NCBI RefSeq assembly: GCF_964020165.1 | Contig: NZ_OZ026537.1 | Span: 248,001-312,000 of the forward strand | Direction of reading: 5' to 3' | DNA from: Buchnera aphidicola (Drepanosiphum platanoidis) | GTDB lineage: Bacteria > Pseudomonadota > Gammaproteobacteria > Enterobacterales > Enterobacteriaceae | DNA: 64,000 bases | Shown: piece after piece, positions 1 to 64,000 of the stretch | How positions within the stretch are numbered: the stretch's first letter is position 1 | Layout: each line of letters starts with the position of its first letter | Made by a program: the position numbers and the translations under genes | The notes under the pieces: generated by a model | The model's database searches: none | What the model was told of the DNA's origin: nothing | What the model saw: the letters and a program-made list of their open reading frames with translations, nothing else

Positions 1-425
1 TATTTATTGCTTCTGGAGCGTTTCAAACATCTTCCCCTTCAGATTTAATTCCTGAATTGCAAGGAAGATTACCTATAAAAGTAAATTTAAAAGCTCTAAC
101 AAAAAAAGACTTTGAAGAAATATTAACTAAACCAAAAATATCTATTACAATACAATATAAAGCTTTAATGAAAACCGAGTCTATAAAAATAAAATTTACG
201 AAAGATGGAATTAAAAAAATTGCAAAAACAGCATGGAAAATAAATGAATCTATGGAAAATATTGGAGCGCGACGTTTATATACAATTTTAGAAAAACTTA
301 TGGAAGATATTTCATATAATGTATTAGAAAATAAAGGTAAAAATATTAAAATAGATTCTAATTATGTAAACAAACATCTAAAATCTTTAATTTCTTCAGA
401 AGATTTAAGTAAATTTATATTATAA
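1..425 (+). CDS. hslU: HslU, ATPase subunit of HslUV protease (C-terminal part)
   Basis: Partial: the reading frame is open from the window edge (codons start at base 3), so only the last ~141 residues are here. HslU is the AAA+ unfoldase that feeds proteins to the HslV peptidase in the cytoplasm. Visible parts are the sensor-1 side (FIASGAFQ, then [12 protein letters not shown]), the sensor-2 helix ([19 protein letters not shown]) and the C-terminal tail ending DLSKFIL, which in the family docks into HslV. An initiation at base 57 would cut into the conserved domain and is not a real start. hslV should lie upstream outside the window. Confidence 0.95.
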
Positions 426-610
426 AATAATTTTTTTAAAAATTTTTTTAAAAAAATTACTATATTTATATATTAAATAAATATTAATATATAATTTATT
501 ATTTATATATTAATATTTAAAAATTTTTTATAATAATTTACAGTATAAATTAAAAATCATATAAATTATATGATCAAAAAAAAATTTTTAAATTTTTTTA
601 TGAGAAAATT

Positions 611-1363
611 ATGACTAATTGGATTCCAGCAAAAATACAAAAAATTAGATATTTTAATAACAAAAATCTTTTAAAAATCATTTTAACAGCAAAAATAGAT
701 TGTTTTATTGCTGGTCAATTTAGTAAAATATTAATAAAAAAAAAAAATAAAAATATTCAAAGAGCATATTCCTTTGTTAATGCTCCTAAAAAAAAAAAAA
801 TTGAATTTTATATTACATTAGTAAAAAAAGGAGAAATGAGTAATGAACTAAAAAATTTAAATGATACAGATAAAATATTTGTTTCAAAACAATCATTTGG
901 ATATTTTACATTAATAGAAATTAAAAAATCTTTTGAAAATTTATGGATGATTTCTACAGGAACTGGAATAGGACCATATTTATCAATATTACAAGAAAAA
1001 AAAAATTTACAAAAATTTAAAAAAATTATATTGATACAATCAGTCCGATATTTTTCAGATTTAATATATTTATCTAAAATAAAAAAATTAAAAAAAATAT
1101 ACAAAAAAAAATTAATTGTAAAAATTAGTATTAGTCGTGAAAAAAAAAAAAATTTTCTTAATAAAAGACTTACAAAATTATTAAAAAACAAATTTTTTGA
1201 AAAATCTTTAAATATTAAAATGAATAAAAAAAATTCTCATATTATGTTATGTGGAAATCCTAATATGGTTCAAGATGTACAAAAATGGCTAATAAATAAA
1301 AAAAAAATGACAAAAAATTTAAGAAAATTTCCAGGAAATATTACAATAGAAAAATATTGGTAA
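611..1363 (+). CDS. fpr: Ferredoxin/flavodoxin-NADP+ reductase
   Basis: FAD enzyme moving electrons between NADPH and ferredoxin or flavodoxin in the cytoplasm. About 250 residues, close to the usual ~248. The flavin-binding RAYSFVNAP lies near residues 54-62, the NADP-binding GTGIGPYLSIL in the middle, and the protein ends in the family-typical aromatic tail (TIEKYW). It likely supplies electrons to the Fdx encoded at 16248, though this link is inference. Two 13-base A-runs interrupt the coding sequence (788-800 and 1140-1152), yet the frame is intact as given. Confidence 0.93.
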   Translation: MTNWIPAKIQKIRYFNNKNLLKIILTAKIDCFIAGQFSKILIKKKNKNIQRAYSFVNAPKKKKIEFYITLVKKGEMSNELKNLNDTDKIFVSKQSFGYFTLIEIKKSFENLWMISTGTGIGPYLSILQEKKNLQKFKKIILIQSVRYFSDLIYLSKIKKLKKIYKKKLIVKISISREKKKNFLNKRLTKLLKNKFFEKSLNIKMNKKNSHIMLCGNPNMVQDVQKWLINKKKMTKNLRKFPGNITIEKYW

Positions 1364-1408
1364 ATAATAAAAAAATTTTTTAATATTGTTGTAAACTAAT
1401 ATTATTTT

Positions 1409-2413
1409 TTAACAATTTTCTATAGAAAAAGAAAGTACATTTTTAATATTTGTTTTTTTTAAAAATAACATTATTAATCTATCTAATCCTAAAGCAACAC
1501 CAGAACATTTAGGAAAATTTTTTGTTTTTAATGAACATAAAAAAAAATTATCTATTTTTCTTTCTTTAATATTATTTTTTTTTCTTTTAATATTATTTTT
1601 TAAAAATCTTTCTTTTTGTTCAACATAATTAGATAATTCATAAAATCCATTACCTAATTCTATTCCTTTAAAAAATAATTCGAATCTTTCACATACTTTT
1701 TTATTTTTTTTATTTATTTTTGACATTAAAGCTTGATCAGACGGATAATTATAAATAAAAATAGGAAATTTTTTTCCAAGATATGGCTCAATTCCTATCA
1801 TAAATAATATTTCTAACAAATCATTTTTATTTAGAAAATTATCTTTAATAAGATGGCAATGTTTTAATTCAATAATTTTATTTTTTAAATATTTTTTTTT
1901 ACATGTTAATGGATCAATATCTAAATATTTTTGAAATATTTTTTTATAAGAATATCTAACAGATTGAGGAAATTTAAAAACAATTATTAAAAATTCATTA
2001 ATTTCTTTCATTAAATCATAAATATTATAATTTGGTCTATACCATTCTAAAATAGTAAATTCAGGATTATGTAAAGTTCCACATTCATTATTTCTAAAAG
2101 ATTTACAAATTTGATAAATAGAATTATTTTTTTTATCATAAGATAAAAATCTTTTCATATGATATTCAGGACTAGTATTCAACCAATAATTTTTATTAAA
2201 AGAATTTTTTTTTTTATTATCATTTAAAAAAAATTTTGTTTTAAATTGATCTAAATAATATTCATTTACTTGAAATTGAGATAATAATGGAGTATCTAAT
2301 TCTATAAAATTTTTTTTATAAAAGAATTTTCTAATTTTAAAAAAAATTTTTGAACGTTTCACTAAATCTTTAACTTTCGATGTAGGTTTCCAAGATATTT
2401 TTTTATTTTTCAT
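1409..2413 (-). CDS. epmA: EF-P--(R)-beta-lysine ligase EpmA (GenX/PoxA/YjeA)
   Basis: A paralogue of class II lysyl-tRNA synthetase lacking the anticodon-binding domain. It attaches beta-lysine to Lys34 of elongation factor P. Length 334 residues, as in the family (~325). Motif 2 (FRNNECGTLHNPEFTILEW), the GIELGNGFYEL stretch and motif 3 (GVALGLDRLIMLF) are clear. Its substrate EF-P is encoded in this window at 38726 with the target lysine intact. The partner EpmB (lysine 2,3-aminomutase) is not in the window. Confidence 0.93.
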   Translation of the reverse strand: MKNKKISWKPTSKVKDLVKRSKIFFKIRKFFYKKNFIELDTPLLSQFQVNEYYLDQFKTKFFLNDNKKKNSFNKNYWLNTSPEYHMKRFLSYDKKNNSIYQICKSFRNNECGTLHNPEFTILEWYRPNYNIYDLMKEINEFLIIVFKFPQSVRYSYKKIFQKYLDIDPLTCKKKYLKNKIIELKHCHLIKDNFLNKNDLLEILFMIGIEPYLGKKFPIFIYNYPSDQALMSKINKKNKKVCERFELFFKGIELGNGFYELSNYVEQKERFLKNNIKRKKNNIKERKIDNFFLCSLKTKNFPKCSGVALGLDRLIMLFLKKTNIKNVLSFSIENC

Positions 2414-2448
2414 ATTTTAATGTTTTTTATACTATTAAAATTTATTTA

Positions 2449-2495
2449 TTAAAATCAGAATATAATAAGTTTTATTTATTATATTCTGATTTTAA
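2449..2495 (-). terminator. 20-bp perfect hairpin between the orphan gene and epmA
   Basis: Arms at 2449-2468 and 2476-2495 are exactly complementary with a 7-base loop (gttttat). The stem is AT-rich but includes the cag/ctg pairs. On the minus strand it lies after the stop of the orphan gene (2725) and about 35 bases before the start of epmA (2413), and is followed by a T-rich stretch. It most probably ends or attenuates the upstream transcript. The rest of the 311-bp gap (2414-2724) holds a smaller stem, ttaatct-aag-agattaa at 2514-2530, and nothing else recognisable. Confidence 0.6.
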
Positions 2496-2724
2496 AATTA
2501 ATAATTATTTTAATTAATCTAAGAGATTAAAATAATAAAATAAAATTTTTTATAATTTATATTTTTAATTATATAAATTAAAGATATCTAAATTATAAAA
2601 AAAAAGCATTTAACTTTTTAATATTTAAAAAAAATTTTTTAAAAAGAAAATTTTTATTAATAGAGCTAATTTAATTAAAAATTTTTATTTATTTTAAAAC
2701 TTTTAAATTTTATTTTATAATTTA

Positions 2725-3678
2725 TTATTCATTATTAATATTTTTGTTATAAAAATTTATAAAATCAAAAAAAGCACTATTTTCTTCATTACAAGTGTTT
2801 ACAATATTATTTATACTTTTTTCGATTTTATTATTAAATTTCTTATTTTCAAAAATTTTTTTACTTTCATTTATAATTTTAATTCCATCATTTTTTATAT
2901 TGTCGGATAATGTAGCTAAATGAAAAGGAAACTTTTTATAATCAAAATTTTTTGAAAAATTTAATTTATTTAAATCATTTGATAATAATAACTGAATTAC
3001 TATAGATTTATCTTTATTATTTAAATGAACCATTTTTTCCCAATAATTTTCTAAAAAATTAAATCCGTGATCAAAAATTTTAATTTCTTCTTTTAATAAA
3101 TTCCCAAAAAATGGCATTTTTTTAGAAAATTTATCTATTTCAGAGGCACTGAATAACATTTTGTATTTGTCAAATAAACGTGTTAAATTATGAAAAGCTA
3201 TTTTTTTTAAAAAAATATTATTATCGGAAAAATTACATAATATTTTTAAATTTTTAAATAAATTTATAATATAATATGAAGATAAATGCTCAATATTTTC
3301 GATAAATTTTATATCTTTATCTAAAGAATTATTAAAATTATTATTAAAAGATTCATTTTTTAATTCTTGAGCTAAATCATTTAAAGATTCTGTCAACTTA
3401 TTTTGAATAATATCCAATATATTAAATACTTTTTCTTGATTTTTAGGAGTACATAAATTTTTTATAGATTGATCTAAATTTTTGTGTTGAAGAATATTAA
3501 TAATATTAGCAAAATCATTTTTTGAAATTGAAAATACATTTTCTTGATCTTCAACTGAAGATAACTCAACTTTATTTAAAGATTCATTCTGTATTGTATT
3601 TATTCCTTGTATATTATTTTTAGTATTATTCACACAAGTTACAAAATTATTAATTTTCATGTTTGAAAAATTAGACAT
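2725..3678 (-). CDS. Unrecognised orphan protein, 317 aa
   Basis: I do not recognise the family. The frame is 317 codons, intact, with less homopolymeric lysine than the neighbours and many Asn, Ser, Asp and Glu residues. No signal peptide, membrane segment, catalytic motif or nucleotide-binding loop is visible, and it looks mostly helical. Two similar segments follow each other near the N-terminus: DQENVFSISKNDFANIINIL (about 45-64) and NQEKVFNILDIIQNKL (about 80-95), a possible diverged repeat. It sits between epmA and rsmJ, where Buchnera genomes, as I recall, carry lineage-restricted yba-type genes; identity with one of those is a guess. Long intactness in a decaying genome argues it is functional. 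Confidence 0.7.
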   Translation of the reverse strand: MSNFSNMKINNFVTCVNNTKNNIQGINTIQNESLNKVELSSVEDQENVFSISKNDFANIINILQHKNLDQSIKNLCTPKNQEKVFNILDIIQNKLTESLNDLAQELKNESFNNNFNNSLDKDIKFIENIEHLSSYYIINLFKNLKILCNFSDNNIFLKKIAFHNLTRLFDKYKMLFSASEIDKFSKKMPFFGNLLKEEIKIFDHGFNFLENYWEKMVHLNNKDKSIVIQLLLSNDLNKLNFSKNFDYKKFPFHLATLSDNIKNDGIKIINESKKIFENKKFNNKIEKSINNIVNTCNEENSAFFDFINFYNKNINNE

Positions 3679-4048
3679 ATTTTAGAATTACCTCAACTAA
3701 AATGTTATTGTGTAAAAAATAAAAATAATTTTAAAAAATGTAGAACTTTTTTTTAATTTAATTTAATATATATTTATATACAAAACTATATTAAAATAAT
3801 TATTTTTAAAATATTCTATAATTAGAAATTTTAATATTATAAAATTAAAAAATAAAAAATTTTTTAATTATTCAAATATTAATAAATTATTTAATTCAAT
3901 AAAATAATATTATAAAATTATAAAATATAAAAGAATAGTATTTTTTATAAAATACTTTAAAAAATTAAAAAAATTATTTATATATAAATAATTTTATTCT
4001 TTTATCTTAAAATTATTTTATTAACAATTAAAATACATAAAAAATATT
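3679..4048. other. Divergent intergenic region with nested inverted repeats
   Basis: A 370-bp gap between the start of the minus-strand orphan gene and plus-strand rsmJ, so it must hold both promoters. No gene is seen. It contains an inverted repeat with 11-bp arms (ataaaagaata at 3927-3937, tattcttttat at 3995-4005) enclosing a tight hairpin with 8-bp arms (agtatttt 3937-3944, aaaatact 3949-3956). Base composition is so AT-rich that some of this may be chance. Confidence 0.45.
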
Positions 4049-4798
4049 ATGATTACAATCAAAAAAAAAAAAATAAAGAACAAAAATAATTTGATAAATT
4101 GGTTTAAAAATTGGAAAATTTTAAATTGCATAAATTCTAATATAAATTTAAAAATAAAAAATTCTAAAATTGTTTTAGAATCTAAATTAAATAAAAAAAT
4201 AGAAAATTTTAATATTGATTTTAAATCTAAAAAATTAAATTATCGTATTAAAAATAAAAAAAATCTTTATAAAGAAAAATTAATTCAAGCTATAGGTTTA
4301 AAAAATAAAAAAAAATATATATTTGATTTAACAGCTGGTTGTGGAACAGATTCTTTTTTACTAGTATCCTCAGGATTTAAAGTAATAATGATAGAAAAAA
4401 ATCCAATTATTTCATATTTTTTATCTAAAGCATTAAAAAAAATTTATAAAAATAAAAAGTATGGATCTTTTTACAAAAAAAATTTAAAATTTTATTGTAA
4501 TAATTCTTTAAAATTATTAAAAAAAAAAAAAATAAACCCAAAAATTATTTATTTAGATCCAATGTTTAAAACATATAATCATAAATCTTTACCGAAAAAA
4601 AATATATATTTTTTAAGAAAAATTACAAAATTTGATATATTCCAAACTAAAAAATTACTTATAGAATCTATAAAAATTGCAAAAAAAGTAATTATTAAAA
4701 GATTTTTTAAAGATAAAAAATTGTTAAATATAAAACCAAAAAATATAATTTATAGTAAAAAAAAAAAATATAGATTTGAAATTTATAAAAAAATATAA
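4049..4798 (+). CDS. rsmJ: 16S rRNA m2G1516 methyltransferase RsmJ (YhiQ)
   Basis: SAM-dependent enzyme that methylates guanine 1516 of 16S rRNA. At 249 residues it matches the family. The SAM-binding loop is FDLTAGCGTDSFLLVSSGF (about 94-112), followed by the acidic ribose-binding IEKNP. The catalytic-type motif IYLDPMF is near residue 170. The N-terminal 85 residues are very Lys/Asn-rich and poorly conserved. The neighbouring transporter gene converges on it (4819, minus strand). Confidence 0.9.
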   Translation: MITIKKKKIKNKNNLINWFKNWKILNCINSNINLKIKNSKIVLESKLNKKIENFNIDFKSKKLNYRIKNKKNLYKEKLIQAIGLKNKKKYIFDLTAGCGTDSFLLVSSGFKVIMIEKNPIISYFLSKALKKIYKNKKYGSFYKKNLKFYCNNSLKLLKKKKINPKIIYLDPMFKTYNHKSLPKKNIYFLRKITKFDIFQTKKLLIESIKIAKKVIIKRFFKDKKLLNIKPKNIIYSKKKKYRFEIYKKI

Positions 4799-4818
4799 AT
4801 TTTATATAAAAATATTTT

Positions 4819-6006
4819 TTATTTTATTAATTTTTTTAATCTTAAAATTGCTATAATACTAATTAATAAACATATTGTTAAAAATTCAATTACTCCAAAC
4901 CAATCAAATTTAAACCAAATATATCCATTTAAAGTTCCTAAAATACTAGCTCCCATATAATAAAAAAAGAAATATAATGGAGAAATAAAAATTTTAAATT
5001 TTAAAGAAAAATAACTTACTAAATTGCTAATAACAGAATGACATAAAAAAAATCCTGAAGAAAATAATAATAAGCCAAAAAAAATAATTAATAAATAATT
5101 CCAAAATGTTAAAAATAAACCTATTATCATTAAAATTAAAGATATTATTAAAATTTTAAAAATTCCATTTTTTTTAACTAAATTACTAGATTTTTGAGAA
5201 AAATATATACCTACTAAATAAATTGAAGAAATAAAACTAATAGACTTAGAACTTAAATGAAAAGGCATTATAGATAATCTATAATTTATATAATTAAATA
5301 CAGCTACAAAAGAACCCATTGTGAAAAAACCAATAATAAATAACAAAACTATTTTTTCATTTGTAATTTGAAATAAAAAATTATCTTTTAAAGATTTTAA
5401 AGTAATATTCGAACTTTTAAAATTTTTAGATTCTGGAAGGTAGTAATAAAATATTATTATTAAAAAAAAAGAAAATAATCCAATTAATAAAAATAAAATT
5501 TTCCAAGAAAAATAATGTATTCCAATACTACTAAATAATCTACCTGAAAATCCTCCAATAGTATTTCCACTGATATATAATCCAATAGATTTAGATAAAG
5601 AAGAAGCATCTATTTCTTCACTTAAATAAATTATTGAAATAGGTGTTACTCCACTTAAAAAAAATCCAACTAAAGCTCTAAACAAAATTATTTGATTCCA
5701 AGAATTTGCAAAAATTGAAAAAAAAGTAAATAATATTGATAAGAGTAAAGATAAAAAAATTACTTTTTTTCTTCCAAAAAAATCTGCTAAAAAACTAGAA
5801 AACAAAGTTCCAATAGCCATACATGCGGTAGAAACTGATAGTGATAAACTACTTTCTATAGGACTCAAATAAAATTTTTTTGAAAAAAATGATAAAATAG
5901 GTTGAGAAAAATATAACATAAAAAAATTTGAAAAACCAGCTAAAAATAAAGCAAAAATAATTTTTTCAAAATTTTTATTTTTTTTTTTTTTATATTTTTT
6001 TTTCAT
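4819..6006 (-). CDS. ynfM: MFS transporter, YnfM type
   Basis: Inner-membrane major facilitator of 395 residues with about 12 hydrophobic helices. The MFS loop motif between helices 2 and 3 (LADFFGRKKVIFLS, about 74-87) is intact, as is an FRALVGFF helix-4 motif. The short N-terminal tail is almost all Lys/Asn and coded by a 14-base A-run (5978-5991 as T on the plus strand). The substrate is unknown. It is one of few secondary transporters kept in Buchnera genomes, so a role in exchange with the host is plausible but inferred. Confidence 0.85.
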   Translation of the reverse strand: MKKKYKKKKNKNFEKIIFALFLAGFSNFFMLYFSQPILSFFSKKFYLSPIESSLSLSVSTACMAIGTLFSSFLADFFGRKKVIFLSLLLSILFTFFSIFANSWNQIILFRALVGFFLSGVTPISIIYLSEEIDASSLSKSIGLYISGNTIGGFSGRLFSSIGIHYFSWKILFLLIGLFSFFLIIIFYYYLPESKNFKSSNITLKSLKDNFLFQITNEKIVLLFIIGFFTMGSFVAVFNYINYRLSIMPFHLSSKSISFISSIYLVGIYFSQKSSNLVKKNGIFKILIISLILMIIGLFLTFWNYLLIIFFGLLLFSSGFFLCHSVISNLVSYFSLKFKIFISPLYFFFYYMGASILGTLNGYIWFKFDWFGVIEFLTICLLISIIAILRLKKLIK

Positions 6007-6082
6007 AAATTCTTAACTAAAATAAATAATAAATAATAATATTTTTTTATAAAAATATATAAATTTTATAAAAAAATTTTAA

Positions 6083-6928
6083 TTAAATATAAAAAAATCC
6101 ATCGTATACATGAAAAACTGGACCAGTCACATAAATACAATCATTTTTTTTTTTCCATTCTACTTCTAAATTTCCACCTAATAAATTTACACAAATTTTT
6201 TTTCTTTTTAATATTTTATTTAATATTCCAGAAACTACAGAAGCGCATGCCCCACTTCCACAAGATTGTGTTTCACCTACTCCTCTTTCATAAATTCTTA
6301 AAAAAATTTTTTTATTATTTAAAATTTTCATAAAATTTACATTTGTTTTATTAGGAAAAAATTTATGACTTTCAATAAAAGAACCTATTTTCTGTATATT
6401 CAATTTTTTAAAATTTTTAACTTGAAGAACACAATGAGGATTACCTACTGATAGAACATCAAAAAAATATTTTTTATTTTCTAATTTTATAAAATATTTT
6501 TTATATTTTTTATTTTTTTTTCCAATAAAAGGAATTTTGTTTAAATTAAAAATAGGTTTTCCAATATTTAACGTTACTAATTTATTTGATTGAATTAAAA
6601 CAGACATAATTCGATTTTTTGTTTGTATAGAAATTTTTTTATTTTTTGAAAAACCTTTTATAAATAAAAATTTAGCAAAACAACGTGCTCCATTTCCACA
6701 TTGAGATACTTCCGTTCCATCAGCATTAAAAATTCTATAAAAAAAATCTGCATTTTTATTTTTTGATGATTCAACAATTAATAATTGATCAAAACCTATT
6801 CCTAATTTTCTATTAGATAAAGATTTAATTAAAGATGAAGAATAACAAAAGTTTTGAGTTAAATTTTCTAAAATAACAAAATCATTTCCTAAAGATTGCA
6901 TTTTAGAAAAAAATATTTTTTTTTTCAT
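6083..6928 (-). CDS. dapF: Diaminopimelate epimerase
   Basis: Converts LL- to meso-diaminopimelate, the last step before lysine and also a peptidoglycan precursor. Length 281 residues (family ~274). Both catalytic cysteines are in their signatures: CGNGARC (about 77-83) and CGSGACASV (about 223-231). The N-terminal FSKMQSLGNDFV motif supports the ATG chosen. In the symbiosis this enzyme serves the supply of lysine, an amino acid the host insect needs. Confidence 0.96.
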   Translation of the reverse strand: MKKKIFFSKMQSLGNDFVILENLTQNFCYSSSLIKSLSNRKLGIGFDQLLIVESSKNKNADFFYRIFNADGTEVSQCGNGARCFAKFLFIKGFSKNKKISIQTKNRIMSVLIQSNKLVTLNIGKPIFNLNKIPFIGKKNKKYKKYFIKLENKKYFFDVLSVGNPHCVLQVKNFKKLNIQKIGSFIESHKFFPNKTNVNFMKILNNKKIFLRIYERGVGETQSCGSGACASVVSGILNKILKRKKICVNLLGGNLEVEWKKKNDCIYVTGPVFHVYDGFFYI

Positions 6929-7117
6929 ATTTTAAACTATATTTTAGTTAATATATTATAATATTATAAAATTTATTTAATTTTTTAAATTAAAAAATTA
7001 ATTTTAAACAATAAAATAAAAATAATTTTAATTATATTTATACTATTTATTATTAAAATTTATTTAAAAAATATAAAAAGTTAAAAATATTAAAATTTTA
7101 ATAAATTGGAAAATAAA

Positions 7118-7471
7118 ATGATTCAATATAATAAAAAAAATAATTTTGATCAAAAATTTTATAAAATTATTTTAAAAATAGAAAAAAATATAGATTTATT
7201 TTTAAAAATATTTAAACTTAAAAACGTTGATTATGAAAACAAAAACAATTTAATGAAAATAAAATTTTTTAAAAAAAAACAAAAAATTATTATTAGTAAA
7301 CAAAGTTTTTTAAAACAAATTTGGATAGCAACATCAAAAAATGGATATCATTTTAAATATTTTAAAAAAAAAAATAAATGGATTTGTATTAGATCAAAAT
7401 ATGAATTATCAGAATTATTAAAAAAAATTTTTTTTAAATATACAAAAAAAAATTTTTTTATAAATATTTAA
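7118..7471 (+). CDS. cyaY: Frataxin-like iron-sulfur assembly protein CyaY
   Basis: Bacterial frataxin that modulates IscS-IscU cluster assembly. I chose the ATG at 7118; an in-frame TTG four codons upstream (7106) is possible but less likely by alignment with known CyaY. The diagnostic part is LKQIWIATSKNGYHFKYF followed by WICIRS, matching the family's HQVWLAT...GYHF...WICDRS. The acidic ridge of helix 1 and strand 1, which binds iron and IscS in E. coli, is largely replaced by Lys, Asn and Ile here. The partner isc genes are at 13877-16580. Confidence 0.85.
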   Translation: MIQYNKKNNFDQKFYKIILKIEKNIDLFLKIFKLKNVDYENKNNLMKIKFFKKKQKIIISKQSFLKQIWIATSKNGYHFKYFKKKNKWICIRSKYELSELLKKIFFKYTKKNFFINI

Positions 7472-7495
7472 ATTAAAAAAAAAATTATATTTTTA

Positions 7496-7569
7496 TCGGC
7501 GAAAGAGGATTTGAACCTCTGACCTACTGGTCCCAAACCAGTTGCGCTACCAAGCTGCGCTATTCGCCG
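7496..7569 (-). tRNA. proM: tRNA-Pro (UGG)
   Basis: Full cloverleaf on the minus strand. The anticodon arm ACTGG-TTTGGGA-CCAGT carries anticodon UGG, the T arm is AGAGG-TTCAAAT-CCTCT, and the acceptor CGGCGAA pairs with TTCGCCG. It is nearly identical to E. coli proM. CCA is not encoded. It is the last of a minus-strand Arg-His-Pro cluster, the E. coli argX-hisR-leuT-proM order without leuT. Confidence 0.96.
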
Positions 7570-7603
7570 AAAAAAATTTTTAAATATTAAAAAAATTTTT
7601 TTT

Positions 7604-7680
7604 TGGGGTGGTTAATGGGAATTGAACCCATGACCGCTGGAACCACAATCCAGAGCTCTACCAATTGAGCTATAACCACC
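7604..7680 (-). tRNA. hisR: tRNA-His (GUG), CCA encoded
   Basis: Anticodon arm CTGGA-TTGTGGT-TCCAG gives anticodon GUG. The acceptor starts with the extra 5' G that pairs with C73, the histidine identity element. The 3' end reads CACCCCA, so the CCA tail (7604-7606 on the complement) is encoded, unlike the other tRNAs in this window. It is 34 bp from tRNA-Pro. Confidence 0.96.
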
Positions 7681-7848
7681 ATAAAAAAAATTTTTTTAAA
7701 TAAATTTTTTTAATAAATTATTTTAAAAAAAATAAAATAAATATATTTATTAATAAAACATTTTAAAAAAAATTTATTATTAAAAATTAATATTAATATT
7801 TAATTATAATTTTATAATTAATTTAAATTTATTGCAACTTTTTTTTTA

Positions 7849-7923
7849 TGCGCTTGACAGGATTTGAACCTGCGACCTTTACTTTCGGAAAGCAATGCTC
7901 TATCCACACTAAGCTACAAGCGC
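7849..7923 (-). tRNA. argX: tRNA-Arg (CCG)
   Basis: Anticodon arm TTGCT-TTCCGAA-AGTAA gives anticodon CCG. The acceptor GCGCTTG pairs with CAAGCGC and the discriminator is A. The D loop is one base longer than in E. coli argX. First of the Arg-His-Pro series on the minus strand, separated from tRNA-His by 168 bp of AT-rich spacer with no visible gene. Confidence 0.95.
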
Positions 7924-7961
7924 TTTTAAATTTTTCATTTTTTTATAAAAAAATGAAAATT

Positions 7962-9224
7962 TTATGAAGATCTTTTCATCATATTAAAAAATTCATCATT
8001 TGTTTTTGTCATTGAAAGTTTATTAATCAAAAATTCCATTGCATCAATTTCTCCCATAGGATGTATAATTTTTCTTAAAATCCACATTTTTTGCAATTCA
8101 TTAGGAAGTGTAAGAAGCTCTTCTTTTCTAGTTCCTGATCTATTATAATCAATAGCTGGAAATACTCTTTTTTCTGCTATTTTACGAGATAATGGCAATT
8201 CCATATTTCCTGTTCCTTTAAATTCTTCATATATCACTTCATCCATTTTTGAACCAGTATCTATTAAAGCTGTAGCTATAATTGTTAAACTACCCCCTTC
8301 TTCTACATTTCTAGCTGCACCAAAAAATCTTTTTGGTCTATGTAAAGCATTAGCATCTACCCCTCCAGTAAGAACTTTTCCTGATGAAGGAGCTACAGTA
8401 TTATATGCTCTTGCTAATCTGGTGATTGAATCTAATAAGATAATTACATCTTTTTTATGTTCTACTAATCTTTTCGCTTTTTCAATTACCATTTCTGAAA
8501 CTTGAACATGCCTAGAAGCAGGTTCATCAAAAGTAGAAGCTATTACTTCTCCCTTTACTAATTTTCTCATTTCTGTAACTTCTTCTGGTCTTTCATCAAT
8601 TAATAAAACCATTAACACACATTCTGGGTGATTGTGAGCAATACTCTGAGCAATGTTTTGCAACAACATAGTTTTACCAGCTTTAGGAGGCGCAACAATT
8701 AACCCTCTTTGGCCTCTACCAATTGGAGAAGCTAAATCTAATACTCTAGCTGTTAAATCTTCTGTAGATCCATTTCCTCTTTCCATTCTCAATCTAGAAT
8801 TTGCGTGTGATGGAGTTAAATTTTCGAATAAAATTTTACTTCTAGCATTTTCAGGTTGATCATAATTTACTTTATTCACTTTTAACAAAGCAAAATATCT
8901 TTCTCCATCTTTTGGAGGTCTAATTTTTCCTGATATAGTATCTCCTGTTCTTAAATTAAATCTTCTAATTTGACTAGGAGAAACATAAATATCATCTGGG
9001 CCTGCTAAATATGAACTATCTGAAGATCTTAAAAATCCAAAACCATCTTGTAATATTTCTAAAACTCCATCTCCAAAAATATCTTCTCCACTTTTTGAGT
9101 GCTGCTTTAAAATAGCAAAAATAATATCTTGCCTTCTCATTCTAGCTAAATGTCCTAATCCTATTTTTTTGCCAAGCATAATTAATTTAGTAACTAATGT
9201 ATTTTTTAGAGTAGTAAGATTCAT
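7962..9224 (-). CDS. rho: Transcription termination factor Rho
   Basis: Hexameric RNA helicase ending transcription at Rho-dependent sites. Length 420 residues (E. coli 419), one of the best-conserved genes here. The RNA-binding cold-shock-like fold includes GFGFLRS (about 60-66). The P-loop is [10 protein letters not shown] (about 178-187), the Walker B region [16 protein letters not shown], and the secondary RNA-binding loop lies around [15 protein letters not shown]. Codon use is less AT-skewed than that of most neighbours, as expected for a highly constrained protein. Confidence 0.98.
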
Positions 9225-9337
9225 AATTTGGTGGGTTCTTAAATAAAAAAAACAAAAAAAAAAAAAAAAAATAAAAATACATCTTGATAAAAAACAATTT
9301 TTTTTTAAAAAAAATATAAAAAAATATTTAAAACATT

Positions 9338-9688
9338 TTATTTTTTAAAAGATTTAAAATTATTAATATTCGTTGTTAAAAAATTAGATAAATTTTCTTT
9401 AGAAGAAACACCTATTTTTGTATTAATAACTTTTTTTTTATACATTAAAATTAAAGTAGGTACACTTTGAATAGAATATTTTAAAGAAACTTTTGGATTT
9501 TTTTCAATATCTACTTTTACAAATTTGATATCTATAAAATTTTTAGATAATTTTTCTAAAATAGGGGATAATAATTTACAAGGATTACACCATTTTGCCC
9601 AAAAATCTATTAAAATAAAATTTTTAGAATTTTTAGAAATAAATAAGTCAAAACTCTCATCAGTTAAATTTTTTATTAAACTTTTCAT
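9338..9688 (-). CDS. trxA: Thioredoxin with WCNPC active site
   Basis: Small cytoplasmic disulfide reductase of 116 residues, with a short C-terminal extension relative to E. coli (109). The thioredoxin fold motifs are present: [13 protein letters not shown] (about 28-40), the cis-proline SVPTLILM, and the helix-3 region. The active site reads WCNPC rather than the usual WCGPC; the codon is AAT where Gly would be GGN. In other Buchnera, as I recall, rep lies between trxA and ilvC; here only ~200 non-coding bases separate them. Confidence 0.93.
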
Positions 9689-9884
9689 AAAACTCCATAT
9701 TTTATTATATTTTTTTATTAATTTTAATATTTAAAAAATTTTATAATAATATGAAATATTAATAATTATAAAATTTTATATTAAAATTATTTATTATTTA
9801 CTTTATATAAAGTTTTTTATTAAAAATTAAATTAAATATTTAAGAAAAAATATTTGTTAAATATCTTAGTAAGAATATTATTTT

Positions 9885-11351
9885 TTATTTTATTTTTTTC
9901 ATTTTAGTCATATAATATCTTAATTTTCTTCCTACTTTTTCAATAGGATGTCTATAAATATTTTCATTTATATTTTTTAATTCAATATTATCTATTTCAT
10001 TTGAAATAGGAGCATTTCCAAAATCTCCATATTTTAAATTATTAATAAAATTTCTTAAAATAGGAACAGCTTTTTGAGAAAATAAATAATTTCCATATTC
10101 TGCAGTATCTGAAATTACTACGTTCATTTCATATAATTTTTTTCTAGAAATTGTATTTGCAATTAATGGTAATTCATGTAAAGATTCATAATACGCAGAT
10201 TTTTCTACAATTCCTGAATCTATCATAATTTCAAAAGATAATTCAATTCCAGCTTTTATTAAAGCCACCATAAATAAACCATGTTCAAAATATTCATCAT
10301 CTAATATATTTCCTTTGTATTGAGGAGAATTTTCAAACATGGATTCTTGAGTTTCTAAACGCCAATTTAATAATTGTTTATCTTTATTATTCCAATCTTT
10401 CATCATATTTTTAGAAAAATCTCCTGATAAAATATCATCCATATGTTTTTGGAATAAAGTTTTAAAAGATTTTTTTAAATTTTCTGATAAATAATATGCT
10501 CTAATTTTTGAAAAATTAGATAAACGATCCATCATTAAACTAATTCCTCCATGCTTTAAACTTTCGGTAATAACTTCCCACCCTTTTTGTAATAGTTGAC
10601 CAGAATATCCTGAATTATGACCTTGATTAATTAAATATTCGTAAGCTACTATAGATCCAGTTTGTAATAATCCACATAAAATAGTTTGCTCTCCCATTAA
10701 ATCAGATTTTACTTCTGCAATAAAAGAAGATTCAAGAACTCCAGCTCTATGAGAACCTATTGAATACGCCCAAGCTTTAGCAATATCTAATCCTTTATTA
10801 TGAATATTATTTTCTTTATGAACAGCAATTAATGTTGGAACTCCAAAACCACGTTTATATTCTGTTCTTACTTCTGTTCCAGGACATTTTGGAGCTACCA
10901 TAATTACAGTTATATCTTTTCTAATTTTTTCTCCCATTTCTACAATATTAAATCCATGTGAATACCCTAAACAAGAATTTTTTTTCATTAATTTTTGAGC
11001 TTTTTTTACAACATAAGAATGATTTTTATCAGGAGTTAAATTAATTACTAAATCTGCAAATGGTATTAAATTTTCATATGAATCAACTATAAATTTATTT
11101 TTTTTAGCTCTTCTCCAAGATTTATTTTTATTTATAATACTTTTATTTTTTAAAGCATATGAAATTGTCAAACCTGAATCCCTCATATTTAAACCTTGAT
11201 TTAAACCTTGAGCTCCACAACCAAGAATAACAATTTTTTTATTTTCTAAAGATTTTTTTTTATTATAAAATTCATTTTTTCTCATTAATCTACATTTTTT
11301 TAATTCTGTTAATTTTTGTCTAAAATTTAAACTATTAAAGTAATTTTTCAT
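9885..11351 (-). CDS. ilvC: Ketol-acid reductoisomerase (class II)
   Basis: Second common step of isoleucine and valine synthesis: NADPH-dependent isomerisation and reduction of acetohydroxy acids. Length 488 residues, the long gammaproteobacterial type (E. coli 491). The nucleotide-binding loop is [18 protein letters not shown] (about 43-60). [19 protein letters not shown] and [13 protein letters not shown] mark the catalytic metal site. It follows ilvD by 29 bases on the same strand, so both are probably co-transcribed. These amino acids are supplied to the aphid host. Confidence 0.98.
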
Positions 11352-11380
11352 ATAATATCTAACACCTTTAATATTTATAG

Positions 11381-13267
11381 TTATTTATTATTAAAATATA
11401 TTTTTGACAAATCTCTTGTTGCTCCTTTATCTGCACTGTTTGCAAAAAAAGAATAATATTTTAAAGAATTTGAAATGTTACGATTTCTTGATAAAGGAAG
11501 ATAACCTTTTAAACCTTTTTTATTTTCTTCATTTTTTCTAAAATTTAAAATTTTTAAAGAAATTTTTAAAGAAATAGATCTTTTTAAAATATCTATTTCA
11601 ATAATGTCTCCATTTCTAATTAATGCTATTTCTCCTTTATTTGCAGCTTCTGGTGAAATATGTCCAATTGACAGCCCTGAAGTTCCTCCAGAAAATCTAC
11701 CGTCTGTAATTAAAGCACATTTTTGATCTAATTTCATAGCTTTTAAATAAGTAGTAGGATAAAGCATCTCTTGCATTCCAGGTCCTCCTTTAGGACCTTC
11801 ATATCTAATAACTACAATATGACCGGGTTTTATTAAACCAGATAAAATTGCTGTAGAAGCTTCTTCTTGACTTTCATAAACTTGAGCAATTCCTGAAAAA
11901 AAGTATAATGCTTTATTTACTCCAGCTGTTTTAACAATACATCCATTTTTAGCAATATTTCCGTATAAAATAGCTAAGCCTCCATCTTTATTATATGCAT
12001 GTTTAAATGATCTGATACAACCAGATTTTCTATTAATATCTAATTTTTTCCAAAAAAAAGATTGAGAAAAAGGTAATTTGGTTTTTTTTCTTCCTGGTCC
12101 AGATTTATACATTTTTTTTATTTTTTTATTTTTTGTAACTAAAATATCATATTTTTTTAAAGTACTTTTTAATGTTTTTCCTAAAATATTTTTAACTTTA
12201 TTATTTAATAACTTCAATTTATTTAATTCTGATAAAATAGCAATGATACCTCCAGCTCGATGAACATCTTCTACATGATATTTAGAAGTACTAGGGGAGA
12301 CTTTACATAAATGAGGAACTTTTCTTGAAAGAAAATCAATATCTTTCATAGTAAAATTTATTTTTCCTTCTATTGCCGCTGCTAATAAATGTAATACAGT
12401 ATTTGTCGATCCACCCATAGCTATATCAACAGACATTGCATTAAAAAAAGAAGATTTATTAGCTATATTTCTAGGTAACAAACTAAAATTATTTTTTTTA
12501 TAAAAATTTTTAGTAATTTTTACAATTACTCGAGCAGATTTTAAAAATAATTTTTTTCTCTCAGAATGTGTAGCTAATAAAGTACCATTACCTGGAAGTG
12601 CTAAACCTAAAGCTTCTATTAAACAATTCATAGAATTTGCTGTAAACATTCCAGAGCAAGATCCACAAGTAGGACAAGCAGATTTTTCTATTTTAAGTGA
12701 TTTTTTTTGACTTATATTTGGATCTATTCCATTTACAATAGCATCAACTAAATCTATTTTTTTAGAAAATTTTAAAGAATTTTTTGATACTGAATTATTT
12801 TTTTGGCCAGCCTCCATTGGCCCTCCTGAAACAAATACTGTTGGTATATTTAATCTTAATGCGCTCATTAACATTCCAGGAGTAATTTTATCACAATTAG
12901 AAATACAGATCATAGCATCAACACAATGTGCATTTATCATATATTCTACTGAATCTGCTATTAAATCTCTAGAAGGAAGAGAGTATAACATTCCTGAATG
13001 ACCCATAGCAATTCCATCATCTATAGCGATAGTATTAAATTCTTTAGGAACTCCACCTAATTTATAAATTTCTTTAGAAATTAAAGATCCTACAGATTGC
13101 AAATGTATATGTCCTGGTACAAATTCTGTGAAAGAATTAACTACTGCAATAATTGGTTTTTTAAAATCTTCATCAATCATTCCAGTAGCTCTCCAAAGTG
13201 ATCGAGCACCAGACATATTACGCCCATTAGTGGTTGTTTTTGATCGATATTCTGGCATTTTATACAT
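11381..13267 (-). CDS. ilvD: Dihydroxy-acid dehydratase
   Basis: Iron-sulfur enzyme of branched-chain amino acid synthesis producing 2-keto acids from dihydroxy acids. Length 628 residues (E. coli 616). Cluster and Mg-binding signatures are intact: [13 protein letters not shown] (about 122-134), [18 protein letters not shown] (about 194-211) and [20 protein letters not shown] near the C-terminus. It begins the ilvD-ilvC pair. As an Fe-S enzyme it depends on the isc machinery encoded nearby. Confidence 0.98.
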
Positions 13268-13611
13268 CTCTTATTTTTTTTTTAAAATATTTAATTTTAA
13301 ATTAAATCTTTTTTAAATAAAAAAATAAAATTTATAAAAATAATAAATATATTTTTTAAAAAATATAATAATTATATATAATATATATATTATATAATAT
13401 ATATATTATTTAATTTATTTTTATTTTTTAATATTTTATAAATTTTTTTATTATATTTTATTTTTATTAAATATTATTATAATTAAAAATATTTTAAATT
13501 AATTTTTTTTTGAATTTTATTTAAGAAATAAATATCATAATTATTATTTCATATTTTTTAATTTTTAATATAAAAATTAAATTTTTTTGATATAAAAATT
13601 TTATTTTTTTT
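13268..13611. other. Intergenic region upstream of ilvD
   Basis: A 344-bp gap between ilvD and tRNA-Trp, both on the minus strand. It must contain the ilvDC promoter and the end of the tRNA transcript. It holds an AT dinucleotide microsatellite (about 13374-13408, tatataatatatatat type). I see no leader peptide rich in Ile/Leu/Val codons and no attenuator like that of the E. coli ilv operon. Confidence 0.5.
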
Positions 13612-13684
13612 CAGGAGCGGAGGGATTTGAACCCTCAACTTTCGGTTTTGGAGACCGATGCTCTACCAGTTGAACTACACTCCT
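13612..13684 (-). tRNA. trpT: tRNA-Trp (CCA)
   Basis: Anticodon arm TCGGT-CTCCAAA-ACCGA gives anticodon CCA. The acceptor AGGAGTG pairs with CGCTCCT (one G-T pair), the T arm is GAGGG-TTCAAAT-CCCTC, and the discriminator is G as in E. coli trpT. No CCA tail is encoded. It stands alone between ilvD and iscS. Confidence 0.96.
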
Positions 13685-13876
13685 AAAAAAATAAAATAAA
13701 TTGAATTTAAAATTTTTTTTATTTTAAAAGAAATTATTTTTTAAATAATTTTGATACTTATTTATATACTATATAATTTTAATTTAATCAAGTATTAAAA
13801 ATTTTTTAAAATAATAAAAATTAATTTAAAACTAAAAAAATATTTAATTTTTTTTAAAAAAAATAAGAAAAAAAAT

Positions 13877-15091
13877 ATGAAATTTCCAATTTATTTAGAT
13901 TATTCATCTACTACACCAGTAGATATTAAAGTTTTAAAAGAAATGAAAAAATATTTAACTTTTAAGGGAAAATTTGGAAATCCAGCTTCTAGATCACATA
14001 AATTTGGATGGGAAGCTGAAGAAGCTGTAGATATGTCAAGAATAAAAATTTCTAATTTAATACATGCAAAACCTGAAGAAATTATTTTTACTTCAGGGGC
14101 AACTGAATCTAACAATCTAGCAATTAAAGGAGTAGCATCTTTTTATAAATCTAATGGAAATCATATTATTACTTGTCAAACTGAACATAAATCTATATTA
14201 GATTCATGTAGATATTTAGAGCTAAAAGGATTTAAAGTTACTTATTTAAAAACTAATAAAAAAGGTTTAATTAATATTAAAGATATCAAAAAAAATATAA
14301 ATAAAAATACTATTTTAATATCTATTATGCATGTTAACAACGAAACAGGAGTTATTCAAAATATAAAAAAAATTGGTAAAATATGTTTAAGTAATAATAT
14401 TTTATTCCATGTAGACGCTACACAAAGTATTGGAAAAATTTCTATTAATTTAAAAAAAAAATATATTAATTTAATGTCTTTTTCTGCTCATAAAATATAT
14501 GGTCCAAAAGGTATTGGAGTTTTGTATATTAGAAAAAATCCTAGAATACGATTATCTCCATTAATACATGGAGGAGGACATGAAAGAGGTATGAGATCTG
14601 GGACATTACCTGTTCATCAAATTGTAGGAATGTCTAAAGCTTGTGAAATTATAGAAAAAAATATAAAAAAAGAATATATAAAAATTAAAAATTTACGAAA
14701 TATTTTATGGAATGGTATTTCTAAAATTAAAGAAATAAACTTAAATAGTAATCTTAATCATAAAGGAGTTCCTCATATACTTAATATAAGCTTTAAATAT
14801 GTTGAAGGAGAATCTTTAATTATGGCATTAAAAAATTTAGGAATATCTTCAGGTTCAGCGTGTACATCTTCAAGTTTAGAGCCTTCTTATGTTTTAAAAT
14901 CAATGGGTTTAAATGATGAATTAGCTCATAGTTCAATTAGATTTTCTATTGGAAGATTTACGACAGAACAAGATATAATTTATACAATTAAAATTTTAAA
15001 AAAATCTATTAATAAATTAAGAAAAATTTCTCCTTTATGGGAAATGTTTCAAGATGGAATAGATATTGAAAAAATAAATTGGAAAAAATAA
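13877..15091 (+). CDS. iscS: Cysteine desulfurase IscS
   Basis: PLP enzyme that takes sulfur from cysteine for Fe-S clusters and tRNA thiolation. Exactly the family length (404 residues). The PLP-binding lysine is in [12 protein letters not shown] (about 202-213), the cofactor region includes DATQSIGK, and the mobile active-site cysteine lies in [15 protein letters not shown] (Cys about 328). It heads the cluster iscS-iscU-hscB-fdx on the plus strand. No iscR is present, so the usual repressor control is absent here. Confidence 0.98.
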
Positions 15092-15137
15092 AATTAAAAT
15101 AAATTTAAAAATTTTATCAATAAAAGGTATATTTAAA

Positions 15138-15527
15138 ATGTCATATAGTAAAAAAGTAATTGATCATTATGAAAATCCTAGAAATGTTGGTTCTTTTTTA
15201 AAAAAAAATAATAAAAATATTGGAAATGGACTAGTAGGAGCTCCAGCTTGTGGAGATGTTATGAAATTGCAAATTAAAGTAAATAAAAAAAATATTATTG
15301 AAGATGTAAAATTTAAAACATATGGGTGTGGATCAGCTATTGCTTCAAGCTCTTTAATCACAGAATGGATTAAAGGAAAATCAATTTCACAAGCAAAAAA
15401 AATAAAAAATTCTGAAATAGTTCGAGAATTAAGTTTACCACCTATAAAAGTTCATTGCTCTATACTTGCTGAAGAAGCTATAAAAGCAGCAATACAAGAT
15501 TATAAAAAAAAAAATAACATAAAATAA
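15138..15527 (+). CDS. iscU: Fe-S cluster scaffold IscU
   Basis: Scaffold on which IscS builds 2Fe-2S clusters. Length 129 residues (E. coli 128). All three cluster cysteines are in place: APACGDVMKLQI (Cys about 38), YGCGSAIASSS (about 64) and KVHCSILAEEAI (about 107). LPPIK just before the last cysteine is the motif read by the HscA chaperone in E. coli (LPPVK), with a conservative V-to-I change. hscA itself is missing from the cluster. Confidence 0.98.
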   Translation: MSYSKKVIDHYENPRNVGSFLKKNNKNIGNGLVGAPACGDVMKLQIKVNKKNIIEDVKFKTYGCGSAIASSSLITEWIKGKSISQAKKIKNSEIVRELSLPPIKVHCSILAEEAIKAAIQDYKKKNNIK

Positions 15528-15560
15528 AAAAAATTTTTTTTCATTTTAAAGGAAAAAATT

Positions 15561-16082
15561 ATGAATAAAAATTATTTTGTTATGTTTAATTTAAAAAAAA
15601 AATTTAATATTAATAAAAAAAAATTAACTAAAAATTTTTATTCTTTACAAAAAAAATTTCATCCTGATATGAATGTTTTAAAATCTAACAAAATAAAAAA
15701 TAAATTTTTAAAGAAATCTATACAAATTAATCAAGGTTATAAAATATTAAAAAATTCTTTTAAACGAGCAAAATATTTTTTAAAGATAAATAATATCAAA
15801 ATTTCAAAAAAATGTTTTTTTGAACAATCTTTTTTAATGAAACAAATTAAATTACATAAAAAATTTAATGTGTTAAGAAAATTAAAAAATAAAAAAAAAA
15901 TAAAAAAATTAATAAAAAAAATTAAAATTTTAATTAATAATTATAAAAAAAAATTAACATATCATATTTTTAAAAAAAATTGGAAATCTTGCAAATTAAA
16001 AATTTTTAAAATTTCTTTTTTAAAAAAGTTCAAAAAAAACGTTGAAAAATTTATTTTTAATTTATCATTTAAAAAAAATTAA
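15561..16082 (+). CDS. hscB: Fe-S co-chaperone HscB (J-protein)
   Basis: J-domain protein that delivers IscU to the Hsp70 HscA and stimulates its ATPase. Length 173 residues (E. coli 171). The J-domain has the essential HPD at residues 34-36 (LQKKFHPDM). The C-terminal IscU-binding helical domain is recognisable by position and length but is strongly lysine-rich. In E. coli and, as I recall, other Buchnera, hscA follows directly. Here 165 non-coding bases lead to fdx instead. Confidence 0.9.
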   Translation: MNKNYFVMFNLKKKFNINKKKLTKNFYSLQKKFHPDMNVLKSNKIKNKFLKKSIQINQGYKILKNSFKRAKYFLKINNIKISKKCFFEQSFLMKQIKLHKKFNVLRKLKNKKKIKKLIKKIKILINNYKKKLTYHIFKKNWKSCKLKIFKISFLKKFKKNVEKFIFNLSFKKN

Positions 16083-16247
16083 AAAATATTATTATTAACT
16101 TTACTTTATATAATTAAAATTAAATTAATATTTTAATATTCTTAATATATTATATATATGTATATATATTTATTTAAATTTTTATTTTTTAATTAATTAC
16201 TTTTTTATAAGTAATTAATTATTAATTTATTTTAGAGTATAAAAAAT
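16083..16247. other. Short spacer where hscA is expected
   Basis: The gap between hscB and fdx is 165 bp, very AT-rich, with no reading frame and no similarity to an Hsp70 that I can see. The ~1.85-kb hscA gene that normally stands here is therefore fully deleted, not a pseudogene. Confidence 0.75.
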
Positions 16248-16580
16248 ATGCCAAAAATAAAATTTTTTAATCATAAAAATATTTTATTAAATAAAAATGA
16301 TATTCATGCAAAAAAAGGCGAATCTATTTTAAATATAGCTTTAAAGAATAATATTTTTATTGAACATGCATGTGAAAAATCTTGTTCTTGTAGTACTTGT
16401 CATTGTATTGTAATTAAAGGTTATAACTCTTTATCAAAAAAAAAAGAAGAAGAAGATGATATTTTAGATAAAGCTTGGGGTTTAGAACCTAATAGCAGAT
16501 TATCTTGTCAAGCTAAATTAGGAAGTAAAAATGTAAAAATTAAAATTCCTTTATATAATAATCATCAAAATAATAAATAA
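16248..16580 (+). CDS. fdx: 2Fe-2S ferredoxin of the isc system
   Basis: Adrenodoxin-type ferredoxin giving electrons for cluster assembly. Length 110 residues (E. coli 111). The four cluster cysteines are in HACEKSCSCSTCHC (about 42, 48, 51) and RLSCQAK (about 87). DILDKAWGLEPNSRL is nearly the E. coli sequence. It ends the isc cluster and converges on der, with a hairpin terminator between them. The reductase at 611 (fpr) is a plausible electron donor. Confidence 0.97.
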   Translation: MPKIKFFNHKNILLNKNDIHAKKGESILNIALKNNIFIEHACEKSCSCSTCHCIVIKGYNSLSKKKEEEDDILDKAWGLEPNSRLSCQAKLGSKNVKIKIPLYNNHQNNK

Positions 16581-16627
16581 TTTTTAAAAAATTTTTTTAA
16601 TATATAAATAATTAATTAAAATGATAT

Positions 16628-16669
16628 ATATAAGATCTAAAAATTTTTTGTAATTCTTAGATCTTATAT
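16628..16669. terminator. Bidirectional hairpin terminator between fdx and der
   Basis: Perfect 13-bp inverted repeat: atataagatctaa at 16628-16640 and ttagatcttatat at 16657-16669, with a 16-base loop. T- or A-rich sequence follows on both sides. It lies exactly between two convergent genes, so it can serve both transcripts. Confidence 0.8.
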
Positions 16670-16671
16670 TT

Positions 16672-18090
16672 TCATTTATTATTCTTATAAGGATTAAAGC
16701 TTTCTTTAAAATATAAAACCAAAGAATTTCCAGAAATTTTAAAAAATTTTTTAAAAAAATTTAACAAATATTTTTTATATTCTTGTGTTAAATATTTTAT
16801 ACGAGTTCCATGAATAATTATTTTTATGGGATTTAATCCACCTAAATGTATATATTTTAATTTTATTTTCTTTTTAAAAACTAAATTATTAATAGGATAT
16901 TTTAACAACGCATTTTTTAAAATTTTATTTAATGTTGAGCTTTTAATTTTTTTTTTATAAAATTTTTTAATTAAATAAATAGAATTTAACAATTTTTTAA
17001 TATCTTTATTTAATAAAGCTGATAAATAAAAAATTTTTAAAAAACATAAAAATTTAAATTTAATTTTTATTTCTTTTTTAAAAATTTTTTTTTCTTTTTT
17101 TGAAAGAATATCCCATTTATTTACTATTATTATTATAGAAATTTTGTTTTTTAAAATGAAACTAGACAATTTCAAATCCTGTCTAGAAATTAATTTTTTA
17201 CTAGCATCAATAATCAATAAAGCAACATTTGTAAAATTAATTATCTTTTTTATAGAAAAAAAAGTAATTTTATCAATAACGTTTTTTTTTTTTTTTATTC
17301 CAGCTGTATCGATAAAAATAAAATTTTCATTTTTATATTTTTTTGAATTCCAAATATTATCTCGAGTAGTTCCAGGTTTTTTAGAAGTTAATAATTTTTT
17401 TTCTTGTAAAATATTATTTATTAATGTAGATTTTCCTGCATTAGGTTGACCAATACATATAATTTTAAAAATTTTAGGAAAATTATATTTAAATTCTTTT
17501 ATTTTTTTTGATTTTAAAAAATCATTAGAGGTGGAAACATTTTTTTTTTTTAAACATAAAAATTTTTTTTTATCTTTTTTAAAATTTTTAAGAAAATAAT
17601 AAAAAAAAATTTTTTCAATAGTTTGTTTTATTCCATGCCCATGAGCTGAGGAAACAAAAAAAATTTTTTTAAATCCAATTTCATAAAAATTATGAAAAAA
17701 TTTATATTTTTTTTTAAAATTATCAATTTTATTAATTATAAGAAAAACATTTTTTTTTGATATTTTTTTTAAATATTTAGCGATTTCTTTATCTTCAAAA
17801 GTTAACCCTACTTTTCCATCAACAACAAAAAATATTAGTTGAGATTGTTGTATCGCTTTTTTTGTATTTAAAAAAATTTTTGAGTGTGTTACAAATTTAA
17901 ACTTTGAAAATTTTATTCCAGCTGTATCGATTAAAATAATTTTTTTATTTTTAAACATAAAAAACCCATAATTTAAATCTTTAGTAAATCCTTTAATTTT
18001 AGAAACTAAAGCTTTTTTAGATTTTGTTAATCTATTAAATAACATTGATTTTCCAACATTTTCTCTTCCGATTAAAGATATAGTTAACAT
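16672..18090 (-). CDS. der: Ribosome assembly GTPase Der (EngA)
   Basis: GTPase with two tandem G domains plus a KH-like C-terminal domain, needed for 50S subunit maturation. 472 residues (E. coli 490). The first P-loop is GRENVGKSMLFNRLT (about 7-21) with DTAGI and NKID; the second is GQPNAGKSTLINN (about 216-228) with DTAGI and NKWD. The KH-like end (IHGTRIKYL) is present. The first P-loop has ENVGKSM where PNVGKST is usual, which keeps the key GKS. Confidence 0.96.
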   Translation of the reverse strand: MLTISLIGRENVGKSMLFNRLTKSKKALVSKIKGFTKDLNYGFFMFKNKKIILIDTAGIKFSKFKFVTHSKIFLNTKKAIQQSQLIFFVVDGKVGLTFEDKEIAKYLKKISKKNVFLIINKIDNFKKKYKFFHNFYEIGFKKIFFVSSAHGHGIKQTIEKIFFYYFLKNFKKDKKKFLCLKKKNVSTSNDFLKSKKIKEFKYNFPKIFKIICIGQPNAGKSTLINNILQEKKLLTSKKPGTTRDNIWNSKKYKNENFIFIDTAGIKKKKNVIDKITFFSIKKIINFTNVALLIIDASKKLISRQDLKLSSFILKNKISIIIIVNKWDILSKKEKKIFKKEIKIKFKFLCFLKIFYLSALLNKDIKKLLNSIYLIKKFYKKKIKSSTLNKILKNALLKYPINNLVFKKKIKLKYIHLGGLNPIKIIIHGTRIKYLTQEYKKYLLNFFKKFFKISGNSLVLYFKESFNPYKNNK

Positions 18091-19492
18091 AATTTTTCCA
18101 AAAATTTTATATAAAATTTTTAATGAAATAACAAAAAAAATTTATAAAATTAAATAATTATAAAAATATTAAAAAATTTTTAATATTTTTTAAATTAAAT
18201 TTTTTAATATGTTATTTTTTTATTTATTTCTATAAACTTATATTTTTTAATAAAAATTTTTATAAATTTAAAATATATTAAATTTTTTAATTTTTTTATA
18301 CAAATTTTAAAAATTTATAAACAAAAAATTTTATAAAATTATTTTTTTTTAATTTTTTTAAATTTTAATAAGTAAAAGTAAATAAATATTTTAAAATTTT
18401 TATAATTTTTAAGTAAATTTTAAAATTTAAAATATATTTTTTTTATATATGAAAAAAATATTAAATACTTATATTATTAATAATTTTTTTATATATTTAA
18501 AATATATATTTTAATTTTTTATTATTAATTTTTAAAATTTTTTTATATTATAACTTTTAATTATTTATATAAAATTTATAAATTTTAAATATATAAAAAA
18601 AAAATTAAAAAAAATAAAAATAAAAATAAAATTATTAATAAATAATTTTTTTATTTTTTTTATTAATTTTAAAATAAAATAATTATAAAAATATAAAAAA
18701 TATAAAAAATTATAAATTTATTTAATATAAAATATATTATATATACATATATATACATATATATATTAACATTAATTAATAACATTAATATCAAAAAAAA
18801 TAAAAAAAAATAAAATTAAATTAATCAATTTAATTTTATTTTTTATCTTTAAATAATTTTTAATTTTAAAATAATAAAAAAAAATTAAAAATTTTATAAA
18901 AATTTTTAATTTTAATATATAAAATTTTAAAAAAAATTTTAATTAAAATTAATTTAATTAAAAATAATTTTATTATTTTATTTTTTTTAAATTCTATTTA
19001 ATATTTTATAAAATATAAAAAATATAATTAAAATAAATAATATTTCTTATCTTTTCATATATAATAGTGTTTCATCTGTTTTCTATCTCATCTCTATAGA
19101 TATATTGTATAAATATTTTATCTAGATATGAGAGATAGATATAGAAATATATCTTATTTTATAAGATATATTTCTATATCTATCTCTCATATCTAGATAA
19201 AATATTTATTCTATATATCTATAGAGATGAGATAGAAAACAGATGAAACACTATTATATATGAAAAGATAAGAAATAAATTTTTTTTTTTTTTTTATTAT
19301 TAATTATATTATTTTTTAATTTTAAATATTAAATAAATTTTAAAAATTTTAAAATATATAAAATATAAAATATTTTTATTAATTTTTAAATTTAAAAAAA
19401 TTTTAAATTTTTTTAAAATTTTATATATTAAAATTAAAAATTTTAAACAAATAATAATATAATAACTTTAATTAATGGTAATTTTAATAAAA
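18091..19492. other. Gene-free divergent region der-mnmG, possible origin region
   Basis: About 1.4 kb without any gene between the divergent der (minus) and mnmG (plus). Most of it is nearly pure A+T with many short A and T runs. Its outstanding element is the palindrome at 19041-19277 described separately. In gammaproteobacteria the region next to mnmG (gidA) is where oriC commonly lies and Buchnera genomes are usually numbered from here, so an origin is a reasonable guess. I found no match to the DnaA box TTATCCACA by eye. Confidence 0.55.
19041..19277. repeat. Giant near-perfect palindrome, 117-bp arms, 3-nt loop
   Basis: Left arm 19041-19157 and right arm 19161-19277 are reverse complements around the loop ttt (19158-19160). 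Only two positions fail to pair, both T against T: 19106/19212 and 19108/19210. The arms are visibly richer in G and C than the sequence on either side. Symmetry stops abruptly at both ends. Within it the octamer GAGATAGA or its complement occurs four times (19082-19089, 19132-19139, 19179-19186, 19229-19236). It lies about 215 bp upstream of mnmG. Function is unknown: candidates are an origin structure, a cruciform or hairpin RNA, a mobile-element remnant, or an assembly join. Confidence 0.95.
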
Positions 19493-21367
19493 ATGAATAA
19501 AAAAAATTTTGATATTGTAATAATTGGTGGAGGTCATGCTGGAATTGAAGCATCTTTAATTGCAGCAAAAATGCATTGTAAAACTTTATTAATTACTCAA
19601 AAATTAAAAAATATTGGTAATTTATCTTGTAATCCAGCTATAGGAGGAATTGGAAAAGGACATTTAGTAAAAGAAATAGATGCTTTAGGTGGAATAATAG
19701 GAAAAATTACTGATCGATCAGGAATACAATTTAAAACATTAAATTTTAAAAAAGGAGCAGCTGTACAATCTACTCGTGTGCAAGTAGATAAAAACATTTA
19801 TGCAAAAAAAGCTCAATATTTTTTAAAAAATCAATCTAATTTATTTTTGTTAGAAGAAGAAGTATCTAAAATATTAATTAAAAATGATTATATTATAGGA
19901 ATTAAAACATTAAAAAATAAAAAAATTTTTTCTAAATCAGTAATATTAACAACTGGAACTTTTTTAAATGGAAAAATTTATATTGGAAATTCTGTTTCTT
20001 CTGGAGGAAGAATAAAAGATATTTCTTCAATAAAATTATCTCAAAATTTAAAAAAAATTTTAACAAAAGTCAAACGTTTAAAAACAGGCACACCTCCTAG
20101 AATTGATAAAAAAACAATAAATTTTTCAAAATTAAAGATTCAAAAAGGAGATTTTCCAATTCCATTTTTTTCTTTTTCGAAACATGATTTTAAACTATTA
20201 CCACAAAAATTTTGTTATATTACTTATACTAATGAAAAAACCCATGAAATTGTAAGAAAAAATATTCATTTAAGTCCTCTTTATTCTGGATTAATAAAAG
20301 GAATAGGCCCAAGATATTGTCCTTCTTTAGAAGATAAAATTATTAAATTTCCAGAAAAAGTACGTCATCAAATTTTTTTAGAGCCAGAAGGATTAAATAA
20401 TCATATTATTTATCCAAATGGAATTTCCACTAGTTTTCCTTTACAAATACAACAAAAAATAATAAATTCAATTGTAGGTTTAGAAAATGCAAAAATAATT
20501 GTTCCTGGATATGCTGTAGAATATGATTATTTTAATCCAAAAAATTTAAAATTGACTTTAGAATCAAAGCATATAAAAGGTCTCTTTTTAGCAGGACAAA
20601 TTAATGGTACTACAGGATATGAAGAAGCTGCAGCTCAAGGATTATTAGCTGGAATAAATGCGGCTTTATATATTAAAGAAAAAAAAAGTTGGTTTCCTTC
20701 TAGACATGAAGCTTATATAGGAGTATTAATAGATGATTTATGTTTTAAAGGTATAACAGAACCATATCGTATGTTTACTGCTCGAGCTGAACATCGATTA
20801 ATTTTAAGAGAAGATAATGCAGATAAAAGATTAACAAATATTGGAAGAAAATTAGGATTAGTTGATAATTATCAATGGATTCGTTATAATAAAAAAATTC
20901 AAAATTTAAAATTTGAAAAAAAAAGAATAAAAAATTTATTAATTCATCCTTTTTCTTCAAAATCAAAAATTTTAAATGATATTTCTTTAACTTCAATAAT
21001 ATCTAAAAAAATTAATGGAATTGAACTTTTAAAAAGACCAGAGATAAATTTTAAAAAATTAATTAAATTTAAAATTTTTAAACCAACTATATCTGAAAAA
21101 TTATTACACATTTTAGAAACTGAAATAAAATATTATGGATATATTAAAAAAGAAAAAAAAAAAATAAAAAATCAAAAAAAATATAAAAAATTATTTTTAC
21201 CTAAGCAAATAAATTATTCAAAAATAGTTGGATTATCAAATGAAATAATAGAAAAATTGAATTTTTATAAACCATCCACTATTGGTCATGCATCTAGAAT
21301 ATCTGGTATGACTCCAGTTGCAATTTCAATTTTATTAATATATATAAAAAAAAATTTGTTTAAGTAA
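19493..21367 (+). CDS. mnmG: tRNA uridine-34 modification enzyme MnmG (GidA)
   Basis: FAD protein that with MnmE (34591 here) forms the cmnm5 group on U34 of several tRNAs. About 624 residues (E. coli 629). The FAD-binding loop is [16 protein letters not shown] near the N-terminus, then [19 protein letters not shown], the conserved GTPPRID, and [21 protein letters not shown] start at the ATG of MNKKNFDIV, which fits the family; an in-frame ATG six codons earlier (19475) is possible. It precedes the atp operon, as in E. coli. Confidence 0.96.
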
Positions 21368-21510
21368 TATAAAAAATAATAAAAACGTTAAATTTTTAAA
21401 AATAAAATTTTAAATAAAATAAATTTACTATTTTTTTTATTTTAATTTAATTTTATTTTTTATTAAAAACTCTATTTTTAAAAAATTTTATCATACATTA
21501 TACATTATAG

Positions 21511-22365
<855 letters not shown>

Positions 22366-22509
22366 ATATTTATAAAATTTTTTTAAAAAATATTAATTTT
22401 AATTATAAAAATTTTTATAAGTATAATATATAAATTTTTTAAAAAAATTTTTTTAAATTTATTTCAATAAAATTATATGTTAAAGTTTTATATATTTTTT
22501 TAAAAATGA

Positions 22510-22776
<267 letters not shown>

Positions 22777-22879
22777 TTATGATATGTGAATTATATTATT
22801 AAAATTTTATTTTTAAAAAAAAGTTTTAATTATAAATTTTAATATTTTAAAATATTAAATTTTTATACTAGGAATAATT

Positions 22880-23374
22880 ATGCATTTAAATTCAACAATA
22901 TTCGGTCAATTAATTTCATTTATTGTGTTTGTATTGTTTTGTATGAAATTTATTTGGCCTCCAATTATTACTACTATTGAAAATAGACAATTAAAAATTA
23001 AAAATTCTTTTAATAAGTTAAAAAAATCAAAATTAAAAATTAAAAAAATTAAAAAAAAAATTTTATTAAAATTAAAAAATACAAAAAAAAAATTTTTATC
23101 TGTTTTAAAAGATGCTTATAAAGAAAAACATAAAATTTTAAAAAAATCTAAAATTTTAGCAGAACAAGAGAAAAAAAAATTATTAAGTGAAGCATATACT
23201 CAAATAAATTTTAAAAAACAAAAAATTGCTAAAAAATTACATTATAAAATTAGTTTTTTATCTATACAAATTGCAAAAAAAATTATTTTTAAACATTTTA
23301 AAAATGATGATTTTAATCAAACTTTTAAAATCTTAAAAACACTTGAGCTTGAATTACAAAAATACATAAAATAA
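22880..23374 (+). CDS. atpF: ATP synthase F0 subunit b
   Basis: Peripheral stalk subunit with one N-terminal membrane helix and a long coiled coil. 164 residues (E. coli 156). The start [20 protein letters not shown], then [16 protein letters not shown], matches E. coli subunit b. The rest is helical, highly charged, and has drifted to Lys/Ile while keeping length. Lies between atpE and atpH in the standard order. Confidence 0.95.
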
Positions 23375-23446
23375 AAAATTTATTTTTATAAAAATATTAT
23401 TAAAAAATAATTTATAAATATAAATTACACTTAAAAATATATTAAA

Positions 23447-23980
23447 ATGTTAAAAAAAAAAATTTCTTGTATTTATGCAAAAATAATTTTTAAACTTTCA
23501 AAAAAAAAAAATAAAATTTTAGAATGGGAGAAAAAATTAAAAATATTTAGTTTTTTAATTAAAAAAAAAAAATTAAAACCAATATTTTTAGGATTATTTG
23601 GAATTAAAGAATCATATAAATTTTTTATATCATTATGTCATTTTAATTTAAACAAATATGAAAAAAAATTTATTAAAAGTTTATCTCATTTAAAAAAAAT
23701 ATATTTAATGAAATATATTTTAAAAGAATATATTACTTTAAAAAATAAATATTATAAAAACATAAAAATTAAATTAATTTCCTCTGTAAAATTAAATTCT
23801 AAACAAAAAAATAAAATAGAAAAATATTTTAAAAAAAAATTCAACAAAAATAAAATTTTAATAAATTATTTTATTGATGTTTCTTTAATTAAAGGAATTG
23901 TATTAAAAATAAATAGCTTAATTATAGATTTATCTATAAAAAATAAATTAAATTGTTTATTTAATAATTTAATAAAATAA
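23447..23980 (+). CDS. atpH: ATP synthase F1 subunit delta
   Basis: Connects F1 to the b-dimer stalk. 177 residues, exactly the E. coli length. Conservation is weak and it is recognised mainly by position and length, plus the C-terminal SVKLNSKQKNKIEKYF and a region of the type VDVSLIGGIVLKI (here IDVSLIKGIVLKIN). Many Lys codons in A-runs. Ends 17 bases before atpA. Confidence 0.9.
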   Translation: MLKKKISCIYAKIIFKLSKKKNKILEWEKKLKIFSFLIKKKKLKPIFLGLFGIKESYKFFISLCHFNLNKYEKKFIKSLSHLKKIYLMKYILKEYITLKNKYYKNIKIKLISSVKLNSKQKNKIEKYFKKKFNKNKILINYFIDVSLIKGIVLKINSLIIDLSIKNKLNCLFNNLIK

Positions 23981-23997
23981 AGAGATAATAAATTTTT

Positions 23998-25560
23998 ATG
24001 AAATTAAACGAATTAGAAATTCATGAAATTATAAAAAAAAGAATTAAAGATTTTAAATTAATTAACAATATTTTTTATGAAGGAACTATTATTTCAGTAA
24101 TTGATGGAATAATTAAAATATATGGATTAGATAAAGCTATGCAAGGAGAAATGTTATTTATTTCTAAAGTAAAACAATATGCTCTTGTATTAAATCTAGA
24201 AAAAGATTTAATTGGAGCTGTAATATTAGGCTCTTATATAAATGTAAAAGCTGGTATGAAAATAAAATGTACAGGAAAGATTTTAGAAATTCCTGTAGGT
24301 AGAAATTTTTTAGGAAGAGTAGTAGATGCTTTAGCTAATCCTATCGATGGGAAAGGATCAATAAAATATGAAAAATATTCTGCTATAGAAAGTGCTGCTC
24401 CTGGAGTAATTGATCGTTCTTATATTAATAAACCACTTCAAACAGGATATTTAGCTATAGATACGATGATACCTATAGGGAGAGGGCAAAGAGAATTAAT
24501 TATTGGTGATCGACAAACTGGAAAAACTTCTTTAGCAATCTCTACTATTATTAATCAAAAATTTTTTGATATTAAATGCGTATATGTTGCAATTGGTCAA
24601 AAATTATCTACAATTTTTAATGTAGTACAAACATTAAAAGAATATAATGCATTAAAACATACTATTATAATTTCTGCTTCTGCCTCAGAATCTGCATCTT
24701 TGCAATATTTATCTCCTTATGCGGGATGCACTTTAGGAGAATATTTTAGAGATTTAGGTGAAGATGCTTTAATAATTTATGATGATTTATCTAAACATGC
24801 AATTGCTTATAGACAAATATCATTATTACTAAAAAGACCTCCCGGAAGAGAAGCTTTTCCAGGAGATATATTTTATTTACATTCTAGATTATTAGAAAGA
24901 TCGTCTCAAGTAAATAAAAAATATTTAAATAAAAAAAATAATCAAAAAAAAACTTTTAATAATAATAAAATTAATGGATCATTGACTGCATTACCAATTA
25001 TTGAAACTCAACTCGGAGATGTTTCAGCTTTTGTTCCAACTAATGTTATCTCTATTACAGATGGTCAAATATTTTTAGAATCAAATTTATTTAATTCAGG
25101 AATAAGACCGGCTATAAATCCTGGAATCTCTGTTTCAAGAGTAGGAAGTGCAGCGCAAACTAAAATTATAAAAACTCTTTCTGGTGGAATAAGAACTGCA
25201 TTAGCTCAATACCAAGAATTAGAATCATTTTCTAAATTTTCTTCAGATTTAGATTCTGTAACAAAAAAACAATTAAAACATGGAAAAAAAATATTAGAAT
25301 TGTTAAAACAATCTGAACATTGTTTGTTATCTGTAGCAGATCAAGCAATATTATTATATGCAGCTGAATATAGATTTTTAGATGATATTAAGGTAAAAAA
25401 AATTAATTTTTTTAAAAAAAATTTATTAAAATTTTTTAAAAAAAAATATGTTAATTTAAGAAACAATATAAATTCTTCAGGTGAATATAATCATATTATT
25501 AAAGAAAAATTAAATAATTTATTAAATTCTTTTAAAAAAAAATTTTTTTCTATATTATAA
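23998..25560 (+). CDS. atpA: ATP synthase F1 subunit alpha
   Basis: Non-catalytic nucleotide-binding subunit of the alpha3-beta3 head. 520 residues (E. coli 513). The P-loop is [12 protein letters not shown] (about 169-180), preceded by [11 protein letters not shown]; the arginine-finger region is [18 protein letters not shown] short Lys/Asn-rich insertion (around [18 protein letters not shown]) sits after SSQVNKKY and explains the extra length. Confidence 0.98.
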
Positions 25561-25608
25561 AAATTTTTTATTTTTTAAAAAAATAATTGAGAAATTCTAT
25601 AAAAAATT

Positions 25609-26493
25609 ATGGAAAACGTTAAAGAAATAAGAAAAAAAATTGAAAGTATTTCTAATACTAAAAAAATTACTAAAGCCATGGAAATGATTTCTATTTCTAA
25701 AATTAAAAAAATTGAAAAAAAAATTAAAGAAAATCAATTTTATAGTAAAATTATAAAAAAAACTTATAATAGATTTTTATCACAGAAAATTTTAAGTAAT
25801 AACATATTTTTAAAAGAAAAAAAAAAAATAAAAACTATTTGTATTATTTGTATTTTTACAAATAAGGGTTTATGTGGAAGTTTAAATACTAATTTATTTA
25901 AAAAAATATTAATTTTTTTAAAAAAAATTTCTATAAAAAAAATTTCTTTTAAATTAATGTTATACGGATTAAAATCACGTTCTTTTTTTAATCATATAAA
26001 AAAAAAAGATTTATATTTTTTTAAAAATAGTATTAAAAATAATTTTAAAGAATTTAAATTAAAAAAAATTTTTAATTTTTTTTCCAAAAAATATTTAAAA
26101 AAAAAATTTGATAAAGTATATATAGCATATAATTATTTTCGTAATAAATTTTGTTTTTCTCCTAAAATTGTTCAATTATTACCTTTATTAAAACAATCTT
26201 ATAATAAAAAAAAAAAATATTTTTTAGGAAATTACATTCATGAATTAGAATTATCAAAAATAATACAATATTTTTTAAAATTATATTCTTATAATAAATT
26301 TTATAAATTTATATTATCAAATTTAGCTTGTGAAAATTGTTCAAGAATGATTTCAATGAAGAAAGCTTCTGATAGTAGTAAAAAAATAATTTCAGAATTA
26401 AAAATTTTTTATAATAAAGTTAGACAATCAAATATTACTCAAGAATTAAATGAAATTATTTCTGGAACATCTACAATTATTTCAGATTTTTAA
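25609..26493 (+). CDS. atpG: ATP synthase F1 subunit gamma
   Basis: Central rotating shaft. 294 residues (E. coli 287). The N-terminal helix (KKIESISNTKKITKAMEMIS) and the C-terminal helix with ENCSRMISMKKASDSSKK and RQSNITQELNEIISG are clear, while the middle domain has drifted heavily to Lys, Phe and Ile. This is the usual pattern for gamma, where only the coiled coil is strictly constrained. Confidence 0.96.
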   Translation: MENVKEIRKKIESISNTKKITKAMEMISISKIKKIEKKIKENQFYSKIIKKTYNRFLSQKILSNNIFLKEKKKIKTICIICIFTNKGLCGSLNTNLFKKILIFLKKISIKKISFKLMLYGLKSRSFFNHIKKKDLYFFKNSIKNNFKEFKLKKIFNFFSKKYLKKKFDKVYIAYNYFRNKFCFSPKIVQLLPLLKQSYNKKKKYFLGNYIHELELSKIIQYFLKLYSYNKFYKFILSNLACENCSRMISMKKASDSSKKIISELKIFYNKVRQSNITQELNEIISGTSTIISDF

Positions 26494-26532
26494 AAATTAT
26501 AAAAATTTTATTTAATTAAAAATAAATGGTGA

Positions 26533-27951
<1,419 letters not shown>

Positions 27952-27973
27952 TTTATTTTTAAGGTTCAATAAT

Positions 27974-28417
27974 ATGTCTTTAATATTAAATATTTCTACG
28001 ATAAAAAAAAAAATATTTTCTAATAATATTAATTTTGTTTGTTTAAATGGTATTGAAGGGGGATTAAGTATTTATCCTAAACATGCTCCTTTGATTACAT
28101 TATTAAAATCTGGAATTATTAAAATTAATATTTATGAAAAAAATAATCAAAAAAATATATATTTTTATTTATATATTTCAAAAGGATTATTAGAAGTTCA
28201 ACCTAATTTTATAAATATTTTCATAAAATTTTCAATAAATTCATATGATGATAATTTAAAAAATAAATTTTTTTTAAAAAAAAATTATTTAAAAAAAAAA
28301 ATTTTATTAAAAAAAAAAAATAATTTAAATTTTAAAAAAATTTCCTTAAAATATGAAAAAATTATTCAAAATATTAAAATTTTAAATTTTTTAAAAAATA
28401 TGAACATTTTAAAGTAA
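27974..28417 (+). CDS. atpC: ATP synthase F1 subunit epsilon
   Basis: Small regulator of F1 and part of the rotor. 147 residues (E. coli 139). The N-terminal beta barrel is conserved around GIEGGLSIYPKHAPLITLLKSG; the C-terminal helical hairpin is lysine-rich and degenerate in sequence. It ends the operon and is followed by a GC-rich hairpin before convergent gyrB. Confidence 0.94.
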   Translation: MSLILNISTIKKKIFSNNINFVCLNGIEGGLSIYPKHAPLITLLKSGIIKINIYEKNNQKNIYFYLYISKGLLEVQPNFINIFIKFSINSYDDNLKNKFFLKKNYLKKKILLKKKNNLNFKKISLKYEKIIQNIKILNFLKNMNILK

Positions 28418-28445
28418 TTAAATTTTTTTTAAATATATTTATTTA

Positions 28446-28480
28446 TTAGCGGCGGATTATAATTTTATTTGAGCCGCTAA
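28446..28480. terminator. GC-rich hairpin between atpC and gyrB
   Basis: Arms ttagcggc (28446-28453) and gccgctaa (28473-28480) are exactly complementary around a 19-base AT-rich loop, followed by a run of seven A (and preceded by T-rich sequence on the other strand). It stands between two convergent genes. Such a GC-rich stem is striking in this base composition and must be under selection. Likely a terminator for the atp operon. Confidence 0.75.
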
Positions 28481-28495
28481 AAAAATATTTTTAAA

Positions 28496-30940
<2,445 letters not shown>

Positions 30941-31012
30941 TTATAAATATTAAATTTTGTTTTAATAATTATTATAAAATGTAATAAATAAATTAAATTT
31001 TATATATTTATT

Positions 31013-32131
31013 TTAAATTTGTAATGGCATAATTATATATTTTAATTCTTTTATTTTTGGATCTTCAATTTGAATTTGTAAATTTTTTTTTTTTAATTTA
31101 AAAATAATATATTTATTTTTTAAAATATTAATTACATTTAAAAGATAATTTACATTAATAGATATTTTAATAGTTTTTTTAAAATAATTAAAATTAAATT
31201 TTGAAATTACATTTTCTTCTTGATTATGTGATTTAATTACACATATACCATTTTTTTTGAATTTTATATATACACCTTTGGTTAATTGATGACTTAATAT
31301 TGACGCATAAGACAAATATTTTTTTAATTTTTTACGATTTATTTTTATTTTAAAATAAGGTTTTTTAATAAAAATTTTTTTAAAATTTGGAAATTTTTCA
31401 TGTATAATTTTTGAAGTAAAAGTAATATTTTCAGTTTTAAACGAAACACTATTTTCATTTAAAAAAATATCAATAATTTTATTAGTTTTAAATGAAATAA
31501 TTTTATTAAGTTCTAACACTGATTTTCTAGGAATTATAATTGAAAAATCTAAAAATTTTTTAACATTTGTTGAAATTTTAGTATAATAATAAGATAATCT
31601 ATGACCATTAGTAGAAGTTGTACAAAATATTCTATTAAAATTATTAAATTTTAATAATAATCCATTAAAATAATTTCTAATATCATTATTAGATATAGAA
31701 AAATATGTATAATCAATCATATTTTTTAATATATTGGATTGAATAGAAAAAATTTTTTTTAAATTATCTTTTTTAAATCTAGGAAAATTTTTTGTTTTTA
31801 ATGTAAGTAACTGAAATATACTTTTATCAGATTTTATTAAAATTTTTTTATTTTTTAAAATTATATCTAGTATAGAATCTTTAGGTAGAATTTTACAAAT
31901 TTCAAAAATTTTATTACCTAAAACAGAAATTTCTGATGTACATTTTCCAAAAAATTTTTTTGTTTTTATTATTAATTCTATATCATTGCTGCTACTTATA
32001 AGTAATAAAAAATTTTTTTTAAATTTTATTATTATATTTTCTAATATTGGATTAACATTATTTTTTATAATAATTGAATTAACTTTTTGTAAATTTTTAA
32101 AAAAATTTTTTTGTTTTATAGAAAATTTCAT
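31013..32131 (-). CDS. dnaN: DNA polymerase III sliding clamp (beta)
   Basis: Ring-shaped processivity factor, 372 residues (E. coli 366). Recognised by position next to gyrB, length, and motifs such as NPILENIIIKF near the N-terminus, SYYYTKI, the IIPRKSVLELNK of the middle domain, and the C-terminal YIIMPLQI (E. coli YVVMPMRL), which forms part of the protein-binding pocket. Overall it is very divergent and lysine-rich. dnaA, which normally precedes dnaN, is absent. Confidence 0.95.
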   Translation of the reverse strand: MKFSIKQKNFFKNLQKVNSIIIKNNVNPILENIIIKFKKNFLLLISSSNDIELIIKTKKFFGKCTSEISVLGNKIFEICKILPKDSILDIILKNKKILIKSDKSIFQLLTLKTKNFPRFKKDNLKKIFSIQSNILKNMIDYTYFSISNNDIRNYFNGLLLKFNNFNRIFCTTSTNGHRLSYYYTKISTNVKKFLDFSIIIPRKSVLELNKIISFKTNKIIDIFLNENSVSFKTENITFTSKIIHEKFPNFKKIFIKKPYFKIKINRKKLKKYLSYASILSHQLTKGVYIKFKKNGICVIKSHNQEENVISKFNFNYFKKTIKISINVNYLLNVINILKNKYIIFKLKKKNLQIQIEDPKIKELKYIIMPLQI

Positions 32132-32443
32132 ATTTTTTATATTAAATTTAAACGATTTAATTTTTTATGAAAATATAACATAATAATGTTTAATATATTA
32201 AATTATTAATTTTTAATATAAATATTTTATTTATTTTAATTTAATTTTTTAGTAAATTATTTATTATACTATTATAATGTTATAATTACGAATATTATAT
32301 GAAGAATAATGTTTTATTAAAAATAATTTAAAATATTTTTTAATATTTTATAATTTTTAAAAATGTTAATTTTTAAAATAATTAAAAATTAAATAATATA
32401 TTTTTAAGAATAAAATATATAAAAATTAGAGGTATTTATTTTT
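32132..32443. other. dnaN-rpmH intergenic region; dnaA missing
   Basis: A 312-bp divergent spacer between dnaN (minus) and rpmH (plus). In E. coli, and as I recall in other Buchnera, dnaA (about 1.4 kb) stands here. No reading frame, dnaA remnant or DnaA box (TTATCCACA type) is visible. It must hold the promoters for dnaN and for rpmH-rnpA; an agaggt stretch about 12 bases before the rpmH ATG is a fair ribosome-binding site. Confidence 0.8.
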
Positions 32444-32593
32444 ATGAAAAGAACTTTTCAACCATCTATAGTTAAAAGAAATAGAACTCATGGGTTTAGA
32501 ATTAGAATGGCTACTAAAGACGGGAGAAAAATATTATCTAGAAGACGAACAAAATTACGTTATTATTTAACTTTAAATTCTAAAAAAAAATAG
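32444..32593 (+). CDS. rpmH: 50S ribosomal protein L34
   Basis: 49 residues: [19 protein letters not shown], then [17 protein letters not shown] and a short basic tail. It matches E. coli L34 (46 residues) almost throughout. Preceded by agaggt. It is followed after 10 bases by rnpA, the standard pair. Confidence 0.98.
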
Positions 32594-32603
32594 TATTTAT
32601 TTT

Positions 32604-32957
32604 ATGTCTAAAAAGTTTAATTTTTCTAAAAAATTTCGTTTATTAAATTTTAATCAATATAAAAGAGTTTTTAAAAAATCTTATAAATCAGAAAAAAAAG
32701 GTATATTAATTTTAGGAAGTTATAACAAATTAGATTATTCTAGATTAGGAATTTTAATTTCAAAAAAAATTATAAAAAAATCTGTAATTCGTAATAAAAT
32801 AAAAAGATTAGTTCGGGAATTTTTTAGGCATCAAAAAAATAAATTTTTAAATATGGATTTTGTTTTTATTTTAAAAAAAAAATTTTTTTTTATTAAAAAA
32901 AAATTTTTTTTAAATTTATATTCTGTTTGGATTAGATATAAAAAAAAATTTATATAA
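32604..32957 (+). CDS. rnpA: Ribonuclease P protein component
   Basis: Protein subunit helping RNase P RNA remove tRNA 5' leaders. 117 residues (E. coli 119). The family signature is clear: SRLGILISKKIIKKSVIRNKIKRLVREFFR, with the RNR box as RNKIKR. The C-terminal part is a Lys/Phe-rich helix. The RNA subunit gene is not in this window. Confidence 0.95.
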   Translation: MSKKFNFSKKFRLLNFNQYKRVFKKSYKSEKKGILILGSYNKLDYSRLGILISKKIIKKSVIRNKIKRLVREFFRHQKNKFLNMDFVFILKKKFFFIKKKFFLNLYSVWIRYKKKFI

Positions 32958-33847
32958 TAATTTTTTAAGTTTTTAAAATATTTAAATTCTTTAAATTTTT
33001 ATATAATAAAAATTAAAAATTAAAAAATGTAAAAACATTATAATATTTATTTAAACAAAAGTAATTTTTTTTGTATTTTTATATAATATGTGAATAATTT
33101 TATTAAAAAATTTTATTAAATTTATGTTAAATAAATTTAATTAAATAAGATAAATAATTTTTTTTTAGATATAAAAAATATAATAATTATTAATTATAAT
33201 AAATATAATTTAAAAACATTTATATAAAAAAAAATCAATAATATTTTATATCTGTAACAGATATAAAATATAAATTAAAAAAAATATAGATATTATACTA
33301 AAATTTTTTAAAAAAAAATTATAAATTTTAATGTATTATATTTAATAATAATTATATAATATATTATTATTAATATTTATATTTTTAATAATTTAAATCT
33401 TAAAATTTATAATAATAATATTTATTATAAATTAAATAAAAAATAATAAATATTTTTTATAAAATTAAAAATTATATTTATAGTGTTTTAAAATTACTTT
33501 AAAAATAAATTTTATTCATATAAATTATTTAAAATTTACCTTTAAATTTAATGGAAAAAATTAATGTTTACAATAATTCAATTTATATTAATGTTAATAA
33601 TTGTAAAAGATATGTTATAACTATTTTTTTAACATAAACTAAAAAAATTTTATTTTTTATATATTAAATTTTTATTTTTATTTATAATAATTAATTAAAA
33701 AACTTTTTATGTAAAAAATAATTTTAATAATATAAATAATAAAATAATTTTAATAAATTATAAAAATTTTAAAATTAAAAATTTTTTATATAGTTTTTTT
33801 ATATTTTTTTTAAACAATTTATCAAAAAATTTTAAAATTACATTAAT
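32958..33847. other. 890-bp gap: lost 5' part of yidC
   Basis: Very AT-rich and non-coding between rnpA and the shortened yidC. The size is close to what the missing ~325 N-terminal codons of YidC would occupy, so this looks like the eroded remains of that coding region. No residue-level similarity to the periplasmic domain survives that I can see. It includes the palindrome at 33241-33271, and an isolated 28-codon frame at 33551-33637 (MEKINVYNN...) that I do not believe in. Confidence 0.6.
33241..33271. repeat. 31-bp palindrome downstream of rnpA
   Basis: atattttatatctgt at 33241-33255 is the exact complement of acagatataaaatat at 33257-33271, with one base between, so a real hairpin would have about a 14-bp stem and a 3-base loop (taa). 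It is 280 bp downstream of the rnpA stop and upstream of yidC. It may end the rpmH-rnpA transcript, but there is no clean T-run on the plus strand. Confidence 0.6.
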
Positions 33848-34504
33848 ATGTTTAGTATAAACTCTCATTTATTTTTTAATAATACTCATGTTCATGGATT
33901 TTTTTATTTTTTATCTGAGCCTTTGTTTTATGTTTTAGCATTTTTTAATAAAATTTTTAAAAATTGGGGGTTTTCAATAATAATGTTAACAATTTTTATT
34001 AGAATTATTATGTACCCCCTAGCTAGATTTCAGCAAGAAACATTAGCAAAAATAACAAATTTGCAACCTCAGATTTTAAATATTAAAGAAAAATTTAAGC
34101 ATGATTATAATGAATCAAATGTACAAATTTTAAAATTATATAAAGAAAATAATGTTAATCCATTATATAGTTTTCTTCCTATTTTGTTACAAACGCCTTT
34201 TTTTTTAGCTTTATATCATCTTTTAACTACTGTAAATGAATTAAAACGTGCTCCTTTTGTTTTTTGGATACAAGATTTATCTACATATGATCCTTGTTAC
34301 ATATTACCAATGATTTTAGGATTTACTATTTATTTACTTCAAATAAGTAGTTTAAATAGTCAATCTAGCTATTTATTAGAAGCATCTCCAAGCAATAAAT
34401 ATTTTATTATATTATTTTCTGTTTTTATGGCTTTATTTTTTATGCATTTTCCATCAGGATTATTAATATATTATATAGTTAATAATATTATTTCTATTAT
34501 TTAA
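33848..34504 (+). CDS. yidC: Membrane insertase YidC, reduced to the insertase core
   Basis: 218 residues against ~530-550 in E. coli. The first membrane helix and the large periplasmic domain are absent; translation cannot extend upstream because of an in-frame TAA at 33833-33835. What remains is the Oxa1-like core: GFFYFLSEPLFYVLAFF, the helix WGFSIIMLTIFIRIIMYPLA with the groove arginine, the cytoplasmic hairpin (LQPQILNIKEKF...VNPLYSFLPILLQTPFF), APFVFWIQDLS and FMHFPSGLLIYYIVNN. It stops at IISII, so the basic ribosome-binding tail is also lost. No signal peptide. It resembles short Oxa1/SpoIIIJ-type insertases and is probably functional. Confidence 0.92.
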   Translation: MFSINSHLFFNNTHVHGFFYFLSEPLFYVLAFFNKIFKNWGFSIIMLTIFIRIIMYPLARFQQETLAKITNLQPQILNIKEKFKHDYNESNVQILKLYKENNVNPLYSFLPILLQTPFFLALYHLLTTVNELKRAPFVFWIQDLSTYDPCYILPMILGFTIYLLQISSLNSQSSYLLEASPSNKYFIILFSVFMALFFMHFPSGLLIYYIVNNIISII

Positions 34505-34590
34505 AAAAAGTATTAAAAAAAAAGATTTTAATTAATATTTTAGATATTTTATATAATTTTTTTATATTTTCATAATGGTAATAGTAATTT

Positions 34591-36000
34591 ATGGTGATGT
34601 ATAATACACAAACAATAATTGCTGAAGTTACTCCACAAGGAAATTGTGGAGTATCAATCTTAAGAATTTCAGGTAAAAAAGTTTTTAATGTTATGAAAGA
34701 AGTTTTAAAAAAAAAATTAATTCCTAGATATGCATTATTTACAAAATTTTTAGATATTGATTTAAAAACATTAGATGAAGGAATAGCAATATGGTTTCCA
34801 AAACCATATTCTTTTACAGGAGAAGATGTTTTAGAGCTACAAGGTCATGGAAATCCTATCTTAGTAAATTTATTACTTAAAAGAATATTAAAGATTTCTG
34901 GAATTAGAATGGCTCAACCAGGGGAATTTTCTCAAAGAGCTTTTTTAAATAAAAAAATAGATTTAACTCAAGCTGAATCAATTATGGATTTAATTAGTTC
35001 GTCATCTGTTAATTCACTTAAAACTTCATTAAATATTTTACAAGGAAATTTTTCTAAAAATATTAAAAAAATATTTAAAGAAATTAAAAAATTTCATATT
35101 TATTTAGAAGGGATTTTAAATTTTCCAGATGATATTAATAATAAAAATGATATTTTTTTAAAAAAAAATTTTATTATAAAAATTAAAAATTTTATTAAAA
35201 TTTTAAAAAAAATTTATAAATTTTCTAAAAACAATAATTATATTAAAAATGGTGTAAAAGTTATTATTTCTGGACCTCCAAATTCAGGAAAATCTAGTTT
35301 ATTTAATAAAATAACTAAAAAAAAATTATCTATTGTCACTAATTTAAAAGGAACTACGCGTGATTTAATTCATGAATATGTGGATTTTAAAGGTTTTTTA
35401 GTAGAATTTATTGATACAGCAGGAATTAGAAAAGCTAAAAATAAAATAGAAAAAATAGGTATTAAATTAGCAAAAAAACAAATTAAAAAATCAGATCTGT
35501 TAATCTTTGTAATTGATTCTAGTAAAATAGAAAAAAAAGAATTAAAAAAATATATTTTATTTTTAAAAAAAAATAATGTTAATATTACAAGTTTTGTTGT
35601 ATCAAATAAAATAGATTTACTTAAAAAACACTTTAGAAATAATATTAAAAATAAAATAACTAAAAAAAATTTTGTTATTGATATAATTTATACATCAGTA
35701 AAAAATAATATTGGATTAAAAACTTTAAAAAAATATATAATAAAAATTATAAAAAATAATATTTCTAATTCAGAAAGTGAAAAATTTGGTTTAATTCGAA
35801 ACAGACAAATTCAAGAAATAAAAAAAATTTTAATAAGTTTTAAAAAAATAAAAATTTTTTTTAAAAATAATTTTATTTATTATGATTTAATTTCTGAAGA
35901 AGTAAAAACTTCTTTAAAACATTTAAATAACATTTTAGGAAAAAATGTATCAAATAATGTTTTAAAAAATATTTTTTCAAAATTTTGTGTAGGAAAATAA
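34591..36000 (+). CDS. mnmE: tRNA modification GTPase MnmE (TrmE)
   Basis: Partner of MnmG in U34 modification. 469 residues at most (E. coli 454); an in-frame ATG two codons later (34597) fits the family equally well. The formyl-THF-binding N-terminal domain has GEDVLELQGHGNP, and the G domain P-loop is GPPNSGKSSLFNK (about 227-239) with DTAGIRKAKN. The C-terminal redox motif FCVGK (E. coli FCIGK) ends the protein, keeping the catalytic cysteine. Confidence 0.97.
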   Translation: MVMYNTQTIIAEVTPQGNCGVSILRISGKKVFNVMKEVLKKKLIPRYALFTKFLDIDLKTLDEGIAIWFPKPYSFTGEDVLELQGHGNPILVNLLLKRILKISGIRMAQPGEFSQRAFLNKKIDLTQAESIMDLISSSSVNSLKTSLNILQGNFSKNIKKIFKEIKKFHIYLEGILNFPDDINNKNDIFLKKNFIIKIKNFIKILKKIYKFSKNNNYIKNGVKVIISGPPNSGKSSLFNKITKKKLSIVTNLKGTTRDLIHEYVDFKGFLVEFIDTAGIRKAKNKIEKIGIKLAKKQIKKSDLLIFVIDSSKIEKKELKKYILFLKKNNVNITSFVVSNKIDLLKKHFRNNIKNKITKKNFVIDIIYTSVKNNIGLKTLKKYIIKIIKNNISNSESEKFGLIRNRQIQEIKKILISFKKIKIFFKNNFIYYDLISEEVKTSLKHLNNILGKNVSNNVLKNIFSKFCVGK

Positions 36001-36218
36001 AAATTTAAATTTTAATTTAATATAAAATTATCAATATAAATAAATATAAATAATAAATTTTATTAAAAATAAATAAAAATAAATAATTAACAAAATAATA
36101 TTAATTTCTTTTTAAAAAATAATATAATTTTAATTATTAATAAAATTGTTTTATATATATTTTTAATTAATTTTTTTTATTTTTATGTTATTTTTTTTTA
36201 AAAAATTTTAAAAAAAAT

Positions 36219-36291
36219 TGCCCGAAGGCGGAATTGAACCACCGACACGGGGATTTTCAGTCCCCTGCTCTACCGACTGAGCTATCCGGGC
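36219..36291 (-). tRNA. pheV: tRNA-Phe (GAA)
   Basis: Anticodon arm GGGGA-CTGAAAA-TCCCC gives GAA. The acceptor GCCCGGA pairs with TTCGGGC (with a G-T pair), the D arm is GCTCAGTCGGTAGAGC, and the discriminator is A. No CCA is encoded. Stands alone on the minus strand between mnmE and groES, both plus strand. Confidence 0.96.
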
Positions 36292-36403
36292 TGTTTAAAA
36301 AAATTTTTTAAATATTTTTTAATAATTTAATTAATTAAACATTAAATATATTATTATGTCAATATTTTTTTAAAAAATATCTTTAAAATATTTTTTTTTT
36401 ACA

Positions 36404-36432
36404 CTTGAAAAGTTTAACATGAAACCATATAT
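36404..36432 (+). promoter_or_regulatory. Sigma-32 heat-shock promoter of groESL
   Basis: CTTGAAA at 36404-36410, a 14-base spacer, and CCATATAT at 36425-36432 match the sigma-32 consensus (CTTGAAA, 13-15 bases, CCCCATNT) closely. It lies about 125 bp upstream of groES. The matching sigma factor RpoH is encoded at 41894. It is the most convincing promoter in the window. Confidence 0.85.
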
Positions 36433-36556
36433 ATAAAATTAAGAATATAAATTTAATTTGTTAATTTATTTTTAATAATTTTTTAAAAATTTAAATTTTA
36501 TAATTTTAAATTAAAATTTTTTATAAAAAATTTTTTTAAATTTAGAGGACTTAACA

Positions 36557-36850
36557 ATGAAAATTTGTCCATTACAAGATAGAGTTTTAGTTCAACGTCA
36601 ATCTATAGAAACTAAATCTGCGGGAGGAATTGTTTTAACTGGCTCTGCAGCTGAAAAATCTAATAGAGGTAAAGTTATTGCAGTAGGTAAAGGACGTATT
36701 TTAAAAAATGGTAAAAGAAAATCTGTAGATGTAAAAAAAAATGATTTAGTCATTTTTAATGAAGGATATGGAGTAAAGACTGAAAAAATAAATAATAAAG
36801 AATTATTAATTTTAAATGAAAGCGACATTTTAGCAATTATTAAAAAATAA
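36557..36850 (+). CDS. groES: Co-chaperonin GroES
   Basis: Heptameric lid of the GroEL chamber. 97 residues, as in E. coli. [20 protein letters not shown] carries the mobile loop ([12 protein letters not shown]) that contacts GroEL. The ribosome-binding site agagga sits nine bases before the ATG. First gene of groESL behind the heat-shock promoter. GroEL is typically the most abundant protein in Buchnera cells. Confidence 0.99.
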
Positions 36851-36954
36851 TAAAAAGAAATTAATCTTATTTTAAAAATAAAAACTTTTAATAAAATAAA
36901 AAATTTAATTTAAAAATAATATTTTAATATAATAATTTTTTTTGAGGATTTTAA

Positions 36955-38604
<1,650 letters not shown>

Positions 38605-38640
38605 AAAAAATTTAAATTTTTTATTTTTAACAAATTTTTT

Positions 38641-38673
38641 TTTTATCTTCCCTAAATTTCAGGGAAGATAAAA
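38641..38673 (+). terminator. Terminator of groESL
   Basis: Perfect 13-bp stem: ttttatcttccct (38641-38653) and agggaagataaaa (38661-38673) with loop aaatttc, followed by a T-rich stretch (cattttttacattttttg). It starts 36 bases after the groEL stop, and its GC-containing core (tcttccct) stands out in this genome. Confidence 0.85.
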
Positions 38674-38725
38674 CATTTTTTACATTTTTTGTTATTATAT
38701 TATTTCTCTCAAATAAGAAAATTTT

Positions 38726-39289
38726 ATGAATTTTTATAATGTAAATTATTTTAAATTAGGTTTAAAAATATTGTATGAAAATTTTCCATATATAATAGAA
38801 TCAGTAAATTTTGTTAAACCAGGAAAAGGGCAATCTTTTGCTCGAGTTAAATTAAGAAACTTAATAAATAATAAATTAATAGAAAAAACTTTTAAATCTA
38901 CAGAAAAACTAAAAAAAGCAAATATATTAAATTTTTCAGCAAAATATTTATATAATGATACTAAATTTTGGTATTTTTTGAATACAAAAAATTTTGAAGA
39001 ATTTTACGTAGAAAAAAAAATTATTAAAAATAACATTTATTGGTTAATTAACCAAGGAAAATGCTCTATAACTCTTTGGAATTCTAAAGTAATATCTGTA
39101 ATTCCAGAAAATTTTGTAATTCTTAAAGTAATTTCTTCAGATTTAAATACAAAAAAAGATTCTATTAATAAAAATTTAAAATTAGTAAAATTAAGTACAG
39201 GAGTTTCTATTAAAGTACCTTATTTTATTAAAATAGGAGATTTTATTAAAGTTGATACTAGAACATGTAAATATATATGTAGAATTTAA
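38726..39289 (+). CDS. efp: Elongation factor P
   Basis: Relieves ribosome stalling at polyproline stretches. 187 residues (E. coli 188). The modified lysine is Lys34 in KPGKGQSFARVKLRN. ALVEKTFKSTE-type conservation continues as LIEKTFKSTEKL. EpmA, which attaches beta-lysine to Lys34, is encoded at 1409. Directly follows groEL as in other Buchnera. Confidence 0.98.
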   Translation: MNFYNVNYFKLGLKILYENFPYIIESVNFVKPGKGQSFARVKLRNLINNKLIEKTFKSTEKLKKANILNFSAKYLYNDTKFWYFLNTKNFEEFYVEKKIIKNNIYWLINQGKCSITLWNSKVISVIPENFVILKVISSDLNTKKDSINKNLKLVKLSTGVSIKVPYFIKIGDFIKVDTRTCKYICRI

Positions 39290-39309
39290 TTATATTTTTT
39301 TATTTTTTT

Positions 39310-40035
39310 TTAAAAAATATTTTTTCTATAACTTTCCCAATTAAAATTTATCCATAAACTTTTGCCTAATCTCATTCGATCTAATATTCTTTCTCCTAAA
39401 ATTTTTTTTATTTCATAAAAATTTAAATTTGATAAAATTCCAGTAGATTTTTTATTAGAACATCTTTTTTCTATTATTCTATGTAAAGTTATTTGTTCAT
39501 ATTCAGATTTTTTTTGTACTCCTATTTCATCAATAATTAATAAATCTAAAATACTAAATTTTTTAATTAATTCAGATTCTGTATAAAAATTGTTATTAAA
39601 AGTATTTTTTATATGAGACATTAATTCTGTAATTGAAATAATCAAAGTATTTTTTTTTTGTAAAATTAATTTTTTTATAATAGATGTAGCTAAATGATTT
39701 TTTCCAGTTCCTGGATTTCCAGAAAAAATAAAGTTAGAAATATGCAAATTAAAATTTTTTACATATTTTATCGATAACTTTAATGCTTTTTTTTGACCAA
39801 TATTTTTAACATTATAATTTTTAAAAGAGCAATTTAAATATAATTTTTTTATTCCAGAATTTTTTAAAATTGTTTTTTTTTTTAAATTTGTATTTTTTTT
39901 TAAAATATTTTTAGAATAGATCATTCCTTGTTTTTGATTCCATTTGAGAAGATCTATAGCATTTTTAAATTTTGGTTTTATATCTTTAGGAATAATAGAT
40001 TTAATTTCTGAAATTATATTGTATAATTTTTTCAT
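39310..40035 (-). CDS. dnaC: Replicative helicase loader DnaC
   Basis: AAA+ ATPase that delivers the DnaB helicase to single-stranded DNA at origins and restart sites. 241 residues (E. coli 245). The P-loop is SGNPGTGKNHLATSII (about 103-118), Walker B is LLIIDEIGVQ, and the sensor region is GILSNLNFYEIKKILGERILDRM. Retained although dnaA is missing from its locus, so loading must be directed by something else or by a relocated dnaA. Confidence 0.92.
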   Translation of the reverse strand: MKKLYNIISEIKSIIPKDIKPKFKNAIDLLKWNQKQGMIYSKNILKKNTNLKKKTILKNSGIKKLYLNCSFKNYNVKNIGQKKALKLSIKYVKNFNLHISNFIFSGNPGTGKNHLATSIIKKLILQKKNTLIISITELMSHIKNTFNNNFYTESELIKKFSILDLLIIDEIGVQKKSEYEQITLHRIIEKRCSNKKSTGILSNLNFYEIKKILGERILDRMRLGKSLWINFNWESYRKNIF

Positions 40036-40045
40036 TTTATAACTT

Positions 40046-40615
40046 TTATATTTTTAAAAATAACTGAAATTGAATGTTTTTTGTTTTTTTTAATTTTAAT
40101 AAGGTCCATTTTTTAGGAACATAAATTTTTTTTTTATCATTTTTTTTTTCAATATAAATCAATGAATTTTTTTTTATCCATTTTCTTTTATTTATTAAAT
40201 TAATAGTATTATTTAAAAGTTTTATATTACTATAAGGAGGATCTAAAAATACAATATCATAAGCAAAAGATTTATTATTTTTTAACCATTTAATGCAATC
40301 ATTATGTATTAAAAAAAAATTTTTTATTTTTAATCTTAATAAATTTTTTTTTAAATATTTAATAAAAAAAAAATTTTTTTCTATAGCTGTTATTTTTTTA
40401 GCCCCTCTTGAAATTGATTCTATGGCTAAAGAACCACTACCTGAAAAACAATCTAAACATGTAGAATTTTTTATAGAAAACATTAACCAATTAAATAAAG
40501 TTTCTTTAATATAATTAGTTGTAGGTCTTAATAAATTTGTTTTTGGAGTATATATTTTTTGATTTTTCAATATACCTGAAATAATTTTAATAAAATTTTT
40601 TTTTTTTTTTTTCAT
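40046..40615 (-). CDS. rsmD: 16S rRNA m2G966 methyltransferase RsmD
   Basis: Methylates G966 of 16S rRNA. 189 residues (E. coli 198). SAM-binding LDCFSGSGSLAIESISRGA (about 58-76) and catalytic FLDPPYS (about 123-129) are present. TKNLRPTTNYIKETLFNWL-type N-terminal conservation is seen as LLRPTTNYIKETLFNWL. The first codons are a 17-base A-run (T at 40596-40612). It overlaps nothing and precedes dnaC by 10 bases on the same strand. Confidence 0.94.
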   Translation of the reverse strand: MKKKKKNFIKIISGILKNQKIYTPKTNLLRPTTNYIKETLFNWLMFSIKNSTCLDCFSGSGSLAIESISRGAKKITAIEKNFFFIKYLKKNLLRLKIKNFFLIHNDCIKWLKNNKSFAYDIVFLDPPYSNIKLLNNTINLINKRKWIKKNSLIYIEKKNDKKKIYVPKKWTLLKLKKTKNIQFQLFLKI

Positions 40616-40776
40616 AATAATTTGTAAAATTTTAAAATAATAAGATTAAACTTTATATGAAATAATTATATATCAATTATTTTATTTATGTAATATAGAA
40701 AATATTTTTTAATAAAACAAAAAATTTTTTATAAAAAATTTTTATATGTTTGAAAATAAAGGTAATATTTAAATTT

Positions 40777-41823
40777 ATGTCAAAAAATAAAAATGTAGGT
40801 TTTTTTTCTTGGATAAAAAATATTAAAAATAAAATTTTAAAAAAAGATATAAGAAATAAAAATAATAATAAAAAAAAATTAAGTTTAAAAATTAAAAAAA
40901 AGTCTAATAATAAATTTTTAACTTTTTTAAAAAAAAAATTAATACAAACAAAAAATAAATTTTCTAAAATTTTTAAAAATACTTTTTTTAAACAAAAAAT
41001 AAATAAAAAATTTTTAAAAAAATTAAAAAAAAAAATGATTTTAGCTGATATAGGTTTGGATACAACAAAATATATTCTTAAAAAAATTAAAAAAAAAATT
41101 AACTTTGAAGAATCAAAAAATGCTATTAAAATAAAAGATTTAATATTATTAGAAATGAAAAAAATATTGAAAAAAACAAAGTTTAAAAAAATTAAAAGAT
41201 TAAATAAGCCTTATATTATTTTAATCGTTGGTATTAATGGTGTAGGAAAAACTACTTTAATATCAAAAATTTCTAATTTATATGTTAAAAAAAATAAATC
41301 TGTTATTTTAGTAGCAGCTGATACTTTTAGAGCGGCTGCAGTAGAACAGCTACAAATTTGGGGTAATCGAATTGATGTTCCTGTAATTAGTGGAAAAAAA
41401 AATTCTGATCCTGCATCTGTTGTTTATAATGCTTTAAATATTGCTATAAAAAAAAAAGTGGATTATTTAATTATTGATACAGCTGGAAGAATGCAAACTA
41501 AAATAAATTTAATCAGAGAATTGAATAAAATTGTATCTGTAATAAAAAAAGTCAATAAAAATCCTCCTGACGAAATTATGTTAGTTATAGATGCTTGTAT
41601 TGGACAAAATACTTTTAATCAAGCAGAAATATTTCATAAAAGTTTAAATGTAAATAGCCTCTCTTTAACAAAATTAGATGGTACTGCAAAAGGAGGTATT
41701 ATTTTTTCTATATCAAGAAAATTTTTAATTCCTATTAAATATATAACATTAGGAGAATCTATTAACGATATTCAAAAATTTAATTATAAAAAATTTATTC
41801 ACGCTATATTTAATAAAAATTAA
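40777..41823 (+). CDS. ftsY: Signal recognition particle receptor FtsY
   Basis: GTPase docking SRP-ribosome complexes at the membrane. I start at the ATG of MSKNKNVGFFSWIK (348 residues); a TTG nine codons upstream (40750) is an alternative. The G domain is complete: GINGVGKTTLISKIS P-loop, DTFRAAAVEQLQIWG, DTAGRMQTK, and TKLDGTAKGGII. E. coli FtsY has ~497 residues with a long acidic N-terminal A domain; here that region is short and strongly basic. Confidence 0.95.
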   Translation: MSKNKNVGFFSWIKNIKNKILKKDIRNKNNNKKKLSLKIKKKSNNKFLTFLKKKLIQTKNKFSKIFKNTFFKQKINKKFLKKLKKKMILADIGLDTTKYILKKIKKKINFEESKNAIKIKDLILLEMKKILKKTKFKKIKRLNKPYIILIVGINGVGKTTLISKISNLYVKKNKSVILVAADTFRAAAVEQLQIWGNRIDVPVISGKKNSDPASVVYNALNIAIKKKVDYLIIDTAGRMQTKINLIRELNKIVSVIKKVNKNPPDEIMLVIDACIGQNTFNQAEIFHKSLNVNSLSLTKLDGTAKGGIIFSISRKFLIPIKYITLGESINDIQKFNYKKFIHAIFNKN

Positions 41824-41893
41824 TAATTTTTTATAATTATTTAATTTTTACAAGAATTAATACAAATGTGTTACTATTGAGAAATTTTTAAAG

Positions 41894-42766
41894 ATGAATT
41901 TTATAAAAAATAAAATAAAAATATTACCAGAATTTCCAATAGGGAATATAGAAGAATATATTAGAATATCAAATTCATGGTCTATTTTATCCATTAAAGA
42001 AGAACAAAAATTAGCTAAAAAATTATTTAAAAAAAATGATTTGTATTCAGCTAAAATTTTGATTTTATCGCATTTAAGATTTGTAATTCATGTAGCTAAA
42101 AGTTATTCAGGTTATGGATTACCTCAAGCAGATTTAATTCAAGAAGGAAATATTGGTTTAATGAAATCTGTTAAACGTTTTAATCCTAATTTTGGAGTTA
42201 GATTAATATCATTTGCAATATATTGGATAAAATCTGAAATACATGAATATGTTTTAAAAAATTGGAGAATTGTAAAAGTTGCTACTACTAAATCTCAAAG
42301 AAAATTGTTTTTTAATTTAAGAAAAAAAAAGAAAAAGATTGGATGGTTAAATAAACAAGAAATAAATTTAGTAGCTCAAGAATTAAAAGTAAGTCAAAAA
42401 GATGTAAAAGAAATGGAAACTAGAATGTTTGCTAAAGATGTTACATTTAATTTTTCTTCTAAAAATGATAACACAGAAAATTATAATTTTTTTTGTTCAC
42501 AAAAAAATTATTTAAAAGATCAAATATCAAATTTTTCTAATATTATAGAAAAAAAAAATTGGGAAAAATATGCAATAAAAAAACTTAATCAAGCTTTATT
42601 ATGTTTAGATAAAAGAAGTAGAAAAATTATTTATAAACGATGGTTGAATAAAAAAAAAAAAATAACTTTAAAAGAAATTGCTGAAAAATATAATATTTCA
42701 GCTGAAAGAGTTCGTCAATTAGAAAAAAATGCTATGAAAAAATTGCGTTTGGCTATAGAAAATTAA
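41894..42766 (+). CDS. rpoH: RNA polymerase heat-shock sigma factor (sigma-32)
   Basis: Directs transcription from heat-shock promoters such as the one at 36404. 290 residues (E. coli 284). Region 2 is [37 protein letters not shown]; the sigma-32-specific RpoH box is [14 protein letters not shown]; region 4.2 ends with [17 protein letters not shown]. Lies 70 bp behind ftsY, as in E. coli (without ftsEX between). Confidence 0.97.
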
Positions 42767-43121
42767 TTTATAAAAAATTTTAAAATTGATTTAAATTTAT
42801 ATTCATATTTTTATTAATTTGGTTTAAAATAAAAATAATTTTTTTTATTAAATATCAGAATTATTTTAGAGTTATAAAGTTTAAAATAATCAATATATAT
42901 ATAAAATATATTGATTATTTTATTTGTTATTAAATAATTTTATAACATAAAATAATTAAAATAAATTATTATACATATTTTTAATTTTTTTAATTTAATA
43001 TTTTAAGTTTTATAAAATCAATTAATTATTAACATATAATTTTAATAATTTTAATTTAAAAATTTTGTAAAATATTTTATTAAAATTTTTTTAATATTTA
43101 TTAAATTTTTTTTAATATTTA
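42767..43121. other. Intergenic region between convergent rpoH and hupA
   Basis: 355 bp without a gene. Apart from the hairpin at 42882-42922 it is low-complexity A+T. Near 43085-43130 the phrase aatatttattaaatttttttt occurs twice in tandem, the second copy running into the hupA stop, a small direct repeat. Confidence 0.5.
42882..42922. terminator. Hairpin between rpoH and hupA
   Basis: Stem of 17 bp with no mismatch: taaaataatcaatatat (42882-42898) against atatattgattatttta (42906-42922), loop of 7 bases, followed by a T-containing stretch. It lies 115 bp after rpoH, between convergent genes, so probably a terminator for rpoH and perhaps also for hupA. Confidence 0.65.
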
Positions 43122-43400
43122 TTAAATTTTTTTTATAGCTTCTTTTAAAGTTTTCCCAGAAGTAAATGATGGTACTTTTGTTGCAGATATTTTAATTTCT
43201 TTTCCAGTTTTTGGATTTCTTCCGGTTCTTGCAGCTCTTTTATTTACTTTGAAAGTTCCAAAACCTACTAATTGTACATTTTTACCTTTTTTTAAAGAAT
43301 TAGTAATTTCAGACAAAATAGCATTTAAAATAATTTTTGTAATTTTTTTTGATAATTTTACTGTTTTTGAAATTTTTTCTATCAATTGTGATTTATTCAT
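43122..43400 (-). CDS. hupA: DNA-binding protein HU
   Basis: Histone-like dimer that bends and compacts DNA. 92 residues (E. coli 90). Core conserved: [30 protein letters not shown] (two parts around GFGTF and GRNPKTG), then the C-terminal helix. It is downstream of rpoC on the same strand by about 70 bp and may be read as part of that long transcript. Confidence 0.97.
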
Positions 43401-43472
43401 GATAATTTCCTATAAAAATTTTTTATAAAATGAAAGTTTTAAAAATTTTTATAAATAATAAATTTTTATTAT

Positions 43473-46400
43473 TTACTTTAAATTACTAGAATTTAATAGT
43501 TCAGCTAAACTTGCTGTAGCTTCTTCAGCACTAATTTGAGATTTTTTAGAAAATTTTTTATTTTTTATTTTTTTTTGTTTATTTTTATTTTTTAAAATTC
43601 TATCTTGATGATATGAATATCCTGTTCCTGCTGGTATTAATCTACCAACAATAACATTTTCTTTTAGCCCTCTTAAATCATCTATCTTTCCAGCAACAGC
43701 GGATTCAGTTAAAACTCTTGTAGTTTCTTGAAAAGATGCGGCAGATATAAAAGATTCGGTAGCTAAAGAAGCTTTAGTAATTCCTAATAAATTTCTTATA
43801 TATTTTATTTTTTTTTTGTTTTTATATTTTAATTTTTTATTTACAGTTTTAATTTTATAATATTCAATTTGTTCTCCATCTAAAAATTTTGAATCTCCTT
43901 TATCTAAAATAGTGGCTTTTCTTAACATTTGTCTAATAATAACTTCTATATGTTTATCATTTATTTTAACACCTTGTAAACGATATACTTCTTGAACTTC
44001 ATGAATGATATATTCTGTAACTGATTGAACTCCTCTTAATCTTAAGATATCATGAGAAGATTCTGGCCCATCAGAAATTACATCTCCTTTTTCTATTTTT
44101 TCTCCTTCAAAAATATTTAATTGTCTCCATTTTGGAATCATATCTTCATATTTTTTTTTTCCATTAATAGAAGTTATGATTAATCTTCTTTTACCTTTTG
44201 TTTCTTTTCCAAAAGAAACAACACCAGTTTTTTCGGCTAATATTGCTACTTCTTTAGGTCTCCTAGCTTCAAATAAATCAGCAACTCTAGGAAGACCCCC
44301 AGTAATATCTTTTGTTCCTAAAGATTCTTGAGGCACTTTAGCTAAAGTATCTCCAGATTGTATTTTACATCCATCTTCTAATTGAATAATAGATTTTCCC
44401 GGAAGAAAATATTGAGCAGGCATATCTGTTCCTGGAATTAAAACTTGTTCATTATTTTTATTTATTATCTTTAAAGATGGTCGTAAATCTTTACCAATTG
44501 CACTTCTTTCAGAAGGATCTAATATTACTATAGAAGACAAACCAGTTAAATCATCTGTTTTTTTTACAATAGTTTGATTTTCAATCATGTCTATAAATTT
44601 AATATATCCATTGACTTCTGTAATTACAGGAATAGTATGAGGATCCCATACTGCTATTATTTCTCCTGGAAATACTTTTTCTCCAATTTTTTTTTTTAAA
44701 GTTGATCCATAAGGAATTTTATAACTTTCTTTAATTCTTTTAGTATTATCTAATATTTTTAGTTCTACATTTCTAGATGTAATAACAATTTTGTTAGATG
44801 AGTTAATAACATATTTTTCATTATTTAAGGATATATAACCAATATTTTTTACTTTAATATTTGATTCAGTTGCTATTCTAGAAGCTGCTCCTCCAATATG
44901 AAAAGTTCTCATAGTTAATTGTGTACCTGGCTCTCCAATAGATTGAGCGGCAACTACTCCGATAGCTTCTCCTTTTTTAACTAAATTACCTCGAGCTAAA
45001 TCTCTTCCATAACAATACGCACATACTCCAAAATCTGATTCACAATGAACTACTGATCTTACTTTAATAATATCAATAGAAAATTTTTCTATAATTTTAC
45101 ACCATTGTTCATCAATAAGAGTATTTTTAGGTATTAATATATTTTTTGAATTATTTTCATACACTGTTTTTATAGTAACTCGACCTAAAATTCTTTCTTT
45201 TAAAGTATTTTTTATATCGCCTCCATCAATAATAGATGTCATAAAAATACCTTTTTTTGTAAAACAATCATCTTTAGTAACTACGAGATCTTGAGCAACA
45301 TCTACTAATCTTCTAGTTAAATAACCAGAATTAGCAGTTTTTAAAGCTGTATCAGCTAATCCTTTTCTAGCACCATGAGTAGAAATAAAATATTGTAAAA
45401 CATTTAATCCTTCTCTAAAATTTGCAGTAATAGGGGTTTCTATAATAGAACCATCTGGTTTCGCCATTAAACCTCTCATTCCAGCTAATTGTCTAATTTG
45501 AGCTGCTGAACCTCTAGCTCCAGAATCGGCCATCATAAAAATACTATTAAAAGAAGTTTGTTTTATTTTTTCTCCTCTTTTATCAATTACTGAATCTAAT
45601 GATAAATTTTTCATCATTGTTTTAGAAATTTTTTCATTTGCAGAGACCCAAATATCAATAATTTTGTTATATTTTTCACCTGAAGTGACTAATCCTGATT
45701 GAAATTGATCTTGTATTTCTAAAACTTCTAATTTTGCTTTTGAAATAATATCTTTTTTTTCTAAAGGAATTACCATGTCTTCAATTCCAACTGAAGATCC
45801 TGAGCGTGCAGCATAATAAAATCCAGTATACATAATTTGATCTGCAAAAATAACAGTTTTCTTTAAACCTAAAATACGATAACAAACATTTATCATTTTT
45901 GAAATTGTATTTTTTTTTAACGTTTTATTAATCATAGAAAAAGGTAATCCTTTAGGTACAATCATCCATAAAATAGATCGCCCTATAGTCGTATTAACAA
46001 TTTTTTTTTTTTTTTTTATTTTTTTTTCTTTTTTGATTTTATATTCTGTTATTCTTACTTTTACTTTTGAATGTAATTCTACTAATCCTAATTTATAAAG
46101 TTTTTCAGCTTCTTTAGGACCAGTTAAAATCATTTTTTCACCTATTCCATTTATTTTTTTTCTAGTCATATAATATATTCCTAATACTACATCTTGAGAT
46201 GGAACAATTATAGGTTCTCCATTTGCTGGTGATAAAATATTATTTGTAGACATCATTAATGCTCTAGATTCTAATTGAGCTTCTAGAGTTAATGGAATAT
46301 GAACTGCCATTTGATCACCATCAAAATCTGCATTATAGGCTGCACATACTAGAGGGTGTAATTGTATAGCTTTTCCTTCGATTAATATAGGTTCAAAAGC

Positions 46401-47705
46401 TTGGATTCCTAATCTATGTAGAGTCGGAGCTCTATTTAAAAGAACAGGATGTTCTTTAATTGATTCATCTAAAATATCCCAGACAATAGGATCTTCTCGT
46501 TCAACCATTTTTTTTGCAGATTTTATGGTATTAGCTAATCCTTTTAATTCTAATTTTCCATATATAAAAGGTTTAAAAAGTTCAAGAGCCATTTTTTTCG
46601 GTAATCCACATTGATTTAATTTTAGATATGGCCCTACAGTAATTACTGATCTTCCAGAATAGTCTACTCTTTTTCCTAAAAGATTTTGACGAAATCTTCC
46701 TTGCTTTCCTTTTATCATATCTGCAAGAGATTTTAAAGGTCTTTTGTTGGATCCAATAATTGCTCTACCTCTTCTTCCATTATCTAACAAAGCATCGACA
46801 GATTCTTGAAGCATTCTTTTTTCATTTCTTATAATAATATCTGGAGCAGATAATTCTATTAATCTTTTTAATCTATTATTACGATTTATAACTCTTCTAT
46901 ATAAATCATTTAAATCAGAAGTAGCAAATCTTCCTCCATCCAATGGAACTAAAGGTCTTAAATCAGGGGGAAGAACTGGTAATACATTTAATATCATCCA
47001 TTCTGGTTTATTTTTTGATTTTATAAAAGCTTCTATAAGTTTAATTCTTTTTGTAATTTTTTTTTTTTTAGTTTCTGAATTAATTTTATCTAGCTCTTTT
47101 TTTAAAACTTTATATTTTTTTTTTAAATTTAAATTTTTTAATAATGTTTGTATTGCTTCAGCTCCCATTTGAGCAATAAATTCATCTCCAAATTTTTTTT
47201 CTAAATCTAAATAATTTTCTTCATTTAAAATTTTTCCTTTTTTTAAATTCGTTGTACCTGAATCTACTATTACATAAGATTCAAAATATAATATTCTTTC
47301 AATGTCTTTTAAAGGCATGTCTAATAATAATCCAATTCTAGATGGCAATGATTTTAAAAACCAAATATGAGCAGTTGGAGATGATAATTCAATATGTCCC
47401 ATTCTATCTCTTCGAACTTTGCTTTGAGTAACTTCTACACCACATTTTTCACATATTACTCCTCTATGTTTTAATCTTTTATACTTTCCGCATAAACATT
47501 CATAATCTTTTATAGGCCCAAAAATTCTAGAACAAAATAATCCATCTCTTTCAGGTTTAAAAGTTCGATAATTAATAGTTTCTGGCTTTTTTACTTCTCC
47601 ATAAGACCATGATCGAATATTTTCAGGAGAAGACAAAGAAATTTTAATTGAATTAAAATCATTAGATTTATTTTTTAAAGATGTAAATTTTTTTAATTCT
47701 TTCAA
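43473..47705 (-). CDS. rpoC: RNA polymerase subunit beta prime
   Basis: Catalytic subunit, 1410 residues (E. coli 1407). The N-terminal zinc site is [20 protein letters not shown] (about 70-89), the catalytic loop is [12 protein letters not shown] (about 458-469) and the second zinc site is in [15 protein letters not shown] (about 888-902). The bridge-helix/trigger-loop segment around [11 protein letters not shown] is intact. A 17-base A-run (T at 46001-46017) lies in a lysine-rich stretch near residues 563-568 without breaking the frame. Confidence 0.99.
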
Positions 47706-47764
47706 AAATTATTTCCTATTAAATTGAAACGATTGATAAAATTTTAAATTTTTTATAAATATTA

Positions 47765-50700
47765 TTAATTTTCTAAATCGATATTAATAGCTAATGAGCG
47801 AATTTCTTTTACTAAAACATTAAATGATTCTGGCATTCCAGGTTCCATTTTATGATTTCCATCGACTATATTTTTATACATTTTTATTCTACCAGTAACA
47901 TCATCTGATTTTACTGTTAACATTTCTTGTAAAGTATAAGATGCTCCATATGCTTCTAATGCCCAAACTTCCATTTCTCCAAATCTTTGACCTCCAAATT
48001 GAGATTTACCTCCCAATGGTTGTTGAGTAACTAAACTATATGATCCAGTAGATCTAGCATGCATTTTGTCGTCTACTAAATGATTTAGTTTTAAAATATA
48101 CATGTATCCTACAGTGACTAATCTTTCAAATTTTTCTCCTGTTTTTCCATCAAAAAGTAATATTTGACCAGATTTATCAAATCCTCCTAATTTTAAAAAT
48201 TCTTTAATTTCAAGTTCTGTAGCTCCATCAAATACTGGAGTTGCCATTGAAATCCCATTTTTAAAGTTGTTAGATAATTCTAAAATTTCTTCATTAGTAA
48301 AATTATTGAAATCAATTTTTTGAGATATATTATTATTTTGAGTAAATATTTTTTTTAAAAATTTTCTTAAAAAAAATATTTTTTTTTCTTTTTTTAATAA
48401 TTTAGATATTTTTTCACCAATTCCTTTAGCTGCCATTCCTAAATGTGTTTCTAAAATTTGACCAATGTTCATCCTTGATGGAACTCCCAAAGGATTTAGA
48501 ACAATATCTACAGGAACTCCATTTTCATCATAAGGCATATCTTCTACTGGATTTATTTTAGAAATTACTCCTTTATTGCCATGTCTTCCAGACATTTTAT
48601 CTCCAGGTTGTATGTTTCTTTTTACAGCTAAACATATTTTTACAATTTTTAAAATTCCTGGAGATAAGTCGCATCCCTGAGAAATTTTTTTTTTTTTTTT
48701 TTTTAATTTTTTTTTTAATTTTTTTTTTAAAGTAAAATACTGTTTTTTTAATTGTATAATTTCTTCTTTTATAGATTTATTTTTTATTTTTAACATAAAA
48801 ATTTTTTCAAAATCATTTTTATTATTTTCAAAAGAAATATCATTTTTTTTTAATATTTTTGTTATTCTTTTAAAAAAATGTTTTTTATAAACAGTAAATT
48901 CTTTTTTAAAATTTTTTTTAGATTTTTTAAAATTAATTTTTTCAATATCTAAAGTTCTTTTGTCTTTTTTTACTCCATCCCTTGTAAAAATTTGCACATT
49001 AATAATTGTCCCTGAAGTGCCGTTTGGAACTCTTAATGATGAATCTTTTACATCTGAAGCTTTTTCTCCAAATATTGCTCGTAATAATTTTTCTTCTGGT
49101 GTTAATTGAGTTTCTCCTTTAGGAGTTACTTTTCCTACTAAGATATCCCCTCCATTAACTTCAGCTCCTATATATACTATTCCAGATTCATCTAATGTTG
49201 ATAATGCTGAAGCTCCTACATTTGGTATATCGGCTGTAATTTCTTCTTTTCCTAATTTTGTATCACGACAAATACAAGATAATTCTTGAATATGAATACT
49301 TGAAAATCTATTTTCTTTAACGACTTTTTCAGAAATTAATATTGAATCTTCAAAGTTATATCCATTCCATGGCATAAATGCAACACGCATATTTTGGCCT
49401 AAAGCTAATTCTCCTAAATCAGTTGCAGGGCCATCTGCTATAATATCATTTTTTTCAACTTTTTCTCCTATAGATACACACGGTGTTTGATTAATACAAG
49501 TATTTTGATTTGAACGATTATATTTTTTTAAATAATAAATATGAATTCCTAATTCATTTTTTTTTAAATTTTTATTATTTGATTCGATTATAATTTTGTA
49601 TGAATCTAAATATTTTACTATTCCTTTTTTTTTAGACAATACTGTAGAACCTGAATCTTTTGCTACAAATTTTTCCATTCCAGTTCCAATTAAAGGAGCT
49701 TCAGATTTTATTAAAGGAACAGCTTGTCTTTGCATATTAGCGCCCATTAAAGCTCTATTAGCATCATCATGTTCTAAAAATGGTATTAAAGATGCTCCAA
49801 CTGATACTATTTGTTGAGGAGATACATCTATATAATTAATTTTTTTTCTTTCGAATAAATTAGATTCATTTTTGTGTCTACAAGGGACTAATTTATGTAA
49901 TATTCTATTTTTTTTGTCTAACTTAGTATTAGCTTGAGCTATTATAAAATCTCCTTCTTCAATAGCAGATAAATAAAAAATTTTTTTAGTTACAATTCCT
50001 TTTATTACTTTTCGATAAGGTGTTTCTAAAAATCCATATTTGTTGGTTCTAGCAAATACTGATAATGAATTAATTAATCCAATATTTGGACCTTCAGGGG
50101 TTTCTATTGGGCATACTCTTCCATAGTGAGTTGGATGAACGTCTCTTACTTCAAATCCAGCTCTTTCTCTAGTTAATCCTCCAATTCCTAACGCAGATAT
50201 TCTTCTTTTATGGGTAATTTCTGCTAAAGGATTATTTTGATCCATAAATTGCGATAATTGGCTAGAGCTAAAAAATTCTTTTATTGCGGCTGAAATTGGT
50301 TTTGCATTTATTACATCTTGAGGCATAATATTATCTATATCATTAGAAGAAATTTTTTCTTTTACAGATCTCTCTAATCGAATTAAACCTAATCTAAATT
50401 GATTTTCTGTCATTTCTCCTACAGATCGCACTCTTCTATTACCTAAATGATCAATATCATCTACTATTCCTTTTCCATTTTTAATATTAATTAATTTTTT
50501 AATAACGTTTATAATATCTTTTTTATTCAAAATTCCAGATTTATTTTTTTTTTTTGATTTTATAGATTTATTTAATTTCATTCTTCCCACAGGAGATAAA
50601 TCATATTTTTCTTCAGAAAAAAATAATGATTTAAATAATCTTTCAGATGATTCTTTGGTTGGTGGTTCACCTGGTCTCATAATTCTATATATTTCCATTA

Positions 50701-51796
50701 ATGCTTGAGATTTATCTTTAACTAAATCAAATTTTAATGTATCAGAAATATATGATCCGTGATCAGAGTTATTAGTAAATATAGTTTTAATATTATTAAT
50801 TTTATATTTTTTAAATTTTTTTATTATTTTTTTTGTAAATGGTTGATTAGCTTTTATAATGTTTTTATTATTTTTTGGATTTTTATAATTTTTTGAAGAA
50901 ATCTTTCCAATTAAATAATCATAAGAAATATTTTTAATATAAGAAATTTTATTTTTTTTGATTTTTTCAATATGTTTATTAGTAATTCTTTGATTTTTTT
51001 TAAATAAAATATTGCCATTTTTTTTTAATATTTTAAATGGTATAATTTCTCCTTTTAATCTTTTTGGAACAAGAACCATATATATTTTATTTTTTTTGAT
51101 TTTGTAAGTAGTTTCTTTAAAAAATATTTTTAATATTTCCTCTTCATTATATCCTAAAGCTTTTAATAAAATGCTGACAGGTAGTTTTTTTCTTCTATCA
51201 ATTCTTGCAAAAATATGATCTTTTGCATCAAATTCAAAATCTAACCAAGATCCTCTATAAGGTATAATTCTAGCGCTATATAAAATTTTTCCAGAAGAAT
51301 GAACTTTTCCTTTATCACTATCAAAAAATACTCCAGGGCTTCTATGTAATTGAGATACAACTACTCTTTCTGTTCCATTAATTACGAATGTTCCATTTTT
51401 TGTCATTAATGGAATTTCCCCCATGTAAACTTCTTGTTCTTTTATGTTTTTTATATAAATATTAGAATTTTCTTTTTTTTCATAAATTATTAGTCTTAAA
51501 ATTGTTCGTAGAGGAGCTGCATATGTGGCTCCTCTTTTTAAACATTCTGATACAGTGAAATGACATTTTCCTAAATTATAATCAACATATTGTATTTCAG
51601 AAGTTTTATTATAATTTTTTATTGGAAAAATTGACTTTAAAGCTGATTCTAATCCAAAATTAGAATTTTTTTTTTTTTTTATAAATTTTTTGTATGAATC
51701 TATTTGTATGGAGAGTAAATATGGAATTTTTAAAATTTGAGATTGTTTTCCAAAATTTTTTCGAATTCTTTTTTTTTCTGTATTAGAATAATTCAT
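47765..51796 (-). CDS. rpoB: RNA polymerase subunit beta
   Basis: 1343 residues (E. coli 1342). The rifampicin/active-center region [25 protein letters not shown] (in two pieces: [16 protein letters not shown] and [10 protein letters not shown]) is near E. coli identity, followed by [30 protein letters not shown] and the C-terminal [12 protein letters not shown] are intact. The segment around residues 970-1037 is degenerate and lysine-rich and includes a 20-base A-run (T at 48685-48704). The frame is open throughout. Confidence 0.99.
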
Positions 51797-51914
51797 TTTA
51801 CCTTCATAAGTATAATTATAATAATTTTTATTTTGGAGGGGGGGATTTTGAATTTATTTATTTTTAATTTTTTTTATAAAAATTTTTTTTTAAATATGTA
51901 AAAAACTAAAAAAA

Positions 51915-51939
51915 GCTGGTGACTTTATTAATCACCAGC
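51915..51939 (-). terminator. rplL-rpoB attenuator hairpin
   Basis: GCTGGTGA and TCACCAGC arms (51915-51922, 51932-51939) with a 9-base loop, followed on the minus strand by seven T. It stands between rplL and rpoB, exactly where E. coli has its partial terminator, and, as far as I remember, the E. coli stem is almost the same sequence. It would lower rpoBC expression relative to the ribosomal protein genes. Confidence 0.85.
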
Positions 51940-51979
51940 GACTAAATATTAAAAATTAAAATTAAATTTTTAACAATTT

Positions 51980-52348
51980 TTATTTAATCTCAACTTCAGC
52001 GCCTGCTGATTCTAAAGCTTTTTTTAGTAATTCAGACTCATTTTTATTAATTTTTTCTTTAATCATAACAGGAGCAGATTCAACTAAATCTTTAGCTTCT
52101 TTTAATCCTAAACTAGTTGTACTTCTTACAGCTTTAATAACTGAAATTTTATTTTTTCCAATTGATTTTAAAAATACATTAAATTCAGTTTTTTCTTTTT
52201 TAATTTCTTGTTTTTCTGTAGGATTATTAACAATATTAATATTAGCAGAAACATTAAATTTTTTTTCTATTGCAGAGATTAATTCCATAATTTCCATAAC
52301 AGACATTTTTGATATAGATTCTAATATTTCTTGATGAGTAATAGACAT
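51980..52348 (-). CDS. rplL: 50S ribosomal protein L7/L12
   Basis: Stalk protein that recruits translation factors. 122 residues (E. coli 121). The N-terminal dimerisation helices ([21 protein letters not shown]) and the C-terminal domain ([24 protein letters not shown]) are clear. The usual Ala/Gly-rich hinge has become [16 protein letters not shown]. Follows rplJ by 21 bases. Confidence 0.98.
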
Positions 52349-52369
52349 TTTTTTTTCCTGAAATAAATT

Positions 52370-52879
52370 TTATTTTTTTAATTTTTCCAATTTTTTTTTA
52401 TTTTTTAAAGAACATATTAATCGTAGTAATTTTCCAATAGATAAATCTTTTAAAAGAAATAAAATTTTTTGTATGGATTCTAAATATGTTGGAATTTTTG
52501 CTAATTTTTTTATTTTTTTAAAAGATAAAAATTTTTTATTAAATGATGCTCCTTTTATTATAAAATTTTTATTTTTTTTAGAAAATTTAATTAATAATTT
52601 AGCTGCAGTTCCTGGATGATCCATAGAATGGGCAATTAAAGTAAATCCTGAGATTATTTTTAATAAACATTTTATAGGTGTTTTTTTAATTGCTTTTTTT
52701 AAAAGAGTATTTTTAACAATAGTAATTTTAACTCCAGATTTTCTGGATTTTTTTCTTAACTTATTAATTTCATTTGATGTAATTTTGTTTGAATCTGCAA
52801 TTACCGCAGAAATAGAATTATTAGAAAGATAATTTATTTTTTTTATAATTTCTTTTTTTTTTTTTATATTTAAAGCCAT
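52370..52879 (-). CDS. rplJ: 50S ribosomal protein L10
   Basis: Base of the L7/L12 stalk. 169 residues (E. coli 165). KVTIVKNTLLKKAIKKT, corresponding to VRVVRNTLLRRAVEGT in E. coli, and HPGTAAKLLIKFSKKN identify it. The rest is lysine-rich, with a 13-base A-run near the start (T at 52853-52865). In E. coli L10-L12 represses its own mRNA leader; the leader region here is described at 52880. Confidence 0.93.
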   Translation of the reverse strand: MALNIKKKKEIIKKINYLSNNSISAVIADSNKITSNEINKLRKKSRKSGVKITIVKNTLLKKAIKKTPIKCLLKIISGFTLIAHSMDHPGTAAKLLIKFSKKNKNFIIKGASFNKKFLSFKKIKKLAKIPTYLESIQKILFLLKDLSIGKLLRLICSLKNKKKLEKLKK

Positions 52880-53223
52880 TTTTTTGCCTATAGATTTTTT
52901 AAAAAAAATCTTTTATAATTATTTTATTTATATTTATATTATTTTTATTATTAATTATATATAATAATTTTATATATATTATTAAATAAATAATATAAAC
53001 TGTATAATTATATTTTAAAAAATTTTTTCCTTTTTATCTGATTTAATTTTATAAATTTTTATTTATAGTTATATTTTAAAAAATATAAAATATTATTTTT
53101 TCATATTAATATACAAATAAAAATTTAAATAAAAATTTTTATTTTAAAATTTAATGTTATTTTTTATTTGTATTTAGAAGTAATATAAAATAAAATAAAA
53201 GATAAACAAATAATAAAAATATT
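52880..53223 (-). promoter_or_regulatory. rplJ leader region with long stem
   Basis: 344 bp between rplA and rplJ, corresponding to the E. coli rplJL promoter and L10-binding leader. It holds a 13-bp perfect inverted repeat (atacaaataaaaa 53111-53123, tttttatttgtat 53161-53173) enclosing a second palindrome (aaataaaaa/tttttattt, 53127-53144), and a short stem agatttttt...aaaaaatct (52892-52911) just before the rplJ start. These could be terminator or leader structures. No clear promoter hexamers can be trusted in this composition. Confidence 0.5.
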
Positions 53224-53916
53224 TTAATTTTTATTATATTTTTTAATTTTATTTTTTAAAATTTTTATTAAAATAGATTTTCCCATAGTTTTAGATAAAA
53301 AAATTTTTTTTATATACTGTCCTTTTACTTTATTAGGTTTTAAAGATGTTATTGTAGAAATTATTTTTAAAAAATTTTTTTTTATTTTTTTATATTTAAA
53401 ATTTATTTTTCCGATAGAAGCATGTATAATTCCATTTTTATCATTTTTAAATCTAATTTGACCTTTTTTTATTTTTTTAACCGTATCATAAATTTTATTA
53501 GTGATAGTTCCAAATTTTAAATTTGGCATTAAATTTCTAGGTCCTAAAATTGGACCTAATTTGCTTACTAATTTTATAGTATCTTTAGTTGCTAAAATTA
53601 CATTAAATTTTTTTTTATTTTTTTTTATTATTTTTAATAAATCATTTGTTCCTATTGCATCTGCTTTTGCTTTTTTAGCTTCTTTTACTAATTTTTCTTC
53701 ATTTGTAAAAACTGCAACTTTTATTTTTTTTTTTAATCCATATGGTAAATTTATAACTCCTCGAATATTTTGATCTGGTTGTTTTGTGTCTATTCCAAGA
53801 TTTATTGCAATATCAATGTTTTCAACAAATTTTTTTCTTTTTTGTTTTTTTAATATTTTAATAGCTTCTTTTAATGTAAAAGAATTTTTTTGTGTTGTAT
53901 TAAGTTTTTTTTTCAT
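53224..53916 (-). CDS. rplA: 50S ribosomal protein L1
   Basis: 230 residues (E. coli 234). Family motifs: DIAINLGIDTKQPDQNIRG, LPYGLKKKIKVAVF, GPILGPRNLMPNLKFGT and the C-terminal LKPNKVKGQYIKKI. It binds 23S rRNA and, in E. coli, represses its own rplKA mRNA. Follows rplK by 25 bases. Confidence 0.97.
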   Translation of the reverse strand: MKKKLNTTQKNSFTLKEAIKILKKQKRKKFVENIDIAINLGIDTKQPDQNIRGVINLPYGLKKKIKVAVFTNEEKLVKEAKKAKADAIGTNDLLKIIKKNKKKFNVILATKDTIKLVSKLGPILGPRNLMPNLKFGTITNKIYDTVKKIKKGQIRFKNDKNGIIHASIGKINFKYKKIKKNFLKIISTITSLKPNKVKGQYIKKIFLSKTMGKSILIKILKNKIKKYNKN

Positions 53917-53941
53917 ATAATGATTTAATTTTTAATTTTTT

Positions 53942-54385
53942 TTAAGTTTTTTTATTTTTAATTTTTACTTTTATTCCCATAGATTTTGCTGTTCCAATAA
54001 TGCAACTACATATTTTTTCTAAATTTGAACCTGTCATATCCGGTTTTTTTATTTTTGCAATTTCTATAATTTTGGAAAAATCTATTTCTGCTACATTTTC
54101 TTTTGATGGAATTTTAGATCCTAATTTTATTCCTGCTGCTTTTTTTAATAAGTTTGATGCTGGAGGAGTTTTAGTTATAAAAGAAAAACTTTTATCTTGA
54201 TAAACTGTAATTATTACTGGAATAGGAAGTCCTTTTTCTAAAGATTGAGTTTTTAAATTAAATGATTTACAAAATTCCATTATATTAACTCCTTTTTGTC
54301 CTAATGCTGGTCCTATAGGAGGGCTCGGATTTGCATTTCCAGCTGGAATTTGTAATTTTATATATGATTGTATATTTTTTTTCAT
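53942..54385 (-). CDS. rplK: 50S ribosomal protein L11
   Basis: 147 residues (E. coli 142). [20 protein letters not shown] and [12 protein letters not shown] are signature sequences of the N-terminal domain; the rRNA-binding C-terminal domain has [26 protein letters not shown]. It pairs with rplA as in E. coli, 116 bases downstream of nusG. Confidence 0.98.
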
Positions 54386-54501
54386 AAAATTTTCAGTATT
54401 TTAAAGTAAAATTAAATAATAAAGTAAATGAATTAAAATTATTTTTATATTATAAAAAATTTTTAATTAAATGTTTTTTGCTTATTTGGAATTAAATTAG
54501 T

Positions 54502-55038
54502 TTAATTTTTTTCAATTTGACTAAAATCAAGTTCTACTGGAGTAGATCTTCCAAAAATTGAAACTGAAACTTTTAATCTATTTTTATCATAATCAACTTC
54601 TTCTACAATTCCATGAAAATCAGAAAAAGGACCTTCTTTTATTCTTAAAGTTTCACCTGGCTCAAATAATACTTTTGGTCTAGGAGTATTTCCTATTTTT
54701 TTTAATTTTTTTAAAATTTTTTTTATTTCATATTTTTTGATTGGTAAAGGTTTTTCAGAAGTTCCACCTATAAATCCCATTACTTTTGGTATATTTTTTA
54801 TTATATGCCAATTAATTTCATTCATAAACATTTCTATTAAAATATATCCAGGAAAAAATTTATATTCACTTTTCTTTTTTTTTCCTTTTTTTATTTCTAT
54901 TACTTTTTCTGAGGGAATCATAATTTTCCCAAACATATTTGATAAATTTTTTTCTTTTATAGAAGTTTTAATTGAATCTACAACTTTTTCTTCCATTCCA
55001 GAAATTGATTGAAGAACATACCATTTTTTTTTTAACAT
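54502..55038 (-). CDS. nusG: Transcription antitermination factor NusG
   Basis: 178 residues (E. coli 181). NGN domain begins [26 protein letters not shown] and the hinge precede the KOW domain with [20 protein letters not shown]. It links RNA polymerase to Rho or the ribosome; rho is kept in this window at 7962. Standard place between secE and rplK. Confidence 0.97.
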
Positions 55039-55092
55039 TTTATTAAAATTTTTAATTATTTTTAAATTTAAAATATTATTATTGTATTAATT

Positions 55093-55497
55093 TTAAAAAT
55101 CTTGTAGAGGGATAGTTAAAGATGTTAAATAAGAAATTAAATGCATTATAATATTATCTAAACTCCATAAAATAATAGAAACTATAGTACTAATTAATAT
55201 AATGAATAAAGTCATATATAAAGTTTCTTGAATATTTGGCCATTTTATTTTTTTTATTTCTGATTTTAGTTCTAATAATTTAAGAATTATTATTTTTTTA
55301 TATTTTGAATTATTTAAAAAAGATATAAAAGAGGTTATTAAAACGATAATAGAAATACTTTTATTTATATAATTCATGTTGTAATATTTAAAAAATATAA
55401 TAATAAAAGTAATAATAAATATTATAAAACTAAAAAATTTTATAATTTTTTTAAAATTTGATAAATTTAAATATTGAAATATTTTTTTAAAAACCAT
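55093..55497 (-). CDS. secE: Preprotein translocase subunit SecE
   Basis: 134 residues (E. coli 127). Two N-terminal hydrophobic helices (about 18-60), then the conserved amphipathic segment LKSEIKKIKWPNIQETLYMT followed by the third membrane helix (LFIILISTIVSIILWSLDNI). It belongs to SecYEG and leads the nusG-rplK-rplA chain. In E. coli tufB stands between thrT and secE; here it is absent. Confidence 0.95.
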   Translation of the reverse strand: MVFKKIFQYLNLSNFKKIIKFFSFIIFIITFIIIFFKYYNMNYINKSISIIVLITSFISFLNNSKYKKIIILKLLELKSEIKKIKWPNIQETLYMTLFIILISTIVSIILWSLDNIIMHLISYLTSLTIPLQDF

Positions 55498-55612
55498 TAT
55501 TTTCCTTTAAAAATCATAAATAAAAAATTTTTAATTAAATTTATAATTTATAAAATAAATTTAATATTTTTATTTTTAATAATTTTATTTTATTTTTATT
55601 ATTATATTTTTT

Positions 55613-55685
55613 TGCTGATACCCAGATTTGAACTGGGGATCTCACCCTTACCAAGGGTGTGCTTTAACCTCTAAGCCATACCAGC
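55613..55685 (-). tRNA. thrT: tRNA-Thr (GGU)
   Basis: Anticodon arm CACCC-TTGGTAA-GGGTG gives GGU. The acceptor GCTGGTA pairs with TATCAGC through one G-T pair, and the T arm is CCCAG-TTCAAAT-CTGGG. Last of the thrU-tyrU-glyT-thrT group on the minus strand, the same order as in E. coli. Confidence 0.96.
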
Positions 55686-55744
55686 AGAAAATTTTAAAAA
55701 TGTTTTTATTTCTGATTTTTTAAAATTAAAAATTTAATTTTTTT

Positions 55745-55816
<72 letters not shown>

Positions 55817-55903
55817 AAAAATTTTATATTTTTTTTAAATTTTTAAATAAAAAATAATAATATAAAATTATTATAAGATTTTAAAAATTTATAAAAATTT
55901 TTT

Positions 55904-55986
<83 letters not shown>

Positions 55987-56313
55987 TATTTTTATTAAAT
56001 TTTTTTTAATTAAATTTTTAATAATTAAAATAAAATTAATTAATTTTTTATTAAAATTTTTATAAAAAAATAATTAAAATTTTAATTATTTTTTATTTAA
56101 AAATTTAAATATTTTTTAAAAATTATAAAAAATTATATTAATTATACATTTAATTAATATAATTTACATCATTTTTATAATTATTAAGAATTAAAATTTT
56201 AATTATTTTTTTAATAATTAAAATTTTTGATAAAAAATAATTTATAATATTATTTATTAAATTAAATTTTTAATATATAAAATTTAAAAATATTTTTAAT
56301 GATTTTTTTTTTA

Positions 56314-56386
<73 letters not shown>

Positions 56387-58295
56387 AAATTTATTTATTT
56401 ATTTTATACTTGTTTTTTAAGTTTTTTGAAATTTAAAAAATTTAAAGTTTAAATAATAAAATATTTTAATTAAAAATTGTATTTTTAAAAAATTTGTTTA
56501 ATTTTTTAATTTTTAGTTAATTTATATAATTTTAATAAATATATTATTAAAAATTAATAATTTAGATAAATTTTATATTAATTTTATAAAAATTAAAAAT
56601 TTTAAAATTAAAATTTTAGTTTATGATAAAAAAATAAATATAATTTTTAATTATATTATAATTTAAATTATATATAAATTAAAAAATTTTTAAATGTATT
56701 ATTAAATTTTTAAATATTATATTATATTTGTTATTTATTTTTTTATAAAAAATAAAATAAATTTAAATTAATTTTTTTCTTAAATGAGAATTATATATAT
56801 TTTTAAAAAAAATATCAAATTATAAAATAAAAATTTTTATATTTATTATTTTTTATTTTAAATAAATTTTTAAAAAATTATTTTTTAATTTTTGATAAAA
56901 TTGTTTATTTATTTAAAATAATAAATATTTTTAAGATAATATTTTTATTTATGATTTATTTTGATAATTAATTAATAAAAAGTATATAAAATTATTATAA
57001 AATAATAAAAAAATAAATTTTTTTATTTTTTAAATTAATTTTTTTATAATAACATATAAATATAAAAATTTTTTATTATATAAAAAATAAAAATAATAAA
57101 AATTTTTTGTTTATAATAATTAATTTTTAAAATTTTTTAAATTAAGTATTATTAATAACAAAATTAAATTAAAAAAATTAAAAAATTATAATTTTTATTA
57201 TAAAAATTTAATATAAAATTTTTTTTTTATTATTATCTATATACGTATTTTAATAATAAATATTATAGTGATAATATTTAATTTATATTAAAAATATATG
57301 AAAAAATTCTTTTATAAATTTTAAATAAATATTATATATTAAAATAAATTTATTATTATAAAAAATTTAAAATATTTTATTATAATAAATTTTTTTATAT
57401 TTTTAACATTTTTTTGTTAATAATTTTTTATACATTATTTTAATTTTCTAAATATTTTTTATAAAATTAATATAATATAATTATTTTATGATTTAATTAT
57501 TATAGTTATAATAATGTTAAAATAATTTAATATTATTTATAATTTTATATAAAACATTTAAAATTTTTTAAAAAATATTAAATTTTTTAGTATTAATTGT
57601 TATGTATTTTTTATATTAAATTAAAATTTTTTAAAAAATATAGTGAATGTATAAAATTAAAAATATTGTAAAATTTTTTTTAAATTTTTAAAATTAATTA
57701 ATTTCTTTTAAAAAAAAGTGAATTATAACTTATTATTTAAACTTTTTTTAATATTATAAAAGTATTTTTTAAAAAAATATTTTTAAATAACACAAACAAT
57801 TTGTTTTTAATAAAATTAATTAAAGATTAATTAATTTTTATTTATATATTATTAAATAATGTTTTTTATAGATATTAATTTTTTTATTTAGTTAATAAAA
57901 AAATTTTTAATAAAACAAAATATTAATATTTTATTTTTTTTTATTTATTTAAATTAATATATATATATATTATATATTGTTATATATATATGATATACAA
58001 TATATAAAAAAATTTATAAAATATATTAAATATTTTAAATTATGTAAAATAAATTTTTTAATAAAATTAATTTTATATCAATAATATTATAATTATATAT
58101 TTATTATAACTTTAAAATTTAAAATTTATTATTTTATTAGTCAAAAATCATAAAGTTTAATAATAAAACAAATTATAATTTTTTTTATAAAATTACAAAA
58201 TTTTTTTATTTTTTGCATTAAATTTTTTAAAATATTATTTTTATTTTATTATATTATAAAAAATTTTTTAATTTTTTATTAGGAGATATTTATTT
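56387..58295. other. 1.9-kb gene desert upstream of argG
   Basis: Nearly pure A+T, with no credible reading frame, tRNA or GC-containing hairpin. Other Buchnera, as I recall, carry biosynthetic genes such as argE, argC and argB between the rpo/tRNA cluster and argG, so this is probably the worn remains of lost genes. It includes an AT repeat tract (about 57957-58010) with an inverted repeat tatatattgt (57971-57980) and acaatatata (57997-58006). The argG promoter must lie near its right end. Confidence 0.65.
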
Positions 58296-59510
58296 ATGTT
58301 TGTTAAAAATAATTCTAAAAAAGAAAAAGTAGTTTTAGCGTATTCAGGGGGATTAGATACTTCAGCTATTATTCCATGGTTAAAAGAAAATTATGATTTA
58401 GATGTAATTGCAATGGTTGCTGATGTAGGCCAATCAAAAAAAGATTTATTAGGGATTGAAACAAAAGCAATAAATTCTGGAGCATCAAAATGTTATGTTA
58501 TAGATTTAAAAAAAGTTTTTGTAAAAAAATATGTTTACCCTGTTTTAAAAACTGGAGCGTTATATGAAGGAAAATATTTGTTAGGAACAGCTATAGCTAG
58601 ACCTATAATAGCTAAAGCTCAAATTCAGTTGGCAAATAAAATCAAAGCAAAATTTGTTTGTCATGGAGCAACTGGAAAAGGAAATGATCAGGTAAGATTT
58701 GAAATGGCTTATGCTTTTTTATCTCCTAAAATTAAAATAATTGCTCCATGGAGAGAATGGAATATGAAATCTAGAAAAGATCTTATAAAATATTTAAAAA
58801 ATAAAAATATTACCACCGATGCTTCTTTAAAAAAAATATATAGTAGAGATGAAAATATATTTCATATTTCTACAGAAGGAGGTAATCTTGAAGATACTTG
58901 GAGTAAACCTAAAAAAAACACATGGGTATGGACTAAGAACCCAGAAATTTCTTCTGAAAAACCACAATATGTTTTAATAAGTATAAAAAAAGGACATGTA
59001 ATTGGAGTAGATAAAGTATTTATGTCTCCTATAAAATGTTTAAAAAAACTTAATTATATAGGTTCTTTGCATGGAGTAGGGAGAATAGATATTGTTGAAA
59101 ATCGTTTGATTGGAATGAAATCTAGAGGATGTTATGAAACTCCAGGGGGATCTATTATGTATGAGGCAATTCGATCAATAGAACAATTAACTTTAGATAG
59201 AGAATGTTTTTATTGGAGACAAATTATAGGATTGCAAATGTCACAAATTGTATATGATGGAAAATGGTTTTTGCCTATTAGAAAAGTTCTTCAGGTATCT
59301 TCTAATCAAATATCTAAAAAAGTCAATGGAGAAGTGTTGATTAAATTATATAAAGGTTCAATTACAGTTATTAAAAAACGATCTAATAATTCTATATATT
59401 CTAAATCTTATTCTACATTTGAAAAAGATTCCGTTTACAATCAGAAAGATGCATCTGGTTTTATAAACATATATTCTTTATCTTCAAAAATAATGTCAAA
59501 AAATAAATAA
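58296..59510 (+). CDS. argG: Argininosuccinate synthase
   Basis: Joins citrulline and aspartate with ATP. 404 residues, the short type. The ATP pyrophosphatase P-loop is AYSGGLDTSAIIPWL (about 14-28), followed by VADVGQ; GATGKGNDQVRFE and STEGGNLEDTW are substrate-binding signatures. A good ribosome-binding site (aggaga) precedes the ATG. It forms a pair with argH for the last two arginine steps. Confidence 0.98.
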   Translation: MFVKNNSKKEKVVLAYSGGLDTSAIIPWLKENYDLDVIAMVADVGQSKKDLLGIETKAINSGASKCYVIDLKKVFVKKYVYPVLKTGALYEGKYLLGTAIARPIIAKAQIQLANKIKAKFVCHGATGKGNDQVRFEMAYAFLSPKIKIIAPWREWNMKSRKDLIKYLKNKNITTDASLKKIYSRDENIFHISTEGGNLEDTWSKPKKNTWVWTKNPEISSEKPQYVLISIKKGHVIGVDKVFMSPIKCLKKLNYIGSLHGVGRIDIVENRLIGMKSRGCYETPGGSIMYEAIRSIEQLTLDRECFYWRQIIGLQMSQIVYDGKWFLPIRKVLQVSSNQISKKVNGEVLIKLYKGSITVIKKRSNNSIYSKSYSTFEKDSVYNQKDASGFINIYSLSSKIMSKNK

Positions 59511-59602
59511 TATTTCTTTATTTTATATTTTTTTAAATTTTTTAGTCTTTTTTTATAAAAATTTAATTATTTAAATTTAACTTTTAATAATAGGTTTTAA
59601 TT

Positions 59603-60985
59603 ATGAGTCTTTGGGGTGGTAGATTTAAAAAAAAATCTAATTTTTTTTTTAGTAAATTTAATAATTCTTTAAAATTTGATTATTTTTTAATAAAATTTGA
59701 TATCATTGCTTCTATTGCTTGGTCAAAAATTTTATGTTCTTCTAAAATTATTACTAAATCTGAACAAATTAAATTAGAAAATGCTTTGAATATATTATTG
59801 AAAGAAACTAAAGAAAATCCTAAAAAAATATTTTTAAGTCACGCAGAAGATATTCATTCTTGGGTAGAAGAACAGTTAATAAACATGATAGGTGATTTAG
59901 GTAAAAAATTGCATTCTGGAAGAAGTAGAAATGATCAAGTTTCAACAGATTTAAAATTATGGTGTAAATATCAAATAAATAAAATTAAAAAATTAATTTT
60001 AAAATTTCAAAATAAATTACTTAATCTTGCAGAAAATCACATTTCTTCTTATGTCTCGGGTTATACACATTTGCAAAATGCTCAACCTATTTCTTTTGCT
60101 CATTGGTTTTTAGCTTATTTCGAAATGTTTAAAAGAGATTTTCAAAGATTAGATGATTGTTTGTCGAGATTAGATATTAGTCCTTTGGGTTCAGGAGCAT
60201 TATCTGGAACTGCTGGGAATATTAATAGAGATAAACTAGCAAAATTAATGAATTTTAAAGAATCTACCGAAAATAGTTTAGATAGTGTTTCAGATAGAGA
60301 TTATGTAATTGAACTTTTATCTTCAGCTTCTATAAGTATGATGCATCTATCAAGATTTTCTGAAGATTTAATTTTTTTTAATTCCGGAGAATTAAATTTT
60401 ATAGAATTATCAGATTTAGTAACTTCTGGTTCATCTTTAATGCCTCAAAAAAAAAATCCTGATGCATTAGAGTTAATTAGAGGAAAAACGAGTGGAGTTT
60501 ATGGGTCTTTAATTTCTCTTTTGGTTTTATTAAAAGCTCTTCCTTTAGCTTATAATAAAGATCTACAAGAGGACAAAGAACATCTTTTTAAATCTATAAA
60601 TGTATGGAAAGATTGTATTCAGATGAGTATTATTGTTTTAAAAAATCTTAAAATAAATCATAAAATATGTAAAATTTCTGCTATGAAAGGATATAGTAAT
60701 TCTACTGATTTAGCTGATTATTTAGTTAGTAAAAAAATTGCTTTTAGAAGTGCACATGATATAGTTGGAAAAATTGTATTGTATGCAATTTCTAAAAATA
60801 AATCTTTAGAAGAACTAAATTTAGTTCAATTGAAAAAATATAGTTCAGTAATTTCTAAAGATGTTTATGAATATATTAGTTTAAATTCATGTATAAAAAA
60901 AAGAAATTCTAAAGGAGGTACTTCAAAATTTCAAGTTTTAAAAGCAATTAAGCGAGCAAAAAAATATTTAAAAAGTTATTATTAA
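59603..60985 (+). CDS. argH: Argininosuccinate lyase
   Basis: Splits argininosuccinate into arginine and fumarate. 460 residues (E. coli 457). Fumarase-superfamily signature [15 protein letters not shown] (about 277-291), plus [14 protein letters not shown] and [12 protein letters not shown] active-site segments. The final domain with [12 protein letters not shown] end is complete. 92 bp behind argG, likely co-transcribed. Confidence 0.98.
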
Positions 60986-61148
60986 TTTTTTTGTTAATCG
61001 CATTAATTTTTTAAAATTTTGTAATATTAATTAAAATATTTTTTAAAAAAAATATATAAAATATATTATACTTTGACAAATATTTTTTATATTTTTAAAA
61101 AATAAAATTTTTTATTTTTTTTAATATTAAATAAAGAGTAATATTATT

Positions 61149-61586
61149 ATGGATTTAACTAATAAAATCAATAAAAAAAAAATTTTCTTTAATCTCAAAA
61201 AAGTTTATATAAAAGATATTTCATTTGAAGCTCCAAATACTCCAAAAATATATAATGAAAAATGGAATCCAAAAACTTTATATAACGTTAATATTATTAA
61301 TAATGATGTTGAAGATAACTTATTCGAAATAATTTTACAAATATCTTTAAAAGTTATTATAAATTCAAAATTAGTATTTTTATGTGAAGTTCATCAAGCT
61401 GGATTATTTTTTTGTAAAAATATTCCACAGCATAAAATGTTATTTTTTTTAAGAGTGCAATTTCCTCATATTCTTTTTCCTTATGCAAGAGAATGTGTAT
61501 CTAATTTAATTTGTAGAAGTGGTTTTCCTCAGTTAAATTTAGATCCAATTAATTTTGAAAAATTATATAAAAATTTAAAAAATTAA
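61149..61586 (+). CDS. secB: Protein-export chaperone SecB
   Basis: Tetrameric cytoplasmic chaperone that hands precursors to SecA. 145 residues (E. coli 155). Clear motifs: VYIKDISFEAPNTPKIY, FLCEVHQAGLFF, ILFPYARECVSNLI and FPQLNLDPINFEKLY. The disordered acidic tail of E. coli SecB is missing. A weak sigma-70-like ttgaca at about 61074 precedes it. Confidence 0.94.
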   Translation: MDLTNKINKKKIFFNLKKVYIKDISFEAPNTPKIYNEKWNPKTLYNVNIINNDVEDNLFEIILQISLKVIINSKLVFLCEVHQAGLFFCKNIPQHKMLFFLRVQFPHILFPYARECVSNLICRSGFPQLNLDPINFEKLYKNLKN

Positions 61587-61675
61587 AAAAATGTTTTTTA
61601 TGTTTTATATTTTAATTTTTTAAGAAATAATTTAAATATTTTTAAAAATTTTGTTTTTTTATGTTTTATACTATT

Positions 61676-61705
61676 GTTAACAATAATTTTTTGATTATTG
61701 TTAAC
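61676..61705. terminator. Hairpin between convergent secB and rpoD
   Basis: gttaacaataat (61676-61687) and attattgttaac (61694-61705) form a perfect 12-bp stem with loop tttttg, between two convergent genes. Probably a bidirectional terminator. Confidence 0.7.
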
Positions 61706-61728
61706 TAAATTTCTTTATTATGTTATTT

Positions 61729-63552
61729 TTAATTATCTAAAAAACTTTTTAAAATTTCAGATCTACTTGGGTGTCTTAATTTTCTTAATGCTTTTGCTTC
61801 AATTTGTCGAATTCTTTCTCTAGTAACGTCAAATTGTTTTCCTACTTCTTCTAATGTATGATCAGTATTCATATCAATTCCAAATCTCATTCTTAAAACT
61901 TTTGCTTCTCTAGGTGTTAATCCAGATAAAATATTATTTGTTGCATGTTTTAAACTTTTTGAAGTAGCAGATTCTAATGGAAGCTCTAAATTTGTATCTT
62001 CGATGAAATCTCCTAAATGTGAATCTTCATCATCTCCAATTGGAGTTTCCATAGAAATTGGTTCTTTTGCAATTTTTAAAACTTTTCTAATTTTTTCTTC
62101 TGGTATAAGCATTTTTTCAGATAATTCTTCTGGAGTAGGTTCTCTACCTATTTCTTGCAGTATCTGACGTGAAATTCTATTTAATTTATTTATTGTTTCT
62201 ATCATATGAACAGGAATTCGAATTGTTCTGGCTTGATCCGCTATAGATCTAGTTATTGCTTGTCGAATCCACCATGTTGCATATGTAGAAAATTTATATC
62301 CTCTTCTATATTCAAATTTATCTACAGCTTTCATTAATCCAATGTTTCCTTCTTGAATCAAATCTAAAAATTGTAATCCTCTATTAGTATATTTTTTTGC
62401 AATTGAAATCACTAATCTTAAATTTGCTTCTACCATTTCTTTTTTTGCTTTTTTCGCTTGAATTTCTCCAATAGAAACCTTTTTATGAATTTTTTTTATA
62501 TCAGTAATTTTTATTCCTACTTTTTTTTCAATTTTTTTTAAATTTTCTATATAAAATTTTATTTTTTTTTTTATTTTTTTTATTTTTTTAAACCATGGGC
62601 TATTTTTTTTATTAAATATTTTTAGCCAAGTGTAGTTAGCTTCATTTTTTAAAAAATGATTAATAAAAATTTTTTTTGGTATTTTACCTTTTTTGATACA
62701 TAATAAAATTATTTTATTTTCTTGTTTTTTAATTTTTGTAATATGTTGTTTAATTTTATTTAATAAAAAATCAAATTGTTTTGGAACTAATTTAAACTGT
62801 TTAAATATTTTTGATAGTTTTTTAATTTCTTTAATAGATTTGTAATGATTACGTTTTTTTTTTTTAATTATTTTAATAGTTTTTAAATATTGATTTTTTA
62901 GTTTTAAAAATTTTTCATATACTAATTTTTTATTTATAGAATTTTCTGAAAAATTATTTGTATCTTCTTTTATTTTACATTTTTTTCTTTCAAAATAATC
63001 TTTTTTTTTAGCTTTTTTTATTTTTTTTTTTTTAGATTTTTTTTCTATAAATCCAATAATTATATCAGATAATTTTATTTTTCCTAAAATTGAAAAATTA
63101 TATTGCTCTAAAATATAATTAATAGAATTTGGAAATTCTGCTATAGAAGATTGTATTGTTCGAATTCCTTTTTCTATTCTTTTTGCTATTTTTATTTCTC
63201 CTTCTCTGGTTAATAGTTCAACCGTCCCCATTTCTCTCATATACATTCTTATTGGATCAGTGGTTTTTACAAGATCAGATTCTACATTAGATAATACTTG
63301 AGCTGCTTCTTCTACAGCATCATCATCAGTATTTTCAGTGTTTGAATTATTTAAAATTAAATTTTCTGTATCAGGAATTTTATCAACTACTTGAATGCCC
63401 ATGTCGTTAATCATTTGAATAATTTCATTTATTCTTTCAGAGTTTGATAAATCTTCAGGTAAATGATCATTAATTTCAGAAAAAGTTAAATAGCCTTGTT
63501 CTTTTCCATATTTTATAAGTTTTTTTAAACGAGATTTTGGGTTTTGATCCAT
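61729..63552 (-). CDS. rpoD: RNA polymerase primary sigma factor (sigma-70)
   Basis: 607 residues (E. coli 613). Region 1.1 at the N-terminus, region 1.2 ([21 protein letters not shown]), regions 2.1-2.4 ([34 protein letters not shown], then [20 protein letters not shown]), region 3 and region 4.2 ([21 protein letters not shown]) are intact. The non-conserved region between 1.2 and 2 (about 150-390) keeps its length but is nearly all Lys/Ile/Phe/Asn. It follows dnaG as in the E. coli macromolecular synthesis operon. Confidence 0.99.
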
Positions 63553-63653
63553 GATATGACTCTCATTTATAATGTTAATTTTTAAGTAGTTTTATAAAAA
63601 ATTTTTTTTATAATGTTTAAGTAATAATGAAAGTAATTAATTTTTATAACGAA

Positions 63654-64000
63654 CTAATTAAATTTTTTTTTTGTTATATATTTATTAATCTTCCAAAAAA
63701 TTTTTTTTTCTTTTTTTGTTAATTTTTTTTTTTTACTTTTTAAAATTATTTTTTCTTGTTTTCGTTCTAAAGATTCTAAATATAATTTTTTTATTATTTC
63801 TAAAAATATTATTTTAATTTTTTTTTTAGAAATCATATTATTCCATGAAGATAAATTTTGTAAAGTAGAAAATATTTTTTTGTTTCTATATACTTCTAAA
63901 ATTTTAGCGGTATTAACATTTTTTATATTTAAACAATTTTTTAATATATTTATAAATATCTTAGATTCTTTAGAGTTTATTTTTTTTATTTTTTTAAATT
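63654..64000 (-). CDS. dnaG: DNA primase DnaG (C-terminal part)
   Basis: Partial, cut by the window edge; the frame is open to base 64000, so an ATG at 63836 is internal. The visible ~115 residues are the helicase-binding domain: TAKILEVYRNKKIFSTLQNL, SSWNN, and SLERKQEKII, which align with the C-terminus of E. coli primase (TTGQLLEHYRG...TLEKLSMWDD...LLELRQEELI). Located upstream of rpoD on the same strand, 100 bp apart. Confidence 0.9.
   Translation of the reverse strand, partial: FKKIKKINSKESKIFINILKNCLNIKNVNTAKILEVYRNKKIFSTLQNLSSWNNMISKKKIKIIFLEIIKKLYLESLERKQEKIILKSKKKKLTKKEKKIFWKINKYITKKKFN

Follow-up and report, generated by a model that had tools for sequence, protein, structure and literature searches.

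The window, a 64-kb stretch of DNA covering positions 248001-312000 of a 449,227-base genome in one contig, contains two divergent genes separated by a 1.4-kb spacer (18091..19474, no strand assigned). The der gene, encoding a ribosome biogenesis GTPase (472 aa, TIGR03594), is located on the minus strand at 16672..18090, and mnmG/gidA (630 aa, TIGR00136) is located on the plus strand at 19475..21367. The genes downstream of mnmG are presumably atp genes. Apart from a long palindrome, the spacer is approximately 2% GC.

The palindrome consists of a left arm (19041..19157), a TTT loop (19158..19160, centred on 19159) and a right arm (19161..19277), none of them assigned to a strand. Each arm is 117 bp long and contains 23 G+C. 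The arms fail to pair at exactly two sites (left-arm positions 19106 and 19108), each of them a T:T mispair, and the symmetry ends sharply beyond 118 bases from the centre. The sequence-only reading had described a 237-bp near-perfect palindrome with 117-bp arms, a loop of three T and two mispairs, which is exactly what lies at 19041-19277. Relative to the mnmG codon at 19493, the palindrome spans −216 to −452. A run of 16 T on the plus strand (19280..19295) starts three bases past the palindrome and is terminator-like in layout only.

Size, composition and integrity of the palindrome

The palindrome scored 109. The runner-up in the 64-kb window scored 19, and no palindrome in Markov shuffles of the der/mnmG spacer (n = 200) exceeded 21. 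Markov sequences of 64 kb (n = 3) contained no arm of at least 30, the longest being 24. Folded as RNA, the palindrome gave −165.8 kcal/mol (z = −28.8), and none of 200 shuffles folded equally well. A chance origin was thus ruled out by the score, the RNA-fold shuffles and the Markov sequences. The palindrome is real in the assembled sequence and extreme in size. Under the definition used in PMC3017870 (arms of at least 30 bp with no more than 3 mismatches and a gap of up to 20), it has 117-bp arms, 2 mismatches and a gap of 3.

Stop codons were present in all six frames, which rules out protein-coding arms. In a DNA search of the whole genome on both strands, the sole match of the palindrome was itself, and an origin as a copy of another genomic place was therefore discarded. 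A DNA search of 40 genomes gave matches in 13, including the window's own genome (G000); the rest were short pieces, and the match in G027, which was inspected, was a simple repeat. A contig search for relatives returned one Clostridia locus only, which was set aside.

The GC content was 19.4% within the palindrome, compared with 2.4% and 1.0% in the spacer to its left and right, respectively. The arms alone are 19.7% GC (23/117) against 2.2% for the spacer (binomial P = 1e-15), indicating that they were not copied from the present flank. Among noncoding 117-bp windows (n = 973, 264 kb), the median GC content was 4.3% and 3.2% of the windows reached 19%. Clusters of such windows with at least 17% GC numbered five: two in the 16S rRNA, one just upstream of it, one at rpmH, a gene missed by the ORF filter of the noncoding mask, and the palindrome. 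Because three of the five are 16S rRNA or rpmH, only the palindrome and the stretch upstream of the 16S rRNA stand out outside genes and rRNA, within a mask that hides spots inside ORFs kept as genes (at least 60 aa with GC above 10%, or at least 450 bp). The second composition outlier, G000:C1:10714-10871, is noncoding, lies directly before the 16S rRNA and has a GC content of 19.7%; it is perhaps a conserved leader. The G+C content of the palindrome is the strongest hint at a function or a recent arrival.

An inserted foreign hairpin element, such as a plasmid, phage or viral terminal repeat, was considered. The abrupt G+C step at both edges and the lack of a counterpart in relatives are consistent with such an insertion. 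No phage or plasmid match was obtained, however, and an IMG/VR scan with an exact 24-base pattern, a single narrow one, gave no hit; visual inspection of the edges revealed no site duplication. A foreign insertion is extremely improbable, and a plasmid, phage or viral source was dropped for lack of matches, the viral part on that one pattern. A hairpin telomere or telomere-resolution site, a role called speculative in the sequence-only reading, was also rejected: the protelomerase family PF16684 was found in none of the 11 genus genomes (a weak control, found in only 1 of 14 genomes), and the palindrome is interior with unlike flanks.

An assembly artefact, in which the second arm derives from a fold-back read or a consensus error, was also weighed. 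Our analysis rests on the assembled sequence, and both mispairs lie within 3 bp. According to passages of PMC3017870, long palindromes of Blochmannia hampered Sanger sequencing and Velvet assembly. Against an artefact, the flanks are unlike, the palindrome is sharply bounded at either end, two differences separate the arms and the contig runs on to the left and to the right. We regard this explanation as very unlikely.

Loss of dnaA and the likely replication origin

The dnaA profile scored above the cut-off in 10 of the 11 genus genomes. The gene was absent only from the window's genome, in which the sole match to the profile (39.5 bits) was the gene for a DnaC-type loader; the sequence-only reading had overlooked this loss. 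Relatives keep dnaA in the gap between dnaN and rpmH, which in the window (32132..32443, 312 bp, no strand assigned) is without it. Elsewhere in the window, YidC (33848-34504) is a 218-aa membrane core that matches the C-terminal part only of full-length models.

In a wider set, 24 of 46 genomes (G000 counted) fell under the dnaA cut-off. They include the Buchnera-like genomes G287, G354, G210, G085, G203, G283 and G056, and a few other genomes have broken dnaA copies. Buchnera-like genomes without dnaA belong to at least three genera besides that of the window's genome. In six genomes representing four genera (G005, G136, G242, G248, G313 and G189), the gene is split or frame-shifted at about residues 83-101, where slippage, decay or a two-piece DnaA may be involved. 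This break zone is close to the limit of the N-terminal domain.

No DnaA box within one mismatch of TTATNCACA was present in the 1 kb upstream of mnmG in the window (shuffled mean 1.26), whereas the same 1 kb contained 2 to 14 box-like sites in the 10 relatives (shuffled means 1.2 to 2.4). The highest counts, in G004 and G005, arise from tandem repeats, and the count in G006 is at shuffle level. Seven relatives (G001, G002, G003, G006, G007, G009 and G010) have box-like sites at −261 to −294, and steps of 11 bp separate such sites in G006, G007, G009 and G010. The two features of a DnaA-type origin, a dnaA gene and DnaA boxes, were thus both missing for the genome of this der/mnmG spacer. Differing tandem repeats were observed in the spacer upstream of mnmG in several genomes (G004, approximately 41 bp; G005, 20 bp; G318, 86 bp; G287, which contains N, a spacing of approximately 91 bp; and G283); this spacer is perhaps a hot spot for repeats.

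We analyzed the coding-strand skew at third codon positions (GC3) in 182 ORFs of at least 450 bp over 264 kb. The skew was 0.081 (plus strand) and 0.437 (minus strand) to the left of 267.2 kb, and 0.423 (plus) and 0.043 (minus) to the right; these four values are not independent of the proposed origin, as the replichore limits, 43 and 267.2 kb, were preset by us. A free scan of the skew switch, with skew values taken from the preset-limit calculation, had its optimum at genome positions 259-262 kb, and positions from 258 to 277 kb were within about 7 lnL. The palindrome, at 267.16 kb, was 2.2 lnL below the best switch. The origin is likely near mnmG, and the palindrome is not singled out by the skew. 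The origin-proximal place suggested in the sequence-only reading fits this result.

The palindrome could be the working part of a DnaA-independent origin, in which a cruciform or hairpin extruded in the A+T-rich spacer would provide the entry for helicase loading after the loss of dnaA. This is consistent with the loss of dnaA in one of the 11 genus genomes with retention of the DnaC-type loader gene, the box-free spacer, the persistence of a strong replichore skew with its switch nearby and the G+C content that stands out among noncoding DNA. In addition, the palindrome (−216 to −452) overlaps or nears the box-like zone of the seven relatives. On the other hand, the skew switch fits best 5-8 kb further left, and the absence of boxes is weak evidence because some dnaA-bearing genomes have shuffle-level counts. 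With the genome comparisons below also taken into account, we consider such a role rather unlikely. That replication, after the loss of dnaA and its boxes, starts at or beside the 237-bp cruciform-forming palindrome, with selection preserving the symmetry and the missing SbcCD permitting it, is distinctly doubtful; if true, DNA structure would be the basis of a bacterial chromosome origin that works without DnaA.

Palindromes in other reduced genomes

Palindromes were compared among genomes under the PMC3017870 definition given above, and counts outside the window come from sampled stretches. The der/mnmG interval of the other 10 same-genus genomes had no palindrome; the sequence-only reading had suggested a search for one at this interval in other Buchnera genomes. 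MnmG of the window's genome is 59-63% identical to that of these 10 genomes, the nearest compared. A tree built on MnmG from 35 genomes shows the window's genome as a long branch that joins them with a support of 93/95, just below the star threshold of the tool. On its size, gene order and place in this tree, we regard the genome as Buchnera-like.

A palindrome upstream of mnmG was found in 2 of 31 intervals, those of the window's genome and of G248 (38-bp arms, 33 perfect). The intervals were from the 11 members of the genus and from 20 small genomes of other genera with a record beginning at mnmG; those of G287 and G219 contain N. Eleven further small genomes, seven of them without dnaA, had none. 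The 14 other small genomes without dnaA (G287 gapped by N) had no palindrome with an arm of at least 30 upstream of mnmG. The rule that the loss of dnaA leads to a palindrome at this place was thus ruled out, with one case in 15 dnaA-less genomes (G000 counted, G287 gapped by N). Seven of the dnaA-less small genomes are outside the Buchnera-like set and, unlike the window's genome, have no such arm.

Only two palindromes were found in the 264 kb sampled from the 449 kb of the window's genome: the 237-bp one, which is the only G+C-bearing one with an arm of at least 30, and an A+T-rich one with 36-bp arms. Fourteen other genomes (600 kb sampled) also had two in all, one in G302 (52-bp arms, G+C-rich core) and one, of A+T only, in G004.

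G248, a Buchnera-like genome, differs in having many palindromes. Eight were found in 200 kb sampled (arms 31-91 bp, loops 1-5), several of them at or near gene 3′ ends, in addition to the one upstream of mnmG; they are located at L112:10336-10519 and L113-L121. None were found in G318 (60 kb) or G146 (40 kb), which belong to the same genus as G248. G248 resembles the window's genome in the absence of sbcD, while its palindromes are shorter and numerous and its dnaA is kept, though broken by a frame change. The use of the palindrome as an origin device is weakened by the 14 dnaA-less genomes without one upstream of mnmG and by the G248 palindromes, many of which are distant from mnmG.

The palindrome could also be a very long terminator or an RNA element. 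Plus-strand transcripts entering from the left would form the 117-bp hairpin followed by 16 T, blocking read-through into mnmG, or would yield a stable RNA cut by RNase III. The T16 run three bases past the stem on the plus strand and the position of several G248 palindromes at or near gene 3′ ends, the one at metE having a terminator-like core, point in this direction. Passages of PMC3229713 report a 97-nt stem-loop on plasmid pLeu of strain APS, conserved between aphid species. In our measurements, the pLeu stem-loops had 48-bp arms with a loop of 1 in APS (NC_002253) and 41-bp arms with a loop of 33 in BCc (NC_011878). The pLeu element is likewise a long palindrome in the same symbiont lineage, but it is plasmid-borne beside rep/leu genes, whereas the window palindrome is flanked by der and mnmG. 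A plasmid collection gave no sequence match to the window palindrome.

Against a terminator, the stem base beside the T run is A+T-rich, and a scan for intrinsic terminators, in which a G+C-rich stem is directly followed by a T run, found 0 sites in 18000-19700. As der and mnmG are divergent, no terminator is expected in the spacer, and runs of A or T are common in the window (34 of at least 12 and 9 of at least 14). A search of Rfam gave generic hairpin matches only, all below gathering scores, and no known structured RNA was found. We consider a terminator or RNA element unlikely. The origin cruciform, segregation site or structured RNA proposed in the sequence-only reading gained no support from the 10 relatives and the 14 dnaA-less genomes (one gapped), which lack the palindrome, or from the sub-gathering Rfam matches.

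Formation of the palindrome and its meaning

SbcCD is the bacterial counterpart of Mre11-Rad50. The sequence-only reading had invoked the loss of the nuclease that removes palindromes. In agreement, a profile search for sbcD, the one half of SbcCD that was searched, detected the family in 0 of 11 genus genomes (control found in 13 of 14 genomes, 8 above the cut-off). In the wider set, sbcD was above the cut-off in 0 of 25 genomes (G000 included), with two weak sub-threshold matches. The lack of SbcCD alone does not produce palindromes, because they are rare in the 14 other genomes though sbcD is missing wherever it was searched.

We favour, with confidence and doubt about evenly balanced, the explanation that the palindrome arose as an inverted duplication by fold-back and is tolerated, in the absence of SbcCD, within a decayed oriC slot. 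When a fork stalled, the nascent strand would have folded at a short inverted repeat separated by a 3-nt loop and then copied itself by snap-back or template switch, giving a long inverted duplication. Such a palindrome would persist in a genome without an SbcCD-type hairpin nuclease. The palindrome lies in the spacer in which relatives carry DnaA-box-like sites, the boxes and dnaA being gone here. The symmetry of the arms would reflect youth or repair-driven upkeep, and the palindrome would probably have no dedicated function.

The longest G248 palindrome is a traceable case, with perfect 91-bp arms and a loop of 1. The last codons of metE lie in its left arm (the profile match extends to residue 756 of 758), and at its right end 9 bases are shared with the purH frame. 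As the left arm belongs to metE itself, being the native 3′ end of that gene, the right arm is the copy, made around a terminator-like hairpin; one arm is thus native and the other its copy, as snap-back predicts. This case shows how such palindromes form naturally without the hairpin nuclease, and a snap-back origin of the window palindrome is suggested by analogy with it.

Snap-back is further supported by the loss of sbcD, by the lack of a counterpart in the 10 relatives and by reports from yeast and Blochmannia. In yeast deficient in Mre11 or Sae2, passages of PMC7999016 describe snap-back palindromic duplications arising from 5-9-bp inverted repeats with 3-12-bp spacers. Passages of PMC3017870 report 6, 10 and 20 long, mostly intergenic palindromes of 62-136 bp total length in three Blochmannia genomes. 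These are likewise near-perfect, with a small gap, in a reduced insect endosymbiont, but they are shorter and number 6 to 20 per genome, compared with 237 bp beside mnmG here and one other (36-bp arms) in 264 of 449 kb. The same passages argue that palindromes decay without selection, which counts against snap-back, as do the arm G+C content unlike that of the flank, the lack of another genomic copy, the singularity of the palindrome as the only G+C-bearing one in 264 kb and the location near the likely origin. The snap-back reading by itself leaves the G+C content of the palindrome unexplained.

Passages of PMC10434271 attribute the highest density of short inverted repeats to Buchnera BCc. 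Among the literature matches listed, with subscription papers mostly outside the scope, titles and abstract openings contained no chromosomal palindrome beside mnmG in Buchnera. The passages covered mention no palindrome or inverted repeat in PMC11188193 and PMC3571970 and no palindrome, the one term searched, in PMC6908640; those of PMC3164680 mention neither palindrome nor inverted repeat and include one "hairpin" passage. Even if functionless, the window palindrome is longer than the Blochmannia ones reported in the passages of PMC3017870.

Passages of PMC4389277 describe losses of dnaA in endosymbionts and state that Buchnera retains the gene. In dnaA-less Blochmannia, they report that the origin was predicted beside mnmG in most cases. 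The window's genome is similar in having lost dnaA with a likely origin by mnmG; these passages name no palindrome. They describe the mechanism of initiation without DnaA as unclear for Blochmannia, a question on which the window's genome bears. It combines a strong replichore skew with the loss of dnaA, and its usual spacer contains a giant palindrome and lacks any DnaA box, which offers a concrete site for studying DnaA-less initiation.
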